NCBI GenBank assembly: GCA_902590895.1
Contig: CACIYM010000004.1
Span: 1-53,740, forward strand
Reading direction: 5' to 3'
Origin: an uncultured Alphaproteobacteria bacterium
Lineage (GTDB): Bacteria > Pseudomonadota > Alphaproteobacteria > Methylaequorales > Methylaequoraceae
DNA: 53,740 nucleotides
Below are positions 1 through 53,740 of this stretch, piece by piece. The translations under genes were made by a program, and so were the position numbers. A model generated the notes under the pieces. It was not told where the DNA came from and ran no database searches. It saw nothing but the letters and a program-made list of their open reading frames with translations. Positions within the stretch are counted from its first letter, which is position 1; every line of letters starts with the position of its first letter.

Positions 1-1
1 A

Positions 2-3000
2 GTAAACTTTGACAATTCTATAATAACTGTTTCAGGTTTACAGGGTGGTGAAACATTAGCTTTGGATGATGATATTAATACTAACAATGTGAATGTTGGA
101 ACATATAATACTGGATCGGGTAATTTGTTAGTTTCTGATGTCAATAACTCTCATGTTACTTACAAAAAGGTAGCTGATCATGGAGGAGATGGTACTAAAG
201 TAAACTGGCCAGGAACCTCAAATCACGAACTTACTCCAGATTCTGGAGAATCAACTGAGGATTTTACACAAAGAGCACTTGAATTGATGAACACGGCTGG
301 TTCTGGAATCGCTTATTTTGTGATGACTTATTCGGATAATACCAAAACTACTGCGACTTCTGCAAAGGCTAAGGCAAGCGCTAGTGTTGTTGGATCAAGT
401 ATTAGCGGCAAAGACCTTTTTACAGTAGCGACAAATCAATCAGATATTGAAACGGCAACAAGTAAAACAGCCTCTGATTATGGAGCAGGATTTAGATTGC
501 TTGACGGAACAGGATTTGCGTCAAACTACACTATTACAAGCAATTCCTTTGCAATTACCCAGCGAGTGTTGAGTTCTTCAGGAAGCAGACTGTATGATGC
601 AACTACAACAGCTAGCTCCAGCGACTTAACTCTAAGTAATCTTGTAGGTTCCGAAACATTGACATTATCAGGAAGCGGTACATTAAGTGATGCTGATGTT
701 GCCGCCAATAAAGCAGTTTCATTAAATACATTATCTATTGCTGATAATACTGGGTTAGCTTCTAACTATACGCTTAGTGGCGGTACGCATCAGTTAACTG
801 TGAATCAACGTCCGCTAAATGCGACACTAGCCAGACAATATGACGGAACAACAGCATCTGCAGGTTCGACTTTGAGCAGCTTTGATGCGTTGCAAGGGGG
901 AGAAACTCTAACATTAAGTGGTTCTGGCACATCTGCTAGTGCCAATGTTGCTAATGGAATAGCTATGAGCAGTAATGGGAACCTTGCTCTTGTTGATGGA
1001 ACAGGTCTGGCATCGAATTATAGTTTAAACTCAACGGTAATCAATATTACAAAAAGAGTGCTGAACTCGTCGGGGTCTAAGATTTATGATGCGAACACGG
1101 ATGCGTTAGCGGCAGACATTACATTAAGTAACTTAGTCTCAGGTGAAGCCCTAAACCACTCGGGAACAGCTACGATTAGTTCAGCCAATGTGGGTAGTTA
1201 TACAATTACAAATTTAGCCGGCATTACAATCGCTGATGGCAGTGGAGGAACAGCTTCCAACTATACCCTTACTGGTGGTACACATAACTTTACGGTTAAT
1301 CCGAAAGTTGTCTCAATCCAAGGAAATAAAACGTATGACGGTAATACCACGATTAGTTCGGGTAATATTACATCAGTTGTTGGTACAGTTGGAACGCAAA
1401 CTCTTATAATTAGTGGAGGAAGCGGGACTGTCTCATCCGCTAATGCGGCGACCTATGCTAGTGCCGGTATTAATGAGGGTACCTTGACGCTGGGTAATGG
1501 TACGAATGGTGGCTTAGCAAGTAATTATACATTAACAGGCCATGCGGCAAGTTCGTTCCAAGTTACGCAAAGAGTACTAAGTTCATCTGGTAGTCGTATT
1601 TATGACGGTAGTACAACAGCCAGTTCAGGTGATTTAACTTTAAGTAATTTAGTGGGGTCAGAAACATTAACGTTATCGGGTAATGGTACACTCGCCAACG
1701 CAAATGTTGGGACGAATAAAAGTGTAACTCTGAACACATTATCGATTGCTAATGGAACAAATGGAGGTCTTGCTGCTAACTATATTTTGACTGGAGGAAC
1801 ACATCAATTAACAGTAACGCAACGAGTTGTAAATGCGACAGGAACACGTCTGTATGATGCGACATCAAATGCCAATTCTAGTGACTTAAGCCTTGGAAAT
1901 TTAGTCGGATCAGAGACATTGGTATTAAGTGGGGCGGGAACACTCGCTGATAAGAACGTTGCGGCCAATAAAACAATAGGTGTAGGCACACTTGGTCTTG
2001 CAGACGGCAGTAACGGTGGATTAGCGGCGAACTATACTTTGTCTTCTGGAACGCATTTATTGACGATTAATCAAAAACCAGTTAGCATAACTGGTACTCG
2101 TACATACGACGCAACAGCGATAACTTTGCCAACTGATTTAAGCATCGGCGGACTTGTCGGTGGTGAGTCAATATCGTTGACTGGTCAGGGATCAATTGCC
2201 GACAAAAATGTGGGTGCTGGGAAGACAATTACGCTTAATACTTTAACACTAAATAACGGAGCCAACCCAACTCACCTCGCTTCAAATTATACCTTCACCG
2301 GGGGCACTCATACCTTCGATGTTACTCAGCGAACTTTGACTTTCAGTGGGACAAAAGTATACGACGGAAATACGACAGTAAGCTCATCTGAACTTACTAC
2401 AATTACTAATTTAATCGGAGGAGAAACACTAACATTTTCTGGATCTGGTTCAGTAGCATCTGCAAACGTTCAATCAGGTCAATCAATTACTAACGGAACA
2501 CTAAGTATTAATGATGGAACTGGATTAGCAAGCAATTATAACCTAACTACGGGAACGTTTGATATCACCCAACGTTGGGTAACGCTTACAGGAACAAGGA
2601 GTTATGATGGAACAACCACCGCGGATAGTTCTGATCTAGTTATCTCAAATTTAGTAGCAGGCGAAACCCTGGGATTAACAGGAAATGGTACTGTAGCTTC
2701 TAAAAACGTAGGATCAAATAAAACAATAACTGATGTCTCGCTAACGCTAACAGATGGATCGGGTCTTGCGACGAACTATACAATTGGAACAAAAACTTTT
2801 AACATCACTCAGCAAGCCATATCAATAGATGGTTCTAAAGTTTATGACGGAAACACAACGGTAGCAGCAGCAAATATTTCGACATTTAATGGATTAGCCC
2901 TTACTGAAACTTTAACCATAAGTGGTTCTGGTACGGTGACCACACCTCAAGTTGGAACAAATAAAACAGTAACACTTGGCACACTTGCCTTAGCTGACGG

Positions 3001-6000
3001 AACTAATGGTGGTGAGGCATCCAACTACTCTTTGGCTAGTGGTACATTTGACGTAACGGCTAGACCAATTACTCTGTCTGGTAGTCGTGTATATGATGGA
3101 ACAACAACAGTAGCTAACAATGATCTTACAACATTTACTAATATTGTTTCGGGTGAATCACTTGCTCTTACTGGCTCTGGAACAATTGCAGATCAAAATG
3201 TGGGAACAAATAAAGCAGTTACCCTTGGAACACTTGCATTAGCTGATAACACAGGTAGTGCGTCAAATTATAGCCTTAGTTCAGCAACATTTGATGTAAG
3301 TCAAAGACCATTAAATATTACAGCAACGAAAGCTTATGATGGAAACACCTCAATCACCTCAGGGTCTGTTACGTTATCAAACTTAGTTGGCGTTGAAACA
3401 CTTACCACATCAGGGAATATTTCAACAAACACTATAAATGCTGGGTCTTTTTCAACCTCGGATATAACGGTAAGCTCACTATCACTATCAGATGGAACAG
3501 GGACAGCTTCAAACTACACTCTAAGTGGAGGAACTTACTCAGCCACTATTACCCAAAAGACACTAGGACTTTCAGGTATTAAAGTTTATGACTCGACAAC
3601 AGCGGCTAATTCATCAGATCTAAGTTTAACAGGATTAGTTGGATCAGAAACGCTTACTTTAAGTGGAAGTGGAACGCTTTCTACATCGTCTGTTGGCACA
3701 GGAAAAACAATTACCCTGAATACACTAGCTATATCTGATGGTAGTGGACTGGCTTTGAATTATGACTTATCAGGAGCGGCAACAATGGATGTTACAGCAC
3801 GACCGGTAACGGCTAGTGGCTCAAGAGTTTACGATGGAACAACAACTGTGAATGGAACCAATCTAACGTCAATCAGTAATTTAGCTGGAGCAGATACACT
3901 TAGTATAACGGGAGCGGGAACAGCAACGGCAAATGTCGGTAATGGTAAATCAGTAACCTTGGGATCACTAGCACTTGCCAGCGGCAGTGGAAACGCCACA
4001 AATTATTCACTTTCATCAGCAACGGTCAATATAACTCAACGTCCATTAGATTTAGAGGCTTCAAAGATTTATGATGGAACAACAACAATTAATGGATCTG
4101 ACTTTTCAACCTTTAATAATATTGTTGGTGGTGAGACGTTGTCCGTTATAGGTTCGGGAACGGTTACATCAGCCAATGTCGGAGCTGGAAAATCGATAAC
4201 ATCAGTAAATCTTGCATTAGCCAATGGAACGGGATCTGCTAGTAACTATTCAATTAATTCATTAACTGCTGACATAACTGGCAGACCGGTAACTATTTCT
4301 GGATCTCGCCTTTATGACAGCACTACAACGGCAGATAGTTCAATTCTTACAATTACTTCGGGTGTAAGTGGGGAAAATCTAACGTTGACGGGTTCTGGAA
4401 TATTAGGAGCGGCAAGTGCAGGTTCTCAAACGATAACAAATAACAATACATTAGCCTTAGCTGACGGAACCGGACTTGCCAGTAATTATACATTAACTTC
4501 AGCGACAATAAATGTAACCATAAATCCAAGAATGCTCAATGTTACATTATCAAGAGAATATGATGGAACAACAACAGTTTCAGGTGCATCATTGACACCA
4601 ACATTTGATAGTTTACAAGGCGGTGAAACACTAGCTCTTTCAGGCACAGGTTCTGTTGCAAGTGCAGATGTTGGAAGCTCTAAAGCAGTAACTTTAGGAA
4701 CAATAGTCTTGGCTGCTGGTTCTGGTAACCCAAGTAATTATACGCTTAATTCAGCTTTAATGGATGTTACCCAAAGGGTAATTAACCTTGATGGTATTAG
4801 AGCTTATGATGCCACAACAAATGTATTAAGTTCAGATATAAATACATTTGGAAATATTGTTTCAGGAGAAACTCTGACGGTTTCTGGAACAGGATCAGTT
4901 TCGACCAATTCAGTTGAAATGAATAAAGCGATTTCACTTGGGACTTTGTCTCTAGGAAACGGGTCGGGTTTAGCCGGCAACTATACTTTAGCTGGAGGAA
5001 CTCATACATTTGACATTTCCCCTTTGGCTGTAAATGTAACTGGAAGTAGACAATATAATGGAACGAATGTTATAGACAGTTCAGACTTATTGCTTACTAA
5101 TCTGTTAACAGGAGAAACAGTTAGTTTATCTGGACAGGGAACAGTTGTGTCTGCTGATGTTGGCGCTAATAAGACAGTGACATCTGTTAATTTGGCATTA
5201 ACGGGCCCTAACGCGAGTAATTATACATTAAATAGCTACACAACAAGTTTTGAAATTACACCAAAGATAATTAGTTTAAATGGGACAAAAGTTTATGATG
5301 GTCTTACTACCGTTCCGAATACAAGTTTAACAGTTACAACTGGTGTTAGTGGTCAGAGCCTTGGATTAAAAGGAGCAGGTACACTTTTATCTGAATCCTC
5401 AGGAAATGGAAAAACAGTTTTACTAGGAACCTTAGAACTTGACTCCACGGGTTCAGGCACTGCAAGTAACTTCACACTGTCCGGAGGAACACATACATTA
5501 AATGTAACTCCAAGGCCATTAACATTTACCTCATCAAGAAGTTATGACGGAACAACTACGGCAAACACATCAGATTTAACATACACATTTGGGAATTTAG
5601 TTTCAGGTGAGAGTCTGGTTTTATCTGGTTCGGGAACAGTGGCATCAAAGGATGTTTCAGCTGGAACACAAAATATTTCACTAGGAACTATTGCGTTAGC
5701 AAATAATACAGGTGTAGCTACAAATTATTCTCTAGCATCAGGCACATTGGATGTTACCAAGAAGCAAGTCAATCTTACTGGAACAAAAGTTTACGATAAT
5801 AGCGCAACACTTAACAATTCAATAATGTCAGTTGCATCTGGGCTGGTTGGATCGGAGACATTAGGATTAAGTGGTGATGTTGTAACCAATTCAGATAATG
5901 TCGGCATATACTTGGCAAGTGCTAATCAATTAAATTCTGGATCAACTACTATTTCTCTAGCTGATGGATCTAATGGTGGTTTAGCAAACAATTATACTAT

Positions 6001-8179
6001 CAATGAACAAACCATCACGATAACAAAGAGACCAATAACAATCTCAGGTACAAAAGTTTATGATGGTACAAAAGCAGTCAATGCGGGAAGCATCACAACC
6101 TTTAACAATACAGTTGGAGGACAAACTCTGACAATCTCTGGAAACACAACATTTCTAGAATCACAAAGTGTTGGATCAAGTAAGACAATAACCGTTTCTG
6201 GTTTTACACTTGGAGATGGCACCGGTGCTGCAAGTAACTACAGTCTAAGTAGCGGTACTTTTGATGTTACAACACGTTCAGTAACATTAACAACTAGTAG
6301 GATTTATGACAATACTAAGGATGTTAACGCTTCAAATCTTTCAGTGACCTTTAATAACCTTGTTGGTTCTGAAACACTTTCATTAACAGGATTAGGTGCA
6401 GTGTCTTCAGAAAATGTTAGTGCAGGACAACAAGCTGTTACACTGGGAACGTTAGCTCTGTCTGATAATACAGGTGTGGCCTCAAATTATTCTTTAACAT
6501 CGGCTACTTTAGATATTAATGTCAAGCCAGTTTCATTGAGTGGAACGAGAGTTTACGATTCGTTAGATACTGTAGCGTCGACAGATTTAACAATATCAGG
6601 TACTGTTAGTGGTCAAGATCTAACGTTGTCAGGCAGTGGTAGCATGACTGCAGGCGCTAATGTCGGGACAAACAAAACAATTAATACAACTGGATTATCA
6701 CTAGGTAATGGAGTAAGTGGAACTCCAGGATCTACATCCAACTATTCACTAGTTGGCGGGACCCATCAAATAACCATTACTCAAAGACCTGTAACAATAA
6801 GCGGATCTAGATTTTATAATTCTACAACAACAGTAAGTAGTTCTGATATCAGCACATTTAATAATACCGCTGGAGGCGAAACATTAGCGATAACAGGAGC
6901 TGGTTCTGTTGCTAGCGCTCTTTCAGGCGCAGGTAAAACTATAACACTGGGAACACTAACCCTCACAGACGGAACAGGATTGGCTTCAAACTATTCGTTA
7001 GCGAGTGGAACATTTGATGTAAACTCTAGACAGGTAAATATTTCAGGATCGAGAATTTTTGATGGAACTACTGTTGTCAATGGAACAGATTTGGTTGTAA
7101 CAACAGGTGTAGGAAGCGAGATTTTAACAGTGACTGGTACAGGAAGCATATCAAATGCTAGCGTCGGAGTAGGCAAATCTGTGACAGCTGGTACGTTAGC
7201 CTTGGCTAGCGGAAGTGGTTCCTCATCAAACTATACTATTGGTTCCATTACTCTAACAGTAACCCAAAGACCCATTAATACTGCTTTTGAAAAAACTTAT
7301 GATGCTAGTGTAAGTGTAACAAACAGCGATTTAAAAACTAACGGTATTACTAATACTGTGCTCGGACACTCACTCGCACTAAGTGGTACTGGAACTATGT
7401 CCACCACTGGCGTAGGTATAGGCAAGTCGTTGTCCGTTGGTACACTTTCTCTAAGTGGAGCTCAGTCGGCAAATTACACTCTCACTGGCGGTACTCACAC
7501 CATTGATGTAAACCCAAGAACTACAAACGCGACTGGATCAAGGCACTATGATGCTTCCACTATAGCGGGAGGTTCGGCCTTCAATACCTTTAGTAATACT
7601 GTAGGCAGCGATACCGTGACGTTATCAGGCTCAGGTAGCTTTGCATCTGCCGGCGTTGGTTCAAAAGGTGTTACTATTGGAACTTTGCAGTCAGCTCACC
7701 CTAATTATACCTTGGGGAATGCAACATTAACTGTTACACAAAGACCAGTTAATTTATTTGGTAGTAGAGTTGCCGGAGGACCAGAGGGAACAGATGTTGA
7801 GGTATCTGAACTTCGTTTTACAAACTTGCCTGCTGGTGAAACGTTGAATTTATCAGGTATTGGAAGAATTCCAAGTATTGCCGTATCAACTCATCCACTA
7901 AGTTTACATACCCTAACAATGAGTAATGGAACAGGTTTGATTTCAAATTATACTTTTGTTGGTGGGTCTTTTGTTTTTGATATAACCTCGCCTCTAAGGT
8001 CCAGAGCTGGGGTTCTGCGGGCATTACAGACAATGAGTAATGGAAATAATAGAAAGTTATTGCCATCTAAAACATCTCATCGCTCAATGCCAGCTACTTC
8101 TGAAAGAATTACAGTATCAACACCAGATCAGTCAGTTCAAGTCAATCCTTGTGTACTACAAAATGGTTACTGTAATTAA
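2..8179 (+). CDS. Giant YDG-repeat surface/secreted adhesin-like protein, 5'-truncated by window edge
   Basis: The frame is open from base 2 with no stop, so the apparent TTG start at 62 is not the real start; 2725 codons are visible. Almost all of it is a tandem array of about 80-residue units of the YDG type (pattern: R-P-[VLI], hydrophobics, G-[ST]-[RK]-x-YDG-T-T, then ..GETLTLSGSGT.., ending in ..ASNY[ST]L..GT..[FI].VTQ). YDG units are known from filamentous-haemagglutinin-like, two-partner-secreted proteins, so the missing N-terminus probably carries a signal peptide and a TPS/haemagglutination domain. The final 63 residues are non-repetitive and end in NPCVLQNGYCN, with the only two cysteines I find in the protein. 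Residues are rich in S, T, G, N and A, and the DNA is visibly more GC-rich than neighbouring genes. Role inferred: extracellular adhesin or cell-surface fibre. No partner TpsB gene is in the window. Confidence 0.9.
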   Translation, partial: VNFDNSIITVSGLQGGETLALDDDINTNNVNVGTYNTGSGNLLVSDVNNSHVTYKKVADHGGDGTKVNWPGTSNHELTPDSGESTEDFTQRALELMNTAGSGIAYFVMTYSDNTKTTATSAKAKASASVVGSSISGKDLFTVATNQSDIETATSKTASDYGAGFRLLDGTGFASNYTITSNSFAITQRVLSSSGSRLYDATTTASSSDLTLSNLVGSETLTLSGSGTLSDADVAANKAVSLNTLSIADNTGLASNYTLSGGTHQLTVNQRPLNATLARQYDGTTASAGSTLSSFDALQGGETLTLSGSGTSASANVANGIAMSSNGNLALVDGTGLASNYSLNSTVINITKRVLNSSGSKIYDANTDALAADITLSNLVSGEALNHSGTATISSANVGSYTITNLAGITIADGSGGTASNYTLTGGTHNFTVNPKVVSIQGNKTYDGNTTISSGNITSVVGTVGTQTLIISGGSGTVSSANAATYASAGINEGTLTLGNGTNGGLASNYTLTGHAASSFQVTQRVLSSSGSRIYDGSTTASSGDLTLSNLVGSETLTLSGNGTLANANVGTNKSVTLNTLSIANGTNGGLAANYILTGGTHQLTVTQRVVNATGTRLYDATSNANSSDLSLGNLVGSETLVLSGAGTLADKNVAANKTIGVGTLGLADGSNGGLAANYTLSSGTHLLTINQKPVSITGTRTYDATAITLPTDLSIGGLVGGESISLTGQGSIADKNVGAGKTITLNTLTLNNGANPTHLASNYTFTGGTHTFDVTQRTLTFSGTKVYDGNTTVSSSELTTITNLIGGETLTFSGSGSVASANVQSGQSITNGTLSINDGTGLASNYNLTTGTFDITQRWVTLTGTRSYDGTTTADSSDLVISNLVAGETLGLTGNGTVASKNVGSNKTITDVSLTLTDGSGLATNYTIGTKTFNITQQAISIDGSKVYDGNTTVAAANISTFNGLALTETLTISGSGTVTTPQVGTNKTVTLGTLALADGTNGGEASNYSLASGTFDVTARPITLSGSRVYDGTTTVANNDLTTFTNIVSGESLALTGSGTIADQNVGTNKAVTLGTLALADNTGSASNYSLSSATFDVSQRPLNITATKAYDGNTSITSGSVTLSNLVGVETLTTSGNISTNTINAGSFSTSDITVSSLSLSDGTGTASNYTLSGGTYSATITQKTLGLSGIKVYDSTTAANSSDLSLTGLVGSETLTLSGSGTLSTSSVGTGKTITLNTLAISDGSGLALNYDLSGAATMDVTARPVTASGSRVYDGTTTVNGTNLTSISNLAGADTLSITGAGTATANVGNGKSVTLGSLALASGSGNATNYSLSSATVNITQRPLDLEASKIYDGTTTINGSDFSTFNNIVGGETLSVIGSGTVTSANVGAGKSITSVNLALANGTGSASNYSINSLTADITGRPVTISGSRLYDSTTTADSSILTITSGVSGENLTLTGSGILGAASAGSQTITNNNTLALADGTGLASNYTLTSATINVTINPRMLNVTLSREYDGTTTVSGASLTPTFDSLQGGETLALSGTGSVASADVGSSKAVTLGTIVLAAGSGNPSNYTLNSALMDVTQRVINLDGIRAYDATTNVLSSDINTFGNIVSGETLTVSGTGSVSTNSVEMNKAISLGTLSLGNGSGLAGNYTLAGGTHTFDISPLAVNVTGSRQYNGTNVIDSSDLLLTNLLTGETVSLSGQGTVVSADVGANKTVTSVNLALTGPNASNYTLNSYTTSFEITPKIISLNGTKVYDGLTTVPNTSLTVTTGVSGQSLGLKGAGTLLSESSGNGKTVLLGTLELDSTGSGTASNFTLSGGTHTLNVTPRPLTFTSSRSYDGTTTANTSDLTYTFGNLVSGESLVLSGSGTVASKDVSAGTQNISLGTIALANNTGVATNYSLASGTLDVTKKQVNLTGTKVYDNSATLNNSIMSVASGLVGSETLGLSGDVVTNSDNVGIYLASANQLNSGSTTISLADGSNGGLANNYTINEQTITITKRPITISGTKVYDGTKAVNAGSITTFNNTVGGQTLTISGNTTFLESQSVGSSKTITVSGFTLGDGTGAASNYSLSSGTFDVTTRSVTLTTSRIYDNTKDVNASNLSVTFNNLVGSETLSLTGLGAVSSENVSAGQQAVTLGTLALSDNTGVASNYSLTSATLDINVKPVSLSGTRVYDSLDTVASTDLTISGTVSGQDLTLSGSGSMTAGANVGTNKTINTTGLSLGNGVSGTPGSTSNYSLVGGTHQITITQRPVTISGSRFYNSTTTVSSSDISTFNNTAGGETLAITGAGSVASALSGAGKTITLGTLTLTDGTGLASNYSLASGTFDVNSRQVNISGSRIFDGTTVVNGTDLVVTTGVGSEILTVTGTGSISNASVGVGKSVTAGTLALASGSGSSSNYTIGSITLTVTQRPINTAFEKTYDASVSVTNSDLKTNGITNTVLGHSLALSGTGTMSTTGVGIGKSLSVGTLSLSGAQSANYTLTGGTHTIDVNPRTTNATGSRHYDASTIAGGSAFNTFSNTVGSDTVTLSGSGSFASAGVGSKGVTIGTLQSAHPNYTLGNATLTVTQRPVNLFGSRVAGGPEGTDVEVSELRFTNLPAGETLNLSGIGRIPSIAVSTHPLSLHTLTMSNGTGLISNYTFVGGSFVFDITSPLRSRAGVLRALQTMSNGNNRKLLPSKTSHRSMPATSERITVSTPDQSVQVNPCVLQNGYCN
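563..7987 (+). repeat. Tandem array of 30 complete YDG-type coding repeats
   Basis: Thirty full units run without a break from the first RVLSSSGSRLYD unit (563) to the last unit ending FVFDIT (7987), about 82 codons each. A further partial or interrupted unit precedes them. Units begin at the position after TQ/NP/TA/TK and share the YD motif near residue 11, the GETL..SG core near residue 33 and ASNY near residue 65. The last unit has lost the YDG motif (GSRVAGG at its place), as is common at the edge of arrays. The DNA is far less repetitive than the protein: some units share runs such as TATGATGGAACAACAACA, whereas others use different synonymous codons throughout. Confidence 0.92.
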
Positions 8180-8253
8180 AATATCGTATAATATAAAATA
8201 CAATGATTTTTTTATAAAAAATTAATTTATTTATAATATTTACTAAAATATAT

Positions 8254-9465
8254 ATGTTTAGCGAATTTAAACACAAAAAGATAAGAGATTGGTGCTTTTT
8301 TGACTTTGGGATTTCTAGTTACCCAACACTTATCATTACTTTTATATATGGTGCTTTTTATGCTAAAGAAATTGCTATTACGCCTGAAATAGGAACGAGT
8401 AATTGGGGATATGCTATTTCAACTGGAAGTATATTAAGTTTTCTAATTTTTTTATTAGTAATATTTAAAGGAAACAAAAATAAAAATTTGGGAATTAGAT
8501 TTTTTAAATTATCTTTTTACTCACTTATTTTGTCAGTTTCACTGTTATATTGTTTTGATAAAGAATCAAATGAATATCTCCCTTTAACTTTTATTGCTAT
8601 TTCATTTGTAGCTTTTGAAATTATAAATCTTTTTTACAATTTATCTTTGCACAGTGTTTCAGTAAATGAAAAAAGAGGTTTAATTTCCAACTTAGGATGG
8701 GCAACAGGCTATCTAGGGGGATTGTTATCACTAATAAGTGTGCTAGCTATTTTAAACTTTACTGAGTTAAACGATTATAAAGTATTTGGGCAGTCAATTT
8801 TTCTTTTTATTGGGCCGTTCGTAGGAATTTGGACATTTGTATTTGGTTTAAAACATATAAACAATTATAAAAATAAAGTCTTCAAAATTGATAATTTTTC
8901 TTCCTTCTTTAAAAACATTAAGATTAATTCTATAAATAAATTTTTTGTAAGTTATTTTTTTTTTAACAATGCGGTTATATGTATTTTTGCTTTTGCAAGT
9001 ATGATCGCATCTTTTTTGTTTGGATTTTCGGAAAAGGAAATACTAAAACTTGGGATCTTCATAAATTTATTCGGTATTATGGGTTGTTTGTCTCTTGGAA
9101 AAATTGAAGACAAAATTGGTTCAGAAAAAATAGTTTTAACGTGTATTGTTTTTTTACTATTTATAACTTTTACTCTTTACTATATAAATGATACAAAAAT
9201 TTTTTGGCTTCTTTCCTTGATGATCGGTTTCTTTATTGGTCCAATTCAAGCTGCCAGTAGAAGCGTGATAGCGAAGAAACTTAAATCTGAAAATCAATTG
9301 TCAGCTTTTTGTGTCTACTCAATGTTTGGTAATATTTGTTCAATATTAGGTCCCTTACTAGTAAGCTTGGTTATTAATATTACTTCAGAAATAAGACAAG
9401 GGTTATTAGTAATTCCTTTATTTTTTATTATTTCTTTATTACCTTTTGTTAAAACTAATGCTTAA
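8254..9465 (+). CDS. MFS transporter of the UMF1/Atg22-like family
   Basis: A 403-residue polytopic inner-membrane protein with about twelve hydrophobic segments. The N-terminus (IRDWCFFDFGISSYPTL, then GAFYAKEIA) matches the conserved opening of UMF1/Atg22-like (COG2270) permeases, where a D-W-x-x-(F/Y)-D/N-x-(A/G)-x-S-x-(Y/F) motif precedes the first helix. Family members are putative effluxers of amino acids or other small solutes; the substrate cannot be read from sequence. The gene stands alone, 74 bp after the giant adhesin gene. Its last 11 bp overlap the 3' end of the convergent purH. The intervening 74 bp are almost pure A/T and hold no GC-containing terminator hairpin. Confidence 0.8.
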   Translation: MFSEFKHKKIRDWCFFDFGISSYPTLIITFIYGAFYAKEIAITPEIGTSNWGYAISTGSILSFLIFLLVIFKGNKNKNLGIRFFKLSFYSLILSVSLLYCFDKESNEYLPLTFIAISFVAFEIINLFYNLSLHSVSVNEKRGLISNLGWATGYLGGLLSLISVLAILNFTELNDYKVFGQSIFLFIGPFVGIWTFVFGLKHINNYKNKVFKIDNFSSFFKNIKINSINKFFVSYFFFNNAVICIFAFASMIASFLFGFSEKEILKLGIFINLFGIMGCLSLGKIEDKIGSEKIVLTCIVFLLFITFTLYYINDTKIFWLLSLMIGFFIGPIQAASRSVIAKKLKSENQLSAFCVYSMFGNICSILGPLLVSLVINITSEIRQGLLVIPLFFIISLLPFVKTNA

Positions 9466-10990
9466 AGTGTCTTGTTCCAGTAAATACTAAATTAACTTTT
9501 TGCTTCTTAGCTTCCTGAATAACTAAGTCATCGTTCAAGGAACCGCCAGGCTGAATAATATTTAGAATGTTGTTTTTAGCACAAATTTTAATAATGTCAG
9601 GAAAAGGAAAAAATCCGTCAGAGGCAAGAACACCCTGTATTTTACCAAAATTATTATTCATTCTTTTGATAGCCTGCTCAGCAGAGTCAATCCTATTCGT
9701 TTGACCAACACCAATGCCAACTGTTGACAAATTTTTTGCAATAACAATAGCGTTAGAACTGATAAATTTTGCTACAGTAAAAGCAAAATTCATATCATCT
9801 ATTACTTTTTTATGAGGTTTTTTGGTCATAAATTTTAATTTTTTTTGATCAATTTTTTTTAAATCTCTGTCTTGAATAAGTAAAAAGTTGTTCGTTGATT
9901 TTATAGATAATTTATTAGCTAGTTTATTATTGTTATATTTAATTAAAATAAGATTTTTTTTTTGAGATAACAATTTTCTTGCTTTTAGTGAAAAATCTGG
10001 TGCAACCACAACTTCTGTAAAAATTTTTAAAATTTCTATTGAAGTCTGCTCATCTAATTTTTTATTAAATGCTACAATACCACCGAAAGCACTAACGGTG
10101 TCACAGTTGAGTGCTTTTTTATATGCATTCACCTGCTTGTTGTCTAGAGCAACACCACACGGATTTCCGTGTTTAACAATCACACATGAATTTTTTTTAA
10201 AATTATTGGCGAGATCAAAGGCTATTTCTAAATCATTAATGTTGTTATATGACAAATCCTTACCTGAAATTTTTTTAATTTTATCATTTCCCAAAAAAAA
10301 AATTGCTGCTTTTTGGTGTGGATTTTCTCCATATCTCAAGTCACTAACTTTTTTTAGAGGTATTGCAGTTTTGGTTGATTGATAAAATTTGGCATTTTTA
10401 TCAAACCAATTGGCAATCACAGAGTCATAATAAGCGGTATGTTTGAATGCCTCCGTTGCGAATTTCTTTCTAATTTCATAGTTTATGTAATTACCATTTT
10501 TGTTTGCCTCGTCAATAAATTCGTTATATTGACTCGGAGATGTTACAACCAGTACACTCTTAAAATTTTTTGCTGCACCTCTTATTAATGATGGGCCCCC
10601 AATATCAATATTTTCAATACATTTAGACTCTACTGACTTTTTATTCATAGTATTTTCAAATGGATAAAGATTTACAATGACCAAATCTATTGGATTAATA
10701 TTTAATTTTTTGAGTTGATTCTTGTGACTAATTTTATTTTTATCAGCTAAAATCCCTGCGTGAATGAGTGGGTGTAATGTTTTGACTCTCCCATTTAAAA
10801 TTTCTTGAAAATTAGTGTATGAGGAAACCTCAGTTAACTGTAATTTATAATTTGATTTTTTTAAATATTTAAAAGTGCCACCACTTGAAATAACATGTAT
10901 TTTGTTTTTAAAAAAATAATCGGCTAATTTCTCTAATTTCTCTTTGTCAGATACAGATACTAGAGCAGTTTTAATTTTTATCTTCTTCAT
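9455..10990 (-). CDS. purH: Bifunctional AICAR transformylase / IMP cyclohydrolase PurH
   Basis: Catalyses the last two steps of IMP synthesis in the cytosol: formylation of AICAR with 10-formyl-THF, then ring closure. Length (511 aa) is normal. The N-terminal MGS-like cyclohydrolase domain (about residues 1-145) opens with KTALVSVSDKEKL and contains NGRVKTLHP. The transformylase domain contains the catalytic KHGNPCGVA motif and YGENPHQKA. The C-terminus has the typical NIIQPGGSLND and TGTRHFKH. The ATG start overlaps the 3' end of the upstream dehydratase gene by 20 bp, suggesting translational coupling to a glycan gene. The 3' end overlaps the convergent MFS gene. Confidence 0.97.
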   Translation of the reverse strand: MKKIKIKTALVSVSDKEKLEKLADYFFKNKIHVISSGGTFKYLKKSNYKLQLTEVSSYTNFQEILNGRVKTLHPLIHAGILADKNKISHKNQLKKLNINPIDLVIVNLYPFENTMNKKSVESKCIENIDIGGPSLIRGAAKNFKSVLVVTSPSQYNEFIDEANKNGNYINYEIRKKFATEAFKHTAYYDSVIANWFDKNAKFYQSTKTAIPLKKVSDLRYGENPHQKAAIFFLGNDKIKKISGKDLSYNNINDLEIAFDLANNFKKNSCVIVKHGNPCGVALDNKQVNAYKKALNCDTVSAFGGIVAFNKKLDEQTSIEILKIFTEVVVAPDFSLKARKLLSQKKNLILIKYNNNKLANKLSIKSTNNFLLIQDRDLKKIDQKKLKFMTKKPHKKVIDDMNFAFTVAKFISSNAIVIAKNLSTVGIGVGQTNRIDSAEQAIKRMNNNFGKIQGVLASDGFFPFPDIIKICAKNNILNIIQPGGSLNDDLVIQEAKKQKVNLVFTGTRHFKH

Positions 10991-12791
10991 TGTTTTTAAA
11001 TTCAGGTAGTATTTCTCTAAACTTTTTCATGGCCTCAATCATATTATTTTTCATAATTAATGAGGCCAGTTTTTCATAATCAGTGAAATCAACATTATAA
11101 AGTTTGTTTTTAGTAAACAAAATCCCATCTACTTCTGTTTTGCTCATTTCTTCGTTGCTAAAGTTAAGCTTTTCAGCAATTTTTTCTCCCTTTCTTAAGC
11201 CAGTAAATTCAATTTTTATTTCAGCTTCAGTCTTTCCAGATAAAGTTATCATTCTCTTTGCAAGGTCTTTGATTGAAACAGAATCCCCCATCTCTAAGAT
11301 GAATATACCACCATTTTTTTTGGTAGTTAACTGTGAGGAGATTAAAACTAGCTCTACAGCTTCCCTGATAGTCATGAAAAATCTTGTTACCTTTGGGTGT
11401 GTAATGGTTATTGGTCCACCTTTTTTTATTTGATTTTCAAATAAAGGTATAACTGAGCCAGTTGAACCTAAAACATTCCCAAACCTGACTATTGAGAAGT
11501 TTGTATTACAATTTAAATTTGAAATTTGTTGAATATATTTTTCACACAACCTTTTTGATGCACCCATTATATTTGTCGGGTAAACAGCTTTATCGGTAGA
11601 AATAAAAATCATTTTTGGAATTTCGTAAAGATTACATAGCTCACAAATCTTTACGGTTGCCAAAAAGTTAGTTTTTAATGCCTCAATTGGGTCATCTTCA
11701 ACAAATGTAATATGTTTTAATGCTGCTGCATGAAAAATTATGTCAGGTTTGTGGTTCTTAATTATTTCTTCCATTCGAGCATTATCTCTTATGTCAGCTA
11801 ATTTACTAATAAAAGGTCCTTTTACCTCTGATGAAATTTTATATAAAGCATATTCATTAGATTCTAGTAGGATAATGAGTTTCGGATTTAGGGAGCATAC
11901 CTGTCTTGCTAACTCCCCACCAATACTTCCACCAGCGCCTGTGATTAAAATGGTTTTGTTTGTTATTTGCGAAAGTAATGGCGTATCATGTACTTTTTGT
12001 TTACGCCCAAGAACATCTTCTATAGCAATTGGGTTTGCCGTGAATTGAGCTCCAGGATCCAATGAGAAGTTCGAAATTTTTGGGATTACGCCAATAGCTA
12101 GACCATTTTTTTTTGAAAAGATATACAGAGACTCAATTAGTTTTGAATCAATAGTATTATCTGAAATAATGACTCTTTGCAGTTCTAAACCCTTAATTTT
12201 TTTTTGAAGACTATCTAAATCATTAACAGAGGACAATATTGGGATATTATGGATTCTTCTTCCTACACCCGATTTTTTAGTTCCAACAATACCTACAACA
12301 TTATACGGAGAATTTTTTGCTATTTTGGTTAATCTAATAAAGTTTTCAGAGGGATCGTTATCGCCAACTATTAATACAGGAATTTTTGATTTTTTTTTTA
12401 TTAACTTATCCTTTAAAATCCTATAAAGAACTCTTGGTCCAGTTACTCCAAGTAATGAAACAATAAATAATAGTATTGGAAATGAACGCGGTATGTCTTG
12501 AAGTCGAAAAATTAAAAATAATAGTGCAATTGTAAAAAGAGTTGAAATAACAATGCTTTTGAAAATGGATATAATCTCATGCATTGAGGCATATCTCCAT
12601 ATTCCATGATACAGACCATAGTAGTTAAGGATGACGATATTGCTAAATGCAAATAATATAGAAAAAACCCAAAGTGACTGCATCAGAAGTATTGCATAAT
12701 CAGATTCAAGTCTAAGCAAAAGTGCCATGAAAAATGAAAGGCAAAAAATAAAAAAATCATGTATTACAGTAATAAGTATTTTTTTATTCAT
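10971..12791 (-). CDS. Membrane-bound nucleotide-sugar 4,6-dehydratase, WbpM/CapD/PglF type
   Basis: A 606-residue polysaccharide-biosynthesis protein with four N-terminal membrane helices (about residues 5-115), a CoA-binding-like Rossmann domain (around PVLIVGDNDPSENF), and a C-terminal extended SDR domain. The NAD(P)-binding motif ILITGAGGSIGGELARQ and the active-site stretch STDKAVYPTNIMGASKR are clear. Met stands where short dehydratases have Tyr, as in the WbpM-like long enzymes. Family members convert UDP-GlcNAc to a 4-keto-6-deoxy sugar, the first step to sugars such as QuiNAc, FucNAc or bacillosamine for O-antigen, capsule or glycoprotein. The start overlaps the preceding sugar-1-phosphate transferase gene by 8 bp. 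Confidence 0.93.
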   Translation of the reverse strand: MNKKILITVIHDFFIFCLSFFMALLLRLESDYAILLMQSLWVFSILFAFSNIVILNYYGLYHGIWRYASMHEIISIFKSIVISTLFTIALLFLIFRLQDIPRSFPILLFIVSLLGVTGPRVLYRILKDKLIKKKSKIPVLIVGDNDPSENFIRLTKIAKNSPYNVVGIVGTKKSGVGRRIHNIPILSSVNDLDSLQKKIKGLELQRVIISDNTIDSKLIESLYIFSKKNGLAIGVIPKISNFSLDPGAQFTANPIAIEDVLGRKQKVHDTPLLSQITNKTILITGAGGSIGGELARQVCSLNPKLIILLESNEYALYKISSEVKGPFISKLADIRDNARMEEIIKNHKPDIIFHAAALKHITFVEDDPIEALKTNFLATVKICELCNLYEIPKMIFISTDKAVYPTNIMGASKRLCEKYIQQISNLNCNTNFSIVRFGNVLGSTGSVIPLFENQIKKGGPITITHPKVTRFFMTIREAVELVLISSQLTTKKNGGIFILEMGDSVSIKDLAKRMITLSGKTEAEIKIEFTGLRKGEKIAEKLNFSNEEMSKTEVDGILFTKNKLYNVDFTDYEKLASLIMKNNMIEAMKKFREILPEFKNNEEDKN

Positions 12792-13809
12792 CTTGATAGT
12801 GTTTATGAAGAAAAATTAAGAACCCTAGTGTAAAAAAAATTGCTGAGATCAATGATACAAAAGGATACTTAACAGAAATCATTGAAAAAATAAATAGAAA
12901 AAAAAGTAAAATAGTTATCTTATTTAACACTTGCCTATGTGTTTGACCAGTTCTAAGAATTTTTTGATAGAAATGATCGCTGTGAGCTTCAAAAATATTT
13001 TTTTTCTTAATTATTCTGATAATTAAAGTTAGAGTTGAATCAGACAAATAATACATAGAAATTATTAATAATGGTACAATTGGACCACCATTTAAAAAAT
13101 TATAAATTAAAACTAATCCAGCAATGTATCCGACTGGTATTGATCCAACATCACCTAAAAAAATTTGAGCTGAAGGTTTGTTAAAACTATAAAATGCTAA
13201 AAATAAAGAGATTAATATAAGGCTAAGAAATTGAAAGTTTTCATTCATGTATCCCAAAAGATATAATATATTTGTTGTAAATGCTAAAAATAAAACCTGA
13301 GTACAAGTAAGCCCATCCATTCCATCCATAAAATTAAATAGATTTATTATCCATACCCAAATTAGTGTTAAAGCAAAAGAAAAAAAATAAAAAATAAAAA
13401 GTCGATTAAAATCAATAAATTCTAGAATATTGTTATCAATGAATTTATAGATATCTTCTTTTAAAACAAAAATAGATATCGCTACAGTTATTACGTGTAC
13501 CAAAAGTCTTATCGGAGCTGATAGATTTTTAAAGTCATCAATTAAGGAAACTATGAATAAAATTACAGTAGAGATGAGAAAAATAAACCACTGTTTGTCA
13601 AAAAAATCTTGAGAAACAAAAATTCCTAATATAGAAAAAATGAATAAAGGTATAATGACTATACCGGCACCTTTTGGTACTAAAATTTGGTGATTACTTC
13701 TTTCAGAAGGGTAATCAACAAGTGACTTTTCTTTTAAAAATGGTATAAGTTTTCTTATTAAATAATTACTAATTACAAACAATATTAATGGTATAAAAAA
13801 AACTATCAT
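12784..13809 (-). CDS. Undecaprenyl-phosphate sugar-1-phosphate transferase, GT4 family (WecA/WbpL-like)
   Basis: A 341-residue polytopic membrane protein of the MraY/WecA superfamily. Diagnostic motifs are the Mg-binding DDFKNLSAPIRLLVH, the loop NLFNFMDGMDGL (typical of the WbpL/WbcO branch), FLGDVGSIPVGY, and the late-loop HSDHFYQKIL. It should transfer a HexNAc-1-phosphate to undecaprenyl phosphate to start synthesis of a lipid-linked glycan at the cytoplasmic face. It is the first gene of a minus-strand operon with the WbpM-like dehydratase and purH. Only 24 bp separate its ATG from the divergent UDP-sugar dehydrogenase gene, so promoters must lie inside coding sequence or overlap. Confidence 0.92.
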   Translation of the reverse strand: MIVFFIPLILFVISNYLIRKLIPFLKEKSLVDYPSERSNHQILVPKGAGIVIIPLFIFSILGIFVSQDFFDKQWFIFLISTVILFIVSLIDDFKNLSAPIRLLVHVITVAISIFVLKEDIYKFIDNNILEFIDFNRLFIFYFFSFALTLIWVWIINLFNFMDGMDGLTCTQVLFLAFTTNILYLLGYMNENFQFLSLILISLFLAFYSFNKPSAQIFLGDVGSIPVGYIAGLVLIYNFLNGGPIVPLLIISMYYLSDSTLTLIIRIIKKKNIFEAHSDHFYQKILRTGQTHRQVLNKITILLFFLFIFSMISVKYPFVSLISAIFFTLGFLIFLHKHYQDE

Positions 13810-13833
13810 ATTTTCTAATTAAGAATTAATTTT

Positions 13834-15093
13834 ATGAGCGAAAAAAAAATAGCTGTTCTTGGGCTAGGTTATGTAGGTCTCCCTTTAGCATTAGAGTTAT
13901 CCTTGACATTTAGCGTTAAAGGTTTTGATATAAATAATAACAGAATTAATCAACTTATAAAAGGAATTGATTCAACACTGGAGGTCGATCCAAAGAAACT
14001 TATAAATCAGCAAAATAATAAAAAACTTTTAATAACAAAATCACAAAAAGATTTAAAAGACTGTAATATTTTTATTGCTACAGTTCCAACACCTATTGAT
14101 TCAAAAAAAAAACCAGATTTCACGGCCTTATTAAATGTATGTAAAGTTATCGGACCTCTACTTAAGAAAAAAGATATAGTTGTTTTTGAAAGTACAGTTT
14201 TCCCTGGTGCGACCGAGGAGATTTGCGGACCCGAGCTTGAAAAATACTCAAACAAATTAAAATGTGGAGAGGATTTTTTTCTTGGTTATTCACCAGAGAG
14301 AGTTAATCCAGGCGATAAAATTCATACCATAGATAAAATTAATAAAGTAATATCAGGTCAAAATGCGAAAGTTGAAAAAGAGCTTTTTGAAATATATTCA
14401 AAGCTTACTGAGGGGAAAGTTTTTTTGGCAAAAAGCATTAAAGTAGCTGAAGCAGCAAAGGTGATTGAAAATTCTCAAAGAGATATAAATATAGCATTTA
14501 TCAATGAGGTTTCAAAAATTTGTAATAAAATAAATATTAGTACATACGATGTTTTAGAGGCGTCTCTGACAAAATGGAATTTCCTTAATTTTGAGCCGGG
14601 CTTAGTCGGTGGACATTGTATTGGAGTAGACCCATATTATTTAGCAGAAAAAGCAAATAGCTTGAAGATAGCTCCTCAAGTTATATTGTCAGGAAGACAA
14701 ACTAATGATCAAATGGTCGAGTTTATTGGAAAACAAATAAGTAAAAAAATCAAAAAGAAAGCTAACATTCTGTTTCTAGGCATTACTTTTAAAGAGGATG
14801 TTCCTGATCTTCGAAATTCTAAAAGTTTGGAGTTAATTAAATTTTTAAAAAAACAAAAACATAAAGTCATAATTTACGATCCTTTTATTGAAAAATTAAA
14901 AGATTTTCAAAGTTTGGATTTTTCAAAAAAAAAAAAAGCTATATACGATTCAGTGATTTTATCTGTTCCCCACAATTATTTTTTAAAGGAATTGAAAAAA
15001 GAATTTTTGCCGCTTTTAAAACCCAATGGAGTTTTTTTTGATATAAAGGGAAAATTTAGGAACGATTTTTCTGAAAACTATTGGTCACTTTAA
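13834..15093 (+). CDS. UDP-N-acetylhexosamine 6-dehydrogenase (TviB/VipA/WbpO-like)
   Basis: A 419-residue nucleotide-sugar dehydrogenase with the N-terminal NAD site KIAVLGLGYVGLPLALEL and the catalytic-cysteine region LVGGHCIGVDPYYLAEKAN. FESTVFPGATEEICGP and GITFKEDVPDLRNSKS are also typical. The NF(E)PGLVGGHCIGVDPYY version is characteristic of enzymes that oxidise UDP-GalNAc or UDP-GlcNAc to uronic acids (TviB, WbpO, WbpA-like) rather than UDP-glucose. It works with the adjacent dehydratase and transferase in making a surface glycan. A 13-nt A tract (14925-14937) lies in frame near the C-terminal domain. Its stop is 1 bp from the end of the convergent heparinase-like gene. Confidence 0.92.
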   Translation: MSEKKIAVLGLGYVGLPLALELSLTFSVKGFDINNNRINQLIKGIDSTLEVDPKKLINQQNNKKLLITKSQKDLKDCNIFIATVPTPIDSKKKPDFTALLNVCKVIGPLLKKKDIVVFESTVFPGATEEICGPELEKYSNKLKCGEDFFLGYSPERVNPGDKIHTIDKINKVISGQNAKVEKELFEIYSKLTEGKVFLAKSIKVAEAAKVIENSQRDINIAFINEVSKICNKINISTYDVLEASLTKWNFLNFEPGLVGGHCIGVDPYYLAEKANSLKIAPQVILSGRQTNDQMVEFIGKQISKKIKKKANILFLGITFKEDVPDLRNSKSLELIKFLKKQKHKVIIYDPFIEKLKDFQSLDFSKKKKAIYDSVILSVPHNYFLKELKKEFLPLLKPNGVFFDIKGKFRNDFSENYWSL

Positions 15094-15094
15094 A

Positions 15095-16675
15095 TTACTT
15101 TATAACTCTGAATAACCATTTAATTCTTTTTTCAGGAATGATATTATCAGAAATCAAAATATGATTATTTTTTTTTCTCAATTTCCTTGCACCAAAATAA
15201 ATACCTTCATTAATTTGAACTTTTGGCTCTGAGCATATAAACTCCCAACCGATGTTGTTTTGCAACTTTAGCACTACTTTTCTTTTACTAGCTGTCGCAC
15301 TGAGTTTAACATCTGGATGAATATGAAATCGTAAAAAAAGCATTTTAGGTATATTGTTATTTTGTTTTAAAGGTCTTGAAAAATAATCTTGACCTCGAAT
15401 AATAAGTTTTTCTGTGTCGACATGAATTTTTCGATTATGCACTAACCCAAACAAATCTTTGTAACCTGAGTGCGCAGAGTTTATCCAAAAGTTATTTCTG
15501 TCTTTTAATTTTTCTGACCAAACATTTGCTATCCTTGAACCTGTATTTTTTTCAAAGAAAATATCAGAAGAATTTATATTATCAATACTAATAGTACTGT
15601 GTGCAGCTGTAGATCTTAGCGCTTCACTGAGTTGCTTATTATTTATAAATGGGGACCCACAATTAACGACAATTTTTTCGGATCCATGTGAAAATTCAAA
15701 TGAAAGTGAGCTCGCATGTGTTTTTTCTTGAGTTGGTTTTCCGCAATCCATTAAAAAACTTAATCTATTTTCGCTAATTCTCTGAAAACCAGACAATTTT
15801 AGAGAATCAGGAATCTTTAACTTTGAATTTGATCTTTTTAAAACCTCATTTATTTCATCCGGGTCAATGAATTTATATTTATTAAAAATTGATAGCTCGC
15901 CATTTCCGATCTTGAAAAATTTTAATACTGAGGACAATTTATAAATATTCTCATTTAAAAATTTTGGTATAACTATTTTTGAAAGCCCTAGAAAATTTTT
16001 AATGTCTATTAGAGATTGTAAAAAAATAAATTGTTCACTGGGAGACCTTAGGTAATGCAATCCATCATCAAGTATATCTTTATCAATAACTTGTTTGAGA
16101 TAATTAATCCCTGAATTTAATTTTCCTGATAAATTCTTGAAACTCAGAGAACCTAAGATTATAGCTTTTACTATGAATATTTTTTCATCACCATAATCTT
16201 TTCTTTTATAAGTTTTTATTAGATGTATTGATTGTTTATTAAGTAATTTTGTAAATTTTTTTTGGAAATTTTCATCTGCAGTTTCATAGAAAAAAGACAT
16301 GTTACTCATCAAATGAAAAATTCTTTTTGCTAGAATATCATTTCTCCAGCCAATCGGGTCCCAAGTGTGATTAAATCTTATCCATTCTCGTATATTATCT
16401 CTAAGAAAAAGTCTTGCTTTATTTGTTCCTAATGCCTTAACATTTTTAATCCATTCAAAAGTGTGAAGTTCCTCATTCCAACTAATACTTGCATTATTTT
16501 TTCTCCACACGTTTTTATTAAAAGCAATACTCTCACCACTGAAACTTAAAAAACCGTCAATAATTTTTTTTCCTTCATCTGGATTTCCTGTCCATAAATT
16601 CTCAGGAATAAATGTAATTTCTGAGGATGATTTTCTATCGAGTAAGAAATTGTAAATAAAATTATTGTAAAACAT
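15095..16675 (-). CDS. Heparinase II/III family protein
   Basis: A 526-residue protein with an N-terminal helical toroid-like region (about residues 60-300, e.g. WIRFNHTWDPIGWRNDILA) and a C-terminal beta domain. The beta domain has the heparinase II/III motifs SFEFSHGSEKIVVNCGSPF and LRSTAAHSTISIDN. Family lyases cleave uronic-acid-containing polysaccharides, but the alphaproteobacterial member that sits between rsmB and purH has no defined substrate that I know of and lacks an obvious signal peptide here. Its position 34 bp downstream of rsmB on the same strand fits the conserved alphaproteobacterial order rsmB - heparinase - purH, although three glycan genes now separate it from purH. Confidence 0.88.
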   Translation of the reverse strand: MFYNNFIYNFLLDRKSSSEITFIPENLWTGNPDEGKKIIDGFLSFSGESIAFNKNVWRKNNASISWNEELHTFEWIKNVKALGTNKARLFLRDNIREWIRFNHTWDPIGWRNDILAKRIFHLMSNMSFFYETADENFQKKFTKLLNKQSIHLIKTYKRKDYGDEKIFIVKAIILGSLSFKNLSGKLNSGINYLKQVIDKDILDDGLHYLRSPSEQFIFLQSLIDIKNFLGLSKIVIPKFLNENIYKLSSVLKFFKIGNGELSIFNKYKFIDPDEINEVLKRSNSKLKIPDSLKLSGFQRISENRLSFLMDCGKPTQEKTHASSLSFEFSHGSEKIVVNCGSPFINNKQLSEALRSTAAHSTISIDNINSSDIFFEKNTGSRIANVWSEKLKDRNNFWINSAHSGYKDLFGLVHNRKIHVDTEKLIIRGQDYFSRPLKQNNNIPKMLFLRFHIHPDVKLSATASKRKVVLKLQNNIGWEFICSEPKVQINEGIYFGARKLRKKNNHILISDNIIPEKRIKWLFRVIK

Positions 16676-16709
16676 ATAAAAAAATCAAACGAACTATAAA
16701 CTATCTAAA

Positions 16710-17990
16710 TTAAACTTTATTTTTTACCAAGCAGGCTATGAAGAATCCATCAACTCCTCCTTTCTTTCCAAAAGAATTAGGTGTAGCTAAAAATGTATTT
16801 GATTTTAAAACCATACCAAATTCTAGTATATCAGAAAAAAAATTCTCAGTTGAAAAACATTTTTGGTCATTAAGAAAATTTGTAATTTGTTTTTCACCCT
16901 CCTCTTTTAGAATCGAGCAAACACAGTAAATTATGTACCCTCCATCCTTTACTAAACTTGAAGCTTTCAAAAGCATTTTTTTCTGTTTATGCAATAAGGA
17001 AGAAATATTTTTTTTTACAACTAGCATTTCAGGTTTCTTTTGCATTAGACCTGAGCCAGAGCATGGTGCATCTATCAAAATGCAATCAAACTTTTCTTTG
17101 AGTTTAGCATTTAAAAAATCTTCGTTAATGATGTTAGAATTTATTTTAAGTCTATTTAAGTTAGCACTAAAAGTTAGAATTCTTTTTTTTGAGATTTCAA
17201 TTGATTTTACTTTAAATCCTAAATCTATAAGTTGAAAGGATTTACCACCAGGAGCCGCTCCAACATCTAAAACCGTTCCTTTTTTTTTATTTTCTTTAAA
17301 GATTGTATTTATTATATTAACTGGTAGTGATGAGGAAAGGCCTTGTACCCACCAACTACCTTCTTTATAGAAGGGAAGATCAGCTATATTTGATTGACTT
17401 TTAATTCTGACGATGTTTTTAAAAACATTTTTACCTTTCAAAATTTTTTCCCATTCATAGTTCTCAAATACTTTACTCTTTATATTGATATCAATACAAG
17501 GTTCCTTACAAATTTGATTTGCTATTGATGCAAGTCTTTTTTCTCCAAGAAAATCTTTGAGACCATTTTTAATCCAATCAGGAATATTATTTGTTGTAGG
17601 AATATTCTTTATTAGATGTTTTTTATTTTTACAAATATTTCTTAATACTGCATTTGTAAATTTTTCAGACTTATACTTTTTTGATATTTCTACAGCACTA
17701 TGTACTGTAGAATATTCTGGAAATTCTAAAAAGAGTATTTGCGCAACAGATATTTTAAGTAAATAATTGACTAAAAAATTCTTTTTAAGGGGCTTTTTTA
17801 TATACTTAGATAAAACAATATTGATTTGACCGTTGCGTCTAAGCGTTGTTAAGACAAGTAAACTAACTAATGATTTATCTCGTTGATCAAGCTTTGCATA
17901 CTCCTTGTTAGTCAAAAGGGCTTTTTCAAAGCTTTTTCCGTAAAAAATATCGGAGAGTATTTTCGAAGAAATTTCTCTTGAATCGACCAA
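16710..17990 (-). CDS. rsmB: 16S rRNA m5C967 methyltransferase RsmB
   Basis: A 426-residue SAM-dependent rRNA methyltransferase. The N-terminal NusB-like RNA-binding domain covers about residues 1-135. The methyltransferase core follows, with the SAM motif LDVGAAPGGKSFQLID, the first cysteine loop DAPCSGSGLMQKKPE and the catalytic cysteine motif IYCVCSILKEEGEKQ. It methylates C967 of 16S rRNA in the small-subunit assembly pathway. The best start is TTG (MVDSREISSK); no ATG precedes it in frame. The gene is divergent from the tiny SDHAF4 gene, with 41 bp between the starts. Confidence 0.95.
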   Translation of the reverse strand: MVDSREISSKILSDIFYGKSFEKALLTNKEYAKLDQRDKSLVSLLVLTTLRRNGQINIVLSKYIKKPLKKNFLVNYLLKISVAQILFLEFPEYSTVHSAVEISKKYKSEKFTNAVLRNICKNKKHLIKNIPTTNNIPDWIKNGLKDFLGEKRLASIANQICKEPCIDINIKSKVFENYEWEKILKGKNVFKNIVRIKSQSNIADLPFYKEGSWWVQGLSSSLPVNIINTIFKENKKKGTVLDVGAAPGGKSFQLIDLGFKVKSIEISKKRILTFSANLNRLKINSNIINEDFLNAKLKEKFDCILIDAPCSGSGLMQKKPEMLVVKKNISSLLHKQKKMLLKASSLVKDGGYIIYCVCSILKEEGEKQITNFLNDQKCFSTENFFSDILEFGMVLKSNTFLATPNSFGKKGGVDGFFIACLVKNKV

Positions 17991-18031
17991 TTATTTGTGG
18001 CTTTCTTATTTATTAATATTAAATAAGTATA

Positions 18032-18166
18032 ATGGTTAAGAAGTTAAAATCAAATAAGTCAAAATTAAAATCGAAAAAAAAATCTAAGGAAATTGGTGGG
18101 CCAGAAGGTCTTGAGCCAACCAGGTATGGCGATTGGGAAAAGAATGGCATTTGTCATGACTTCTAA
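18032..18166 (+). CDS. Succinate dehydrogenase assembly factor 4 homologue (DUF1674), 44 aa
   Basis: A 44-codon gene with ATG start and TAA stop. The first 20 residues are almost only K and S; the second half reads [18 protein letters not shown] followed by ICHDF. This is the signature of the SDHAF4/DUF1674 family (consensus [13 protein letters not shown]...DF), whose mitochondrial members bind the flavinated SdhA subunit before complex II assembly. In alphaproteobacteria this small gene commonly lies beside rsmB, as here. It is read divergently from rsmB and ends 3 bp before the end of the convergent acsA. The same role for SdhA in this bacterium is inferred from family. Confidence 0.93.
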
Positions 18167-18169
18167 AAT

Positions 18170-20080
18170 CTAACGTCTGTTCTTGATCAATTCGTCAACA
18201 ACACCTGGTTCATTAAGTGTTGATGTGTCACCAATTGACTCTTCTTCATTGCAAGCAACTTTTCTCAGGATTCTTCTCATTATTTTACCAGATCGTGTCT
18301 TTGGTAGATTTGGTGCCCATTGAATCACATCCGGGGTTGCTATTGGACCAATTACAGATCTAACCCAACTTACTAATTGTTTTTTTAAATCTTCAGTATA
18401 ATTTTCTCCTGTCATTAGAGTTACATAAGCATATATTCCCTGCCCTTTAATATCGTGAGGATACCCTACAACAGCAGCCTCAGAAACTTTTTTGTGAAGA
18501 ACTAAAGCACTCTCAACCTCTGCTGTTCCTAATCTGTGTCCAGAAACATTAATTACATCATCAACCCTTCCCGTTATCCAGTAGTATCCATCCTTATCTC
18601 TGCGGCATCCATCCCCAGTAAAGTATTTTCCTTTAAATGACGAAAAATAAGTTTCAACAAACCTTTTGTGATTTCTATATACAGTTCGCATCATTCCAGG
18701 CCATGATGTTGAAATACATAGATTTCCTTCGCATTCTCCTTGTAGCTCATTCCCTTCGTTATCAACAATTATTGGTTGCACTCCATAGAAAGGTAGAGTT
18801 GCTGAGCCGGGTTTAAGGGGAGTAGTTCCTGCAATTGGGGATATTAGAATTCCACCAGTTTCTGTTTGCCACCACGTATCAATTACAGGACACTTTTTTC
18901 CTCCAATTACTTCATGATACCATTTCCATGCTTCGGGATTTATAGGCTCTCCAACACTTCCAAGAACTTTAAGGGATGATAGATTAAATTTCTTAACGTA
19001 AGAATCACCCAAACCCATAAGGGCCCTTATAGCAGTAGGTGCGGTATAAAAAATATTTACCTTAAACTTATCAACAATCTGCCAAAATCTTGATGCATCA
19101 GGATAAGTTGGGATCCCTTCAAACATCAATGTTGTTGAACCGTTACACAATGGACCATAGACGATATATGAATGACCAGTAACCCAACCAACATCGGCAG
19201 TACACCAATAAATGTCGTCTTGTTTTAAATCAAAAATAGTTCTATGACTTATTGAGGCATGAAGCAAATATCCAGCTGAAGTATGCAAAACACCTTTTGG
19301 TTTACCGGTCGACCCAGAGGTATATAAAATAAAAAGTGGATCCTCAGAAAATTGTTCAGTTATTTCACATTTGTTACTTTGATTTGAAACCAAATCTTCA
19401 TACGACACTTCTTTTTTATGGTAATTGATCTCTTTGTTCGTACGATTAACTATAACTATATTTTCAATAATATCTAAATCAGTTGTTGCACTTCTTACAT
19501 TTGACAGCAGCGGAATAGCTTTTCCTCCCCTAAGACCTTCATTTGCTGTGATTACTGTGGACGATCCACAATCAACTATTCTATCTCTAAGAGAATCGGG
19601 AGCAAATCCACCAAAAACAACAGAGTGAATTGCACCAATTCTTGCACACGCAAGCATAGCATAAGCAGCCTCTGGAATCATAGGTAGATAAATTGTAACC
19701 CTGTCTCCCTTTTTTACTCCAAGGGACTTTAAACCATTGGCAAATTTGCAAACTTCATTGTGAAGGTCATTATAGGTGATTTTTTTGCTTTCATTTGGTG
19801 TGTCAGCCTCCCAAATAATCGCCACCTTTTTTCCTCTTTCTTTTAAATGTCGATCAATACAGTTGTATGAAACATTTAAAGAACCTCCTCTAAACCATTT
19901 AATACTTACTTCATTATTAAATGTACTCTCTTTTACAGTCGAGAACTCCTTAATCCAGGAAAGTGATGAAGCTTTATCACTCCAAAATTTTTCCGGATCA
20001 TCAATAGATAGTCTGTATTCTTCAAAATACTTTTCTATTGACAAAGACGGCTTAGAAATTTTATTTTTTACAAAATTCAT
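18170..20080 (-). CDS. acsA: Acetyl-CoA synthetase
   Basis: A 636-residue AMP-forming acetate-CoA ligase. Seen are the nucleotide-binding loop [16 protein letters not shown], the acetate-pocket and acyl-adenylate region [11 protein letters not shown], the hinge region [19 protein letters not shown] and the C-terminal catalytic-lysine motif [10 protein letters not shown], whose lysine is the acetylation switch in well-studied homologues. It activates acetate for central metabolism. The ATG is preceded by a good ribosome-binding site (GAGG, spacing about 5). It is the last gene of a minus-strand series tsaD - gpsA - yciI - acsA, 51 bp after yciI. Confidence 0.97.
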
Positions 20081-20131
20081 AATTTCCTCACCACATAGAT
20101 ATATTAACTCAAAAATAAAATAAACAGTTTT

Positions 20132-20407
20132 TTAAAACACTCTTTTAAATAGTTCAATCTCAACAGTCTCAAAAAGATTCACCTTTGCGTAGGGATCTTT
20201 TTTTAAAAATTCTTCAAGTTTTGTTTTATTTTCAAACTTTATTACTAACATGCTGCCTTTCGGATTTTCGCTATCATCTAAGATTGGTCCAGCCATAACT
20301 AGGTTTTCCTTTAAGGTTTGAAGATATTTCAAATGAAAATTTCTATTAGCAAGTCTTTTACCTAAAGAATTTTCTTTATCTTTGCATATAACTATAAATG
20401 TATTCAT
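20132..20407 (-). CDS. YciI-like protein
   Basis: A 91-residue protein of the YciI family (ferredoxin-like dimeric alpha-beta barrel). Typical features are the start with a short strand, the helix containing NRNFHLKYLQTLK with the conserved histidine, the turn MAGPILDDSENPKGSMLVI and the C-terminal DPYAKVNLFETVEIELF. The biochemical role of the alphaproteobacterial gpsA-linked version is unknown. Its ATG overlaps the gpsA stop by 4 bp (ATGA), so it is translationally coupled to gpsA, an arrangement common in this class. Confidence 0.9.
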   Translation of the reverse strand: MNTFIVICKDKENSLGKRLANRNFHLKYLQTLKENLVMAGPILDDSENPKGSMLVIKFENKTKLEEFLKKDPYAKVNLFETVEIELFKRVF

Positions 20408-21327
20408 TTTTCATACTGAAGTGGCCTGGATAGTAAATCTGATATAATTTTATTGACTTTTTGTCCAGATAATATTTTTTTTACAGAATTACATATTGGT
20501 AATTCAACACCGTATTTTTTCCCTAATTTACAAATACTTTCACATGACTCCATGCCTTCCACAACTTCACCAGATACTATTTTTTTTTGCTGCGCTAATA
20601 AGTATCCTAGTTTTGTATTCCTAGATTTTAAAGACGAACACGTCAAACTTAAGTCTCCAATTCCAGAAAGACCATAAAAAGTATTTTTTTTTGCACCCAT
20701 TTTTATGCCTAGTTCAATAATTTCTGATAAACCTCTCGTGATGATTGATGCGTTAGCATTTAAACCTAAACCTTTACCAATGATGAATCCTGATGCTATT
20801 GCAACCACATTCTTCATTGCTCCACCTATTTGAGTTCCGATTACATCAGTATTAAAATAGATTCTAAACTTTTCTTGAGCTATGATTTTAGATACGTTTT
20901 CAGCAAATTTTGAGTTTTTTGACGAAATAACTGAAGCAGTGGGTAACCCTTTAATTACTTCAAAAGAAAAGTTTGGTCCGGATAAAACCGCAAAATTGCT
21001 TTTTGGAAAGTATTCTTTTAATATCTCACTCATCAGGAGATTTGTTTTCTTTTCTATTCCTTTACTGCATATAACAAATTGCAAATTACGGTTTTTTGGA
21101 AGTTGTACAAAAACATTTCTCATACTCTGCGAAGTGTTGGCTAGAAAAATTACATCGCAATTTTTAAGTTTTTCAAAACAATCAACAATTAATAAACTTT
21201 CTTCTTTTGAAAATTTAGCTTTTGCTTTTCTTATATCCCTCGTTTTAATGGTAATTTCTGCATCAACTAAAATCTTAGATAATGCTCGTGACCAGTTACC
21301 AGACCCAATTATTCCAACTTTTCTCAT
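20404..21327 (-). CDS. gpsA: Glycerol-3-phosphate dehydrogenase (NAD(P)+)
   Basis: Makes sn-glycerol 3-phosphate from dihydroxyacetone phosphate for phospholipid synthesis. The Rossmann motif GIIGSGNWSRALSKIL is at the N-terminus. The catalytic lysine lies in IGGAMKNVVAIASGF, and GLSGIGDLSLTCSS and SRNTKLGYLLA are typical of GpsA. I start at MRKVGIIG rather than six codons further upstream because this ATG overlaps the tsaD stop as ATGA, giving a 307-residue protein. Length is slightly below the usual 325-340. It is coupled to tsaD before it and yciI after it. Confidence 0.95.
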   Translation of the reverse strand: MRKVGIIGSGNWSRALSKILVDAEITIKTRDIRKAKAKFSKEESLLIVDCFEKLKNCDVIFLANTSQSMRNVFVQLPKNRNLQFVICSKGIEKKTNLLMSEILKEYFPKSNFAVLSGPNFSFEVIKGLPTASVISSKNSKFAENVSKIIAQEKFRIYFNTDVIGTQIGGAMKNVVAIASGFIIGKGLGLNANASIITRGLSEIIELGIKMGAKKNTFYGLSGIGDLSLTCSSLKSRNTKLGYLLAQQKKIVSGEVVEGMESCESICKLGKKYGVELPICNSVKKILSGQKVNKIISDLLSRPLQYEK

Positions 21328-22355
21328 AGATCTTCTAAACTCCACCTTGGTTTTGGGTGCATTGTAAGTGAGTCGCTTTTTTTTATTTTGTTTAATCTTT
21401 CAATGCCTGCCCATGCAATCATTGTTGCGTTATCAACGCATAATTTCTTTTCAGGCACTATGAATTCTATACAATGTTGCTTACATAAAAAATCAAATTT
21501 TTTTCTTATAAATTTGTTTGAAGCAACCCCTCCTGCTAGAATAAAAGATTGTAGGTTCATCTTTTTTTTAAATAGGTTTATGGCTTTTTCACATTTTGCT
21601 ATTAGGATTTCTGTAATACATTCCTGAAATTCATTTGCTAAGTTATATTGCAAAGTCTTATTTAAGGGTTTTTCAGTTATCCTTCTTATAGATGTTTTTA
21701 GGCCAGAGAATGAAAAATTAAAATCGTCAGACTTTAGTAGTGGTTTAGGTAATTTAAAAAAATTTGTATTTATGCCTTTTAATGCCAATTTTTCAATTAT
21801 TGGCCCACCAGGATAACCATATCCTAATAATCTCGATGTTTTATCAAACGCCTCACCTAAGGCATCATCTAAAGTTTCGCCTATAATTTCAAATTTATTA
21901 TATTTTTTCGCAATAAGTAGTTGCGTGTGTCCTCCTGATAGTAGAAGAGATAAAAATGGAAAATTTATTTTTTTTTTCAATCGTGATACCAAAATGTGTC
22001 CCTGAAGATGATTGACTGAAATGAAGGGTTTATTATTAGCCAAAGATAAAGTTTTTGCATAATTTGAACCAATAAGTAAGCCACCAAGTAAACCAGGTCC
22101 GGTTGTTGCGGCAAAAGCATCAATTTTTTTTAAATTTATTTTCGCTTTATTAAGTGTTTTTTGTACTAAAATATTTAATGTATTTTCATGTTCTCTAGAA
22201 GCTAATTCTGGAACAATTCCACCAAATTTAGAGTGTTTTTTAAATTGCGACAAAGTATTTTCTGCAAGAATATTACCGAAATCATCATTTTCTTTTTGTT
22301 CTATTATTGCAACGGAAGTTTCATCACAACTAGTTTCTATACCTAAAACAATCAT
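21324..22355 (-). CDS. tsaD: tRNA N6-adenosine threonylcarbamoyltransferase TsaD
   Basis: A 343-residue Kae1/TsaD family protein that transfers threonylcarbamoyl to A37 of ANN-decoding tRNAs together with TsaB/TsaE. The start MIVLGIETSCDETSVAI, the metal-binding HLQGH (HxxxH) motif after FISVN, LLLSGGHTQLL, the ATP-binding LAGGVASNKF and the late DNATMIAWAG are all present. It is the first gene of the minus-strand tsaD-gpsA-yciI-acsA series and is read divergently from hemC, a pairing frequent in alphaproteobacteria. Confidence 0.97.
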   Translation of the reverse strand: MIVLGIETSCDETSVAIIEQKENDDFGNILAENTLSQFKKHSKFGGIVPELASREHENTLNILVQKTLNKAKINLKKIDAFAATTGPGLLGGLLIGSNYAKTLSLANNKPFISVNHLQGHILVSRLKKKINFPFLSLLLSGGHTQLLIAKKYNKFEIIGETLDDALGEAFDKTSRLLGYGYPGGPIIEKLALKGINTNFFKLPKPLLKSDDFNFSFSGLKTSIRRITEKPLNKTLQYNLANEFQECITEILIAKCEKAINLFKKKMNLQSFILAGGVASNKFIRKKFDFLCKQHCIEFIVPEKKLCVDNATMIAWAGIERLNKIKKSDSLTMHPKPRWSLEDL

Positions 22356-22419
22356 AATTTATACATTAGAGTATTTATCAAAAATATTCTATGCTACTAA
22401 AATAAATAGGTTATTAATT
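22356..22419. promoter_or_regulatory. Divergent promoter region between tsaD and hemC
   Basis: These 64 bp separate two divergent start codons, so both operons must be transcribed from here or from inside the genes. The stretch is nearly all A/T, and I cannot choose -35/-10 boxes with confidence. Confidence 0.4.
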
Positions 22420-23340
22420 ATGATTTATCCCTCTAAAAAAATTACTGTAGGGTCTAGAGAAAGTCCACTTGCTAAAGCGCAAGTTAAAATTTTTTTAAAT
22501 GTTTTAAGTAATAAATTTGGTGTTTCATCTTTGAAATTTATAAAAAGTAAATTTCTTAAAACCTCAGGTGATATCTTTTTAAATAAAAATATTTCTGAGG
22601 TTGGTAATAAAGGTTTGTTTACCAAAGAAATTGATGAGGCACAATTGAGATCTGAAATAGATATTGCCGTTCATTCTTTAAAAGATTTACCAACAGTGTT
22701 GCCAAAAGGACTAGTTATTGGAGGAGTACTTAAAAGAGAGAGACCAAATGATGTAATTTTTTCTTTAAAAAAATATGATATTAAGAAAAGTTCTAAAAAG
22801 ATTTTACTAGGAACTTCATCTATTAGAAGAAAAATTCAATTAATGCATCTCAACAAAAATCTAGATGTTTTAGAAATAAGAGGAAATGTTGGAACCAGAA
22901 TTAAAAAAGTAATTGATGGTATTTTTGATGGTGTAATTCTAGCAGAGGCAGGTTTAAGAAGATTAAATATTACTGAAAATTATAAATCGATAGACATTAG
23001 AAATGTTATTCCAGCCGTTGGACAAGGTGTTATTGCTTTAGTAATAAAGAAAAATAAATATACTGAAACTTTAATTGATCAAATAAATCATCAAAGTACA
23101 TTTATAGAGTCTGATTGCGAAAGACAATTTCTTCGTGCATTAGATGGATCCTGTAAAACGCCTATAGGTGCTTTAGCAAAAATAGTCAAAAGAAACAACA
23201 ACAAGAAACAAATTTTTTTTCGTTATATGGCATCTTCACTTGATGGAAAAAAAATAATAAAAAGTAAAACTTTTTTTGATTTAAACAATTACAAAAAACA
23301 AAGTTTTAAGCTTGGCAGTAAAATAAAAAAATTGATCTAA
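22420..23340 (+). CDS. hemC: Porphobilinogen deaminase (hydroxymethylbilane synthase)
   Basis: Polymerises four porphobilinogen units to hydroxymethylbilane in haem synthesis. The 306-residue protein opens with ITVGSRESPLAKAQ. It has AVHSLKDLPT, the substrate-binding GTSSIRRKIQL and RGNVGTRIKKV, and the dipyrromethane-cofactor cysteine in LDGSCKTPIGAL. It is the first gene of a plus-strand operon hemC-hemD-Mic60-like-hemY. Its stop overlaps the hemD start (TAATG). Confidence 0.97.
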   Translation: MIYPSKKITVGSRESPLAKAQVKIFLNVLSNKFGVSSLKFIKSKFLKTSGDIFLNKNISEVGNKGLFTKEIDEAQLRSEIDIAVHSLKDLPTVLPKGLVIGGVLKRERPNDVIFSLKKYDIKKSSKKILLGTSSIRRKIQLMHLNKNLDVLEIRGNVGTRIKKVIDGIFDGVILAEAGLRRLNITENYKSIDIRNVIPAVGQGVIALVIKKNKYTETLIDQINHQSTFIESDCERQFLRALDGSCKTPIGALAKIVKRNNNKKQIFFRYMASSLDGKKIIKSKTFFDLNNYKKQSFKLGSKIKKLI

Positions 23341-24059
23341 TGTCAAAAATTTTACTAACAAGACCAAAAAAGGATGGATTGAAAACTTCACTAACACTAA
23401 AAAGGTTTTTAATCCAAAGTTTGTGTTTGCCTTTGATTGAAATAAAAAAAGAAATACATCCAAAAATTTATTCCTCAGAATACGATATTTTTTTGTTTAC
23501 AAGTAAGAATGGAGTAAGAAATTTTAAAATTGATGTTAAAGAATTGAATGAAGATAAAATTACTTTTGCAGTGGGTAGAGAAACCAAAAACTTACTTGTA
23601 GACTATGGTTTCAAAAATGTAATCAGTGTAAATGGTAATTTAGAAGATTTAAAAAAAGGCATGGTAAAATATCTTAAAAAGGGTCTAAGAATTTTACACC
23701 CCACTTCCTCAAAAAATAAGAGTTTGGAACAATTTTTTTTTAAGTATAAATGTAATTATTCTCATTTGAAGTGTTATAGTGTATTTAAAGTAAACAAAAA
23801 TAAGAAATTATTTGAGAGATTTATGATCTCAGAAAATGACAAAATAATTGCAATTTTTTCAAGTTTCACTGCTAAATCCTTTGTCGAACAAGTTATAAAA
23901 TTAAATCTATCTGAACATTGTAAAGATAAAATATTTATTGTTATAAGCGAAAATGTTAGAAATGAATTAGAATGTTTAGGTCGATGTAATATTGAAATTG
24001 CAAACCGACCTGATGAAAACGAAATGATAAGCTTAATTATTAAAAAATATTGGGGTTAA
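23340..24059 (+). CDS. hemD: Uroporphyrinogen-III synthase
   Basis: A 239-residue protein of the normal HemD length that closes and inverts hydroxymethylbilane to uroporphyrinogen III. Sequence conservation in HemD is low. The N-terminal ILLTRPKKDGLKTS, the first-domain FLFTSKNGVRNF and the second-domain IIAIFSSFTAKSFVEQ followed by a late NRPDENEMISLI match the family pattern (TRP.., TS.NgV, FtS..a, ..A..Pt...l). Position directly after hemC, with a one-base start/stop overlap, supports the call. Confidence 0.92.
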   Translation: MSKILLTRPKKDGLKTSLTLKRFLIQSLCLPLIEIKKEIHPKIYSSEYDIFLFTSKNGVRNFKIDVKELNEDKITFAVGRETKNLLVDYGFKNVISVNGNLEDLKKGMVKYLKKGLRILHPTSSKNKSLEQFFFKYKCNYSHLKCYSVFKVNKNKKLFERFMISENDKIIAIFSSFTAKSFVEQVIKLNLSEHCKDKIFIVISENVRNELECLGRCNIEIANRPDENEMISLIIKKYWG

Positions 24060-24062
24060 GTT

Positions 24063-25085
24063 TTGGTTGATGAAAAAAAAAAAAGTCCTACCAAGGGAGA
24101 TTTTATTGATCTTGAAAAATCTGAGTTTAAGAAAAAAAGAAATATTTTAAGTTTTTTAGTTAAATATATATCGTTTGGGCTTGTTTTTTTTGGAATGGGA
24201 CTGTTTGTAAGTAAAAAATATCAAATTCCTATAGATTTTGGTTTGGAAAATAATTTAAAACAAAAAACAAACGTTGATATTCTATCTGACTTACAAAGTG
24301 ATGTAGTTATTCTTGAAGATGATATTGAGAATATATCAGAAAGAATAAAAAAATCAGATTTATTTTATGAAAACTTAGAAAATAAAAACAGTGAACTACT
24401 TTTGAAATTAGATGAAGTTACTGAAAGAGTTAAAAAAGTTGGTGAGTTTGACTATACTAGTAATTTTAAAAAAGAGCTAAATCAATACGAGCTTTTAAAA
24501 AATTTACTAATATTAAAAAATAAGTTTAGTAGAAGGATCTCGATTGAAAATGAAATGTCCATTATCTCAACTTTCTTTGAAAATGATTACGAGGTATTAA
24601 CTTTGATGAATTTTTTTAGTGAAGTTGATCTATCAAGTGTTGTCAAAAAAAATTATTTATTGAATGAGGTTAATGAAAAAATAAGAAAGTATGACTTAAA
24701 ACTTGATGACTTTTTTAGAAATACAAAAACTGAAAATGATTTAAAAGAAACTAAAATTTTTGAATCAAAGGATCAGTTTCTAACTTATTTGAATGAATTA
24801 TTTAACTCAACATTTAAAATAACAAAATACAAAGATGCAAACTTTGATGAAAATATCACAGAAAATGGTAACTACAGAAATATTCTAGTATCTGCTAAAG
24901 AACATTTGTTGGCGGATAATTTAAACCAAGCCATAAGAATTATCGAACAATCTGGAATAGATTTAGATGAACATAGTGACTGGCTAGAGAAAAGCAAAAA
25001 ATTAAACGAGGTAGAAAAAAATATTAAAAATTTAGAGGATATAATTTTACAAAATTTAGTTAGTCAAAATGATAAAAGTTTTTAA
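24063..25085 (+). CDS. Mitofilin/Mic60-like inner-membrane coiled-coil protein
   Basis: A 340-residue protein with a charged N-terminus, one membrane helix (about residues 34-50, ISFGLVFFGMGLFV) and a long charged, coiled-coil-prone middle (about 65-130). A C-terminal helical domain includes AKEHLLADNLNQAIRII near the end. In alphaproteobacteria the gene between hemD and hemY encodes a Mic60 (mitofilin) homologue, linked to intracytoplasmic membrane shaping and outer-membrane contact. The call rests on this context plus architecture. The start is TTG, three bases after the hemD stop; no usable ATG exists nearby. The 3' end overlaps hemY by 17 bp. Confidence 0.82.
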   Translation: MVDEKKKSPTKGDFIDLEKSEFKKKRNILSFLVKYISFGLVFFGMGLFVSKKYQIPIDFGLENNLKQKTNVDILSDLQSDVVILEDDIENISERIKKSDLFYENLENKNSELLLKLDEVTERVKKVGEFDYTSNFKKELNQYELLKNLLILKNKFSRRISIENEMSIISTFFENDYEVLTLMNFFSEVDLSSVVKKNYLLNEVNEKIRKYDLKLDDFFRNTKTENDLKETKIFESKDQFLTYLNELFNSTFKITKYKDANFDENITENGNYRNILVSAKEHLLADNLNQAIRIIEQSGIDLDEHSDWLEKSKKLNEVEKNIKNLEDIILQNLVSQNDKSF

Positions 25086-26367
25086 ATATTTTATTATAAC
25101 TTTTATACTATCTTACTTTGTAGTTTGGGTAAGTGATCATCCTGGAACCGTAAAAATATCTTGGTCAGAGTATTTAATTGAAACTAATATAGTTGGTTTA
25201 TTTTTTATTTTTTTAATAAGTTTCTTAGTTATTTTTTTTATCCTCAAAACCTTTTCTAGCGTTAAAAGATTACCAAGTTTTATCTCTAACACAAGGCGTG
25301 AAAAAAATTTTTTACAAGGAAATCAAACCTTAGATGAAATTGCAATTGATTTATTCAAAGGTGACTTAGATAATCTTGAAAAAAATTCTAGAAAAATAAA
25401 CAAATATTTTGGTAACAAACTATTTTCTACCTTTATGCTCATTAATGCATCATTACTAAAAAATGATTTTACTCAAGCTAAAAAATATTTACAGATATTG
25501 GCAACTCTTCCGAGGGCAGACTATATCTTTAAACGTGTAAAAGTTTTAATTGCTTTAAAAGAAAATGATTTAAAAAATGCAGAAAATTGTTTACTAGAAT
25601 ATTGCAATGAGTACAAAGGGGATGAGTGGTTTTCTGAAAAACTTGCGATAATTCATTCTTACAAGGGTGAATGGAAGTTAGCGTTTGACTCACTTAACAA
25701 GGCCAGCATAAAAAAAAATTCTAATTTGAAACATATGCTTGCAAATCTTAAGGTTCTATCTGGATCAAAAGCTGTAGATGCTATGAAGATTTCAGATGAC
25801 TCAATTTTTGTTTTACAGGAATCGGTTAAAGAATTTATTGACGCCTCTGAAATAAAAAAAGCTGCTAATTTAATCCAAAAAAATTGGGAAAAAATTCAAT
25901 ACGTTGGGATTATTGAAATTTATATGGAGTTTAAAATCAAGAATAATTCAGATTCTTTGAATAGATATAAAATAATATCTCGATTACTTAGAAAGGAAAA
26001 GAAATTAACTGACGAAACAAAACTCGCCCTAGCCTATTCTGCATACCAGGCACAAGTTTGGGGGGAAAGTCAAGCCCACTTAGACTCTATTGAAACAAAA
26101 AATTGGGACGAAAGAGTAATAAAACTCTATAAAAAAGTTGAAGAAAAAAGTTCAAAAGTAACAATGCCTAATAATGAAAATAAAGTTTTATCAGAGCCTA
26201 GGTGGATTTGTTCGAATTGTAATTATAAATATGGAAAATGGCAATTCGTGTGTGATGAGTGCAGTGCAGTCAATCAAATAAATTGGTCAAAGAAGAATAG
26301 TGCAATAAAAATAAAATCTGCATTCATTTCACAAAATCCTTTTAGACATTTTCCACATATGAAGTGA
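25069..26367 (+). CDS. hemY: HemY-like TPR membrane protein with C-terminal zinc ribbon
   Basis: A 432-residue protein with the HemY N-terminal region of two membrane helices (about residues 4-20 and 43-62; VWVSDHPGTVKISW between them is typical). TPR-like helical repeats follow, then a C-terminal ribbon with cysteines 381, 384, 395 and 398 (CSNC and CDEC). HemY is encoded in haem operons but its enzymatic role is not established; the TPR-plus-rubredoxin layout resembles LapB. The gene overlaps the preceding Mic60-like gene and, at its 3' end, the convergent DNA glycosylase gene by 39 bp. Confidence 0.88.
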   Translation: MIKVFKYFIITFILSYFVVWVSDHPGTVKISWSEYLIETNIVGLFFIFLISFLVIFFILKTFSSVKRLPSFISNTRREKNFLQGNQTLDEIAIDLFKGDLDNLEKNSRKINKYFGNKLFSTFMLINASLLKNDFTQAKKYLQILATLPRADYIFKRVKVLIALKENDLKNAENCLLEYCNEYKGDEWFSEKLAIIHSYKGEWKLAFDSLNKASIKKNSNLKHMLANLKVLSGSKAVDAMKISDDSIFVLQESVKEFIDASEIKKAANLIQKNWEKIQYVGIIEIYMEFKIKNNSDSLNRYKIISRLLRKEKKLTDETKLALAYSAYQAQVWGESQAHLDSIETKNWDERVIKLYKKVEEKSSKVTMPNNENKVLSEPRWICSNCNYKYGKWQFVCDECSAVNQINWSKKNSAIKIKSAFISQNPFRHFPHMK

Positions 26368-26943
26368 TAGTATTGAGAGATTTGGCGAAAATATTTTATT
26401 AAAATTAATTTCTTTATTTTCTATACAGCAAATCTTCTTTTTTACTTTTTTAATTATTAGATCACTTTCTGGCAAAATATTTGGTCTTATTAAAAAAAAT
26501 ATGAGAATCATATCGCATGTCCACAACCCAATTCCCTTCAATTTAGTCAATTTTTTTTTAATTTCATTTTCACTTTGATTTTTTAGCAAGTTAGAATCTA
26601 GTGACTTTGATAACAATGTTTGATAAAGAGTAAGAACATACTCTATTTTTCTATTTGAAATACCAATATTTTTTAACTGCAGTTCTAGAGAGCAAATATT
26701 TTTTATATTTTTAAATTTAGGTGTATTTTTGTCATAATATTTGCAAAATTTTTTCCATATAGAATTTGCTGCTTTATCAGAAATTTGTTGACAAATGATT
26801 GTTTTAACCATGAATGCAAAAAAATCAATTTTGGGTTTCGGTATTCTTATAACTCCATTCATAAAAATTTGATTCTTTAATTCCTTAAATTTCGAACTCT
26901 TTAAAATTAATGATTGATGAATATCATCATAATTAACTTTCAT
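26329..26943 (-). CDS. AlkA-like DNA-3-methyladenine glycosylase (HhH-GPD family)
   Basis: A 204-residue helix-hairpin-helix glycosylase. The region FFAFMVKTIICQQISDKAA matches the conserved IL.QQ.S..AA stretch. LTKLKGIGLWTCDMIL is the HhH-GPD motif, and the aspartate in NILPESDLIIKKV sits at the catalytic position. It should remove alkylated purines in base-excision repair. It is the last gene of the GT2 - LAB_N - alkA-like operon; its ATG overlaps the LAB_N stop (TAATG). The last 39 bp overlap hemY on the other strand, which limits variation of both C-termini. Confidence 0.9.
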   Translation of the reverse strand: MKVNYDDIHQSLILKSSKFKELKNQIFMNGVIRIPKPKIDFFAFMVKTIICQQISDKAANSIWKKFCKYYDKNTPKFKNIKNICSLELQLKNIGISNRKIEYVLTLYQTLLSKSLDSNLLKNQSENEIKKKLTKLKGIGLWTCDMILIFFLIRPNILPESDLIIKKVKKKICCIENKEINFNKIFSPNLSILSLHMWKMSKRIL

Positions 26944-27245
26944 TAATTGACTTTCATAATCTTTGATGGATCATTTTTTTTGTTTTTACCTGCCTTTTTT
27001 ATCAGATAAATATTTCTAGAATATATGAGAAAACCACAGGATTGACCTACAATAAAAACTGGGTCAACTTTATGAATGGCATAACTAAGTAAAACCATAC
27101 TGCCAGCTAAACTAATCCACCAAAAAATATTTGGTATAATACTTTTAGAAGCTCTCTCGCTAACTACCCATTGTATTAAAAATCTTGAGGCAAAAATTGT
27201 TTGTCCAATAAAACCTACAATCAACCAAATCTGTTCTTCACTCAT
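26943..27245 (-). CDS. Lipid A biosynthesis N-terminal (LAB_N) domain membrane protein
   Basis: A 100-residue protein with about three membrane helices. IWLIVGFIGQTIFASRFLIQ, then SERASKSIIPNIFWW and QSCGFLIYSRNIYLI are the LAB_N pattern. The domain is found at the N-terminus of some LpxB proteins and as a stand-alone protein in lipid A/aminoarabinose-type operons next to a DPM1-like GT2 and an ArnT-like enzyme, exactly as here. Its precise biochemical activity is unknown to me. It overlaps the GT2 gene by 8 bp. Confidence 0.9.
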   Translation of the reverse strand: MSEEQIWLIVGFIGQTIFASRFLIQWVVSERASKSIIPNIFWWISLAGSMVLLSYAIHKVDPVFIVGQSCGFLIYSRNIYLIKKAGKNKKNDPSKIMKVN

Positions 27246-27939
27246 TTTTTCTCCTTTTGTTAATTAATACCCAGACTTTAAATAAATCGATTATTCCTAT
27301 CCAAAATCTATTATTAAAATTAAATTTCGAAAATCCTGCAAATCTCTCCCTATCATCCACTAAAACATTAAAAATTCTTCCTTTTTTCATTTTAAAAAGA
27401 GCTGGCAAAAATCTATGCATATTTTTGAAATATTCTATCTTCAAATAATCCTTTTTATTGAATACTTTTAGTGCGCAAGCAGTATCATCACAGTCATCAT
27501 TTAGAATAAACCTACGGACAGTATTAGCAACCTTTGAGCTGAATCTCTTTAAAAATGTATCTTTCCTTTTTTTTCTATTACCACAAATTAAAACAAAACT
27601 TTTCCAAGTTTTTGTAACTTGATACCAATAATCAATCATTTTTTTAATCTCATATGGTGGGTTTTGTCCATCTCCGTCAATAATGCAAATTACATTGTTA
27701 TTCGCAGCTTTTACCCCTGTCATCATTGCCATACATTTCCCTAAATTATTTTTGTGAGATATAATTTTTATATTATTGGCTAGTTTTTTTTTCTCTGATA
27801 AGAAACTATCTGTGCTTCCATCGTCTACAATAATAATTTCTGGTAACTTTCCTCTAAATTCTTTTTTTATCTCTTTGACTAAAACAAAAATAGAATCTGA
27901 CTCATTATAAATTGGAATTATTATTGTAAAATTGTTCAT
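27238..27939 (-). CDS. GT2 family glycosyltransferase, DPM1/ArnC-like
   Basis: A 233-residue GT-A glycosyltransferase without C-terminal membrane helices. The N-terminus TIIIPIYNESDSIFVLVKEI, the UDP/GDP-binding EIIIVDDGSTDSF and the metal-binding CIIDGDGQNPPYEIKKM are diagnostic. CALKVFNKKDYLK and RERFAGFSKFNF fit the polyprenyl-phosphate-sugar synthase branch. It likely makes an undecaprenyl-phosphate sugar used as donor by the divergent ArnT-like transferase. The starts of the two genes are 47 bp apart. Confidence 0.9.
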   Translation of the reverse strand: MNNFTIIIPIYNESDSIFVLVKEIKKEFRGKLPEIIIVDDGSTDSFLSEKKKLANNIKIISHKNNLGKCMAMMTGVKAANNNVICIIDGDGQNPPYEIKKMIDYWYQVTKTWKSFVLICGNRKKRKDTFLKRFSSKVANTVRRFILNDDCDDTACALKVFNKKDYLKIEYFKNMHRFLPALFKMKKGRIFNVLVDDRERFAGFSKFNFNNRFWIGIIDLFKVWVLINKRRKNE

Positions 27940-27986
27940 TTTAGGGTGTTATGTTACTTAATCTAAACTAGTGTGATGGAAAAACA

Positions 27987-29585
27987 ATGAATTTTTTAAA
28001 AGACAATTTTTTTTTTCTAATTCTTGTTTTTTTTATTATTTTCTTTTTGCAAGGGATCTTTAATTTACCTGTACTTGACAGAGACGAAGCTAGATTTGCA
28101 ACAGCATCAAAGACAATGCTGGAAACTGGTGAATTTATTGACATAAAAATGCAGGATGAAACAAGATATAAAAAGCCGATTGGTATTTATTGGACTCAAG
28201 TTTTTTCTAACTATATTTTTGGTAATGCACCTTTCGATAAAATATGGGTTTATAGACTTCCATCACTATTTGGTATCATTCTATCCTTCTTATTTATTTT
28301 TAAATTTGTACAATCTTTATATTCTAGAGAAGTTGGTCTATTGAGCGTTTTTTTTCTTGGGATTTCATTTTTAACAATCTCAGAAGTTCATCAAGCTAAA
28401 ACAGATGGTATACTTTTCTTCTTTATAACTCTGTGTAATTTACTTCTCTTAAAAGGTATCATTAGAAATGATCTAACAAAAACCTTAAAGATCATTTATT
28501 GGATTTCAATGGCTTTCGGTGTTTTAGTAAAAGGCCCAATAATTTTTATTTTTACAATTCTTCCGCTCATAGTTTTTTCAATCATACAAAAAAAAAATTT
28601 TTGTTGTTTAATATGGACAAATATAGGTTTTTTAATTTTTTTGCTTATCTCAATACCATGGTTTGTTTTGATATCAATTAAGTCTAATGGTTTATTTTGG
28701 CATGAATCTGTAATAAATGATTTATTCAATAAAGTTAAGTCTGGTCAAGAATCTCATGGCTTTTTGCCAGGATATTATACTTTACTTGTTTTTTTGTTTT
28801 TTTGGCCCGGATCAATATTTTTGCCAAGTTTTTTTATAAATGTAAAAAAAAAATTTAAAGAATATTTTTTTCAAGATAATTTAAATTGTTTTTTACTAAT
28901 ATATTTTTTTATACCCTTTATTTTGTATGAACTGATACCTACAAAGTTACCACATTATGTTTTTCCTGCATATGCAGCACTCAGTATATTAATTTCAAAA
29001 GAGATCATTAATTATAAGTTTGATTCAAGTTTATTGAGTTACGCCTTCTTACCAGTGATCATTCTTCCTTTAACTATCTTATTTGTTATCACTTTTGCAA
29101 TAAATGAATATTCTAGTTTTGATAATCTTTTCTTTTTTATAATATCAACACTTATAGTATTATTTTTAATTTTATTATATTTTCTAAAAAAAAAACAAAT
29201 TAAACCTATTCTTTTTACAGCATTCATGCATCAAACTTTTGTATACTTAGTAGCTGTATATTATTTGGTTCCACAACTTAATTCTTTTTGGATTTCTCAA
29301 AATATTAACAAAGTAGTTGATCAATACGTGGGTGTTGTAGACGAGATATTTCATTTTGGTTTTAATGAACCCAGCTTAGTTTTTTTGACGTCTCATAAGG
29401 CAAAACAAAAGATGATAAGTAAAGAGGATAAAAATAAAAAAATTTTATTTTTCGTTGAAGGAAAATTTGAGAATTCAATTAAAGAGAATATTGAACTTAC
29501 AAATTTTAAATTAGTTGATCAAATTAAGGGTTTTAATTATTCTCAAGGAAAGAATAAAATCATAAATATTTATGCTAACTTCTGA
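27987..29585 (+). CDS. ArnT-like GT39 membrane glycosyltransferase
   Basis: A 532-residue polytopic GT-C enzyme. Near the N-terminus LPVLDRDEARFATASKTMLE carries the acidic motif of ArnT/PMT transferases, and YKKPIGIYW matches the conserved K-P-x-x-x-Y-W. LVKGPIIF and TKLPHYVFPAYAALS are typical of the ArnT branch. It should transfer a sugar from undecaprenyl phosphate to lipid A or another envelope acceptor on the periplasmic side. The acceptor and the sugar are not readable. The gene overlaps the PAP2 gene by 14 bp, indicating coupled translation. Confidence 0.92.
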   Translation: MNFLKDNFFFLILVFFIIFFLQGIFNLPVLDRDEARFATASKTMLETGEFIDIKMQDETRYKKPIGIYWTQVFSNYIFGNAPFDKIWVYRLPSLFGIILSFLFIFKFVQSLYSREVGLLSVFFLGISFLTISEVHQAKTDGILFFFITLCNLLLLKGIIRNDLTKTLKIIYWISMAFGVLVKGPIIFIFTILPLIVFSIIQKKNFCCLIWTNIGFLIFLLISIPWFVLISIKSNGLFWHESVINDLFNKVKSGQESHGFLPGYYTLLVFLFFWPGSIFLPSFFINVKKKFKEYFFQDNLNCFLLIYFFIPFILYELIPTKLPHYVFPAYAALSILISKEIINYKFDSSLLSYAFLPVIILPLTILFVITFAINEYSSFDNLFFFIISTLIVLFLILLYFLKKKQIKPILFTAFMHQTFVYLVAVYYLVPQLNSFWISQNINKVVDQYVGVVDEIFHFGFNEPSLVFLTSHKAKQKMISKEDKNKKILFFVEGKFENSIKENIELTNFKLVDQIKGFNYSQGKNKIINIYANF

Positions 29586-30363
29586 TTACCTTTCACCTAA
29601 GAATTCTAAGAAATTTATTTCGTTAAATTTTTTCGTTCTTGTTGCTGTATTGACTTTTTTTATTTTTAATTTTTTAGATATTTTTATTTTTGAGATTTCA
29701 AGATCTTGCCCAAAATTTGTTTTTGATTTTTTCAAATATATTATTGATCCACTATCTGATATTTTTGATCCTCTTCATGTAATTTTAATTTGTCTAATAA
29801 TTATTCTATTTAATAGTAATTTACAAAAATTACTTAAAAACCAGTCAAAACTTGACTTAATGCAAAAAAAAAGTGGTTTAAAATTTAAAAAAATCTCTGA
29901 TTCTTTCAATTACTATTCAATAATTAGCTCACATTTTTTTTGGTCTTTAGTTGTTGCCGGTATTGGATGTAACTTAATAAAGTATGTTCTTGGTGTGGCC
30001 AGACCAAAATATTTTTTTTTTGAGGGTTTCGAGAGGTTAGACTTTTTTAATGTTTTACATAAATCAAATTCTTTTCCCTCTGGTCATACTCAAGCGGCGT
30101 TTACTTTAGCCGTTTTGATAATGATTTATTTCAAAAAATATCATTTCTACATTCTTTTTCTTGCAATACTGATGGGTATTTCTAGAATATTCATGACTAT
30201 GCATTTTCCCAGTGATATTTTTTTTGGAGCATATTTTGGTGCAATTATTCCAATTTTATTGCATCAAAAAATTTTTTATAAAAAAATTAAAATTTATGAA
30301 AGATCTGGTGTAACTAGCTTTTATAGGTTTTCAAAACTAATGTATCTAAGAATATTTATATGA
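29572..30363 (+). CDS. PAP2-family membrane phosphatase
   Basis: A 263-residue multi-pass membrane phosphatase carrying all three PAP2 motifs: KYVLGVARP (KxxxxxxRP), SFPSGHTQ (PSGH) and SRIFMTMHFPSD (SRxxxxxHxxxD). In the context of ArnT, LAB_N and GT2 it could dephosphorylate lipid A (LpxE/LpxF-like) or recycle undecaprenyl pyrophosphate; sequence alone does not separate these. Translation is coupled to arnT-like upstream (14-bp overlap) and to the next secreted protein (ATGA overlap). Confidence 0.92.
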   Translation: MLTSDYLSPKNSKKFISLNFFVLVAVLTFFIFNFLDIFIFEISRSCPKFVFDFFKYIIDPLSDIFDPLHVILICLIIILFNSNLQKLLKNQSKLDLMQKKSGLKFKKISDSFNYYSIISSHFFWSLVVAGIGCNLIKYVLGVARPKYFFFEGFERLDFFNVLHKSNSFPSGHTQAAFTLAVLIMIYFKKYHFYILFLAILMGISRIFMTMHFPSDIFFGAYFGAIIPILLHQKIFYKKIKIYERSGVTSFYRFSKLMYLRIFI

Positions 30364-30683
30364 ATTTTTTTTTTAAAATTGTCATTTTTAATATTTTTCT
30401 TTTATCAGCAGATATTTCATTTGCTGGAAACTGGTGCAAAGCAATTTATAATCAAGACATTTCTGAAGGTGATTTCCAAAAACAAATCAGCAAATGCAAA
30501 AATTCAGATAACTTTTTTTTAGCTATTCATACTTCCTACAATAATTCCGGCCACTTACTTAACTCGCTTATTTCAGAGCTATGCGATCTAAGAAGAAACA
30601 TAGTTAGATCTGAACCGAGAGAGGGTGATCCTTACTATACTGTTGTTTGTGAGTTTAGAAGGCATTATTTAAGAAAAAATTAA
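30360..30683 (+). CDS. Small secreted protein with four cysteines, unknown function
   Basis: A 107-residue protein whose ATG overlaps the PAP2 stop. The first about 22 residues are a clear Sec signal peptide ending SADISFAG. The mature part contains four cysteines, in GNWCKAI, ISKCKNS, ISELCDLRR and TVVCEFRR, probably two disulfides in the periplasm. I do not recognise the family. Coupling to ArnT-like and PAP2 genes suggests a role in envelope or lipid A modification; this is inference only. Confidence 0.8.
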   Translation: MNFFFKIVIFNIFLLSADISFAGNWCKAIYNQDISEGDFQKQISKCKNSDNFFLAIHTSYNNSGHLLNSLISELCDLRRNIVRSEPREGDPYYTVVCEFRRHYLRKN

Positions 30684-30713
30684 ACATTTATTTGTAAGGT
30701 CGTTTTTAAATAC

Positions 30714-30890
30714 ATGCTTAATTTAATTTCTAATATAAGATTCGATAGAATTAAAAGAAGTCATGATCATTCTTTCAAAAAAAATCTTGATAACTTTACA
30801 AATTCAGAACTAAGCATTCTTCCAGAAAATAATACCCTAGATACACAAATATCCTCTGCAGTTTGGATTGATCTTTATCGAAAACAATAA
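30714..30890 (+). CDS. Small hypothetical protein, 58 aa
   Basis: ATG-to-TAA frame of 58 codons. It starts MLNLISNIRFDRIKRSHDH and ends AVWIDLYRKQ. It is basic at the N-terminus, has no signal peptide or membrane helix, and contains one tryptophan. It lies 30 bp after the four-cysteine protein on the same strand, and its stop codon is inside the left arm of the terminator hairpin, as expected for the last gene of the operon. The ribosome-binding site is weak (AAGG, too far upstream). I do not recognise it. Confidence 0.5.
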   Translation: MLNLISNIRFDRIKRSHDHSFKKNLDNFTNSELSILPENNTLDTQISSAVWIDLYRKQ

Positions 30891-30916
30891 AACCCTGAAT
30901 ATATCAGGGTTTTATT
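30886..30916 (+). terminator. Perfect 13-bp hairpin terminator of the ArnT-PAP2 operon
   Basis: Arms 30886-30898 (AATAAAACCCTGA) and 30904-30916 (TCAGGGTTTTATT) pair perfectly around a 5-nt ATATA loop. A CCCTGA/TCAGGG core is flanked by A and T runs on both sides, so it may work on both strands. It is the only hairpin of this quality that I found in the window. Confidence 0.85.
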
Positions 30917-31099
30917 GGAGGAAATTAAAATAGACTTGAGACTAGCAATAACAAAAATGTTGAGGAGAATGTTATTGCACAAATTTTTGTTATTACCATA
31001 CTAGCCCTATTTATCAATATATAGTTAAAAAATAATAATGTCAAACAATATATTGATTTTTTCTATTTTATTTTAATTTCAATTTTTTAAACTTATTTC
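30917..31099. other. Intergenic region before the lipid cluster
   Basis: This stretch lies within a 416-bp interval (30684-31099) holding the 58-codon ORF and the terminator. The remaining 183 bp contain one possible 24-codon minus-strand frame and otherwise AT-rich DNA in front of the COG2907 gene. The promoter for the plus-strand lipid cluster should lie here, but no box is convincing. A GGAGGA at 30917-30922 is not followed by a long frame. Confidence 0.5.
30925..30999 (-). CDS. Possible 24-aa hydrophobic peptide
   Basis: An ATG-to-TAA frame on the minus strand encoding a peptide that starts MVITKICAITF, continues with a run of S, T, F and L, and ends LVSSLF. This would make one membrane helix. 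An AGGG about 5 nt upstream could serve as a ribosome-binding site. It could equally be chance in AT-rich sequence. Confidence 0.25.
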   Translation of the reverse strand: MVITKICAITFSSTFLLLLVSSLF

Positions 31100-32365
31100 A
31101 TGAAAAAAAAAAAAATAGCTATCATTGGTAGCGGCATTTCTGGACTATCTTGCGCTTGGAAGTTATCAGAAAAATTTGATGTCGAATTATTTGAATGCCA
31201 AAATAGATTTGGCGGTCATTCAAATACTGTTGAGATAAAAGAGGGAAAAAAAACTATCAATGTAGACACTGGCTTTATTGTTTTCAATGAACATAATTAC
31301 CCGCTACTTTGCAAGTTTTTTGATAATTTAGGTGTCAATTCTTATGAGAGTGATATGTCATTTTCGGTTTCTATAACTCATAATAATTTGCAATATTCAG
31401 GTACGAATCTTTTTTCAATTTTTGCTCAACCGAAAAATATAATAAATTTAAATTTTTGGAGAATGTTATTTGAGATTGTCAGATTTAATAGGAATGTCGA
31501 AAAGGATGTCAAAAGTTTTTCAAATTTAACAATCGATCAATACTTGAAAAAAAAAAAATATAGTAATTACTATATGTATAATCATCTTTATCCAATGGCA
31601 GGGAGTATTTGGTCTTCAAAGGTAGGTGATATTAAAAATTATCCTTTTGATAAATTTGTTTCTTTCTTTGCAAACCATGGTCTGCTTAAAATTTTTAATA
31701 GACCAAAGTGGAGAACTGTAAAGGATGGAAGTCGTAGTTATGTCGAAAAAATATTAAAAAATAAAAAAATAAAATTTCATAAATGTACTTCAGTTAAAGT
31801 TAAAAAAAAAAAAGAAAAAAAAGTTTATCTAAATGTTAAGGGTTCAATTAAAAGTTATGATCATTTGGTTATTGCAACTCACTCTGACCAAGTGAAGTCA
31901 GTTTTAAATTTAGGTGTTGTAGAGAAAAAAATCTTTACTAATATGATTTATAAAAAAAATATTGTCTATCTTCATAATGATAAATCTTTGATGCCGAAAA
32001 ATATGAAAGTTTGGTCAAGTTGGAATTACCTTCAAAGTTCTACAAATGCTGGTAAGTTAACAGTTACTTATTGGATGAATAAACTACAAAACCTTAAAAC
32101 AGATACAGACTTTTTTGTTTCGTTAAATCCATTTAAAAAACCTATGAAAGAAAAAATATTTAAAATAATTGAATATGAGCATCCACATTATAATTTCGAA
32201 ACATTTAGAAAACAAAAAGAAATTGATAATATTCAAGGGAGAGAAAATATTTGGTTTTGCGGTGCTTATTTGGGATATGGTTTTCACGAAGATGGTATCA
32301 GCTCATCTATGAATGTTGCAAGAAGGATACATGATTTTGAAAAAGAAAAATTCAATGAACTCTGA
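31100..32365 (+). CDS. FAD/NAD(P)-binding flavoprotein, COG2907 (amine-oxidase-like)
   Basis: A 421-residue flavoprotein with the dinucleotide-binding N-terminus IAIIGSGISGLSCAWKLSE and the following NRFGGHSNTVEI. FNEHNYPLLCKFFDNLGV is characteristic of COG2907. The C-terminal FAD-contact region reads FCGAYLGYGFHEDGISSS. In many proteobacteria this gene precedes DUF1365 and a CFA-like methyltransferase, as here, and related proteins are proposed to oxidise or desaturate methylated fatty acyl chains; that role is inference. Thirteen consecutive A residues follow directly after the ATG (31103-31115). Confidence 0.88.
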   Translation: MKKKKIAIIGSGISGLSCAWKLSEKFDVELFECQNRFGGHSNTVEIKEGKKTINVDTGFIVFNEHNYPLLCKFFDNLGVNSYESDMSFSVSITHNNLQYSGTNLFSIFAQPKNIINLNFWRMLFEIVRFNRNVEKDVKSFSNLTIDQYLKKKKYSNYYMYNHLYPMAGSIWSSKVGDIKNYPFDKFVSFFANHGLLKIFNRPKWRTVKDGSRSYVEKILKNKKIKFHKCTSVKVKKKKEKKVYLNVKGSIKSYDHLVIATHSDQVKSVLNLGVVEKKIFTNMIYKKNIVYLHNDKSLMPKNMKVWSSWNYLQSSTNAGKLTVTYWMNKLQNLKTDTDFFVSLNPFKKPMKEKIFKIIEYEHPHYNFETFRKQKEIDNIQGRENIWFCGAYLGYGFHEDGISSSMNVARRIHDFEKEKFNEL

Positions 32366-33101
32366 TGAAAACTTGCTTTTTTCTGGAATTGTAAGTCATG
32401 AACGGATAAAACCTTTTAAACATTCTTTCAAGTATAACGTAACATATTTTTGGTTTGATATAAATATTTCAGAGAAATACAAATTACTTAAAAAAAATAA
32501 ATTATCTCTTTTTTCCTTTTTTGATAGAGATCATGGCCCTGTTAAACCCAAAGTTGAATGCCTTAACAAATATTTAAAGAGTAAGTTAGATTTAAAAAAA
32601 AACGAAATTAAAACAATAAAAGTGTTGTGCTTACCAAGAACCATTGGATACGTTTTTAATCCAATCTCAGTTTTTTTAATTTATGATTATAAAAACATTC
32701 CCGTAAGGATAGTTTTTGAAGTAAGTAATACTTTTGGTGAAAGGCACGCTTATGTATGTAAGGTAAATACCAAAGGGGTTTACTATTTAAATAAGGTACT
32801 TTACGTTTCTCCTTTTTTTAAAACTGAAGGAAAATATAAAATCCAATTCAATATAAAAAAAAAAGTTATTAATTTACTTATCTTTTACAACGTAAATAAT
32901 ATTAGGGTATTCAAGGCATCATTCATTGGGAATTCAAAAAAAATGTCAGAATTTAATTTACTAACACTATTTTTTAGTAATATGTTTCAAAATTTTAAAG
33001 TAACCTTTGGAATTTACATTCAGGCCTTGAAACTTTGGTTAAAAGGTGCAAAATACATAAATAAACCAAACAAACCAAAGAACTTCATAACAAGAATATA
33101 A
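32355..33101 (+). CDS. DUF1365 family protein
   Basis: I start at MNSDENLLFSGIVSHERIKP, 11 bp inside the preceding gene, rather than 14 codons upstream, because the conserved DUF1365 opening (L..G.V.H.R..P..H.F.Y) begins just after this ATG. This gives 248 residues. LFSFFDRDHGP, VLCLPRTIGYVFNPISVF and NTFGERHAYVC are strong family matches. The protein is soluble or peripheral, of unknown activity, and almost always paired with COG2907 and a CFA-like enzyme. A role in modifying membrane acyl chains is inferred from this context. Confidence 0.92.
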   Translation: MNSDENLLFSGIVSHERIKPFKHSFKYNVTYFWFDINISEKYKLLKKNKLSLFSFFDRDHGPVKPKVECLNKYLKSKLDLKKNEIKTIKVLCLPRTIGYVFNPISVFLIYDYKNIPVRIVFEVSNTFGERHAYVCKVNTKGVYYLNKVLYVSPFFKTEGKYKIQFNIKKKVINLLIFYNVNNIRVFKASFIGNSKKMSEFNLLTLFFSNMFQNFKVTFGIYIQALKLWLKGAKYINKPNKPKNFITRI

Positions 33102-33107
33102 TTTTAA

Positions 33108-34292
33108 ATGGATAAAGAGTTTAAGGCAAAAGCCGATCTTTTTTTTAGCGTTTTGTCTCAAGGAAAATTTGGGTCAATAGAAGTTTATTACGAAAAAAAA
33201 AAAATCTTCTTTCATCGTGGTAATCTTCCTGGACCTAATGCTCGAATAAAACTTTTAGATAAAAAATGTCTAGATGATTTTTTCCTCAAAGGAGATCTTG
33301 GTTGGGCAGAAAGTTATATTGAAAGTAATTGGGAGTCGACAAACCTCTCAGATTTTCTAGAGTGGGGAGCAAAGAACTTTCACGAGTTTTCAAAGTATAT
33401 AAGAGGTAAATGGTTTGTCATCCTCTACTTAAGACTAAAGCATTATCTTAACAGAAATTCTAAAACAGGATCAAAAAAAAATATCTCCTTTCATTATGAT
33501 TTGGGTAATTCTTTTTATGAAAAGTGGCTTGATAAATCAATGACATATTCATCAGGTATGTTTAAAAAAAATTCTGATGATTTATATGATGCACAACTAA
33601 ATAAGTATAGAAATTTGGCGAAAATAACTAAAATTAAAAACAAAGATAAGGTCCTAGAAATTGGATGTGGATGGGGAGGATTTTCGTGTTTCCTAGCTAA
33701 AAATTTTTCAGCTGATGTTACAGCAATTACTATATCAAAAAAACAATATGAAAAAGTAAAAGAAAAAGTTTACAAAGAAAAATTAACCGAAAAAGTTAAC
33801 GTTAAATTAACTGATTATAGAGAGATAAAAGGACTTTATGATAAAATAGTTTCGATTGAAATGTTTGAGGCTGTCGGGGAAAAATACTGGTCAAAATACT
33901 TTGATATCTTGAGGAGTAATTTAAAACATAATGGAGCTATTGGGCTACAAACCATAACTATAGAGGACAAATTTTTCAAAAAATATAGGAAATTTCCTGA
34001 CTTTATTCAAACTTACATTTTTCCTGGAGGAATGTTACCTTCAATCGAGGAAATGAGTAAGGTTTTAAAATCAAAAGGTCTAACAATTGAAAAAAAACAA
34101 ATGTTTGGAAATGATTATGCAAAAACCTTAAGAATGTGGTCAAAGTCTTTTGAGAGTTCTTGGGATAATATTAAAAAAGAGGGTTTTAATGATACATTTA
34201 GAAGAATGTGGAGATATTATCTTGGTTATTGTGAGGGAGGGTTTAAATCAGGAAATATTAATGTTGGACAATTTTTGATTAAAAAGAACTAG
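33108..34292 (+). CDS. Cyclopropane-fatty-acyl-phospholipid synthase-like SAM methyltransferase with altered active site
   Basis: A 394-residue CFA-synthase family enzyme. The N-terminal lipid-binding region (about 1-125) is followed by the methyltransferase core with NISFHYDLGNSFYEKWLD, SAM motif VLEIGCGWGGFSCFLAKNF and TAITISKKQYEK. Compared with my memory of E. coli Cfa, two bicarbonate-site residues differ: Ser149 (in MTYSSGMF) replaces Cys139 and Gln281 (in IGLQTITI) replaces His266. Glu254, Ile283 and Tyr337 are kept. The enzyme probably methylates unsaturated phospholipid acyl chains, but cyclopropane as product is doubtful. It lies 6 bp after DUF1365 in the same operon. Confidence 0.9.
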   Translation: MDKEFKAKADLFFSVLSQGKFGSIEVYYEKKKIFFHRGNLPGPNARIKLLDKKCLDDFFLKGDLGWAESYIESNWESTNLSDFLEWGAKNFHEFSKYIRGKWFVILYLRLKHYLNRNSKTGSKKNISFHYDLGNSFYEKWLDKSMTYSSGMFKKNSDDLYDAQLNKYRNLAKITKIKNKDKVLEIGCGWGGFSCFLAKNFSADVTAITISKKQYEKVKEKVYKEKLTEKVNVKLTDYREIKGLYDKIVSIEMFEAVGEKYWSKYFDILRSNLKHNGAIGLQTITIEDKFFKKYRKFPDFIQTYIFPGGMLPSIEEMSKVLKSKGLTIEKKQMFGNDYAKTLRMWSKSFESSWDNIKKEGFNDTFRRMWRYYLGYCEGGFKSGNINVGQFLIKKN

Positions 34293-35578
34293 TGAAAAAA
34301 ATTTCTTCAAGAAATATCTTTTATTCTTTACCAGCCTTCTCTTTTGCAATACCAACTTTCCCAGTGATGATAATGCTCCCAGCATTTTTCGCTGAGGTTC
34401 ATAACTTTGATATTGCAATTATTGGAACATATATATTTCTTGCAAAGCTAATTGATATTGCCTCTGATCCCATTGTTGGCTGGATTAATGATAAAAAAAA
34501 TTTAAACAGGAAGTTTTTAATAATTTTGGGTTCAATTCTTTGTTCAATAGGGCTTTATAAACTTTTTATACAAAAACAAATTGATTATGACGCTTACTTA
34601 CTTGTGTGGATAAGCGTTTTATATTTAGGTTGGACGTTCTTCCAAATACCTTATTTGTCTATTGGTTATGATTTAGAAAAGGACTACTTTTTGAGAACAA
34701 AACTTAGTGCGAATAGAGAACTTTTCATTTTATTTGGTCTTTTCTTTTCTTTAGGTTTCCCAATGTTTTTTAATTTTAGTAATGCTGAGCTTCTTAGTTT
34801 AATTGTTTATATAGCAATTTTTTCAGGTTTTATTGGAGTTTCAGTTATGCTTTACAAAATTCCTGATAATCGAACAACAAATAAAGATGTTGAATTAAAA
34901 AGCGTTTTTAAAAATTTAAAAAACAATTACTTGTTAGTAAGATTAATGTTTGCATGGTTTGTAAATAGTCTTGCAAACGTTTTTCCCATGATATTATTTT
35001 CATTTTATGTATCTTACGTTCTCGGAGGTAGTGACGGTGATAGACAAGTTGTTCTTTTCTATTATTTTTTATTTGCTATCCTGGGTGTACCCTTTTGGAC
35101 ATATGTAAGCAAAAGGTTTGGGAAAAAAAAAACTTGGGTTAGTTCTTTAATACTATCAGCATTTTTCTTTATATTTGTTTTGTTTCTATCTAAAGGAGAC
35201 TTACAATACTTTATTATTATCTCGTGTATTACAGGTTTTTGTCTAGGTGCTGACTTGATAATTCCTCCTTCTATTCAAGCGGACTTAAGTGATGTTCATC
35301 TTAATAAATTTAAGGAGGATATTTCTGGTATTTTATTTTCTTTAATAACTTTTTTTAATAAATTATCTTTTGCTGTAGCTAGTTTATTTGTATTTTCCAT
35401 TTTGAGTTATCTTAATTTTGAAGCTAACAAAGAAATTAATCCAGAAACTAAAATTTTCATAATATTTAGTTATGCATTAACCCCAATCTTATTAAAATGT
35501 TTGTCATCATTCATTTTGATGAGTTTTAGAATAACAGAAATGGATCTTAAAAAAATTCAGAAAAAAATTTATGGTTGA
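34292..35578 (+). CDS. MFS transporter, GPH/MFS_2-like
   Basis: A 428-residue transporter with about twelve membrane helices. The pattern FLAKLIDIASDPIVGWINDK (loop 2-3 of the GPH/melibiose-type family) and the mid-protein RFGKKKTWVSS are typical. Family homologues (COG2211) are found in the same COG2907-DUF1365-CFA clusters of other proteobacteria, where a lipid or lysolipid substrate is possible but unproven. The start is GTG overlapping the last base of the methyltransferase stop, so translation is coupled. Confidence 0.85.
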   Translation: MKKISSRNIFYSLPAFSFAIPTFPVMIMLPAFFAEVHNFDIAIIGTYIFLAKLIDIASDPIVGWINDKKNLNRKFLIILGSILCSIGLYKLFIQKQIDYDAYLLVWISVLYLGWTFFQIPYLSIGYDLEKDYFLRTKLSANRELFILFGLFFSLGFPMFFNFSNAELLSLIVYIAIFSGFIGVSVMLYKIPDNRTTNKDVELKSVFKNLKNNYLLVRLMFAWFVNSLANVFPMILFSFYVSYVLGGSDGDRQVVLFYYFLFAILGVPFWTYVSKRFGKKKTWVSSLILSAFFFIFVLFLSKGDLQYFIIISCITGFCLGADLIIPPSIQADLSDVHLNKFKEDISGILFSLITFFNKLSFAVASLFVFSILSYLNFEANKEINPETKIFIIFSYALTPILLKCLSSFILMSFRITEMDLKKIQKKIYG

Positions 35579-35608
35579 AATTTTTTTTTTTATGAAGATT
35601 AATATAAT

Positions 35609-36130
35609 ATGCGATTTTTAATAGTAATTTTTCTTTTTATAACTTCTTGTTCAACAGATATGAATATAAACGATTTCAGTGATAAAAAACCTAATTTTAA
35701 ACTTGAAGAATACTTCAATGGCAAAACAGAGGCATGGGGAATGTTTCATGATAGATTTGGAAACCTAAAAAGATCTTTTAAGGTTGATATTGTAGGAACG
35801 TTGAATTCAAATACTCTTACTTTAGATGAAAAGTTTCTTTATGATGATGGAGAAAAAGATACTAGAATTTGGACCATAAAAATTCTAGGTGATAACAGAT
35901 ATTCAGGCGAGGCTTCAGATGTTGTCGGCAAAGCTACAGGAATATCAAGTGGTAATGCATTAAATTGGAAGTACAAGTTAAATCTTAAAGTTAAAGACAG
36001 CACAATTATGGTTGACTTTGATGATTGGATGTTTCTTCAGGACAAAGGTATACTAATTAATCGAGCTGAAGTTAAAAAATGGGGACTTAATATCGGTGTG
36101 GTAACAATTACTTTTTTAAAGCTTGATTAG
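35609..36130 (+). CDS. DUF3833 lipoprotein
   Basis: A 173-residue protein with a lipoprotein signal peptide (hydrophobic stretch then lipobox FITSC, Cys at about position 14). FKLEEYFNGKTEAWGMFHDR followed by GNLKRSFKVD, DEKFLYDDGEKDTRIW and NWKYKLNLKV match DUF3833, a calycin/lipocalin-like domain commonly encoded with COG2907, DUF1365 and CFA-like genes. It is likely anchored to a membrane facing the periplasm. Function unknown. It ends with a 4-bp overlap with the convergent NTF2-like gene. Confidence 0.9.
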   Translation: MRFLIVIFLFITSCSTDMNINDFSDKKPNFKLEEYFNGKTEAWGMFHDRFGNLKRSFKVDIVGTLNSNTLTLDEKFLYDDGEKDTRIWTIKILGDNRYSGEASDVVGKATGISSGNALNWKYKLNLKVKDSTIMVDFDDWMFLQDKGILINRAEVKKWGLNIGVVTITFLKLD

Positions 36131-36531
36131 TCGTTGTGAATTTTTTTAAAAATTGAACCAATTATTGGCAGATTAGAATACACATTTACCCCACTGTCCC
36201 AATAATCAATGTGCTTATAAATTAGATTTTTTTTAATAATTATCTCACTTATTCCATCAAAGTTTAACTTCTTCTTGGAACCTTCATATTCAAAATTCCA
36301 TTTAATAAGAGTAAGATTTTTTTCTTCTAAAACATTCAAAATTTTAAATTTCGGATTTTTAATTTTGACAAACATTTTATTTAAAAATTTTCTAAAACAC
36401 TCTTTACCTTTTATTTTATTAAACGGATCGATAAAAACAAAATCTTCATGTAAACAGTCTACAAGGTTGTTAATTGTGGATTGTTTTAATTGCTCAAAAG
36501 ATTTAGTGTATTCTTTTGTAATATTCTTCAT
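36127..36531 (-). CDS. NTF2/SnoaL-like protein
   Basis: A 134-residue cone-shaped alpha+beta (NTF2-like) protein. The helix with LVDCLHEDFVFIDPFNKIKG and FRKFLNKMF, then the strands LIKWNFEYEGSKKKLNFDGI and IYKHIDYWDSG, follow the SnoaL-like pattern. It may be a small enzyme or binding protein. It is the third gene of a minus-strand operon DUF6134 - SDR - NTF2; its ATG overlaps the SDR stop by 4 bp. SDR plus NTF2-like genes are common members of RpoE-ChrR-controlled clusters together with CFA-like genes. Confidence 0.85.
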   Translation of the reverse strand: MKNITKEYTKSFEQLKQSTINNLVDCLHEDFVFIDPFNKIKGKECFRKFLNKMFVKIKNPKFKILNVLEEKNLTLIKWNFEYEGSKKKLNFDGISEIIIKKNLIYKHIDYWDSGVNVYSNLPIIGSIFKKIHND

Positions 36532-37283
36532 TCTGGCAGTTTTACAAATTTTTTGATTAAATAGAAGTAAATCCTATATGGAAGAAAGCTTAGTATTTTC
36601 ATTGGTATCAAAAGCATTTTTGGAAAATAGATTTCGAAAATATTTGAATTTATTTTTGAGAAAATTATTTTTGCTGCTTTTTCAGAACTCATTAAAAATG
36701 GCATTGGAAAAGTATTTTTATCAGTCATCGGAGTTTTAATAAAACCTGGATGAACTACTTGTACTTTGATATTAAATTGTTCTAGTTCTATCTTTAAAGT
36801 TTCTGCTAAAAAAGTTAAGCCTGATTTTGTTACTCCGTATAAGCCAGCTCCTGGCATTCCTCTATATCCTGCTGGTGATGACACAAAAATAACATGCCCC
36901 TTTTGTTTCTTCTTCATCGTATTAACAATTATTGGAAGGCAATTTATGATACCCGTTAAATTAGTATCAATAACTTTTTTAGCGTTTATAGGGGAAATTT
37001 CTTTTAAGGAACCAGGGCTATAAATTGCAGCATTAAGAACTAATAGATCAATAAATTTGAATTTCTTAATTATTTTTTTTGCAACAATGTCAGTCTCTTT
37101 TAAATTACTAACATCAAGTTTGTATGGGAAAATTTTCTTTTTGTTGTACTTTGCAACCTCGATTAATTTATCTTTTCGTCTTCCGCTTATTACTACGTCA
37201 AATCCATTATCACACAAAAGTTTGGTTAAATCTTTTCCTATTCCTGTGCCTCCCCCAGTAAGCCAAACTGTTTTTTTATTCAT
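36528..37283 (-). CDS. Short-chain dehydrogenase/reductase
   Basis: A 251-residue classical SDR. Cofactor motif TGGGTGIGKDLTKLL, followed by the basic SGRRKDKL, suggests NADP(H). The NAAIYSPG (NAG-like) strand, the catalytic serine in FVSSPAGYRGMPGAG and the LYGVTKSG (YxxxK) motif are all present. The C-terminal hydrophobic stretch KMLLIPMKILSFLPYRIYF may bind membrane. Substrate unknown; the lipid-gene neighbourhood makes a lipid-derived aldehyde or ketone plausible. The gene overlaps DUF6134 upstream (8 bp) and NTF2-like downstream. Confidence 0.93.
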   Translation of the reverse strand: MNKKTVWLTGGGTGIGKDLTKLLCDNGFDVVISGRRKDKLIEVAKYNKKKIFPYKLDVSNLKETDIVAKKIIKKFKFIDLLVLNAAIYSPGSLKEISPINAKKVIDTNLTGIINCLPIIVNTMKKKQKGHVIFVSSPAGYRGMPGAGLYGVTKSGLTFLAETLKIELEQFNIKVQVVHPGFIKTPMTDKNTFPMPFLMSSEKAAKIIFSKINSNIFEIYFPKMLLIPMKILSFLPYRIYFYLIKKFVKLPE

Positions 37284-37935
37284 TGTTATCGAAGTCCTTT
37301 AAAAAGTATTCAATTTCACTTCCATCCTTATAAAATATCATTTTAACCCATTGAGAATCTTTATACCAAATATCGATATCTACATCATCGCCGGTAATTT
37401 CTTTACCAGTTAATTTAAAGTGCTCGGCTAACATTTCGTTGTTGTAGATGTTATCTTCTCCAAGGTAATTAATCTTAAAGTCGATAAAGCTACAATCTTG
37501 AGTGTTTAAAACTGTCTTATCTTTTTTATCTTTAACCAAATCGTAGTTCCAATAACTTGAAGGTATAATTATGTCATTAATCTTTTCTTTATTATTTGTT
37601 CCATCTAAAGAAATGCTATTGTTAATTTTATTTACATTGCAAAATAAATTTTCACCATCTTTGTCAGTCTTGGATTTTAATTGAACCAAAGAATTGTTAA
37701 ACCAGTTTTCATTGTTTTGGTGAAAATAATTGTAAACAGTGAAGCCAAGGAAGGTTACTTCAAATTTTATTTCAACAAATGGGTTAACTGAATTGTTGTT
37801 TTTATTAAAATTAATTTTGTGGTATCCAATTTTTGAACCATTTCTGTATACATTGAAATGTATGTCTTTCAATTCTGTACTTTTGACTTCTAGAAAATTA
37901 CCAAGAAGAATAACTATTATTAGTAAAGATTTCAA
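37276..37935 (-). CDS. Secreted DUF6134-like protein
   Basis: A 219-residue protein with an N-terminal signal peptide (about residues 1-20) and a beta-rich mature part. IHFNVYRNGSKIGYHKINF at the start, VTFLGFTVYNYFHQNNENW and the late DIDIWYKDSQWVKMIF match my recollection of DUF6134, a periplasmic family of unknown function. The only usable start seems to be TTG, 12 nt after a perfect 11-bp hairpin. It is the first gene of the DUF6134 - SDR - NTF2 operon. Confidence 0.75.
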   Translation of the reverse strand: MKSLLIIVILLGNFLEVKSTELKDIHFNVYRNGSKIGYHKINFNKNNNSVNPFVEIKFEVTFLGFTVYNYFHQNNENWFNNSLVQLKSKTDKDGENLFCNVNKINNSISLDGTNNKEKINDIIIPSSYWNYDLVKDKKDKTVLNTQDCSFIDFKINYLGEDNIYNNEMLAEHFKLTGKEITGDDVDIDIWYKDSQWVKMIFYKDGSEIEYFLKDFDNNE

Positions 37936-37946
37936 AATATTGGGTT

Positions 37947-37974
37947 TGAGTGGTTACAATACAGTAACCACTCA
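37947..37974 (-). terminator. Perfect 11-bp stem-loop between the Bax-inhibitor-like gene and DUF6134
   Basis: Arms 37947-37957 (TGAGTGGTTAC) and 37964-37974 (GTAACCACTCA) pair perfectly around a 6-nt loop. It lies 10 bp after the end of the Bax-inhibitor-like gene in its direction of transcription. A U-run does not follow directly, so it may be a weak terminator, a 3' end stabiliser, or a structure controlling the TTG start of DUF6134 just downstream. Confidence 0.55.
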
Positions 37975-37984
37975 TCTGAAATTG

Positions 37985-38716
37985 TTAACGACGTTGTCCA
38001 AATAATTGGATTAGCATTATAAATAGATTGATAAAATCTAAGTACAGGGTTAGAGCACCCATTATTGCTTTTTTACCTTCGTTACCAGTACCGTCGAAAT
38101 ACATAGCCTTGATTCTTTGCGTATCATATGCTGTTAGTCCAGCGAATACTAAAACACCAATTACAGATATTGCAAACTGCAAACCAGTGCTACCAAGAAA
38201 TATATTAACAATCGATGCGAGTAAGATCCCAATAAGTCCAATAAATAGGAATGATCCCCATCCAGAAAGATCTTTCTTAGTGGTGTAGCCATAAAGACTT
38301 AAACCTCCGAAAGCACCTGCTGAGATGAAAAACACTCTAGCAACAGATTCACCGGTATATTGGATAAAAATTGAAGATAAAGATAGACCCATAACACCTG
38401 CAAAAGCCCAAAATAGGATTTGAACTGTGCTCTCTTTCATTTTTGCAATACCAAAGTTTAAAGCTAAGATGAAAGCCAATGGTGATAACATTATAATGAA
38501 AGCAAGAGGTGAAGCATAAATTGCTGCACCAAATGATGTCATAGAATTTGTTGAGAAATCGAAAGCCAATTTTGATGTAAGATGCGCTATTACCCCTGTT
38601 AAAGCCAGACCTACCGCCATAAACGAATAAACTTTGTTCATGTAAGCTTTCAAGCCTAAATCTATTTCAGTGGATGTTGCTCTTGATCTGACATTTCTAT
38701 CATAGTCGTAAGCCAT
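37985..38716 (-). CDS. Bax inhibitor-1/YccA family membrane protein
   Basis: About seven membrane helices in 243 residues. I use MAYDYDRNVRSRATSTEI as the start because it is preceded by GGAGA at good spacing and matches the family N-terminus; the upstream extension of 30 codons is not conserved in style. ALTGVIAHLTSKLAF, LYLDFINLFIMLIQLFGQRR at the C-terminus and TAYDTQRIKAMYF are strong BI-1/YccA features. The family includes calcium-leak channels and regulators of FtsH-type proteolysis; the role here is unknown. It is read divergently from the Tas-like gene. Confidence 0.92.
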   Translation of the reverse strand: MAYDYDRNVRSRATSTEIDLGLKAYMNKVYSFMAVGLALTGVIAHLTSKLAFDFSTNSMTSFGAAIYASPLAFIIMLSPLAFILALNFGIAKMKESTVQILFWAFAGVMGLSLSSIFIQYTGESVARVFFISAGAFGGLSLYGYTTKKDLSGWGSFLFIGLIGILLASIVNIFLGSTGLQFAISVIGVLVFAGLTAYDTQRIKAMYFDGTGNEGKKAIMGALTLYLDFINLFIMLIQLFGQRR

Positions 38717-38823
38717 TTTTTCTCCTATTTGTAAAAGGTTTATTTCTCTTAATAATATACTATTATTATTTAATAGTAAAAATATGTTACAATTTTTTAA
38801 AATCAAGAAAATTATTTATAATT
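38717..38823. promoter_or_regulatory. Divergent control region between Bax-inhibitor-like and Tas-like genes
   Basis: A 107-bp AT-rich region containing the ribosome-binding site of the minus-strand gene and a short inverted repeat CTATTA-TTATT-TAATAG. A TATAAT at 38817-38822 lies directly before the ATG of the plus gene, too close to be its -10 unless the transcript is leaderless. No box is assigned with confidence. Confidence 0.4.
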
Positions 38824-39864
38824 ATGGAATATAGAAAGTTAGGAAATACTGACATTGACGTAAGTGTGATTTGTTTAGGTACGATGACTTGGGGCGAGCA
38901 AAACAATCAAGAGGAGGCATTCGCTCAAATGGATTGTGCAATGGACTATGGAGTAAATTTTTTTGATACTGCAGAATTGTATTCTGTTCCACCGCGGAAA
39001 GAAACATGGGGCTCTACTGAAAAAATTATAGGAGATTGGTTAATGGACCGTAAGTGTAGGGATAAAGTTATATTAGCTACAAAAGTTACAGGTAGATCCG
39101 GAATGAAATGGTTTAGAAATAAAGAAACCAGACTTAACAGGGAACAAATAAATTTAGCAGTTGAGGGAAGCCTGAAGCGATTAAAAACGGATTATATTGA
39201 CCTTTATCAACTGCATTGGCCAGATAGAAAATCGAATTTTTTTGGACAACTTTCATACAAACACCAAAATGATGACGAATATGTCGAAATAGAAGATCAA
39301 CTTGAAATTTTATCAGATTTGGTAAGATCTGGAAAAGTTAGATATGTTGGTTTATCAAACGAAACACCTTGGGGTGTTATGAAATTTATTTCGTGTGCTG
39401 AGCGCCTAAACTTTCCAAAAGTTGTTTCAATTCAAAACCCTTATTCTCTTTTGAATAGAAGCTACGAAGTGGGTTTGGCAGAAATTTCAATGAGAGAAAA
39501 GTGTGGTTTGCTAGCTTATTCACCATTAGCATTTGGAATGTTAACGGGAAAATATGATAATGGCTCAAAACCTGACGGAGCAAGACTCACTTTGTTTGGA
39601 GAAATGTTTACAAGATATACAAAACCAAAGGGTTTAAAATATTCTGAAAAATTTAATGATCTAGCAAAAAAATTTGATATGAGCCCCACCCAAATGGCTT
39701 TAGCTTTTGTAAATTCCAGAGATTTTTTAACAAGCAATATAATTGGAGCAACTAATATAGATCAGCTCAAAGAAAATATTGAGAGTTTTAGTATTAGATT
39801 GTCAAGTGAGATACTTGAAGAAATTGAAAAAATTAGCAACGAAAACCCATTTCCTTGCCCTTAA
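38824..39864 (+). CDS. tas: Aldo/keto reductase, Tas-like
   Basis: A 346-residue NADP(H)-dependent aldo/keto reductase. MEYRKLGNTDIDVSVICLGT at the N-terminus followed by MTWGEQNNQEEAF closely resembles Tas. The catalytic tetrad is visible: Asp/Tyr in NFFDTAELYSVP, Lys in VILATKVTGRSG and His in LYQLHWPD. The C-terminal cofactor loop is NIIGATNIDQLKENI. Physiological substrate unknown. The gene ends 5 bp before the convergent EamA gene. Confidence 0.93.
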   Translation: MEYRKLGNTDIDVSVICLGTMTWGEQNNQEEAFAQMDCAMDYGVNFFDTAELYSVPPRKETWGSTEKIIGDWLMDRKCRDKVILATKVTGRSGMKWFRNKETRLNREQINLAVEGSLKRLKTDYIDLYQLHWPDRKSNFFGQLSYKHQNDDEYVEIEDQLEILSDLVRSGKVRYVGLSNETPWGVMKFISCAERLNFPKVVSIQNPYSLLNRSYEVGLAEISMREKCGLLAYSPLAFGMLTGKYDNGSKPDGARLTLFGEMFTRYTKPKGLKYSEKFNDLAKKFDMSPTQMALAFVNSRDFLTSNIIGATNIDQLKENIESFSIRLSSEILEEIEKISNENPFPCP

Positions 39865-39869
39865 AAAAG

Positions 39870-40706
39870 TTAATCCTTTTTTACAAAATAAGTTGTCAAA
39901 GCAACAACTAAGATACCAAAAAAGGTAATTAAGCTAATTTTTTCTTCCAGAAAAAAAAAACCTAATAATGTCGAAAAAACTATTCTGCTATAACCTAGTA
40001 TAATTACACTATTGGTTTTTCCGTATCTGTATGATTCTGAATTAAAGTATTGGCCAGCTAGTGCTGTAATTGTCAATAAAATTATACTTAGAAAATTATG
40101 GTATAAATTAAATTCAATTTTGTTTAAAAAAAAAATCAGAAAAACAATTGTTGAAAAAAAAGAATGATAAATCATTACAGTTAGTGTGTTTTCAAGTTTT
40201 GCTAAAAATGAAATAGATATTATTCCTCCCGCAACACACAGAGCAGAAAAAATACTCATGTATAAACCGATTAGATTAGAAGTTTGTGTTGGTAATGCAA
40301 TTAAATAAACTCCAAAAAAACCTGTAAAAACTAAAATTAAGGAAAATAAATTTAATTTTTCTTTAAGAAAAAAAAAAGCAAGGATGCTTGTAAAAAAAAC
40401 TTTGGTAAACCCAATTGAAGTTGCTTCAGATAAAGAAATATAACTCAAGGAACGATATCCAAAATACATTGCCATTGTTCCAAAAATGGATCTTAAAATA
40501 TGTATTTTAATATTGGATGTTTTGACAATTTTAATACCTTTTTTTAGGGTTGTAGAAATTATTAAAATTAAAACTAATCCAATAAAAGATCTAAAAAAAA
40601 CTATACTTTCTATATTAGTTATATCCAATAGCAATTTTACTTGAAGGCCTAGGAGTGAAAAAAACGCACAACTTATTACTTGATTATAAATACTAAGCTT
40701 TTTCAT
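39870..40706 (-). CDS. EamA/DMT-family transporter (second of a tandem pair)
   Basis: About 278 residues with ten predicted membrane helices, two EamA halves. I use MKKLSIYNQ as start; it overlaps the upstream transporter gene by 14 bp. The first half contains VVFFRSFIGL-like and YRSLSYISLSEATSIGFTKV (typical of the family at helix 3-4), and each half ends in a FFFLEEK/FFFLKEK motif. Substrate unknown; family members export amino acids or other metabolites. It is paralogous to its upstream neighbour. Confidence 0.88.
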   Translation of the reverse strand: MKKLSIYNQVISCAFFSLLGLQVKLLLDITNIESIVFFRSFIGLVLILIISTTLKKGIKIVKTSNIKIHILRSIFGTMAMYFGYRSLSYISLSEATSIGFTKVFFTSILAFFFLKEKLNLFSLILVFTGFFGVYLIALPTQTSNLIGLYMSIFSALCVAGGIISISFLAKLENTLTVMIYHSFFSTIVFLIFFLNKIEFNLYHNFLSIILLTITALAGQYFNSESYRYGKTNSVIILGYSRIVFSTLLGFFFLEEKISLITFFGILVVALTTYFVKKD

Positions 40707-41535
40707 TTTTAATTTTTCCAGCAATAAAAGAATTACAAACTATTAATCCAATTCCACAAATTGAAGTAATTAAATCAATTTTTTCTTGGAAAAAAAAAAA
40801 CCCAAGAATAGTGGAAAAAATAAGTTTTGTGAAATCAAATGGCATTAAATTCGTTAGTTTAGATAGACTTATAGCTTTTGTCCAAAAGTAATTCCCTAAG
40901 GTTGCTATTACAGCAAGTGAGAACAATAGTGCTAGAATAAAAAAAGAATCTACCTCGTCCCATACATACACTGACGGAATAAAGGTGATAGGAGCCATTA
41001 AAACCACCATACTAAACATTAGAGTAAGAACATTTTCATCATTTGATAATCTTTTAACAAGGAGACCAGCAACTGCATGAGTGATCGCTGAAACAACAGC
41101 TAAAATACTACCTAATTCAACTTTCAGATCTGGTCTTATTATCAAAATTGTAAATAAAAATCCAACTATCAGAAAAAAAGTTTTAAACAAGTCAATCTTT
41201 TCTTTAAAAAAAAGAATGCTACCAAAATACATGAACAATGGTGTACTAAAACTAATTGCCATGGCCTGAGATAATGGAATTAGGGTATAAGCTGTAAATA
41301 ATAAGATCATTGTCATTCCGCCAAAAATTCCTCTGAGGACTAAAAGACCTATGTTTGATTTATATTTTACAAAAGTTTTCTGACTTAAAAAAAAAGGTGC
41401 TAAAATTAAAATACCTAAAAAATTTCTAAAAAAAGACTGTTGAATTGGGTTGATATATTCTGCAACAAATTTGATGAGTGCTGCTAAAATCGAAAATAAA
41501 AAACATGAGGATACTAGTAGCGCAACAGGGTACAT
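40693..41535 (-). CDS. EamA/DMT-family transporter (first of a tandem pair)
   Basis: About 280 residues, ten membrane helices. The longer frame begins with a TTG at 41580, only 2 bp from the divergent IalB-like start. I prefer the ATG at 41535 (MYPVALLVSSC), which leaves room for control sequence. QQSFFRNFLGILILAPFF, TAYTLIPLSQAMAISFSTPL and GFFFFQEKIDLIT are family features repeated in the downstream paralogue. S-adenosylmethionine or amino-acid transport are possibilities for this subgroup, but nothing in the sequence decides. Confidence 0.87.
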   Translation of the reverse strand: MYPVALLVSSCFLFSILAALIKFVAEYINPIQQSFFRNFLGILILAPFFLSQKTFVKYKSNIGLLVLRGIFGGMTMILLFTAYTLIPLSQAMAISFSTPLFMYFGSILFFKEKIDLFKTFFLIVGFLFTILIIRPDLKVELGSILAVVSAITHAVAGLLVKRLSNDENVLTLMFSMVVLMAPITFIPSVYVWDEVDSFFILALLFSLAVIATLGNYFWTKAISLSKLTNLMPFDFTKLIFSTILGFFFFQEKIDLITSICGIGLIVCNSFIAGKIKNEKA

Positions 41536-41582
41536 ATTTTTTTTCAATTTCCTCTTTAGTTTCTTGCAATTTAGTTTCAATT

Positions 41583-42116
41583 ATGTCAATAAAAATAATG
41601 ATTTTTTTACGATCAAATTCTTTTTATAAAATTGTAATTTTATCAATTTTATTATTTTTTTTTAACTTAGAGTCAAAAGAGCTGGCAAAATTTAATGATT
41701 GGACAGCGTTTGCAGAAGGAGAAGGTAAAAACCTTGCTTGCATGGCTGTATCAAAACCAAAGAAAGCTGAAGGAAATTATTCACGTCGAGGAGATATTTT
41801 TGCAATTGTAACTCATCTTCCTGGTCAGAATAAATGGAACGAATTTAGTATAGTGGCTGGATATAATTTTCAGCCGAATAGTAATCCGGATGTGACCATA
41901 GGAGATATGAAATTTCAGTTATTCACTTCTGGTTCACGAGCATGGAGTTTTAGTCCTAGCGAAGATGATAAAATTGTAAAATTCTTAAAAAATTCAATGA
42001 AGATGAAAGTAGTTGGAACATCATCAAGGGGTACAATTACAAATGATACGTATTCCCTGGTTGGATTTAGCAAGGCTTATCAAAAAATTAATGAAGCATG
42101 TAATAAAAAAAAATAA
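41583..42116 (+). CDS. IalB-like periplasmic protein (invasion-associated locus B family)
   Basis: I place the start at MSIKIMIFLRSN, which precedes a signal peptide (YKIVILSILLFFFN); an alternative is MIFLRSN five codons later. The mature part has the family layout: W-T-A-F at its start (FNDWTAFAEGEGKNLACMA), then VTHLPGQNKWNEFSIVAGY and ITNDTYSLVGFSKAYQKI at the C-terminus. A pair of cysteines (LACMA and NEACN) may form a disulfide. IalB-like proteins are widespread in alphaproteobacteria, including free-living ones, with unclear function. It lies 3 bp before argG on the same strand. Confidence 0.85.
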   Translation: MSIKIMIFLRSNSFYKIVILSILLFFFNLESKELAKFNDWTAFAEGEGKNLACMAVSKPKKAEGNYSRRGDIFAIVTHLPGQNKWNEFSIVAGYNFQPNSNPDVTIGDMKFQLFTSGSRAWSFSPSEDDKIVKFLKNSMKMKVVGTSSRGTITNDTYSLVGFSKAYQKINEACNKKK

Positions 42117-42119
42117 ATA

Positions 42120-43322
42120 ATGACCAAAAAAGAAAAAATAGTCTTAGCCTTTTCAGGTGGTCTAGATACATCTATAATTCTTAAATGGCTTCAAAATGAA
42201 AAGAACTTTGAAGTAGTTACATTTACAGCAGATATAGGTCAAGGTATTGAAATTCAAGAGGCGAGAGACAAAGCTAAAAGTTTTGGTATTAAAGAAATTT
42301 TTATTGAAGATTTAACCAATGAATTTATTGAAGAATATGTATTTCCAATGTTTAGGGCAAACACTCTTTATGAAGGTCAGTATCTTTTAGGAACATCTAT
42401 AGCGCGACCACTGATAGCAAAAAAACAAATTCAAATTGCGGAAAAAGTTGGAGCAAATTTTGTATCTCATGGTGCAACTGGAAAAGGTAATGACCAAATT
42501 AGATTTGAATTGGCTTATTATGCGCTCAATCCTAAAATAAAAGTTATAGCCCCCTGGAGAGAGTGGAGCTTGAAATCTAGACAAGATTTAATTGAGTATG
42601 CAAACAACAATGATATTTCATTTTCAAAAGATAAGGAAAATGAACCACCCTATTCAATGGATGCAAATATACTTCATACTTCATATGAGGGAAAATTTTT
42701 GGAGGATCCTTGGATACCACCTGACGAGTCTATGTTTTCAAGATCCGTATCACCAGAGGTAGCACCAAATGAGCCAGTCGAAATTCAAATAGAGTTTTTG
42801 AATGGTGATCCAATAAAAATAGATAATGAAAAGAAGTCACCCACAGAAATATTTCAATATTTAAATGATATTGGGGGAAAAAATGGCATCGGGAGGTTGG
42901 ATTTAGTGGAAAATAGATTTGTAGGAATGAAATCTAGAGGTGTGTATGAAACTCCTGGAGGCTCGATTCTTTTAGCGGCAAGAAGAGCTGTTGAAAGTAT
43001 AACGCTTGATAAAGCTGCTGCCCATTTAAAAGATGAAATTATGCCCAGATATGCAGAACTGATATATAACGGTTTTTGGTTCTCTCCAGAAAGAGAAATG
43101 CTTCAAGCCATGATAGATAAAAGTCAAAAAAATGTTAACGGCGTTGTAAGGCTAAAAATTTACAAAGGAAATGTTACCATCTTAGGACGAAAATCAGATT
43201 CAAGTTTGTATTCAACTGAAATGGCAACTTTTGAGGAGGACAGCGTTTATGATCAAAAAGATGCAGAAGGTTTTATAAAGCTCAATGCACTTAGATTGAA
43301 GTTACTCAAAAATATCACTTAA
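42120..43322 (+). CDS. argG: Argininosuccinate synthase
   Basis: A 400-residue ATP-dependent ligase joining citrulline and aspartate in arginine synthesis. The P-loop-like pyrophosphatase motif [17 protein letters not shown] is at the N-terminus. [28 protein letters not shown] and the tetramerisation region [20 protein letters not shown] are all typical. Length and domain order are normal. Its last 21 bp overlap the 3' end of folD on the other strand. Confidence 0.98.
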
Positions 43323-44198
43323 CTTGATAGGTGCCACTCCAAACTGTTCATAAGAGGTGAATAAAGTATTTAACAACAGACAAGCAATTGTCATTGGCCC
43401 GACGCCACCAGGCACAGGTGTTATTTTTGACGAATTTTCAATGCACTCATCATAATCAACATCTCCAACTAAAATTTTTTTCCCATCTCTGTCTATTCTG
43501 TTAATACCAACATCAATAACAACAGCTCCTTTTTTTACCCAGTTTCCTTTAACCATTTCTGGAATACCTACAGCAGCAACAAGAATATCGGCAGATTTTA
43601 CTAGTTCTTCTATATTTTTTGTTCTTGAGTGAGCTATTGTCACTGTGGCATTCATTCCTAATAGCAAAGCTGCCATCGGTTTTCCAACTATGTTTGATCT
43701 GCCAATAATTACAGCATTCTTACCAGAAAGATCAGGGTTTAATTTTTTTAATAATATACTACAACCCAAAGGTGTGCACGGGACAAGAGAGTTAAGACCA
43801 GACCACAGCTTACCTACATTTTCTGCGTGAAAGCCATCAACGTCTTTTACTGGCTTTATTGTGTCCAAAACTAGGTCGGCATTGATATGTTTTGGAAGGG
43901 GGAGTTGAACTAAAATTCCTTGAACTTCATCGTCGTCATTCAACTTGTTTACAACAGATAAGAGTTCTTCTTCGGATACATTTTCATCAAGTCTATGTTC
44001 AATAGAGTTAAAACCTACCTCTTTGGTTTTTTCAATTTTATTTTTTACATATACTCTACTTGCAGGGTTCTCCCCAACTAGCACAACCGCAAGTCCTGGT
44101 GTTCTATTTGATTCCTTTATTAAAATATCACCAAATTTTTTTATTTTTTCTCTGATTTCAGCGGAAACTTTTTTTCCATCAATTATTTTTTCGTTCAT
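43302..44198 (-). CDS. folD: Methylenetetrahydrofolate dehydrogenase/cyclohydrolase
   Basis: Bifunctional one-carbon enzyme of 298 residues when started at [14 protein letters not shown], just after the yggT stop. The start four codons upstream would overlap ygg[27 protein letters not shown], the NADP site [17 protein letters not shown] and the terminal [16 protein letters not shown] are diagnostic. It provides 10-formyl-THF, which purH in this window uses. It is translationally adjacent to yggT. Confidence 0.97.
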
Positions 44199-44199
44199 T

Positions 44200-44487
44200 C
44201 TATAAACCATACTTTGTCATAACAAATTGTAAAGCTTCAATAAGTATTATTAGTAAGACTGGAGATAAATCAATTGCTCCAAAATTTGGTAAGAACTTCC
44301 TTATCCTTTTTAGTAAGGGTTCGGTAAGTTTGTATAGACAATCCATTATTATTGATACAAGTTTGTTATTGTAATTGATAACATTAAATGAGACTAGCAT
44401 ACTTAAAATAACATATATGATTACCGCATACTTATAAAGTTGAAGTATTTGATATATGATGTAAGCAAAAAAGTCAAAAAAGTACAT
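44200..44487 (-). CDS. yggT: YggT family membrane protein
   Basis: A 95-residue protein with two hydrophobic segments (about residues 10-35 and 72-92) flanking the conserved loop [16 protein letters not shown], then [20 protein letters not shown] and [12 protein letters not shown]. YggT proteins are linked to osmotic tolerance and membrane organisation; mechanism unknown. It is the first gene before folD and divergent, by 22 bp, from the unrecognised 452-aa gene. Confidence 0.92.
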
Positions 44488-44509
44488 AGTTAAAGACCAA
44501 TTTTATAAT

Positions 44510-45868
44510 ATGAAAAAAACAGATGATCAAATAGATTTTAATTTTTCTAGGCCAATAGATGTTCAAATAAATTTAGAAGTAGAATTTATTAATTTTGTTT
44601 TAAAAGAAATAAATTATGAAAAAGAAAAAAATTTAATTTTTGATAAACATCTAAAATTCTTAATTTTAGAGCTTTTTTATTGTTGGCTTGAATCTAATAA
44701 CCAAATGCTTTCAGTTTCTATGTCAAAAAGAGGCTACTTATCTAACTCAAGATATAATCCAAACAAGATATCTTCATACACAATAAGAGTTATAAATTTT
44801 CTAAAAAAAGAAAATTATATCCAGTTTTATCCTGGCTTTTTTGATTCAATAAGAAAAAAAAGCAGGTTATCAAGAATTAAAGCTTCGGATAAATTAATCA
44901 ATCTATTTAAAAATATCAAATTACCTCCAAAAATAAAAATCAATCACCCTTTAAGGGAGTTTTTAATTAAAACCGATGGAAAAAAAAAGATCGAATACTC
45001 TGATGATTTTGAAACACAAGACGTTAAAGAAATAATCTACAATTATAATGAATTAATTTCTAAGACAATTATCGACATCCCACTACTGGAGGAACCATAT
45101 GTAAATAGACATGATAATAAAAAAATAATTATTTCAAGAACTGCGTCAAACGCTAATTATATATTTCAAGGAAGCCCATTTAAAAAATTTAAAATTGAGG
45201 GATGCTGGTGGAATAGAATTGATCTAGAATTTTTAGCAATATATGCAAAATTTTTTATTGTAAATGATAGTCCTACAGTTTTTTTTGATCTAAGTGAAAA
45301 ATTTAATATTTTTTTAAAAAAAAAAATTGGGATTGAAAATATTTTTAAAAAAAAAGACTTAGAAAATTTTGGGAGATCTCAAATATGTTATCTTATAATA
45401 AAAGGAGTAAACTCAAAAAATTTTGAAAGTTTTTTTAGGTCTGTTTTAACAGAAAAAAAAAAATATTTTAAAAACGAAGGTTTACCTGCTAAGGAAATAA
45501 AAAACAGGCTTCATGTTTTTATAGAAAATAACCAGTTTATTTCAAATTATTTTTTTAGAAGTTATAGATTAAATTGGGATGAATATTTGATGGATGTATT
45601 TTATAATTTATTAAAGAAATGCGTCCCAGCAAATATTCCTGTCTACTTAATAAAAGATAAAATTTATTCGCCTAAAACTTTTTCTGAAATAGTTAAATCA
45701 AATCTTGATCAAATTTTAAAACTAACATTGAGTGAAAAAAAAAATGAAATTGGTTTCACAGATTGCGCATCATATAACTTTAAATCAAAAGGTTTTTTTA
45801 GTAGAATGTTCAAATCAAGTAATTCTAGTTCAAGACGATATATTGAAAGAGTAAAAACTTATAAATAG
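44510..45868 (+). CDS. Unrecognised 452-aa protein; possible degenerate plasmid-replication/polymerase-palm-like protein
   Basis: No confident family. Residues about 65-135 look like a winged-helix DNA-binding segment (SYTIRVINFLKKENYIQFYP, then SRIKASDKLINLF). From residue 228 the order KIEGCWWNRID (WW 233-234), TVFFDLSEKF (Asp260), GRSQICYLIIKGVN and IPVYLIKDKIYSPKT (Lys-Asp 382-383) resembles, from memory, a family of plasmid/phage proteins with GRFYGGWWQ, a motif-A-like D-x-S-x-x-H, and a motif-C-like IHDS. Here the HD dyad would be KD, arguing against catalysis. It lies 8 bp before a cyclic-nucleotide-binding gene. Base composition is as AT-rich as the neighbours, so recent transfer is not indicated. 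Confidence 0.75.
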   Translation: MKKTDDQIDFNFSRPIDVQINLEVEFINFVLKEINYEKEKNLIFDKHLKFLILELFYCWLESNNQMLSVSMSKRGYLSNSRYNPNKISSYTIRVINFLKKENYIQFYPGFFDSIRKKSRLSRIKASDKLINLFKNIKLPPKIKINHPLREFLIKTDGKKKIEYSDDFETQDVKEIIYNYNELISKTIIDIPLLEEPYVNRHDNKKIIISRTASNANYIFQGSPFKKFKIEGCWWNRIDLEFLAIYAKFFIVNDSPTVFFDLSEKFNIFLKKKIGIENIFKKKDLENFGRSQICYLIIKGVNSKNFESFFRSVLTEKKKYFKNEGLPAKEIKNRLHVFIENNQFISNYFFRSYRLNWDEYLMDVFYNLLKKCVPANIPVYLIKDKIYSPKTFSEIVKSNLDQILKLTLSEKKNEIGFTDCASYNFKSKGFFSRMFKSSNSSSRRYIERVKTYK

Positions 45869-45876
45869 ATTAAATT

Positions 45877-46284
45877 ATGGTGACTACAAAATTTGGACTT
45901 AATCAATTGAAATTTAATAAGGGTAGTAAGATTTATGCAAAAGGAGATAAAGCTGATTTTGCATATTATGTGCATGTAGGTAAAGTAAATATATACTCCC
46001 CAGGCGGTTTATTACTTGGTCAAATTGGTGAAGGTGAAATTTTTGGCGAAAGAGGTCCCTCACTTGACGAGTCAAGATCAATAACAGCTGAAGCCGCAAC
46101 AAGTTGTGTTTTATACCCTATCAGCGAAAAAACTTTAAAGGAGAAGATTAAGACTGCGGATCCGGTCTTAAGGGCTATCCTGAGAAGTCTACTTATTAGA
46201 TTGAATGACATAAATGTTAAGAGTGAGGACTTTTGGAGAAATCTTAACGTTATGACATCCCTTACCAAAGGTGATGAAGGTTAA
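45877..46284 (+). CDS. Cyclic-nucleotide-binding domain protein (Crp-like CNB only)
   Basis: A 135-residue single CNB domain: FNKGSKIYAKGDKADFAYYV, the turn HVGKVNIYSPGG, then the phosphate-binding cassette GEGEIFGERGP-SLDESRSITAEAAT with its arginine, and a C-helix ending LIRLNDIN. There is no helix-turn-helix, so it is not a classical CRP regulator; it may sense cAMP/cGMP or just act as a scaffold. It is probably co-transcribed with the unrecognised 452-aa gene just upstream and ends with a 4-bp overlap with the convergent oxidoreductase gene. Confidence 0.9.
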   Translation: MVTTKFGLNQLKFNKGSKIYAKGDKADFAYYVHVGKVNIYSPGGLLLGQIGEGEIFGERGPSLDESRSITAEAATSCVLYPISEKTLKEKIKTADPVLRAILRSLLIRLNDINVKSEDFWRNLNVMTSLTKGDEG

Positions 46285-47561
46285 AGTGTATTTTTACCTT
46301 GACGGTGAAGTGTGTTTTCTTCACCGTTAACTAGATTCCAAAACTTTTGCATGTAATCTTCGCCAAACCTATCGATATTAAATTTTGAATAATCAAACAT
46401 TTTGCTAATTTTCTTTTCGCCAATTATCTCCTCGGCAACAGATTCACCTAAAACTGGAGAATACTTCATGGCTTGACCGGAGCCTAGATTATGAAATAGG
46501 TTATTTATTTTGGAATCTTTGCCAAGTATAAATCTTAAATCAGGCGTTATATCAAAAAATGATCTATATCCTGAAGCATAAACAGTTTTATCTATGTTAG
46601 AAAATCTTTTTTTTGAAATGTCTTCGTAATTTTTAATTTGATTATAGGCCAGTGACTGGTTCATTGGCTCGTTAAGATACTCTCCGCCATTAACGGCGCA
46701 TAGATCATTTAAAAAATTTTTCGCTATCTCATAGACAGACCTTTTTCGTGGTTGATGAGCGTGCATTTTATTTCCTCGCCAAGACCTGAAATAACAAAGG
46801 TTTGTATAATCAGCGATAATTGGATATTCATATTTAATTTGTCTAGGACTTTCCATCCAGTTAACTACTGAAACTGGTTCGATGGTAACTGGTATCTTTA
46901 ACCCGATTTTTGAAAACAATTGCGCGCTCCATGCTCCTGTTGCATTGACAAAGTTCTTTGCGTCAAATTTTCCATTGTTTGTTGTACATGAAATAATTTT
47001 ATTCCCATCGGTAATTATAGCATCAACTTCAGTCTTTTCAAAAAGTTCCACACCATTTTCATCTATAGCGTCGTATAAAACTGAACGAAGAATACTTGGG
47101 TCTAGTTGAAACGCATCTGGTTCGTAGTAATATGATTCATCTTTATCGATAATTAAAGTATCTCCACATTTTTCTACTGCTGATTCGGGGGAAATTTCCT
47201 CAAAGATCAAGTCGATTTTTTTCATTCTTTCAGACAGATCATTCCACGCGGGGTTTTCGCCGTCGGAATTTTTTTTAGCTATCCATATAGCTCCAAAGGG
47301 GTCGATTTCCATATTTTTGCCCCAATGTTTCTCTAAATTTTTCCACATGTTGGAGCTTATTGAAGCCATTACTGATGCATCAGGGTCAGCATTTGCTGAT
47401 CTTACTATACCTGAGTGTCGAGATGATTCGGCCGCGCACAATACGGCCTTGTCTAAAAGACATACCTTTTCTCCTCTACCAATCTCATTCAACTTTCGTT
47501 GAAGTGAAATTGCTGTGGCTGCACCTAAGCAACCACCTCCAATAACAACTGTATGATACAT
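46281..47561 (-). CDS. FAD-dependent oxidoreductase, DAO family
   Basis: A 426-residue flavoprotein with the dinucleotide motif VVIGGGCLGAATAISLQRKL and the DAO-family stretch ESSRHSGIVRSANAD after the second strand. The middle has NATGAWSAQLFSKIGLKIPV and the C-terminus FHNLGSGQAMKYSPVLGESV. Related enzymes oxidise N-methylated or D-amino acids (sarcosine, dimethylglycine, D-amino acids); the substrate cannot be fixed. The ATG has a strong ribosome-binding site (GAGGG). The 3' end carries a 9-bp hairpin inside the coding sequence. Confidence 0.9.
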   Translation of the reverse strand: MYHTVVIGGGCLGAATAISLQRKLNEIGRGEKVCLLDKAVLCAAESSRHSGIVRSANADPDASVMASISSNMWKNLEKHWGKNMEIDPFGAIWIAKKNSDGENPAWNDLSERMKKIDLIFEEISPESAVEKCGDTLIIDKDESYYYEPDAFQLDPSILRSVLYDAIDENGVELFEKTEVDAIITDGNKIISCTTNNGKFDAKNFVNATGAWSAQLFSKIGLKIPVTIEPVSVVNWMESPRQIKYEYPIIADYTNLCYFRSWRGNKMHAHQPRKRSVYEIAKNFLNDLCAVNGGEYLNEPMNQSLAYNQIKNYEDISKKRFSNIDKTVYASGYRSFFDITPDLRFILGKDSKINNLFHNLGSGQAMKYSPVLGESVAEEIIGEKKISKMFDYSKFNIDRFGEDYMQKFWNLVNGEENTLHRQGKNTL

Positions 47562-47623
47562 ATTTCCCTCTTTAGTAATTATTGTTATAAATAAAAAAAA
47601 AACAAGTAATTTTAAGGAACATC

Positions 47624-49003
47624 GTGAATAATATTTTTTTTGGTAAAGGTTGGGCGTTTAAAATTTATAAAAGCGAATTTTATAAATCTTTTGATTTATT
47701 AAGTCTGCAATACTTAGATATAAAAAAATATCCTTATCTTCTTGAAAGCTCCTCACGAGGTAATTTAAAAAATAGGTATTCAATATTGTTTTATAAACCG
47801 GAGTTTTCTATTGAAAAAAATACAAATAATTTTTTAGTTGAACTTGATAAGCATTGGTTGAGAAATAAGATTGATCAAGACAAATTAGTTTGGAAAGATA
47901 AAAAATTACCGTTTGTGGGGGGATGGTTTGTTTATTTTGGGTATGAGCTATCTAAAGAAATTGAACCTACATTAAATATCCCTGACTCTCCTTTTGAATT
48001 ACCAACTGCTTTTGCAAGTAGAGTTAAAACAGCATTAATATTTGACCACGTTGACAACGAAATTTTTTTAGTCTCAGAGGATACAGAAAAATTTAAAACA
48101 ATTTGTAAAGATATTGAAACGGATTTTGACAAAATGCTTAAAGTCAAAGATAATTTTATTGGAAATATAGAATTACTAAATAAAGGATCGGAAGAAGAGC
48201 ACCAATCTCAGGTTAGGAAGTGTATCGAGTACATATTTCAAGGAGAGATATTTCAAGCAAATTTGTCAAGACTTTGGAATTATAAAGTCGATAATGGAAT
48301 TAAAGCCTTTGATATTTACAAACAACTAAGAATTAAAAATCCTTCACCTTTTTCTGGTTTAGTAAACTATAATGACAGCTTCATTATAAGTTCTTCCCCC
48401 GAAAGACTGGTATCTGTTAATGACAACTTTTTAGAAACTAGACCTATTGCAGGTACTAGGCCTAGAGGAAGTTCAGGTTTACATGATATAGAACTTTCTA
48501 ATGAACTAATAAATTCTGATAAGGAAAAAGCTGAGCACCTTATGTTAGTTGATTTAGAAAGGAATGATATATCGAAGGTTTGTGAGCCGGGGTCTGTGAA
48601 AGTAAATGAAATGATGACTATTGAATCTTATGCTCATGTTCACCATATCGTGTCAAATGTTTGTGGTCAAAAAATTAAAAACGTAAGTCCTGGTAAAGTA
48701 ATTTCATCAGTTTTTCCTGGTGGAACAATTACTGGTTGTCCAAAGGTTAGATGTATGGAAATCCTTGGTGAACTTGAGAAAATAGGAAGAGGACCATATA
48801 CTGGCTCTTTTGGTTACATAACACATTCAGGAAACATGGATGTAAATATTTTAATTAGATCTATGTTGTTGGAAAATAATAACTTATATTTTAGGGCAGG
48901 TGGAGGGATCGTAGCAGATTCAGCACCAGAAGCCGAAACACTTGAAACTGAGGCTAAAGCTAACGGAATGCTAAATGCCCTAAAAGCCTTTGATGATGTC
49001 TGA
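47624..49003 (+). CDS. pabB: Aminodeoxychorismate synthase component I (PabB), with PIAGT motif
   Basis: A 459-residue chorismate-utilising enzyme. Seen are ECR-like GEIFQANLSRLW, PSPFSGLVNY, SSPERLVSV, RPIAGTRPRG (274-278), EKAEHLMLVDLERND, VHHIVSNVCG and VFPGGTITGCPKVRCME. Classical PabB has Lys in PIKGT, which acts as a nucleophile; here it is Ala, as in TrpE. I still call PabB because the length is PabB-like and a PabC-like gene overlaps it. An anthranilate synthase subunit is the alternative. The start is GTG with AAGGA 6 nt upstream. Confidence 0.82.
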   Translation: MNNIFFGKGWAFKIYKSEFYKSFDLLSLQYLDIKKYPYLLESSSRGNLKNRYSILFYKPEFSIEKNTNNFLVELDKHWLRNKIDQDKLVWKDKKLPFVGGWFVYFGYELSKEIEPTLNIPDSPFELPTAFASRVKTALIFDHVDNEIFLVSEDTEKFKTICKDIETDFDKMLKVKDNFIGNIELLNKGSEEEHQSQVRKCIEYIFQGEIFQANLSRLWNYKVDNGIKAFDIYKQLRIKNPSPFSGLVNYNDSFIISSSPERLVSVNDNFLETRPIAGTRPRGSSGLHDIELSNELINSDKEKAEHLMLVDLERNDISKVCEPGSVKVNEMMTIESYAHVHHIVSNVCGQKIKNVSPGKVISSVFPGGTITGCPKVRCMEILGELEKIGRGPYTGSFGYITHSGNMDVNILIRSMLLENNNLYFRAGGGIVADSAPEAETLETEAKANGMLNALKAFDDV

Positions 49004-49889
49004 TTTTATCTCTTTAGTAAATAATGAATTTACACATAATATTTCTATATTAGATAGAGGCTTTGCCTATGGCGATGGTTTTTTCGAAACTATGTTATGG
49101 AAACACTTAGGAGGTGTTGTGAAACCAAATTTAAAAGTTGAATTCTGGGAAAAACATTATGACAGAATTAAAAAAGGATGTGATTTAATGGAAATAAAAC
49201 TTCCAAATTTAATCGATTTGTTGAAGCAAAGAGAAAAAATCTTACAAAGATCATTCCTTAATGCGTCTTTACAAGAAGGTATTTTAAAACTAATTATCAC
49301 CAGAGGAATTGGTGGAAGAGGATATAAATTTGATAATAATATGAAACCTACGATTGCTTTTTTATCATTTCCAAAACCAAAAATTAATCCATTAGTTTAT
49401 GAAGATGGCGTAAAAGTTAGATTTTGTAAAAATAAACTCTACTCACACAATAGGCTGTCTGGTTTAAAACACATGAACAGGCTTGACTCTGTATTAGCAC
49501 GATCAGAATGGGAGGATGAATTTTTTGAGGGAATTATTCTAGACGAAGATACTAATTTAGTAGAGGGAACTATGACAAATATTTTTTTTGTTAAGGGAGA
49601 TATTCTGATAACACCCCCCATTGAAAAAACAGGTATCAACGGAATTTTAAGACAAGTGGTGATTGAAAAAGCAAAAAACTACTTTAAAAGAATCGAAATT
49701 TCTAAAGTCAACAAGAAAATCCTAGGTAGTTTTGACCAAATGTTTTTAACAAATTCCGTTATGAAAATAGTACCAGTAAAAAAGTTAGGGAGAAAAAAAT
49801 TTTCCATTGGAGAGAATTTAAAAAAACTAGTTAATTTTTTTAATTTAAACAACAGACTTGAATTAAAAAAAAATTTAGAACTTTCATAG
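48996..49889 (+). CDS. pabC: Aminodeoxychorismate lyase-like PLP enzyme (class IV aminotransferase fold)
   Basis: A 297-residue fold-type IV PLP enzyme. I start at the ATG of MSDFISLVN, which overlaps the pabB stop by 8 bp; two in-frame starts lie 1-2 codons before. ISILDRGFAYGDGFFETM is the diagnostic N-terminal motif. The catalytic lysine is in LSGLKHMNRLDSVLAR and the PLP-phosphate site is around EGTMTNIFFV and TGINGILRQ. It should release pyruvate from 4-amino-4-deoxychorismate to give 4-aminobenzoate for folate. A branched-chain or D-amino-acid aminotransferase is the alternative, but coupling to pabB supports PabC. Confidence 0.88.
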   Translation: MSDFISLVNNEFTHNISILDRGFAYGDGFFETMLWKHLGGVVKPNLKVEFWEKHYDRIKKGCDLMEIKLPNLIDLLKQREKILQRSFLNASLQEGILKLIITRGIGGRGYKFDNNMKPTIAFLSFPKPKINPLVYEDGVKVRFCKNKLYSHNRLSGLKHMNRLDSVLARSEWEDEFFEGIILDEDTNLVEGTMTNIFFVKGDILITPPIEKTGINGILRQVVIEKAKNYFKRIEISKVNKKILGSFDQMFLTNSVMKIVPVKKLGRKKFSIGENLKKLVNFFNLNNRLELKKNLELS

Positions 49890-50516
49890 GTTCAATTTTT
49901 TTAAAATTGAATTTATCTCCTCTTTTTTTAGAAAATTCTCTTTTTTTAATCTCTCAATTTTAGCATTCAAGAGTTTTTTGTTATTAATAGTTTTAAGAAT
50001 TTCAAGATTTAATTCTATTGAATTAAAATTCTTAGGATTAATTTTGTATATTTTTTCAAGTATCGAAATGGCACTCATTAGTTGATTTGTATTTTTTTTA
50101 AGCATTGCTAATTCGTATAAAATAACTTCATTATTTGGAAAATATTTTAAAGAATTGTTATAGTGTAAATCTGCTTTTTGAAAATGACCAGATATAAAGC
50201 AGGTTCTTGCTAATAACATCCATCCTTCAAAATCATTGGGTTTTTTTTTAAGTTTATTTTCTAAAAAAAAAACAATTTCTTTAGGTTTTAGGTCAGCAAA
50301 CTTCTCAGGATCCTTAGATAATACTCTTATTTGTTTTTCTAGTTTTTTGCTGTAGGAAAATGAATTCTTGTTACCTTTGAAATTGTAAATAATTAGACTT
50401 GCAAAAAAAATAAAACAAAAAGAAAACAAAAAAAACTTTTTATTTTTTGAAAATCTTAGTAAATAAAAAATTGAAAAAAAAATTGTTAAAATTGCCAGAA
50501 ATATAAAAATTCCCAT
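49884..50516 (-). CDS. ccmI: CcmI-like TPR cytochrome c maturation protein
   Basis: A 210-residue protein starting at MGIFIFLAIL, whose ATG overlaps the ccmH stop (TAATG). Two N-terminal membrane helices (about 2-18 and 27-44) are followed by TPRs: LENKLKKKPNDFEGWMLLAR, then GHFQKADLHYNNSLKYFP and AISILEKIYKINP. CcmI delivers the apocytochrome CxxCH segment to the CcmF-CcmH haem ligation complex. It is shorter than the roughly 350-400-residue CcmI of many alphaproteobacteria. The 3' end overlaps pabC by 6 bp. Confidence 0.87.
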   Translation of the reverse strand: MGIFIFLAILTIFFSIFYLLRFSKNKKFFLFSFCFIFFASLIIYNFKGNKNSFSYSKKLEKQIRVLSKDPEKFADLKPKEIVFFLENKLKKKPNDFEGWMLLARTCFISGHFQKADLHYNNSLKYFPNNEVILYELAMLKKNTNQLMSAISILEKIYKINPKNFNSIELNLEILKTINNKKLLNAKIERLKKENFLKKEEINSILKKLNL

Positions 50517-50893
50517 TAATTCTTTCTCCTGAAAAAAAGATATGAAAGAAATATAAAAAATATCAAAGGAAAAATCCATAACCCTAATGTGTCATATCTA
50601 AAGGGTGGGGAAAATAAAACAAAATCTCCATAGCGAGAATGGACAAAAGAGATAATTTCTTTTTTACTTTCTCCCTCAGTAAGTTTTTTCCTTACTAGAA
50701 GCCTCAAATCCTTTGCAATATCAGCATTTGAATTTTCAATATCTTCATTCTGACAAACGAGACATCTTAAATTTCTTCCTATTTCTCTTGCTATTTCTTC
50801 TAGTTCTGTATTTTCTAAGATTTCATCAGGTTCGACAGATTTTGAAAGGTCAGCATTAAAAATTAAAAAAAAAATTGTAATAAAAAGCTTCAT
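50516..50893 (-). CDS. ccmH: CcmH thiol-disulfide protein of cytochrome c maturation
   Basis: A 125-residue periplasmic membrane-anchored protein with signal peptide (FITIFFLIFNADLS), the redox motif LRCLVCQNEDIENSNADIA (CLVC) and the following LVRKKLTEGESKKEIISF. RYGDFVLFSPPF precedes a C-terminal membrane helix. It reduces or presents the apocytochrome cysteines for haem attachment. Its ATG overlaps the ccmG stop by 4 bp; its stop overlaps the ccmI start. Confidence 0.95.
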   Translation of the reverse strand: MKLFITIFFLIFNADLSKSVEPDEILENTELEEIAREIGRNLRCLVCQNEDIENSNADIAKDLRLLVRKKLTEGESKKEIISFVHSRYGDFVLFSPPFRYDTLGLWIFPLIFFIFLSYLFFRRKN

Positions 50894-51399
50894 TCTCTTG
50901 CTAGAATTTTAAAAATTTTACTTAAATCTTTTTTAGTTATTGGTCCAACGTGTTTGTATAAAATCTTTCCATCACCGTTAATAAGAAATGTTTCGGGTAG
51001 GCCATAAACTCCCCAATTTATACTGGCAGAACCATCATTGTCCAAACCTATTGCTTTAAAAGGGTTTCCTGACTTCTTTAACCAGTTATAAATTTTATTA
51101 TCACTATCTTTTTTGGCAATACCATAAATTGGAAATTTTTCTGATAATTTAATTAAATTTGGATGCTCTACTTTACAAGGAGGACACCAAGAAGCAAAAA
51201 AATTGACTATCTTTAAATCCTTGCTTTCTAATAAATCTAATTTTTTAAAAAATGGAAAAAGTTTAGTTTTATTTAATTTAAAATCTGGAATTTCCTTTTC
51301 AATTAAATTAGATGGAATTATTGATGGGTCTTTCTCCAATCCCTTATAAAAAAAAAATGATATTATTACTAGAGAGATAACTAGGAAAAAGTACTTCAA
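50890..51399 (-). CDS. ccmG: CcmG/DsbE thiol:disulfide oxidoreductase
   Basis: A 169-residue membrane-anchored periplasmic thioredoxin. The N-terminal helix (YFFLVISLVIISFFFY) is followed by the TlpA-like domain with NFFASWCPPCKVEHPNL (WCPPC) and the cis-proline region INWGVYGLPETFLI; GKILYKHVGPI matches CcmG. It supplies reducing equivalents to CcmH/apocytochrome. The start is a TTG overlapping the ccmF TGA stop. Confidence 0.95.
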   Translation of the reverse strand: MKYFFLVISLVIISFFFYKGLEKDPSIIPSNLIEKEIPDFKLNKTKLFPFFKKLDLLESKDLKIVNFFASWCPPCKVEHPNLIKLSEKFPIYGIAKKDSDNKIYNWLKKSGNPFKAIGLDNDGSASINWGVYGLPETFLINGDGKILYKHVGPITKKDLSKIFKILARE

Positions 51400-53318
51400 T
51401 TTTTAATCCTTAAGGTTTTGATAAGAGATATAGCACCACCCAAACTTAAAAGAAAAACACCAATCCAAATCCATAGTGTAAATGGATTATACCAAATTCT
51501 TGTAGTCCAAGATTGATTATCATTTAGTGAATTTTTATCTCCTATTGCAATATAAAGATCACCAAATATGGTAGAGTATATTGCCGCCTCTGTAGTAATC
51601 TGGTCAGAGGAATTGTAAAACCTTCTTTCAGGATAAAGAGATTTAAGATATTCTCCCTTTTTATAAATTTTAAACTCCCCCATTTCACTAATGTAGTTTG
51701 GGCCCTCAACGTTATTGACTCCCATGAACTTAACATCAAATTTGGATATTGAGATAATTTGATTAGGATCCTGAAATTGGATTTTTTCTTTTTTTAGAAT
51801 TGATGTTCCTGTCGCACCAATAATTAACAGTCCAATACCTATGTGCGCTGTAAGTTGTGAAAGATTTTTTAACGGCACCTTTTTGAAGGTTAATTTAGGT
51901 TTTAGTGAAATAAATTTTGTAAATTCAAATAAAGAACTGGTTATAATCCATGATGAAAAAATGAAAAAGATTATAGACAAGATTGGGCCACCAAAATTCA
52001 AGTACCACACAAACAGAGCAACAATGAAAAAGATAAACAGCAAAATTTTCAATCTGTTAATTAGATTAAAAAAGTCATCATTGCCCCATTTAAGAAAAGG
52101 ACCGAAAATCATCCCTATGACTAGTGGGAAAATTATTGGGGCTAGTATAGAATTAAAAAATGGAGCACCTACCGAAATCTTAGTATTAAAAATTACTCCA
52201 GAAAATAGTGGATATACTGTGCCTAGCAAGATGGTAAAACTTAGTGTGAGCATAAATATATTATTTAACGATATTGCTCCTTCTTTTGAGATTAGATTGA
52301 TGTTATTTTTTTTGGGAAAAAAACTCCCGCTTTTAATGTAAAAAAATAATCCCGCACCTGTAACCAAAATCAATAAAAGTAAAATGAATAACCCTCTGGA
52401 AGGATCGTTTGCAAATGCATGAACTGAGATCAAAACTCCTGATCTCACTAAGAAAGTTCCAAGAAGGCTTAAAGTAAAAGTTATTATTGAAAGTAAAAGA
52501 GTCCATTTTAAAAGTAATTTTCTTTTGCTAGAAATAAGAATTGTGTGAAGAAGAGCTGATGCTGTGAGCCATGGAAGTAGAGAAGCATTTTCTACTGGAT
52601 CCCAAAACCAAAAACCTCCCCAGCCCAATTCATAATAAGCCCACCAGCTTCCAAGCCCAATACCTAAAGTTAAAAAAGTCCAAGAGGCAAAAACCCATGG
52701 TCTTAACACATTTACAAAATCATCTTTTTTGATTTTAAAAAGGAGTACAGCCAAGGAAATCGAGTAAACTATCGAAAATCCAACATATCCAAGATACAAA
52801 AGCGGTGGATGAATTATTAAACCAGGATCTTGAAGTAGTGGATTTAAGTCTGATCCTTCAATTTCTGGAGGAAAACTTCTTTCAAAAGGGTTTGATGTTA
52901 GAACTATAAATAAACCTATTAGAAAAATTAAGGTATTTTGGACGTAAAGTGTTTTAGTTTTTATGTCCTTGTTTTTTATGTTTTGAATTGAGAATAAAAA
53001 ACCGAAAAAAGTCATTACAAGAAGCCACAAAAGTATAGAGCCTTCATGATTTCCCCAAACACCAGTTATTTTATAAATAATTGGAAGTTGAGTATTTGAA
53101 TTGTTCACTACAACATTTAAAGAAAAGTCTGATACTAGAAAAGAGTAAGCCAAACAAAAGAATGACAAAAGTGTAAAAGTAAAAATTAAAACACTAAGTT
53201 TTTCTTGTGAAAATAAAAGAACATTTTTACTGATGTTAGAAAGTATTGGTTGTAAGAAGCCAAAGCTCGAGAAAACCAGAGTTAGAATTAAAAAAAAAAT
53301 ACCTAATTCAGCTATCAT
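51396..53318 (-). CDS. ccmF: CcmF haem lyase subunit
   Basis: A 640-residue polytopic membrane protein starting at MIAELGIFFLILTL, the usual CcmF N-terminus; the longer frame (TTG at 53339) would overlap ccmE. The WWD-domain core GWGGFWFWDPVENASLLPWL and histidine-containing loops HPPLLYLGYVGFS and LGIGLGSWWAYYELG are visible, and LTAHIGIGLLIIGATGTSI lies in the C-terminal part. It transfers haem from CcmE to apocytochrome c in the periplasm. It follows ccmE with a 4-bp gap. Confidence 0.96.
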   Translation of the reverse strand: MIAELGIFFLILTLVFSSFGFLQPILSNISKNVLLFSQEKLSVLIFTFTLLSFFCLAYSFLVSDFSLNVVVNNSNTQLPIIYKITGVWGNHEGSILLWLLVMTFFGFLFSIQNIKNKDIKTKTLYVQNTLIFLIGLFIVLTSNPFERSFPPEIEGSDLNPLLQDPGLIIHPPLLYLGYVGFSIVYSISLAVLLFKIKKDDFVNVLRPWVFASWTFLTLGIGLGSWWAYYELGWGGFWFWDPVENASLLPWLTASALLHTILISSKRKLLLKWTLLLSIITFTLSLLGTFLVRSGVLISVHAFANDPSRGLFILLLLILVTGAGLFFYIKSGSFFPKKNNINLISKEGAISLNNIFMLTLSFTILLGTVYPLFSGVIFNTKISVGAPFFNSILAPIIFPLVIGMIFGPFLKWGNDDFFNLINRLKILLFIFFIVALFVWYLNFGGPILSIIFFIFSSWIITSSLFEFTKFISLKPKLTFKKVPLKNLSQLTAHIGIGLLIIGATGTSILKKEKIQFQDPNQIISISKFDVKFMGVNNVEGPNYISEMGEFKIYKKGEYLKSLYPERRFYNSSDQITTEAAIYSTIFGDLYIAIGDKNSLNDNQSWTTRIWYNPFTLWIWIGVFLLSLGGAISLIKTLRIKN

Positions 53319-53322
53319 GTTA

Positions 53323-53740
53323 CTAGTTACTCGCTTCAAGATTGAGGTCTTTTAACTCTGGCGGCATATAATTCTCATCGTGTTTAGCTAATACATTTAT
53401 AGCATTGAATGAACTGTCTTCATAGTTACCTTCAACAACAACGCCCTGACCTTCCTTAAAAAGATCGGGTAAAATTCCTTTGTAATTAACCTGAATCTCA
53501 TTTTCAAAATCAGTAATAACAAAAGAAATTTTTTGAATCTTGAAATTATCCTCCAAAACCATCTCTTTAAATATACTCTCCTTTTTTACCATCCCACCAA
53601 GTCGAACTTTTTGTGAATTAATGTCACTTTTCCCTAAAAGCTCTGTCGGTGAGTAGAAAAAGACTAGATTTCCCCTCAGGTTGTAGAAAAGTATTATACA
53701 TCCAACTATAAATAAAAAAAGGGATGTACTTAAGGTTATT
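53323..53740 (-). CDS. ccmE: CcmE haem chaperone, 5' end cut by the window edge
   Basis: The frame continues without stop from the end at 53323 to the right window edge, so the ATG at 53592 is internal; about 138 codons are visible. The upstream extension encodes a membrane helix (LFLFIVGCIILFYNL), then FFYSPTELLGKSDINSQKVR and LGGM, the expected CcmE start region. The haem-binding histidine lies in VLAKHDENYMPPEL, and YKGILPDLFKEGQGVVVEG is typical. It is the first gene of ccmE-F-G-H-I in this window. Confidence 0.95.
   Translation of the reverse strand, partial: ITLSTSLFLFIVGCIILFYNLRGNLVFFYSPTELLGKSDINSQKVRLGGMVKKESIFKEMVLEDNFKIQKISFVITDFENEIQVNYKGILPDLFKEGQGVVVEGNYEDSSFNAINVLAKHDENYMPPELKDLNLEASN

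Follow-up and report, generated by a model that had tools for sequence, protein, structure and literature searches.

A probable furan fatty acid gene set, ufaD-ufaO-ufaM, in a HIMB59-type marine alphaproteobacterium and the active-site signature of its methylase

The stretch of DNA analysed here (the window, 53,740 nucleotides) was contig 4 of a 1.07-Mb draft genome with an estimated completeness of 71%. The gene under study, located at 33108-34292 on the plus strand, was an intact open reading frame with an ATG start which encoded 394 amino acids, and the assembly contained no other full-length CMAS gene. The product was annotated as a UfaM homologue, that is, a SAM-dependent fatty-acyl methylase of the CMAS/CFAS fold. 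It matched the CMAS Pfam model with E=8e-82 and carried an intact SAM motif (LEIGCGWGG), and its score against PRK11705 (Cfa) was 275 bits, below the 400-bit equivalog cut-off. The AlphaFold2 model (mean pLDDT 89.7) matched Lactobacillus CFAS (5Z9O) and E. coli CFAS (6BQC) over the full length with TM of 0.77-0.87, and a full-length match to Aquifex 7QOS was also obtained; therefore, the product possesses a true CFAS fold. The identity to E. coli Cfa in the structure match was 27%, and the agreement of the model with solved CFAS enzymes supported the residue alignment with E. coli Cfa used below. The gene was under purifying selection (pN/pS 0.09-0.25) and no internal stops were found. The nearest named relatives were two uncultured marine alphaproteobacteria: over the protein, 97% identity was found to AG-901-J22 and 81% to alpha proteobacterium MED-G10 ("HIMB59-MED-G10"). 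The operon-linked relatives beyond the HIMB59 and SAR11 lineages showed low identity of about 37-45%. A nucleotide-level search of plasmids gave no match.

Two genes were located directly upstream in the order ufaD-ufaO-ufaM. The gene at 31100-32365 (plus strand) encoded a COG2907-type FAD-dependent oxidoreductase of 421 amino acids (Pfam Amino_oxidase, 6e-17, and NAD_binding_8), in which 41 of the 42 columns conserved at 95% or more in 59 homologues were kept, including the GxGxxG...E FAD motif. The sequence-only reading had proposed that this flavoprotein could be a desaturase, and its homology to UfaD agreed with that proposal, making it a putative desaturase of the methylated chain. The gene at 32313-33101 (plus strand) encoded a DUF1365 protein (PF07103, E=1e-59) of 262 amino acids from the first ATG, with a possible internal start, for example the ATG at 32358. 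All 19 columns conserved at 95% or more in 56 homologues were kept in this protein, a UfaO homologue and putative furan-forming oxygenase.

Downstream, a GPH/MFS-type transporter gene (34292-35578, plus strand, 428 amino acids, PF13347) began with a GTG codon overlapping the final base of ufaM, followed by a gene for a DUF3833 protein (35609-36130, plus strand, 173 amino acids, PF12915, 7e-64). The order ufaD-ufaO-ufaM-MFS-DUF3833, with ufaD adjoining, was found in all HIMB59-like relatives with flanking sequence, so both the transporter, a conserved operon member, and the DUF3833 gene were kept in place there. MFS genes were also present in the ufa clusters of Paracoccus, Cupriavidus and Azoarcus, and DUF3833 genes in those of Pseudoalteromonas, Azospirillum, Cupriavidus and Azoarcus. 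On the minus strand, a SnoaL/NTF2-like protein (36127-36531, 134 amino acids) and an SDR oxidoreductase (36528-37283, 251 amino acids, adh_short 8e-45) were encoded, both of which are accessories of ufa clusters elsewhere; the NTF2 gene adjoined the SDR gene in the clusters of Azospirillum, Pseudoalteromonas, Cupriavidus and Azoarcus. A DUF6134 protein, possibly secreted, was encoded downstream of the SDR gene (37276-37935, minus strand). Between a small upstream ORF and ufaD, a near-symmetric 14-pair hairpin with flanking T/A runs (30885-30917) scored as a terminator on the minus strand and may insulate the operon from transcription further upstream, although the promoter and terminator scans of the region, this hairpin included, gave matches no more numerous than in shuffles. 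At the other end of the window, a 2705-amino-acid ORF (62-8179, plus strand) contained dozens of repeats of about 80 residues with a YDGTT/YDxTT core and a short basic tail; it resembled a giant repeat protein that is secreted or displayed on the surface, which would be unusual for a streamlined marine genome.

The active-site residues were mapped by pairwise alignment to E. coli Cfa (6BQC) and by multiple alignment numbered on MG1655 Cfa. The bicarbonate site of bacterial Cfa is formed by Cys139, Glu239, His266, Ile268 and Tyr317. In the protein studied, C139 was replaced by S149 and H266 by Q281, and E254, I283 and Y337 stood in place of E239, I268 and Y317, exactly as the sequence-only reading had aligned them. 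Both changes lay in segments aligned free of gaps (KSMTYSSGMFK and GAIGLQTITIE), and no substitute Cys or His for the lost residues was revealed by the alignment, so that the possibility of their lying elsewhere in the active site, named in that reading as a refutation, was checked and set aside. Two further replacements relative to E. coli Cfa were H240 to A255 and G236 to E251, giving the signature S149-E251-E254-A255-Q281-I283-Y337.

To place these residues in the wider family, CMAS genes with their flanks were collected with the Pfam model from about 140 alphaproteobacterial genomes, together with relatives of the query, named plasmids and E. coli. Six active-site positions were read, and linkage was defined as ufaD-like and DUF1365 genes within 4 kb. 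Among class-sample genes with at least 3 kb of flank, 39 of 49 of the Gln/Ala type (S/A/G-E-A-Q-I-Y) were linked to both genes, compared with 0 of 23 of the Cys/His type (Fisher p = 2.4e-11, in a non-random sample whose regions were picked among the matches listed and whose related genomes are not independent). In the reduced set of 85 signature-bearing homologues, the Glu equivalent to E251 was present in all 85, and position 149 was Ser in 75, Ala in 9 and Gly in 1, whereas the 55 Cys-type homologues had Gly at 236 in every case and Cys at 139 in 54. Because residues 240 and 266 served to define the two sets, these were bound to separate perfectly at both columns; the set definition had no bearing on how they separated at 139 and 236 or on their linkage to ufaD and ufaO. 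With columns 139, 240 and 266 excluded from tree building, the signature required 2 changes compared with about 41 for shuffled labels, and the protein studied was grouped with the operon-linked CMAS clade, apart from the bacterial Cfa clade. The signature together with ufaD-ufaO was also found in Gammaproteobacteria, Betaproteobacteria and Actinomycetota, and with ufa neighbours in Pseudoalteromonas, Acinetobacter, Azoarcus, Streptomyces and Tsukamurella. The substitutions are thus a fixed signature of the whole subfamily, not an oddity or the mark of a broken enzyme, and lineage-specific loss as their cause was rejected by the census. Neither this subfamily-wide nature nor the DUF1365/ufaO gene had been noticed in the sequence-only reading.

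The association had its exceptions. Nine signature-type genes lacking the neighbours were examined, and 7 of the 9 genomes had DUF1365 elsewhere, which is the arrangement of R. sphaeroides. No DUF1365 match was obtained in three sampled genomes with a signature-type CMAS (G037, G048 and G054; L202, L152 and L151), and hence the signature alone is no guarantee of the furan pathway; in these genomes either the pathway ends at the methylated chain or UfaO is absent from the assembly. One Methylophaga gene of the type C-E-H-Q-I-Y fell into the signature clade. In addition, CMAS genes of a distant C-E-H-H-F-Y group were located near some ufa clusters. Members of this distant clade (C/A-E-H-H-F-Y) were observed near the ufa clusters of Rhizobium tropici, Acinetobacter and others (L116:1735-2763, minus; L140:263-1357, minus; L205:832-1872, minus; L226:7753-8859, plus), with a DUF1295 gene adjoining in Rhizobium tropici and Acinetobacter, and they are candidates for FufM-type second methylases or another chain-modifying enzyme.

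What these residues mark is a lineage, the CMAS enzymes partnered by a flavoprotein, and not a product. In cotton, GhCPS1 and GhCPS2 carry Ser at the C139 position and Gln at the H266 position, keep Glu, Ile and Tyr, and make cyclopropane fatty acids, and the C139S variant of E. coli Cfa retained 31% of catalytic efficiency (PMC3132707, whose text gives the GhCPS2 residue as I729, probably a misprint of Q729). The earlier argument that ring closure may fail because two site residues are lost did not survive this comparison, since the Ser/Gln substitutions by themselves do not predict failed ring closure. The identification as a UfaM-like enzyme was instead well supported by gene context. Because the neighbours are homologues of UfaD and UfaO in the proven order ufaD-ufaO-ufaM, the gene at 33108-34292 very probably codes for UfaM, which opens the route to a methylated furan fatty acid of the 9M5-FuFA type, and the DUF1365/UfaO homologue in the operon indicated a furan rather than a methyl-branched product. 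This work established the content and order of the gene set and its intactness, the purifying selection on ufaM, and the signature with its linkage to ufaD and ufaO.

The pathway to furan fatty acids, which are antioxidants, is itself already known, and the locus contains its complete three-gene set. In R. sphaeroides, UfaM converts the cis-vaccenoyl chain to 11-methyl-12-trans-18:1, UfaD turns the latter into the 10t,12t-diene, and from this the DUF1365 protein UfaO forms 9M5-FuFA with oxygen taken from O2; three accessory genes of the operon are dispensable for the product (PMC7380195). RPA2571-2570-2569 of R. palustris correspond to ufaD-ufaO-ufaM, and this trio suffices for 9M5-FuFA (PMC7380195). 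The ufa genes of Halomonas are consecutive, and its UfaM in E. coli produced 11-methyloctadec-12-enoate (PMC12089945). Judging from linkage, R. sphaeroides UfaM (RSP2144) and R. palustris RPA2569 presumably carry the signature as well. By analogy with these characterised homologues, from which all chemical steps and the physiology are drawn, UfaM of the marine bacterium would methylate an 18:1 (cis-vaccenoyl) chain of a phospholipid at its cis double bond, with SAM as the donor, and the resulting cation would lose a proton from the neighbouring chain carbon, not from the new methyl, to give 11-methyl-12-trans-18:1. We infer that the base site in its changed form, perhaps helped by the additional Glu251, would take the chain-carbon proton instead of the methyl proton. 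UfaD would then remove hydrogen to form the conjugated 10t,12t-diene, and UfaO would add one atom of O2 and close the furan ring. A FabA/FabZ-family dehydratase was present in the genome. The product would probably serve to scavenge singlet oxygen in the membrane, the host being a marine bacterium that bears rhodopsin and is exposed to light.

An ordinary cyclopropane fatty acid synthase with a plant-like variant of the bicarbonate site, in which the ring closes and the flavoprotein merely supports the reaction, was considered very improbable. Such a role is consistent with the retained Glu, Ile, Tyr and SAM motif, with the cyclopropanes formed in yeast by the cotton enzymes, in which the same Ser and Gln occur with a fused FAD-binding oxidase domain (PMC3132707), and with the cyclic fatty acids that a Halomonas ufaM strain also showed, though E. 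coli makes its own (PMC12089945). However, the operon contains a DUF1365/UfaO gene, the bacterial ufaD-ufaO-linked homologues tested so far gave the 11-methyl-12-ene (PMC7380195, PMC12089945), yeast expressing the paired genes of Agrobacterium formed no cyclopropane (PMC3132707), and the tree placed the protein apart from bacterial Cfa.

The DUF1365 gene also weighed against a system of the BfaAB/Tms type, in which the methylase would yield a methylene-branched chain and the flavoprotein would reduce it to a saturated 10-methyl fatty acid. The same two enzyme families stand side by side in that system, but bfaAB were described as two-gene operons with DUF1365 unmentioned, and BfaB candidates were chosen for a conserved Cfa bicarbonate site, unlike the one found here (PMC5660069, PMC7791843). 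At this locus DUF1365 formed part of the operon and was conserved within the family, which departs from a two-gene operon with a flavoprotein and no UfaO, and a signature copy was accompanied by DUF1365 even in Tsukamurella and Streptomyces. The BfaAB type was therefore rejected as first choice on account of the DUF1365 gene, and we regarded it as very improbable; of the earlier suggestion of a UfaM/BfaB-type methylase, the UfaM part was upheld by gene context and the signature clade, and the BfaB part was not. A degenerate or inactive paralogue with a lost catalytic site was hardly credible: two of the five classic bicarbonate ligands are changed, but these changes are fixed across many lineages and phyla, the SAM motif is intact, the pN/pS values indicated purifying selection, and the operon is kept in most relatives.

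The preferred assignment, UfaM within a ufaD-ufaO-ufaM set, was mildly new in its setting, namely the HIMB59-like and SAR11-like carriers and the failure to find ChrR in the HIMB59 family; an annotation rule also followed from the census, and the mechanism was not new. According to this rule, Glu236, Ala240 and Gln266 (E. coli numbering), usually with Ser139, point to ufaD/ufaO-linked methylases, which pipelines routinely annotate as "cyclopropane fatty acid synthase". DUF1365 was present in 21 of 25 genomes of the same family, and many more distant, SAR11-like marine genomes (L017-L072), including one Pelagibacteraceae genome (L053), carried ufaD-ufaO-ufaM with the full signature and lacked both the MFS and the DUF3833 gene. 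Streamlined, rhodopsin-bearing marine lineages are thereby shown to possess a complete operon of the furan fatty acid type, which bears on the origin of marine furan fatty acids.

In the clusters examined in other bacteria, a sigma factor and ChrR often adjoined the ufa genes. A ChrR/RpoE singlet-oxygen regulon would be marked by the anti-sigma factor ChrR in the genome; ChrR (TIGR02451) gave no match in the 71%-complete assembly and none above the cut-off in the 25 family genomes. Three sigma factors in the assembly resembled RpoD, RpoH and FliA in length and neighbours. The FliA-like gene (L229, G000:C1 at about 95.6 kb) was located beside FlhF/FlhG-like and flagellar rod-like genes, and the HIMB59-type lineage appears to be flagellated. 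Rhodopsin was encoded in 20 of the 25 same-family genomes, the source genome included, and three genes of the SQS_PSY family (phytoene/squalene synthase) were present in the source genome, so light-driven singlet oxygen is a plausible stress for a HIMB59-type host. That furan fatty acids are made by HIMB59-like and SAR11-like ocean bacteria independently of ChrR, either constitutively or under another regulator, is a tentative proposal on which we lean towards doubt. Searches of the paper library combining furan fatty acids with Pelagibacter gave only an unrelated dinoflagellate paper, and those combining HIMB59 with cyclopropane gave none. If the proposal is true, abundant small-genome bacterioplankton would be an overlooked but major source of those furan fatty acids that occur in marine animals.

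Compared with named systems, the protein shares the fold, the SAM motif, Glu239, Ile268 and Tyr317 with E. coli Cfa (6BQC), whereas Cys139, Gly236, His240 and His266 are all replaced. The mycobacterial BfaA/BfaB pair, which makes 10-methylstearate, likewise combines a flavoprotein with a CMAS methylase, but by description its final product is saturated and DUF1365 is unreported in its operon. Cotton GhCPS1 and GhCPS2, also likened by description, have the same Ser/Gln at the bicarbonate site and both UfaD-like and CMAS domains; in cotton the domains are fused and the cyclopropane product is proven, whereas the genes are separate here. An FAD domain is fused to a CMAS domain in Arabidopsis AT3G23510 too, and the Arabidopsis UfaO homologue is a separate gene. 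The ufaD, ufaO and ufaM of Halomonas sp. YLGW01, a Gammaproteobacterium, form a consecutive trio as here according to the published description (PMC12089945). The closest likeness was to the Ufa pathway of R. sphaeroides (RSP2144, RSP1091, RSP1090) and R. palustris (RPA2569-2571), in which the same three protein families occur. As differences from that system, no second full-length CMAS (FufM) was present in the incomplete assembly (71%), and the R. sphaeroides ufa genes belong to a ChrR-controlled singlet-oxygen response, whereas here they reside in a streamlined marine HIMB59-type genome in which ChrR was not found. The gene order of R. palustris is identical to that of the locus, and the aerobic, light-exposed lifestyle of Rhodobacter and Rhodopseudomonas is compatible with that of the marine host.
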